DNA of 9,391 nt from an archaeon (GTDB lineage: Archaea; B1Sed10-29; JAJSAI01). Positions 1-9,391 of the stretch are shown piece after piece. The notes beneath the pieces were generated by a model that was given only the letters and a program-made list of their open reading frames with translations, was not told where the DNA came from and ran no database searches. The first letter of the stretch is position 1; every line of letters begins with the position of its first letter. Both the position numbers and the translations under genes were made by a program. The DNA lies in NCBI GenBank assembly GCA_024274695.1, contig JAJSAI010000011.1:1-9391 (forward strand), given 5' to 3'.

Positions 1-2
1 CG

Positions 3-878
3 TCCGTTGACAAGCGGGCTTTCGCGAGCGCGCGGAGGATAGGCGGGGAGTCAGTGGTTGTTTTCTCGCAAGAGCTCGGCACCGCATCGCTCAGGAACGG
101 GGTCCGGACAGGGCCTGCTGAACTGCACGTGCTGCTTGACCTGGTGAAAGACCTTGCAGGAACAGGAGTGGAGGTCAGGATCTCGTCCCAGATCCCCCCG
201 GAGTCTGGCATGAGCTCGAGCACTGCAGTGCTTTCCGCGGTCCTGGACGCGTTGAACCGGGAGCTGGGCCTGGGGATAAGCAAGAAAGAGTACAGGAAGA
301 TCCTGCTCCCGTACCAGGAAAGGATTCACGGGGGCAGGGCCAGCGGTTCAGAGTTTTATTCCAGCGTGTTCGGGGGAATGCACTTGCTAGAGAAAAAGAA
401 CGGGAAGCTGGTGGCGCGCGGGATCAGCGGGCCTGAATTACCAGTGGTCATAGGCCACACCCGGGTCAGGGCCCCGACCCACCTGACCGTCAGGTACCAC
501 GTGCCCAGCCTGCTTGAAAGGTACCCTGAAAAGGTTGAGAGCGCCTGGAACGAGATAGGGGATATCACGAGGAGGATGGAGAAAGCGCTCAGGAACAATG
601 ACCTGCGCAGGGTGGGCGAGCTTGTGACAAGAAACCATGAGATCTTGAAAGACCTTGGCCTCAGCCACCCTAAACTGGATGACTGCGTGCAAGAAGCCCT
701 GGCTGCTGGAGCGCTCGGGGCAAAACTAAGCGGGGGAGGCTGGGGAGGGATAATGATAGCAGTGTGCACGCCTGAAGACCATGACAAGGTCGCCGAGGCG
801 ATCGCCAGGACGAAGGCGGATGTCATAAAAACCAGGATAGGAGTGCAGGGAGTTGGTGAAAATGTTCAAGGACATTAG
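3..878 (+). CDS. mvk: Mevalonate kinase (GHMP kinase family), 5'-truncated by window edge
   Basis: This enzyme phosphorylates mevalonate to mevalonate 5-phosphate with ATP in the cytosol. The frame is open from the first bases of the window, and the visible 291 residues lack the N-terminal GHMP motif 1, so the true start lies roughly 20-30 codons upstream. The GTG at 54 is in frame but would remove conserved sequence. Seen in the protein (residue 1 = codon 3-5): the ATP-binding GHMP motif PPESGMSSSTAV at about 65-76, a SG-S-E segment at 115-117 followed by FGG, a GHTRVRAPT stretch matching the mevalonate kinase GdTg..a.T region, and the C-terminal glycine loop GAKLSGGGWGG at about 239-249. 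Archaeal mevalonate kinases run about 300-320 residues. Its 3' end overlaps the UbiD-family gene by 17 nt, and all three downstream genes belong to the same pathway. The catalytic Asp of the SGxD motif appears to be Glu here. Another GHMP kinase acting on a mevalonate derivative is possible but less likely. Confidence 0.85.
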   Translation, partial: SVDKRAFASARRIGGESVVVFSQELGTASLRNGVRTGPAELHVLLDLVKDLAGTGVEVRISSQIPPESGMSSSTAVLSAVLDALNRELGLGISKKEYRKILLPYQERIHGGRASGSEFYSSVFGGMHLLEKKNGKLVARGISGPELPVVIGHTRVRAPTHLTVRYHVPSLLERYPEKVESAWNEIGDITRRMEKALRNNDLRRVGELVTRNHEILKDLGLSHPKLDDCVQEALAAGALGAKLSGGGWGGIMIAVCTPEDHDKVAEAIARTKADVIKTRIGVQGVGENVQGH

Positions 879-2184
879 GAGCCTTGCCAGGGCATGGGAC
901 CAAAGAGGAGAGCTCGTGAGGGTGAAAAAGCCCGTGTCAAAAAAGCTGGAGCTCGCGAGAGTGCAGAGAGCGCTTGAAGGAAAGCCTGTTCTGTTCGAGA
1001 ACATCAAGGAGAACCCTGGCTGGATGGTTGTAGGGAATGTTGTGAGCACGAGGGACCTGGTAGCGGAAGCGCTTGGTACTAGCAAGGAAGAGCTCATGTT
1101 CAGGCTCGCTGAAGCGATAGAAAACAGGAAAGCAAACGAGTGGGTTGACAGCCCGCCCTGCCAGGAGGTTGTTGAAAAACAGGTTGAACTTGACAGCCTG
1201 CCTATAGTGACGCACTACCCGACGGACGGAGGGCCGTACATTGCTTCGGGAGTAACAATAATAGAAGACCCTGAACTGGGCTACAACGCCTGCTTTCACA
1301 GGCTGATGCAGACCGGCAGGAACACGTTCACTGCCCGGATAATAGAACGCAGGGGCACGGACACGGCGTTGAAAAAGGTTGACGGAGACCTGCCTGCAGT
1401 GATCGCGGTCGGGGCTCCCGTGCAGTTGCTCGTTGGGGCAAGCATTTCTCCAGCGCCTGACGTGAACGAGCTTGAGATAGCCAACGCCCTGGCAGACCTT
1501 CCCCTTGCCAGGGCGGTCACGAACGGGCTTCCAGTGCCAGCTTACGCGGAAGTAATCCTGGAAGGCAGGATAACCAAGAAAAAGGACGCCGAAGGCCCGT
1601 TCGTGGACCTGACCGGGACCATAGACCCTGAAAGGCAGCAGCCAGTCATAGAAATTGACGCTGTAACCCACAGGAAGGATCCGTTGTGGCATTCCCTGCT
1701 TCCCGCGAGCAACGAGCACAAGATACTCATGGGAATGCCGAGAGAGCCCACCATATACAAGAAGGTCAAGGAAGCGGGAGTGGACGTGAAGAACGTGCTG
1801 ATAACCCCTGGAGGGTGCAGTTGGCTGCACGGGATCGTGCAGATAAACAGGCGGGAGCCTGACGATCCCAGGAAGGCGATAGAAGCCGCGTTCCAGGGGC
1901 ACAAGAGCATGAAACACGTTTTTATCGTGGACCCGGACGTTAACATCTACGATCCTAACGAGGTGGAATGGGCCATGGCCACCCGGTTCCAAGCTGGCAG
2001 GGACCTGTACCTGTACCCAGACCAGCCTGGCTCAAGCCTTGACCCCAGCGGAGAACATCCTCCGGGACAGAAGGCGAGGACCGACAAGGCCGGGTTCGAT
2101 CTGACAATCCCGTGGGGCAAGGACCCCGGAATGTTCAAGAGGCTGGATGCGGGGAAATTGAACCTGGAAGACTACCTAGGGTGA
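862..2184 (+). CDS. Anhydromevalonate phosphate decarboxylase (UbiD family)
   Basis: This prenyl-FMN-dependent UbiD-family decarboxylase is inferred to convert trans-anhydromevalonate 5-phosphate to isopentenyl phosphate and CO2. The 440-residue length fits the family. Visible hallmarks are YNACFHRLMQTGRNTF at 141-156 (the YRLQ-like segment carrying the cofactor-site arginine, R147), AYAEVILEG at 227-235, EGPFVDLTG at 244-252 (the EGPFxE motif of UbiD enzymes, with Asp249 at the last acidic position) and DPDVNIYDPNEVEWAMATR at 357-375. I chose ATG 862 over the in-frame TTG 853 because AGGGAG at 847-852 and GGTGA at 855-859 precede the ATG, whereas the TTG would sit on top of its own ribosome site. 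The gene overlaps the kinase gene by 17 nt and ends 6 nt before the dehydratase large subunit. The neighbours decide the assignment: from sequence alone another UbiD-type aromatic decarboxylase could not be excluded. A UbiX flavin prenyltransferase must be encoded elsewhere. Confidence 0.88.
   Translation: MFKDIRSLARAWDQRGELVRVKKPVSKKLELARVQRALEGKPVLFENIKENPGWMVVGNVVSTRDLVAEALGTSKEELMFRLAEAIENRKANEWVDSPPCQEVVEKQVELDSLPIVTHYPTDGGPYIASGVTIIEDPELGYNACFHRLMQTGRNTFTARIIERRGTDTALKKVDGDLPAVIAVGAPVQLLVGASISPAPDVNELEIANALADLPLARAVTNGLPVPAYAEVILEGRITKKKDAEGPFVDLTGTIDPERQQPVIEIDAVTHRKDPLWHSLLPASNEHKILMGMPREPTIYKKVKEAGVDVKNVLITPGGCSWLHGIVQINRREPDDPRKAIEAAFQGHKSMKHVFIVDPDVNIYDPNEVEWAMATRFQAGRDLYLYPDQPGSSLDPSGEHPPGQKARTDKAGFDLTIPWGKDPGMFKRLDAGKLNLEDYLG
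2179..2184 (+). promoter_or_regulatory. Ribosome binding site of dehydratase large subunit
   Basis: GGGTGA lies 6 nt before ATG 2191 and contains the TGA stop of the upstream decarboxylase gene, so termination and re-initiation are likely coupled. It supports the first of the two adjacent ATG codons as the start. Confidence 0.6.
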
Positions 2185-2190
2185 GAACGC

Positions 2191-3390
2191 ATGATGCTCA
2201 CAAGAGAAGAGCAGGCGATGCTGGACGGGGAGCACGGGCCAGGAGTACAGAAGGCCATGGAAATAATCGTGGCCCTCGCAAGAATCTACCGGGCCGAGAG
2301 GCTGGTTCCAGTGGCCAGCGTGCAGGTCGCGGGAGTCAGTTACAAGAACCTGGGGGACGCGGGAATACAGTTCCTTGAGGAATGGGCTGAACAAGGCGCG
2401 CGGGTGAAGGTACCGACCACCCTTAACCCTGCTGGCATGGACCTGGACGACTGGAAGGAAATAGGGTTCTCTGAAGAGTTCGCGGGAAAACAGTTGAAGG
2501 TCATCCGAGCATTCCAGAGGATGGGAATAATGCCAACGTGCACGTGCACCCCATACCTCGCTGGGAACGTTCCCAAGTACGGGGACCACATAGCGTGGGC
2601 TGAGAGCTCGGCGGTCTCGTACGCGAACTCTGTCATCGGGGCCAGGACCAACAGGGAAGGGGGTCCGAGCGCGATCGCCAGCGCGGTCACCGGCCGGACC
2701 GCCGCGTTCGGGTATCATCTTGACGAGAACAGGATCTCGGAGCACGAGGTAAGGGTCACTGCCGCACTGGATGACTATTCTGATTACGGGGCCCTAGGGT
2801 ACTGGACAGGAAAGAGGTTGAAGAACATGGTCCCTTACTTCACGGGAATAAGAACCGCGACCGCTGACCAGCTCAAGCAGCTTGGAGCGAGCGCTGCCGC
2901 TAGCGGGGCGATCGCACTGTACCACGTTCACGGGATAACTCCCGAGGCGAGGGCCAAAAGCATGCTGGCAGAGGACCACGAGACCCTGGAGTTCGGGGAA
3001 GAAGAGAAGAAGAGCGTGAGAGGAGAACTCTCAGGAGAAGTTGACCTTGTCGTGTTCGGGTGCCCTCACGCCAGCCTGGAAGAACTCAAAAAGATTGCGA
3101 GCATGGTAAGCGGGAGGAAACTGAAGGCAGAACTGTGGGTGACGACCAGCAAGCCAGTTAAAGCGCTCGCCGAAAGAGCTGGCCTGAAAAAAACGATAGA
3201 AGAGGCTGGGGGCAGGATAGTTGCTGACGCATGCGCTGTCGTGGCGCCCGTGAAGTCGCTTGGGTTCAAGAGCATCGCGGTCAACTCGGGAAAGTACTTG
3301 TGGTACCTGACCAGCCAGGGGTACAAGGTGTTCTTCGGGGACACCGAAAAGTGCGTTCAGGCCGCGGTGACGGGAAGGTGGGAAGAATGA
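2191..3390 (+). CDS. Phosphomevalonate dehydratase large subunit (aconitase X)
   Basis: This is the catalytic large subunit of the aconitase-X-type mevalonate 5-phosphate dehydratase, which makes trans-anhydromevalonate 5-phosphate in the archaeal mevalonate pathway. It has 399 residues, typical for a stand-alone AcnX large subunit. Visible features are the N-terminal LTREEQAMLDGEHG signature at 3-16, a TCTCTPYL segment with Cys117 and Cys119, the EGGPSAIASAVTGRTA segment at 156-171, GCPHAS with Cys291, and DACAVV with Cys348. In this family these cysteines are the candidates for holding an iron-sulfur cluster. The order large then small subunit, with an ATGA overlap to the small-subunit gene, matches a two-subunit enzyme made in equal amounts. 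Some bacterial AcnX proteins are hydroxyproline dehydratases, but the mevalonate kinase and UbiD neighbours make that role very unlikely. Confidence 0.92.
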   Translation: MMLTREEQAMLDGEHGPGVQKAMEIIVALARIYRAERLVPVASVQVAGVSYKNLGDAGIQFLEEWAEQGARVKVPTTLNPAGMDLDDWKEIGFSEEFAGKQLKVIRAFQRMGIMPTCTCTPYLAGNVPKYGDHIAWAESSAVSYANSVIGARTNREGGPSAIASAVTGRTAAFGYHLDENRISEHEVRVTAALDDYSDYGALGYWTGKRLKNMVPYFTGIRTATADQLKQLGASAAASGAIALYHVHGITPEARAKSMLAEDHETLEFGEEEKKSVRGELSGEVDLVVFGCPHASLEELKKIASMVSGRKLKAELWVTTSKPVKALAERAGLKKTIEEAGGRIVADACAVVAPVKSLGFKSIAVNSGKYLWYLTSQGYKVFFGDTEKCVQAAVTGRWEE

Positions 3391-3776
3391 TTGCACTGGA
3401 AGGAAGAGTCATAAAGGAAGGAAGGGCTGAAGGAGCCGCCCTCGTGTCAAGCGAGCCAATAGGCTTCTACGGGAACGTTGACCCTGACACCGGGATCGTG
3501 ACGGAAAAAGGACACCCCCTGGAGGGCAAGAGCATTGCCGGAAGAATTCTTGTCTTCCCAACAGGAAAGGGCAGCACCGTGGGAAGCTATACCATGTACA
3601 GGCTGAAGAAGAAGGGGAAGGCCCCTGCAGGGATAATAGTCAGAGAAAGCGAGCCCATAATAGCCGTCGGGGCAATAATATCAGGGATCCCGATGGTGGA
3701 CCAGGTTGACATAAGCAAGGTTCCTGACGGTGCGAGGGTAATGATAGAGGGAGGCAGGGTCATCGTGGAAGACTGA
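3387..3776 (+). CDS. Phosphomevalonate dehydratase small subunit (DUF126, aconitase X swivel domain)
   Basis: This 129-residue subunit forms the swivelling lid domain over the AcnX active site and pairs with the large subunit encoded just upstream. The diagnostic loop FPTGKGSTVGSYTMY is at 57-71, with the GKGST core that reaches into the active site in this family. GNVDPDTGIV at 29-38 and GIPMVDQVD at 100-108 are also typical. The start is ATG 3387, which overlaps the TGA of the large subunit (ATGA) and is preceded by GGTGGGAAG. The same frame stays open upstream inside the large-subunit gene, but that part does not resemble the family. The last 17 nt overlap the end of the minus-strand metallophosphoesterase gene. 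No convincing terminator is visible after the stop; only a short CTTTTCC follows. Confidence 0.9.
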   Translation: MIALEGRVIKEGRAEGAALVSSEPIGFYGNVDPDTGIVTEKGHPLEGKSIAGRILVFPTGKGSTVGSYTMYRLKKKGKAPAGIIVRESEPIIAVGAIISGIPMVDQVDISKVPDGARVMIEGGRVIVED

Positions 3777-4629
3777 TCCTGACCGGCGCTTTTCCTGTCT
3801 CAAAGATTATCCCCGTTCTTTCCGGAAGGTATCTTACCATGAGCCTGCCGTGCTCGTCCTCCCAGTAGTAGTCGTTGTCCCCGAGGTCAAGGTGCAGGTG
3901 ACCGTGCACGAGACAGGTTACATTCTCGTACCCTGCCTGAGCTACTATGCCTCGCACGAGGCGCATTATCCTGGCCTCGTAAGAGGCCAGCCTGTGCCCT
4001 GTTCTCTTCTCAAACGTTTCCCCTTCTATCGGAGCATGGCTTACCACGATAAACCGCTTGCCTGAAGCCCTGGCAAGAGACGCTGCCCTCTTCCCTGCGC
4101 TAATAAACTCTTCCGCCCAATCGGGCTTATCGTGAGTCCCCTGAGGGGAGGGAATCAAGAGCAAGGGGATTTCCAGGTCAAGGAATTCTGGTTTCGGGTA
4201 CCTCTCAAGCGCTGACAGTCTTTCTTCTATCCTGGCCTCAGGAAATTCCCTTCTTATCGCATCTTCCCAGTTACCGTAGACCAGGGCCACGTCATACTCC
4301 CTCATTATCCTTATCTTCCTGTCAAGATCGCGGACCATCTCGTCCACTATCTCACGTTTTCTTTCCTCTGGAAGGCTTCTGAAGAACAGGGTTGTCCTAT
4401 CGTAAGCACCTATTCTCCTCGTCTCGGGATCAAGCCCGTCAAGCCTGTTCTCCTGCAGTGCCTTCAGGTACTCTGACCTCTTCCTGAAGTACTCCTGTTT
4501 CTCAGGAAAGTTCAGGCTTGACACGTCCCCCAAGCAGATTGTCTTGTCACACTCTCCTGCCCTTTCCAGCAGACTGAGCAGATCCTCCGGCCCTCCCTGG
4601 TGAAGGTCTGACAGCACGCACAGCCTCAC
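3760..4629 (-). CDS. Calcineurin-like metallophosphoesterase, substrate unknown
   Basis: This 289-residue protein carries the ordered metal-ligand motifs of the calcineurin-like superfamily: SDLHQG (Asp8, His10), LGD (Asp35), YGNWED (Asn120), SHAP (His198) and GHLH (His244, His246). It should bind two metal ions and hydrolyse a phosphomonoester or phosphodiester. The usual GNH[DE] histidine is Trp121, so the residue that often acts as general acid is absent; YfcE-like phosphodiesterases also vary here. Between LGD and GNWE there is an unusually long, charged, probably helical insertion (about 38-115). No signal peptide is seen, so it should be cytosolic. The start is GTG 4629, 6 nt after the CTP synthase stop, with GGGGAG just upstream inside the CTP synthase end, so the pair is probably co-transcribed. 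The physiological substrate cannot be told from the sequence. Confidence 0.85.
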   Translation of the reverse strand: MRLCVLSDLHQGGPEDLLSLLERAGECDKTICLGDVSSLNFPEKQEYFRKRSEYLKALQENRLDGLDPETRRIGAYDRTTLFFRSLPEERKREIVDEMVRDLDRKIRIMREYDVALVYGNWEDAIRREFPEARIEERLSALERYPKPEFLDLEIPLLLIPSPQGTHDKPDWAEEFISAGKRAASLARASGKRFIVVSHAPIEGETFEKRTGHRLASYEARIMRLVRGIVAQAGYENVTCLVHGHLHLDLGDNDYYWEDEHGRLMVRYLPERTGIIFETGKAPVRISLPR

Positions 4630-4635
4630 ACGCTC

Positions 4636-6330
4636 TCACTCCCCTCTCCTCTTCTTTTCTAAAGCCGCTTTAACCAGCGCCTTGAACAGGGGATGCGGCC
4701 TGAGCGGCCTGCTCGTGTACTCAGGGTGGAACTGGGTCGCCATGAAAAACGGGTGATCAGGGAGTTCTAGGATCTGCATAACGTTTTCTCCCGGCGCTTT
4801 TCCGGAGAACACCAGTCCCTTTTCCTCCAGCATTGGAACGTACTCCGGGTTGGCCTCGAACCTGTGCCTGAACCTCTCCCGCACGATGGTTTTCCTGCCG
4901 TACAATTCCCACGCCCTGGTCCCGGGGATTACCTGAACGTCTCTTCCCCCTAGCCTGTTGCTCGCCCCCAGGCGCTCCACCTTCTCCTGTCCTGGCAGCA
5001 GGCAGATAACCGGGTGCGGGGTGCTAGGATCCACTTCTGTCGTGTGCGCTTCTTCCAGCCCGAGCACGTTCCTCGCGTACTCTATGACTGCCATCTGGAA
5101 CCCGTAACACAATCCAAGGAAGGGAACGTTGTTTTCTCTCGCGTGCCTCACGCACTCTATTTTTCCTTCAACACCCCTCTTCCCGTAGCCTCCGGGGACT
5201 ATGAGCGCGTGGGCTCCGGCAAGCTCCTTGCCAGGATCGCCCACTTCCGTGGTCTCCACCCACTTCACGTTAACGTGCACGTTATTGGCGGCTCCCGCGT
5301 GCTCTAACGCCTTCAGTATGCTCGCATAGGAATCGTTCAGCAAGGTGTACTTTCCGGCTATCGCCACTGTAACCTCTTCTTCCGGTTCCTTGATTCTCTT
5401 CACGAACTCTTCCAATTCAGCGACCTCATCGCTCTCGTTTCGGCCGAGGCCCAGTATCTCAACGACCTTCTTGTCAAGCCCTTCGTTCTTGAAGAAAATG
5501 GGCAGCTCGTATATCGTTCTCAGGTTAGGGGAGCTGAAAACGTTCTCCACAGGCACGTTAGAGTAAATGCTTATTTTTTCCCTGATCTTGCGGGACAGGG
5601 GATTCTCTGACCTGCACACTATAACGTCAGGTTGTATTCCGAGGCCCATCAAGAGCTTTATCCCAAGCTGGGCTGCCTTGCTCTTCTGCTCTCCCAGACT
5701 TGAGGGCTGTATGATGTACGTTAGGGTGAGGAATAGCACGTTCTGCTTCCCTTCTTCTGACGCGAACTGTCTCATGGCTTCTATGAAGTAAGAGTTTTCA
5801 ATATCACCCACGGTCCCCCCGACCTCTATTATGAGCACGTCCAACTGTTTCTTGAGCGCGAGCTCCCGAATGAACCGTTTTATTTCTCCCGTGACATGGG
5901 GAATGAACTGCACGTCCCTGCCGAGGTACTCTCCTGCCCTTTCCTTTTGTATTATCCGGTTGAACAGCTTTCCTCCTGTCAGGTAGTTGTCTTTCGAGAA
6001 GTTCTGGTCAAGGAACCGCTCGTACGTCCCCAGGTCCATGTCGCACTCTGTCCCGTCGTCCAGTACGAACACTTCCCCGTGCCTGAAGGGGTTCAGGGTA
6101 CCAGCGTCAACGTTCAGGTAGCCGTCAAACTTCATTGCAGAAACCTTGTATCCCCTCTTCTTGAGCAGGTACCCTAGCGAGGCCGCCGCTATCCCCTTAC
6201 CAAGCCCGGAAATCACAGTGCCCATGACCACAATGTACCTTGTCTTTCTGGGCTCGTAGCCTGGCGGAAAAGAAGAAAAGCCCTCCTCACCAGACCTTGC
6301 AGAAATTTTTGAAAAGTCTTTTTCTTTCAT
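4636..6330 (-). CDS. pyrG: CTP synthase
   Basis: CTP synthase makes CTP from UTP, ATP and glutamine. The 564-residue protein has the N-terminal synthetase domain, with P-loop SGLGKGI at 41-47, NVDAGTLNPFRHGEVFV at 73-89, DMDLGTYERF at 97-106 and EVGGTVGDIEN at 169-179 with the Mg-binding glutamate. It also has the class I glutaminase domain, with PGGYGKRG at 379-386, GLCYG with nucleophile Cys408, and QFHPEYTS with His535 and Glu537. Two things are unusual. About 30 residues precede the normal start region, and the UTP/CTP-binding loop usually written KTKPTQHS reads KSKAAQLG at 216-223; the KxDPY motif is KFDGY. The ATG at 6330 is supported by a TATA box 30 nt upstream and no ribosome site, which points to a leaderless mRNA. 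It heads a two-gene unit with the metallophosphoesterase. Confidence 0.95.
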   Translation of the reverse strand: MKEKDFSKISARSGEEGFSSFPPGYEPRKTRYIVVMGTVISGLGKGIAAASLGYLLKKRGYKVSAMKFDGYLNVDAGTLNPFRHGEVFVLDDGTECDMDLGTYERFLDQNFSKDNYLTGGKLFNRIIQKERAGEYLGRDVQFIPHVTGEIKRFIRELALKKQLDVLIIEVGGTVGDIENSYFIEAMRQFASEEGKQNVLFLTLTYIIQPSSLGEQKSKAAQLGIKLLMGLGIQPDVIVCRSENPLSRKIREKISIYSNVPVENVFSSPNLRTIYELPIFFKNEGLDKKVVEILGLGRNESDEVAELEEFVKRIKEPEEEVTVAIAGKYTLLNDSYASILKALEHAGAANNVHVNVKWVETTEVGDPGKELAGAHALIVPGGYGKRGVEGKIECVRHARENNVPFLGLCYGFQMAVIEYARNVLGLEEAHTTEVDPSTPHPVICLLPGQEKVERLGASNRLGGRDVQVIPGTRAWELYGRKTIVRERFRHRFEANPEYVPMLEEKGLVFSGKAPGENVMQILELPDHPFFMATQFHPEYTSRPLRPHPLFKALVKAALEKKRRGE

Positions 6331-6356
6331 ACGGGAAGAAGAGAAGGAGGACAGGG

Positions 6357-6363
6357 TATTTAA
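6357..6363 (-). promoter_or_regulatory. TATA box of pyrG, leaderless promoter
   Basis: On the minus strand the sequence is TTAAATA, preceded by ACAAAACC as a possible BRE. Its centre is 30 nt from the pyrG ATG at 6330, so transcription would begin about 3-4 nt before the start codon. No Shine-Dalgarno sequence lies between. It sits between the lemA stop and pyrG. Confidence 0.6.
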
Positions 6364-6384
6364 GGTTTTGTCCTCGGAAACTGC

Positions 6385-6900
6385 TCACGATAACTTCAGG
6401 TAACCCGCGCGCTTGAACCTGAACAATCTCGCCACAAGACATGATGGGAACCTCTGAACCAAGTCGTTCATCAGCTTCGCCTGATCATTGTACAGCAACC
6501 TCATTCTCGCAATCTCCATCTCCAACCGGGCTAGGACCTCCTGCAGTTCCCTGAACTCTTCCGAGGCCATGAGCTGAGGGTATCTTTCGGCAATCCCGAA
6601 AAACCGCTTCTCAGAATCGGAAAGTCTTTCCTGCACTTCTGAAACCGTCGGGATCTGCTTTTGCGAGGAGGGCTCTTGTCTCGGCGATTCCTGCTAGCAG
6701 TGTTCTCTCGTAAGAAGCGTAAGCGGACACGAGCAAGGCAAGCTTTTCCACCAGTCGGCTCTTTTTTTCATGAGCACGCCGACCTGCGAAAGGGTTGTCT
6801 CCAGCATGTTCCTCATTCCAACCAGCCTGTTGTACTCCGCAAGAGCGTAGGCGAGTGCTGCGAGCAAAACCAATGCGGCTCCGGCAAGGATAGTGTTCAT
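6385..6900 (-). pseudogene. lemA: LemA-like membrane protein, two compensating frameshifts
   Basis: LemA proteins are small envelope proteins with one N-terminal membrane helix and a helical-bundle domain. Here the N-terminal part (ATG 6900) has the helix ILAGAALVLLAALAYALA and YNRLVGMRNMLETTLSQVGV, then MKKRAD. In that frame the next residues are nonsense and a TAG lies at 6694-6696. The missing core is in a neighbouring frame (about 6753-6663) and reads LVEKLALLVSAYASYERTLL and then AGIAETRALLA, after which the original frame resumes as KQIPTVSEVQERL, FFGIAERYPQLMA, MRLLYND and RFPSCLVARLFRFK, all LemA-like. A missing base near 6754/6753 (or in the A7 run 6762-6768) and an extra base in the A4 run 6659-6662 restore about 172 residues, near the family length. 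GTG 6909 is an alternative start; ATG 6900 is preferred because GTGAT lies 4 nt upstream. It is either a recent pseudogene or a place of base-call errors. It is third in its operon. Confidence 0.75.
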
Positions 6901-6905
6901 CTGAA

Positions 6906-7097
6906 TCACGGCTGCCCCATTACCTCCATCATCTTCTGGACTATTCTCATGTGCTCTTCTTCCTCTGATTTTATGACCTCCAGGACCGCCCGGATCCTCG
7001 GGTCAGAGAACTTTTCCAGGTACCCTGCGTACAGGTCTCTCGCGTTCTTCTCGTTATCGTACAACATTTTCATGGCGTTAAGGAACTCAGTACTCAT
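6906..7097 (-). CDS. Small half-ferritin/rubrerythrin-like helical protein
   Basis: This 63-residue protein is predicted to form a helical hairpin. The first helix carries YDNEKNARDLYAGYLEKF with Glu16, and the second carries VIKSEEEEHMRIVQKMMEVM with an ExxH pair (Glu46, His49). That is the ligand pattern of one half of a ferritin-like four-helix bundle (known for the rubrerythrin/ferritin superfamily), so a dimer could hold a di-iron site. The metal site is inferred, not shown. The start is ATG 7097 with GGAGGGTGA 5 nt upstream. The in-frame GTG 7106 lies inside that ribosome site and is rejected. The gene overlaps the end of the preceding small helical gene by 11 nt and ends 5 nt before the lemA start, so the three are one operon. 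The name of the exact family is not recognised. Confidence 0.7.
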   Translation of the reverse strand: MSTEFLNAMKMLYDNEKNARDLYAGYLEKFSDPRIRAVLEVIKSEEEEHMRIVQKMMEVMGQP

Positions 7098-7326
7098 CCT
7101 TCTCACCCTCCCTCACGTAGTCCAGCAGCTCGTTAAACTCCTGCTCGTGCTCTCTTGATTCAGAAACCAGTTTCTTGAAGTACTCCCGCATCAGCGCGTC
7201 CTGCTCGGGAGAGAGCCTCATCCTGCTTATCAGCTGCCCGAACACCGCCTCAAGGTCCTGGATCAGCTTCTCCTCGTAACCCGCGGCGCGCTCGAGCATT
7301 TCAAGAGCCTCTTCCCTGGAGATCAT
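7087..7326 (-). CDS. Small helical protein, possibly ferritin-like, operon leader
   Basis: This 79-residue protein has two predicted long helices: EEALEMLERAAGYEEKLIQD at 5-24, continuing to about 36, and LSPEQDALMREYFKKLVSES at 38-57, continuing REHEQEFNELLDYV. Glu18/Glu19 in the first helix and Glu56/His60 in the second recall the half-bundle pattern of its downstream neighbour, but the strict ExxH spacing is absent because position -3 from His60 is Ser57. It may therefore bind metal poorly or act as the partner of the next protein. The frame is open up to ATG 7368, but ATG 7326 (MISREEAL) is chosen: it lies 26 nt from the centre of the TATA-like element at 7348-7356, as expected for a leaderless mRNA, and the longer version would span the shared promoter. 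No membrane segment or cysteine is present. Confidence 0.6.
   Translation of the reverse strand: MISREEALEMLERAAGYEEKLIQDLEAVFGQLISRMRLSPEQDALMREYFKKLVSESREHEQEFNELLDYVREGEKDEY
7103..7111 (-). promoter_or_regulatory. Strong ribosome binding site fixing the start at 7097
   Basis: On the minus strand this reads GGAGGGTGA, 5 nt before ATG 7097, and lies inside the end of the upstream gene. It decides against the GTG at 7106, which it contains. Confidence 0.65.
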
Positions 7327-7347
7327 GAACATCAACAGGAAGGTATT

Positions 7348-7356
7348 CTTTTTAAC
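7348..7356. promoter_or_regulatory. Shared bidirectional TATA element of two divergent operons
   Basis: The sequence is CTTTTTAAC on the plus strand and GTTAAAAAG on the minus strand, and both resemble archaeal TATA boxes. Its centre (7352) is 26 nt from the cytidine deaminase ATG at 7378 and 26 nt from the minus-strand ATG at 7326. No ribosome site precedes either codon, so both mRNAs are probably leaderless and driven from one element. Confidence 0.5.
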
Positions 7357-7377
7357 TGCTACCCCCATATTAGCAGT

Positions 7378-7770
7378 ATGGCATCTGACAATGAACTCAT
7401 CAGACTAGCGAGATCGGCAGCGAGAAAACGCAGGACATCAGAAGAGATGACGGTCGGAGAAGTCGGCGCCGCCCTGGAAACAGAAGAGGGAAACGTTTAC
7501 ACCGGGATCAGCGTGAACGCGGCGTGCGGCATAGGATTCTGCGCAGAACACGCGGCCATAGCAAAAATGCTGGAGCACGGTGAAACCAGGATAAAGAAGA
7601 TGGTCGCGGTGTCAGAAGACGGGAGAATACTCCCGCCCTGCGGCAGGTGCAGAGAACTAGTGTACCAGGCAGACCACGAGAACCTTAACACCAGAATAAT
7701 CACGTCTGAAAAAGAAGTCAGGACGCTGAAGGAACTGCTGCCCCTCCGGTGGCAGGAGGCGTTCGAATGA
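7378..7770 (+). CDS. cdd: Cytidine deaminase family enzyme
   Basis: This enzyme is a zinc-dependent nucleoside (or related) deaminase, probably turning cytidine/deoxycytidine into uridine/deoxyuridine for pyrimidine salvage. At 130 residues it matches the homotetrameric class. Zinc motifs are clear: CAEHAAI with Cys55 and catalytic Glu57, and PPCGRC with Cys88 and Cys91. DGRILPPCGRCREL at 81-94 is typical. The ribose-contacting NxE of standard cytidine deaminases (as in NVENAS) reads SVNAAC at 45-50, so the substrate may differ; a blasticidin-deaminase-like or other pyrimidine deaminase is the main alternative. The start ATG 7378 is 26 nt from a TATA-like element, suggesting a leaderless transcript. 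Its stop overlaps the next start (ATGA). pyrG lies nearby, but in a different transcription unit. Confidence 0.85.
   Translation: MASDNELIRLARSAARKRRTSEEMTVGEVGAALETEEGNVYTGISVNAACGIGFCAEHAAIAKMLEHGETRIKKMVAVSEDGRILPPCGRCRELVYQADHENLNTRIITSEKEVRTLKELLPLRWQEAFE
7754..7759 (+). promoter_or_regulatory. Ribosome binding site fixing the start at 7767
   Basis: AGGAGG lies 7 nt before ATG 7767, inside the end of the deaminase gene. This identifies 7767 rather than the earlier in-frame GTG at 7749 as the start of the downstream gene. Confidence 0.7.
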
Positions 7771-8402
7771 AGAAGGCGAGACTCAGAATATACAAGAAGG
7801 GAATAGAAGCCAGCGTCGTGTACGCTGACAAGGAAAAAAAGACCGTGACCAAGGTCTACGAGATAGGCAGGCACAGGAACCCGCTCGCGTTCGAGCCCAT
7901 AACAAGCTACGAGATGGAGCGCAGGTTCGAGGAAATGAAGGAACTCAGGGAAAAACTAAAGCACGAGAAAGACTTTGAGATCGTGGAAGTCCTGGAAATG
8001 AAGAAAGGAAAGACCATTAAAGGAAAAGACGCTGTGGTCTGGAAAGAAAAACAAGCCGAAGGCTACTCGGTGACCCAGATAAGAAAACAGTGGGACAAGG
8101 TCAAAGAACTTGCTGAAGAAGGCAATCCTGAGACAATGAAAGAATACGAGAAACTCAGAAAAATGGTGGGAGAAGACCTGCTCCCAGCATACCTTGACCT
8201 GAAAAAAGGAGAAGAACTCGTGGACAAGTTCTACAACAAGGTCAACGAGATCCGGGAGAAAATAAAAAAAGCGTACAGCAAGTACCCCGCGGCCGCCGAA
8301 CAGAAAATAGAAAACGCTGCAAGCAACTACATCTGGGACCCGAAAAGGAAAAAGTTCGTGGTCGTGGACGTAATAAGACCAGACGAGTACACCGGGTTCT
8401 GA
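7767..8402 (+). CDS. Unrecognised charged helical protein
   Basis: I do not recognise this 211-residue protein. It is very rich in Lys and Glu, has no cysteine, no signal peptide and no membrane segment, so it should be cytosolic. The N-terminus (about 3-33) looks like beta strands (RLRIYKKGIEASVVYADKEK). Residues 47-75 and about 100-172 look like long helices or coiled coils with heptad-like spacing (YEMERRFEEMKELREKLK; QIRKQWDKVKELAEEG; NKVNEIREKIKKAYSKY). The C-terminus ends in a short conserved-looking segment NYIWDPKRKKFVVVDVIRP at 187-205. ATG 7767 overlaps the deaminase TGA and has AGGAGG 7 nt upstream, so it is co-translated with the deaminase. The context does not reveal its role. 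Confidence 0.8.
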   Translation: MKKARLRIYKKGIEASVVYADKEKKTVTKVYEIGRHRNPLAFEPITSYEMERRFEEMKELREKLKHEKDFEIVEVLEMKKGKTIKGKDAVVWKEKQAEGYSVTQIRKQWDKVKELAEEGNPETMKEYEKLRKMVGEDLLPAYLDLKKGEELVDKFYNKVNEIREKIKKAYSKYPAAAEQKIENAASNYIWDPKRKKFVVVDVIRPDEYTGF

Positions 8403-8425
8403 AGGGGATGCAAAGGAGAGAAAGA

Positions 8426-8506
8426 ATGATAGCACTGCCAGCTCTCTTGATTGCCATTTTAACAGTTCGTATGCTTTTTTTGGTATTTAACAAAAAGGAG
8501 TGCTAA
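8426..8506 (+). CDS. Possible 26-residue membrane peptide
   Basis: A short frame begins at ATG 8426 with AAGGAG 7 nt upstream and ends at TAA 8504-8506. Its peptide is almost entirely hydrophobic (LPALLIAILTV, MLFLVF) and ends in the charged tail NKKEC, which fits one membrane-spanning helix. It lies 23 nt after the preceding gene, so it could be the last member of the deaminase operon. An in-frame ATG at 8408 would give 32 residues but has a poorly spaced ribosome site. The support is the ribosome site and the peptide pattern only, so it could be chance. Confidence 0.35.
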   Translation: MIALPALLIAILTVRMLFLVFNKKEC

Positions 8507-8538
8507 GTGTTCTTTGGCTAATTGTTTGAGGAGTTATC

Positions 8539-8550
8539 AGAAGCGCTTCT
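8539..8550. promoter_or_regulatory. Perfect 12-bp palindrome upstream of a promoter, possible operator
   Basis: AGAAGCGCTTCT is identical to its reverse complement and lies about 26 bp upstream of the TATA element for the gene at 8605. A symmetric site in this position could bind a dimeric regulator. It lies in the AT-rich intergenic stretch 8507-8604, which otherwise shows only the TATA element. Confidence 0.3.
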
Positions 8551-8576
8551 CTCTTGGAGACCATACGGAAAAAAAA

Positions 8577-8582
8577 TTTAAG
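8577..8582 (+). promoter_or_regulatory. TATA box for the small membrane protein gene
   Basis: TTTAAG, preceded by a run of eight A after CGG (possible BRE), is centred 26 nt before ATG 8605, which implies a leaderless transcript. This favours 8605 over the TTG at 8554. Confidence 0.55.
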
Positions 8583-8604
8583 TAATTTGATCTTTTGCTT
8601 TAGC

Positions 8605-8868
8605 ATGAGGCTCAGGGAATACAGCATGAGAGTGTACTGGCCGCTGCTCATTTCAATTCCGTTAATGATTGCTGCAGGAGTGTCCACTTACGCGTCAGAA
8701 GACGCGTTCAGACTAGGGCTTGTCTGGCTTGCTGCCGTGGTTTGGACGATGTTCTTCTTTTACGGGTACTCTAAAAACAGCAGGCTCTCAGCCTTCTTTG
8801 GAACGGGAGTGTCAGTGATACTGAGCCTGGTGGTACTAGTACTGGAAATGGTGCTAATGCCCTTGTGA
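8605..8868 (+). CDS. Small three-helix membrane protein, unknown function
   Basis: This 87-residue protein has a short basic N-terminus (MRLREYSMR) and three hydrophobic stretches: about 12-30 (WPLLISIPLMIAAGVSTYA), about 36-55 (FRLGLVWLAAVVWTMFFFYG) and about 64-86 (FFGTGVSVILSLVVLVLEMV). The loops are short; the second, YSKNSRLS, is positively charged and by the positive-inside rule is probably cytoplasmic. No family is recognised and no catalytic residues stand out. The start ATG 8605 is set by the TATA box 26 nt upstream; extending to TTG 8554 would place the promoter inside the gene. It is a single gene next to the CRISPR array, in a stretch less GC-rich than the rest of the window, so it may be part of a variable region. 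No cas-like motif is visible, so no CRISPR role is claimed. Confidence 0.65.
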   Translation: MRLREYSMRVYWPLLISIPLMIAAGVSTYASEDAFRLGLVWLAAVVWTMFFFYGYSKNSRLSAFFGTGVSVILSLVVLVLEMVLMPL

Positions 8869-8958
8869 CAGGCCGGGAGCGTGATCGTAAGCAAACTGCT
8901 GGGGCGAGTGAATGCCGAGCGCGAGGGAAGTCATGCGAACACTGTCGTTTTGCATTCA
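8869..8958. other. Short non-coding stretch flanking the CRISPR array
   Basis: These 90 bp between the membrane protein gene and the first CRISPR repeat are GC-rich and contain no supported gene, promoter or RNA. They do not look like the AT-rich leader expected at the acquisition end of an array, which suggests that this is the far (trailer) end. Confidence 0.5.
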
Positions 8959-9057
8959 TTTTAAATCCTAACAAGGCACTATTGAAACATGAGGCCCATG
9001 ATGAGGAGTAGTTGTACTCGTGCATGAATTTCAATCCTAACAAGGCACTATTGAAAC

Positions 9058-9094
9058 ATCAAGAAATAACTCTGACAATAACATGCGAAAAGTG
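9058..9094 (+). repeat. CRISPR spacer 2, first copy of a duplicated spacer
   Basis: This 37-bp spacer begins ATCAAGAAATAA and ends GCGAAAAGTG. It is identical over its whole length to the spacer at 9324-9360. Confidence 0.95.
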
Positions 9095-9323
9095 ATTTCA
9101 ATCCTAACAAGGCACTATTGAAACGGCAAAACCCTCAACACGCGCAGCACCCTCGTCTTCAATTTCAATCCTAACAAGGCACTATTGAAACTTACAGAAG
9201 GAGAGCATACGATTAACCTAACAGCACATTTCAATCCTAACAAGGCACTATTGAAACGGATGGGTACGCTCGGTTATTTGCTTTGTATTACCAATTTCAA
9301 TCCTAACAAGGCACTATTGAAAC

Positions 9324-9360
9324 ATCAAGAAATAACTCTGACAATAACATGCGAAAAGTG
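9324..9360 (+). repeat. CRISPR spacer 6, second copy of the duplicated spacer
   Basis: All 37 bases equal spacer 2 (9058-9094), four units away. The base after the following repeat (A at 9391) differs from the first base of spacer 3 (G), so the copy does not simply continue as a repeated block. Confidence 0.95.
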
Positions 9361-9391
9361 ATTTCAATCCTAACAAGGCACTATTGAAACA

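Follow-up and report, generated by a model that had tools for sequence, protein, structure and literature searches.

Two small overlapping archaeal genes, here named A and B, form a conserved unit, which is well supported, and their products are likely to be the two halves of one ferritin-like bundle. On balance, we favour a reading in which A and B together would build a heteromeric four-helix metal site of the ferritin/rubrerythrin type from two unequal halves. The pair lies in a window of 9,391 nucleotides (the whole stretch of archaeal DNA analysed here), among the following features:

6330-4636, minus strand: pyrG (CTP synthase)
6385..6909, minus strand: LemA-like gene, frameshifted twice (near 6755 and near 6670), judged to lie outside the system
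6906..7097, minus strand: gene B, 63 aa, ATG at 7097 and stop at 6906; half-ferritin with E16-x6-Y23 and E46xxH49
7087..7097, minus strand: A/B overlap of 11 nt, ATGAGTACTGA, where B starts (ATG) within the last codons of A, in the +1 frame
7087..7326, minus strand: gene A, 79 aa, ATG at 7326 and stop at 7087; helical hairpin, divergent half-ferritin-like, with E18, E19, E56-S57-x-x-H60 and the C-terminal tail DEY
7378: position from which a cytidine deaminase gene diverges

An initial annotation of this DNA had described two adjacent genes for helical hairpins of 79 and 63 residues, in agreement with the open reading frames and the predicted folds, and had taken the presence of the gene pair in relatives as a requirement of its reading. 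A profile of A, built from the first three A sequences and then from larger sets, finds the gene in 14 archaeal genomes, and an overlapping B accompanies all 14 confident matches. The pair spans three phyla: that of the window, where 3 of 19 genomes carry it, the Hydrothermarchaeota, whose carriers include Ca. Pyrohabitans, and the phylum of a genome that we label G394. Since its members recur in the 14 genomes at ~20-30% identity, in the same ordered arrangement and with the same overlap geometry, the pair is not a chance juxtaposition. A search at E <= 1e-4 through 115 genomes from the phylum to which another genome, G023, belongs gave no split pair, and neither the viral contigs nor PHROGs gave a match. 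A match in G236 is a coiled-coil protein and was treated as a false positive. In G074, locus L058, between a flavodiiron-type fragment and a rubrerythrin, resembles a second, partial pair; its first helix was not found and it was left uncounted.

The overlap is 11 nt long in 11 of the 14 pairs and 17 nt in G016, and it reaches up to 62 nt in G041 and G063, where the start of B is uncertain. The 11-nt overlap seen in the window agrees with the earlier view of the genes as overlapping and coupled; it suggests that A and B are produced in equal amounts, presumably by translational coupling. We also considered that +1 frameshifting at the conserved stop-proximal overlap might sometimes fuse A and B into one chain, as in the joined relatives described below. 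Relative to the end of A, B does lie in the +1 frame, in a geometry conserved across phyla, and the codon before the stop of A is TNN (aromatic) in 12 of 14 cases. However, B has an ATG of its own within the overlap, so that ordinary coupled re-initiation would suffice, and the pairs of G041 and G063 lack the 11-nt geometry. We hold frameshifting to be very improbable.

Protein B has the features of a ferritin-like half-domain. The Glu plus ExxH pattern noticed earlier corresponds to E16 and E46xxH49, to which Y23 can be added, and E16, A19, Y23, E46 and H49 are invariant in all 13 aligned pairs. The spacing of these residues (E, Y at +7, E at +30 and H at +33) is identical to that of the EncFtn ferroxidase ligands E32, Y39, E62 and H65 (PMC5012862), and B also corresponds to one of the two E-x6-Y/ExxH halves that make up the archaeoferritin motif (PMC3401498). 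The AlphaFold2 model of B, made with five relatives, is a two-helix hairpin (helices 3-29 and 33-59, mean pLDDT 93.7), which would place the Glu and the ExxH, at canonical spacing, on adjacent antiparallel helices. In a fold search its best PDB matches were EncC, EncB, NE0167, Rru_A0973 and a designed di-iron bundle, with E-values of 0.03 or worse, a probability of about 1.0 and TM scores of 0.75-0.87, and the B profile matches ferritin-like PDB chains by sequence as well. Against family models the window's B stays below the cut-offs, with 19.3 bits for Rubrerythrin PF02915 (cut-off 22.8), 15.8 for PF22277 (27), 26.7 for EncB_fam (90) and 25.3 for TIGR04535 (125), the last three being models of encapsulated ferritins; 9 of 11 B members match PF02915 below E 0.01.

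Protein A is more divergent. Its motif, called imperfect in the initial annotation, is E followed by [ED]-[ST]-x-x-H and not ExxH, and the variant is itself conserved across relatives: E18 and H60 are invariant in 13 of 13 aligned pairs, and A keeps an acid at positions 19 and 56 and Ser/Thr at 57. Compared with the archaeoferritin half-motif it is one step off, with the acid at -4 and Ser/Thr at -3 from the His, so that A does not carry the Glu plus ExxH on adjacent antiparallel helices that marks a ferritin-like half-domain. In G394 the motif reads E-N-x-x-H and the Glu of helix 1 is one alignment place off. The AlphaFold2 model of A (five relatives) is again a hairpin, with helices 4-35 and 40-72, a pLDDT of 88.7 and values below 50 for the last three residues. 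Its PDB matches were generic hairpins with E-values of 0.3 or worse, none of them a ferritin, and in the libraries searched A matched no curated family and had no family model.

The candidate ligands of both proteins fall on the predicted buried faces of the hairpins. For all six (E18, E56 and H60 of A; E16, E46 and H49 of B) the angle to the local hydrophobic face, a direction calculated without the ligand positions, is no more than 52 degrees. Of the 41 other charged residues, 4 come to within 60 degrees, and the clustering of acidic and His ligands anticipated in the initial annotation is thus found in both proteins. This bears on a reading of A and B as metal-free small helical adaptors, in which Glu and His would be conserved for salt bridges or for contacts with another protein. 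In its favour, short hairpins match many unrelated structures and the metal role of the pair is putative. Against it, the conserved Glu and His sit on the hydrophobic faces, unlike other charged residues, and B possesses the full di-iron half-motif with its Tyr. We consider adaptors of this kind improbable.

Further evidence on how the two proteins may fit together comes from joined, single-chain relatives, which were reached via weak matches of A. Their first half carries E plus [ED]SxxH, as in A, and their second half E plus ExxH, as in B, and because both types occur in this order in single chains, the pair has the look of an asymmetric ferritin-like domain divided between two genes. The joined proteins include Rubrerythrin (PF02915) proteins of the G023 family, several of which exceed the Pfam cut-off across the two halves; a DUF835 domain is present at the C-terminus of two. 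In profile comparisons A is closer to the N-halves (5.5e-6) than to the C-halves (6.6e-3), a comparison that is partly circular since it was the A profile that led to the N-halves; B is closer to the C-halves (6.4e-7) than to the N-halves (6.1e-5). With the columns of the A profile shuffled, no value below 0.007 was obtained; one coiled-coil control reached 1e-4. The joined proteins of G207 and G031 contain both motif types in this order and adjoin a flavodiiron-type gene; A fits their second half better than the first. That of G207 (PF02915, 19.0 bits, below 22.8) comes after the flavodiiron-type gene, whose identity was read from its sequence. In G394, A is separate and B is extended at its C-terminus by a further domain that weakly matches DUF835 (E 0.017).

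We infer the pairing of A with B, and likewise the identity of the metal and the activity, from the motifs, the predicted folds and these relatives. Each of the two presumably coupled genes would give one two-helix hairpin, and the hairpins would associate, probably in antiparallel fashion, as A-B dimers or higher oligomers. The buried ligands E16, E46 and H49 of B, with Y23, would then meet E18, E56 and H60 of A in a di-iron or mixed-metal site. Its predicted asymmetry follows from the [ED]SxxH that A has in place of the ExxH of B. Candidate chemistries are the oxidation of iron and the reduction of peroxide or O2, and a di-metal oxidase or peroxidase is plausible. The earlier proposal of an A-B hetero-oligomer sharing one metal site is in this form likely. 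More tentatively, with somewhat less than even confidence, A and B may constitute a ferritin-like enzyme that is an obligate hetero-oligomer, its one asymmetric, possibly mixed-metal site being built by unequal half-bundles from two genes. It may be a surviving form of the step from single half-ferritins to duplicated and fused ferritins, or may have arisen through the later splitting of a fused gene.

Alternatively, B alone could form a homodimeric di-iron half-ferritin, similar to EncFtn or to the designed DF proteins, with A as a separate partner (for example a metal donor, a redox or an assembly subunit) that touches B but stays outside its active site. The complete EncFtn half-site of B, with its spacing and its fold matches of the EncB/EncC type, fits B homodimers too, and the model of A matches no ferritin. 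Solo half-ferritins moreover exist in this lineage, as the window's own genome (G000) encodes a stand-alone EncFtn-like half-ferritin (L064, contig C23, about 28953-29150) that scores above the cut-offs of both PF22277 and PF02915, with no encapsulin found in that genome. On the other hand, B overlaps A in every pair, A keeps a buried E/E/H set of its own, and the joined proteins combine A-type with B-type halves. Encapsulin (PF04454) was not found in 11 pair-bearing genomes, in a search that detected its positive controls, which argues against B homodimers and led us to reject a role of the pair as encapsulin cargo. Taken together, we regard the homodimer as unlikely.

Among known systems, the heteromeric A-B site that we favour comes closest to the joined archaeal Rubrerythrin-family (PF02915) proteins (L075, L078, L080, L082 and L083, some with a C-terminal DUF835 domain), which share the two hairpins and the same motif halves, with A resembling the N-half profiles and B the C-half profiles; they are one chain with a linker, whereas A and B are encoded by two overlapping genes. 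EncFtn, EncB and EncC of R. rubrum and M. xanthus are two-helix half-ferritins; B has identical E/Y/E/H spacing and a similar hairpin. However, EncFtn comes from one gene and forms homo-oligomers with a symmetric site; it has a targeting tail and an encapsulin shell. A and B are an asymmetric two-gene pair for which no encapsulin was found, and the chain of B stops just past helix 2. In archaeoferritin (AFR, P. furiosus PF1196; relative PF1190, PDB 2FZF) one chain bears the canonical motif twice, once per half, whereas A lacks the Tyr and the ExxH. Classical rubrerythrin resembles the pair in its ferritin-like site and differs in being a single chain with ExxH in both halves and a rubredoxin domain, which A and B do not have. 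The two-helix forms, EncFtn and the designed DF proteins, build symmetric sites from identical chains. In the open-licence papers searched, no split or heterodimeric ferritin-like pair was found described.

The membrane protein LemA had also been placed in the operon as a partner of the pair, and here the initial annotation does not hold. In the window the LemA-like frame begins at the stop of B, but the stretch matches PF04011 only across two frame changes, with an internal TGA and TAG (76.8 bits), and 6385-6909 holds no intact open reading frame of this family. The two frameshifts lie within about 100 bases of each other and the neighbouring genes are intact; the window is compatible with real frame changes and with an assembly error alike. 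An intact LemA (215 bits) is encoded on contig C21 of the window's genome, and in G000, G004 and G016 the intact LemA genes stand on contigs other than that of the pair. Of the proposed co-occurrence of three genes, A and B are indeed conserved together, while LemA is not beside the pair in the other loci read. With its two frameshifts LemA was rejected as a functional partner, and a three-gene system formed by the pair and LemA has in our view almost no chance of being correct.

The other neighbours of the pair vary. In G004 a rubrerythrin gene lies directly upstream, and in G016 a rubredoxin/rubrerythrin-like gene does so, followed by divergent rubrerythrin and desulfoferrodoxin genes; these neighbours suggest that the pair may have a role in defence against oxygen and peroxide. 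They occur in a minority of contexts: in the window the surroundings are the cytidine deaminase gene, the broken LemA and CTP synthase, in family f11 of the Hydrothermarchaeota the neighbour is an MgtC/DUF4010 protein, and the other loci have a ParA-type ATPase with a histidine kinase, or unrelated genes.

If the favoured reading is correct, archaeal lineages about which little is known would gain a small candidate protein of oxygen defence or iron handling. As the libraries searched hold no family model for A, it would be an unannotated addition. Unequal halves in two genes, together with joined versions, offer a test set by nature of how asymmetry arises in a di-metal site, and of whether the split or the fused form came first.

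Elsewhere in the window, a plus-strand cluster at 54-3776 encodes a GHMP (mevalonate-type) kinase, a UbiD-family decarboxylase and the large and swivel subunits of aconitase X, which we take to resemble the archaeal modified mevalonate pathway. A 211-aa protein (7767-8402, plus strand), whose gene overlaps the end of the cytidine deaminase gene, matched nothing in NCBIfam and reached Pfam below threshold only. A CRISPR-like array occupies 8955-9390 (plus strand), with 7 copies of a repeat of about 30 nt, ATTTCAATCCTAACAAGGCACTATTGAAAC, at a spacing of 66-69 nt, and no cas genes were recognised among the scanned genes of the window. One repeat-spacer-repeat unit of the array (9027-9124) recurs exactly at 9293-9390, by the end of the window, possibly as an assembly loop. 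Finally, the C-terminus of A is aromatic in 12 of 14 genomes and nearly always preceded by an acid (DEY, DEF, DDF, DDW, SEY, NEF); it reads NVF in G069, and the aromatic end is kept in G016 despite the different overlap register there. Several archaeal rubrerythrins also end in EEY or EVY.
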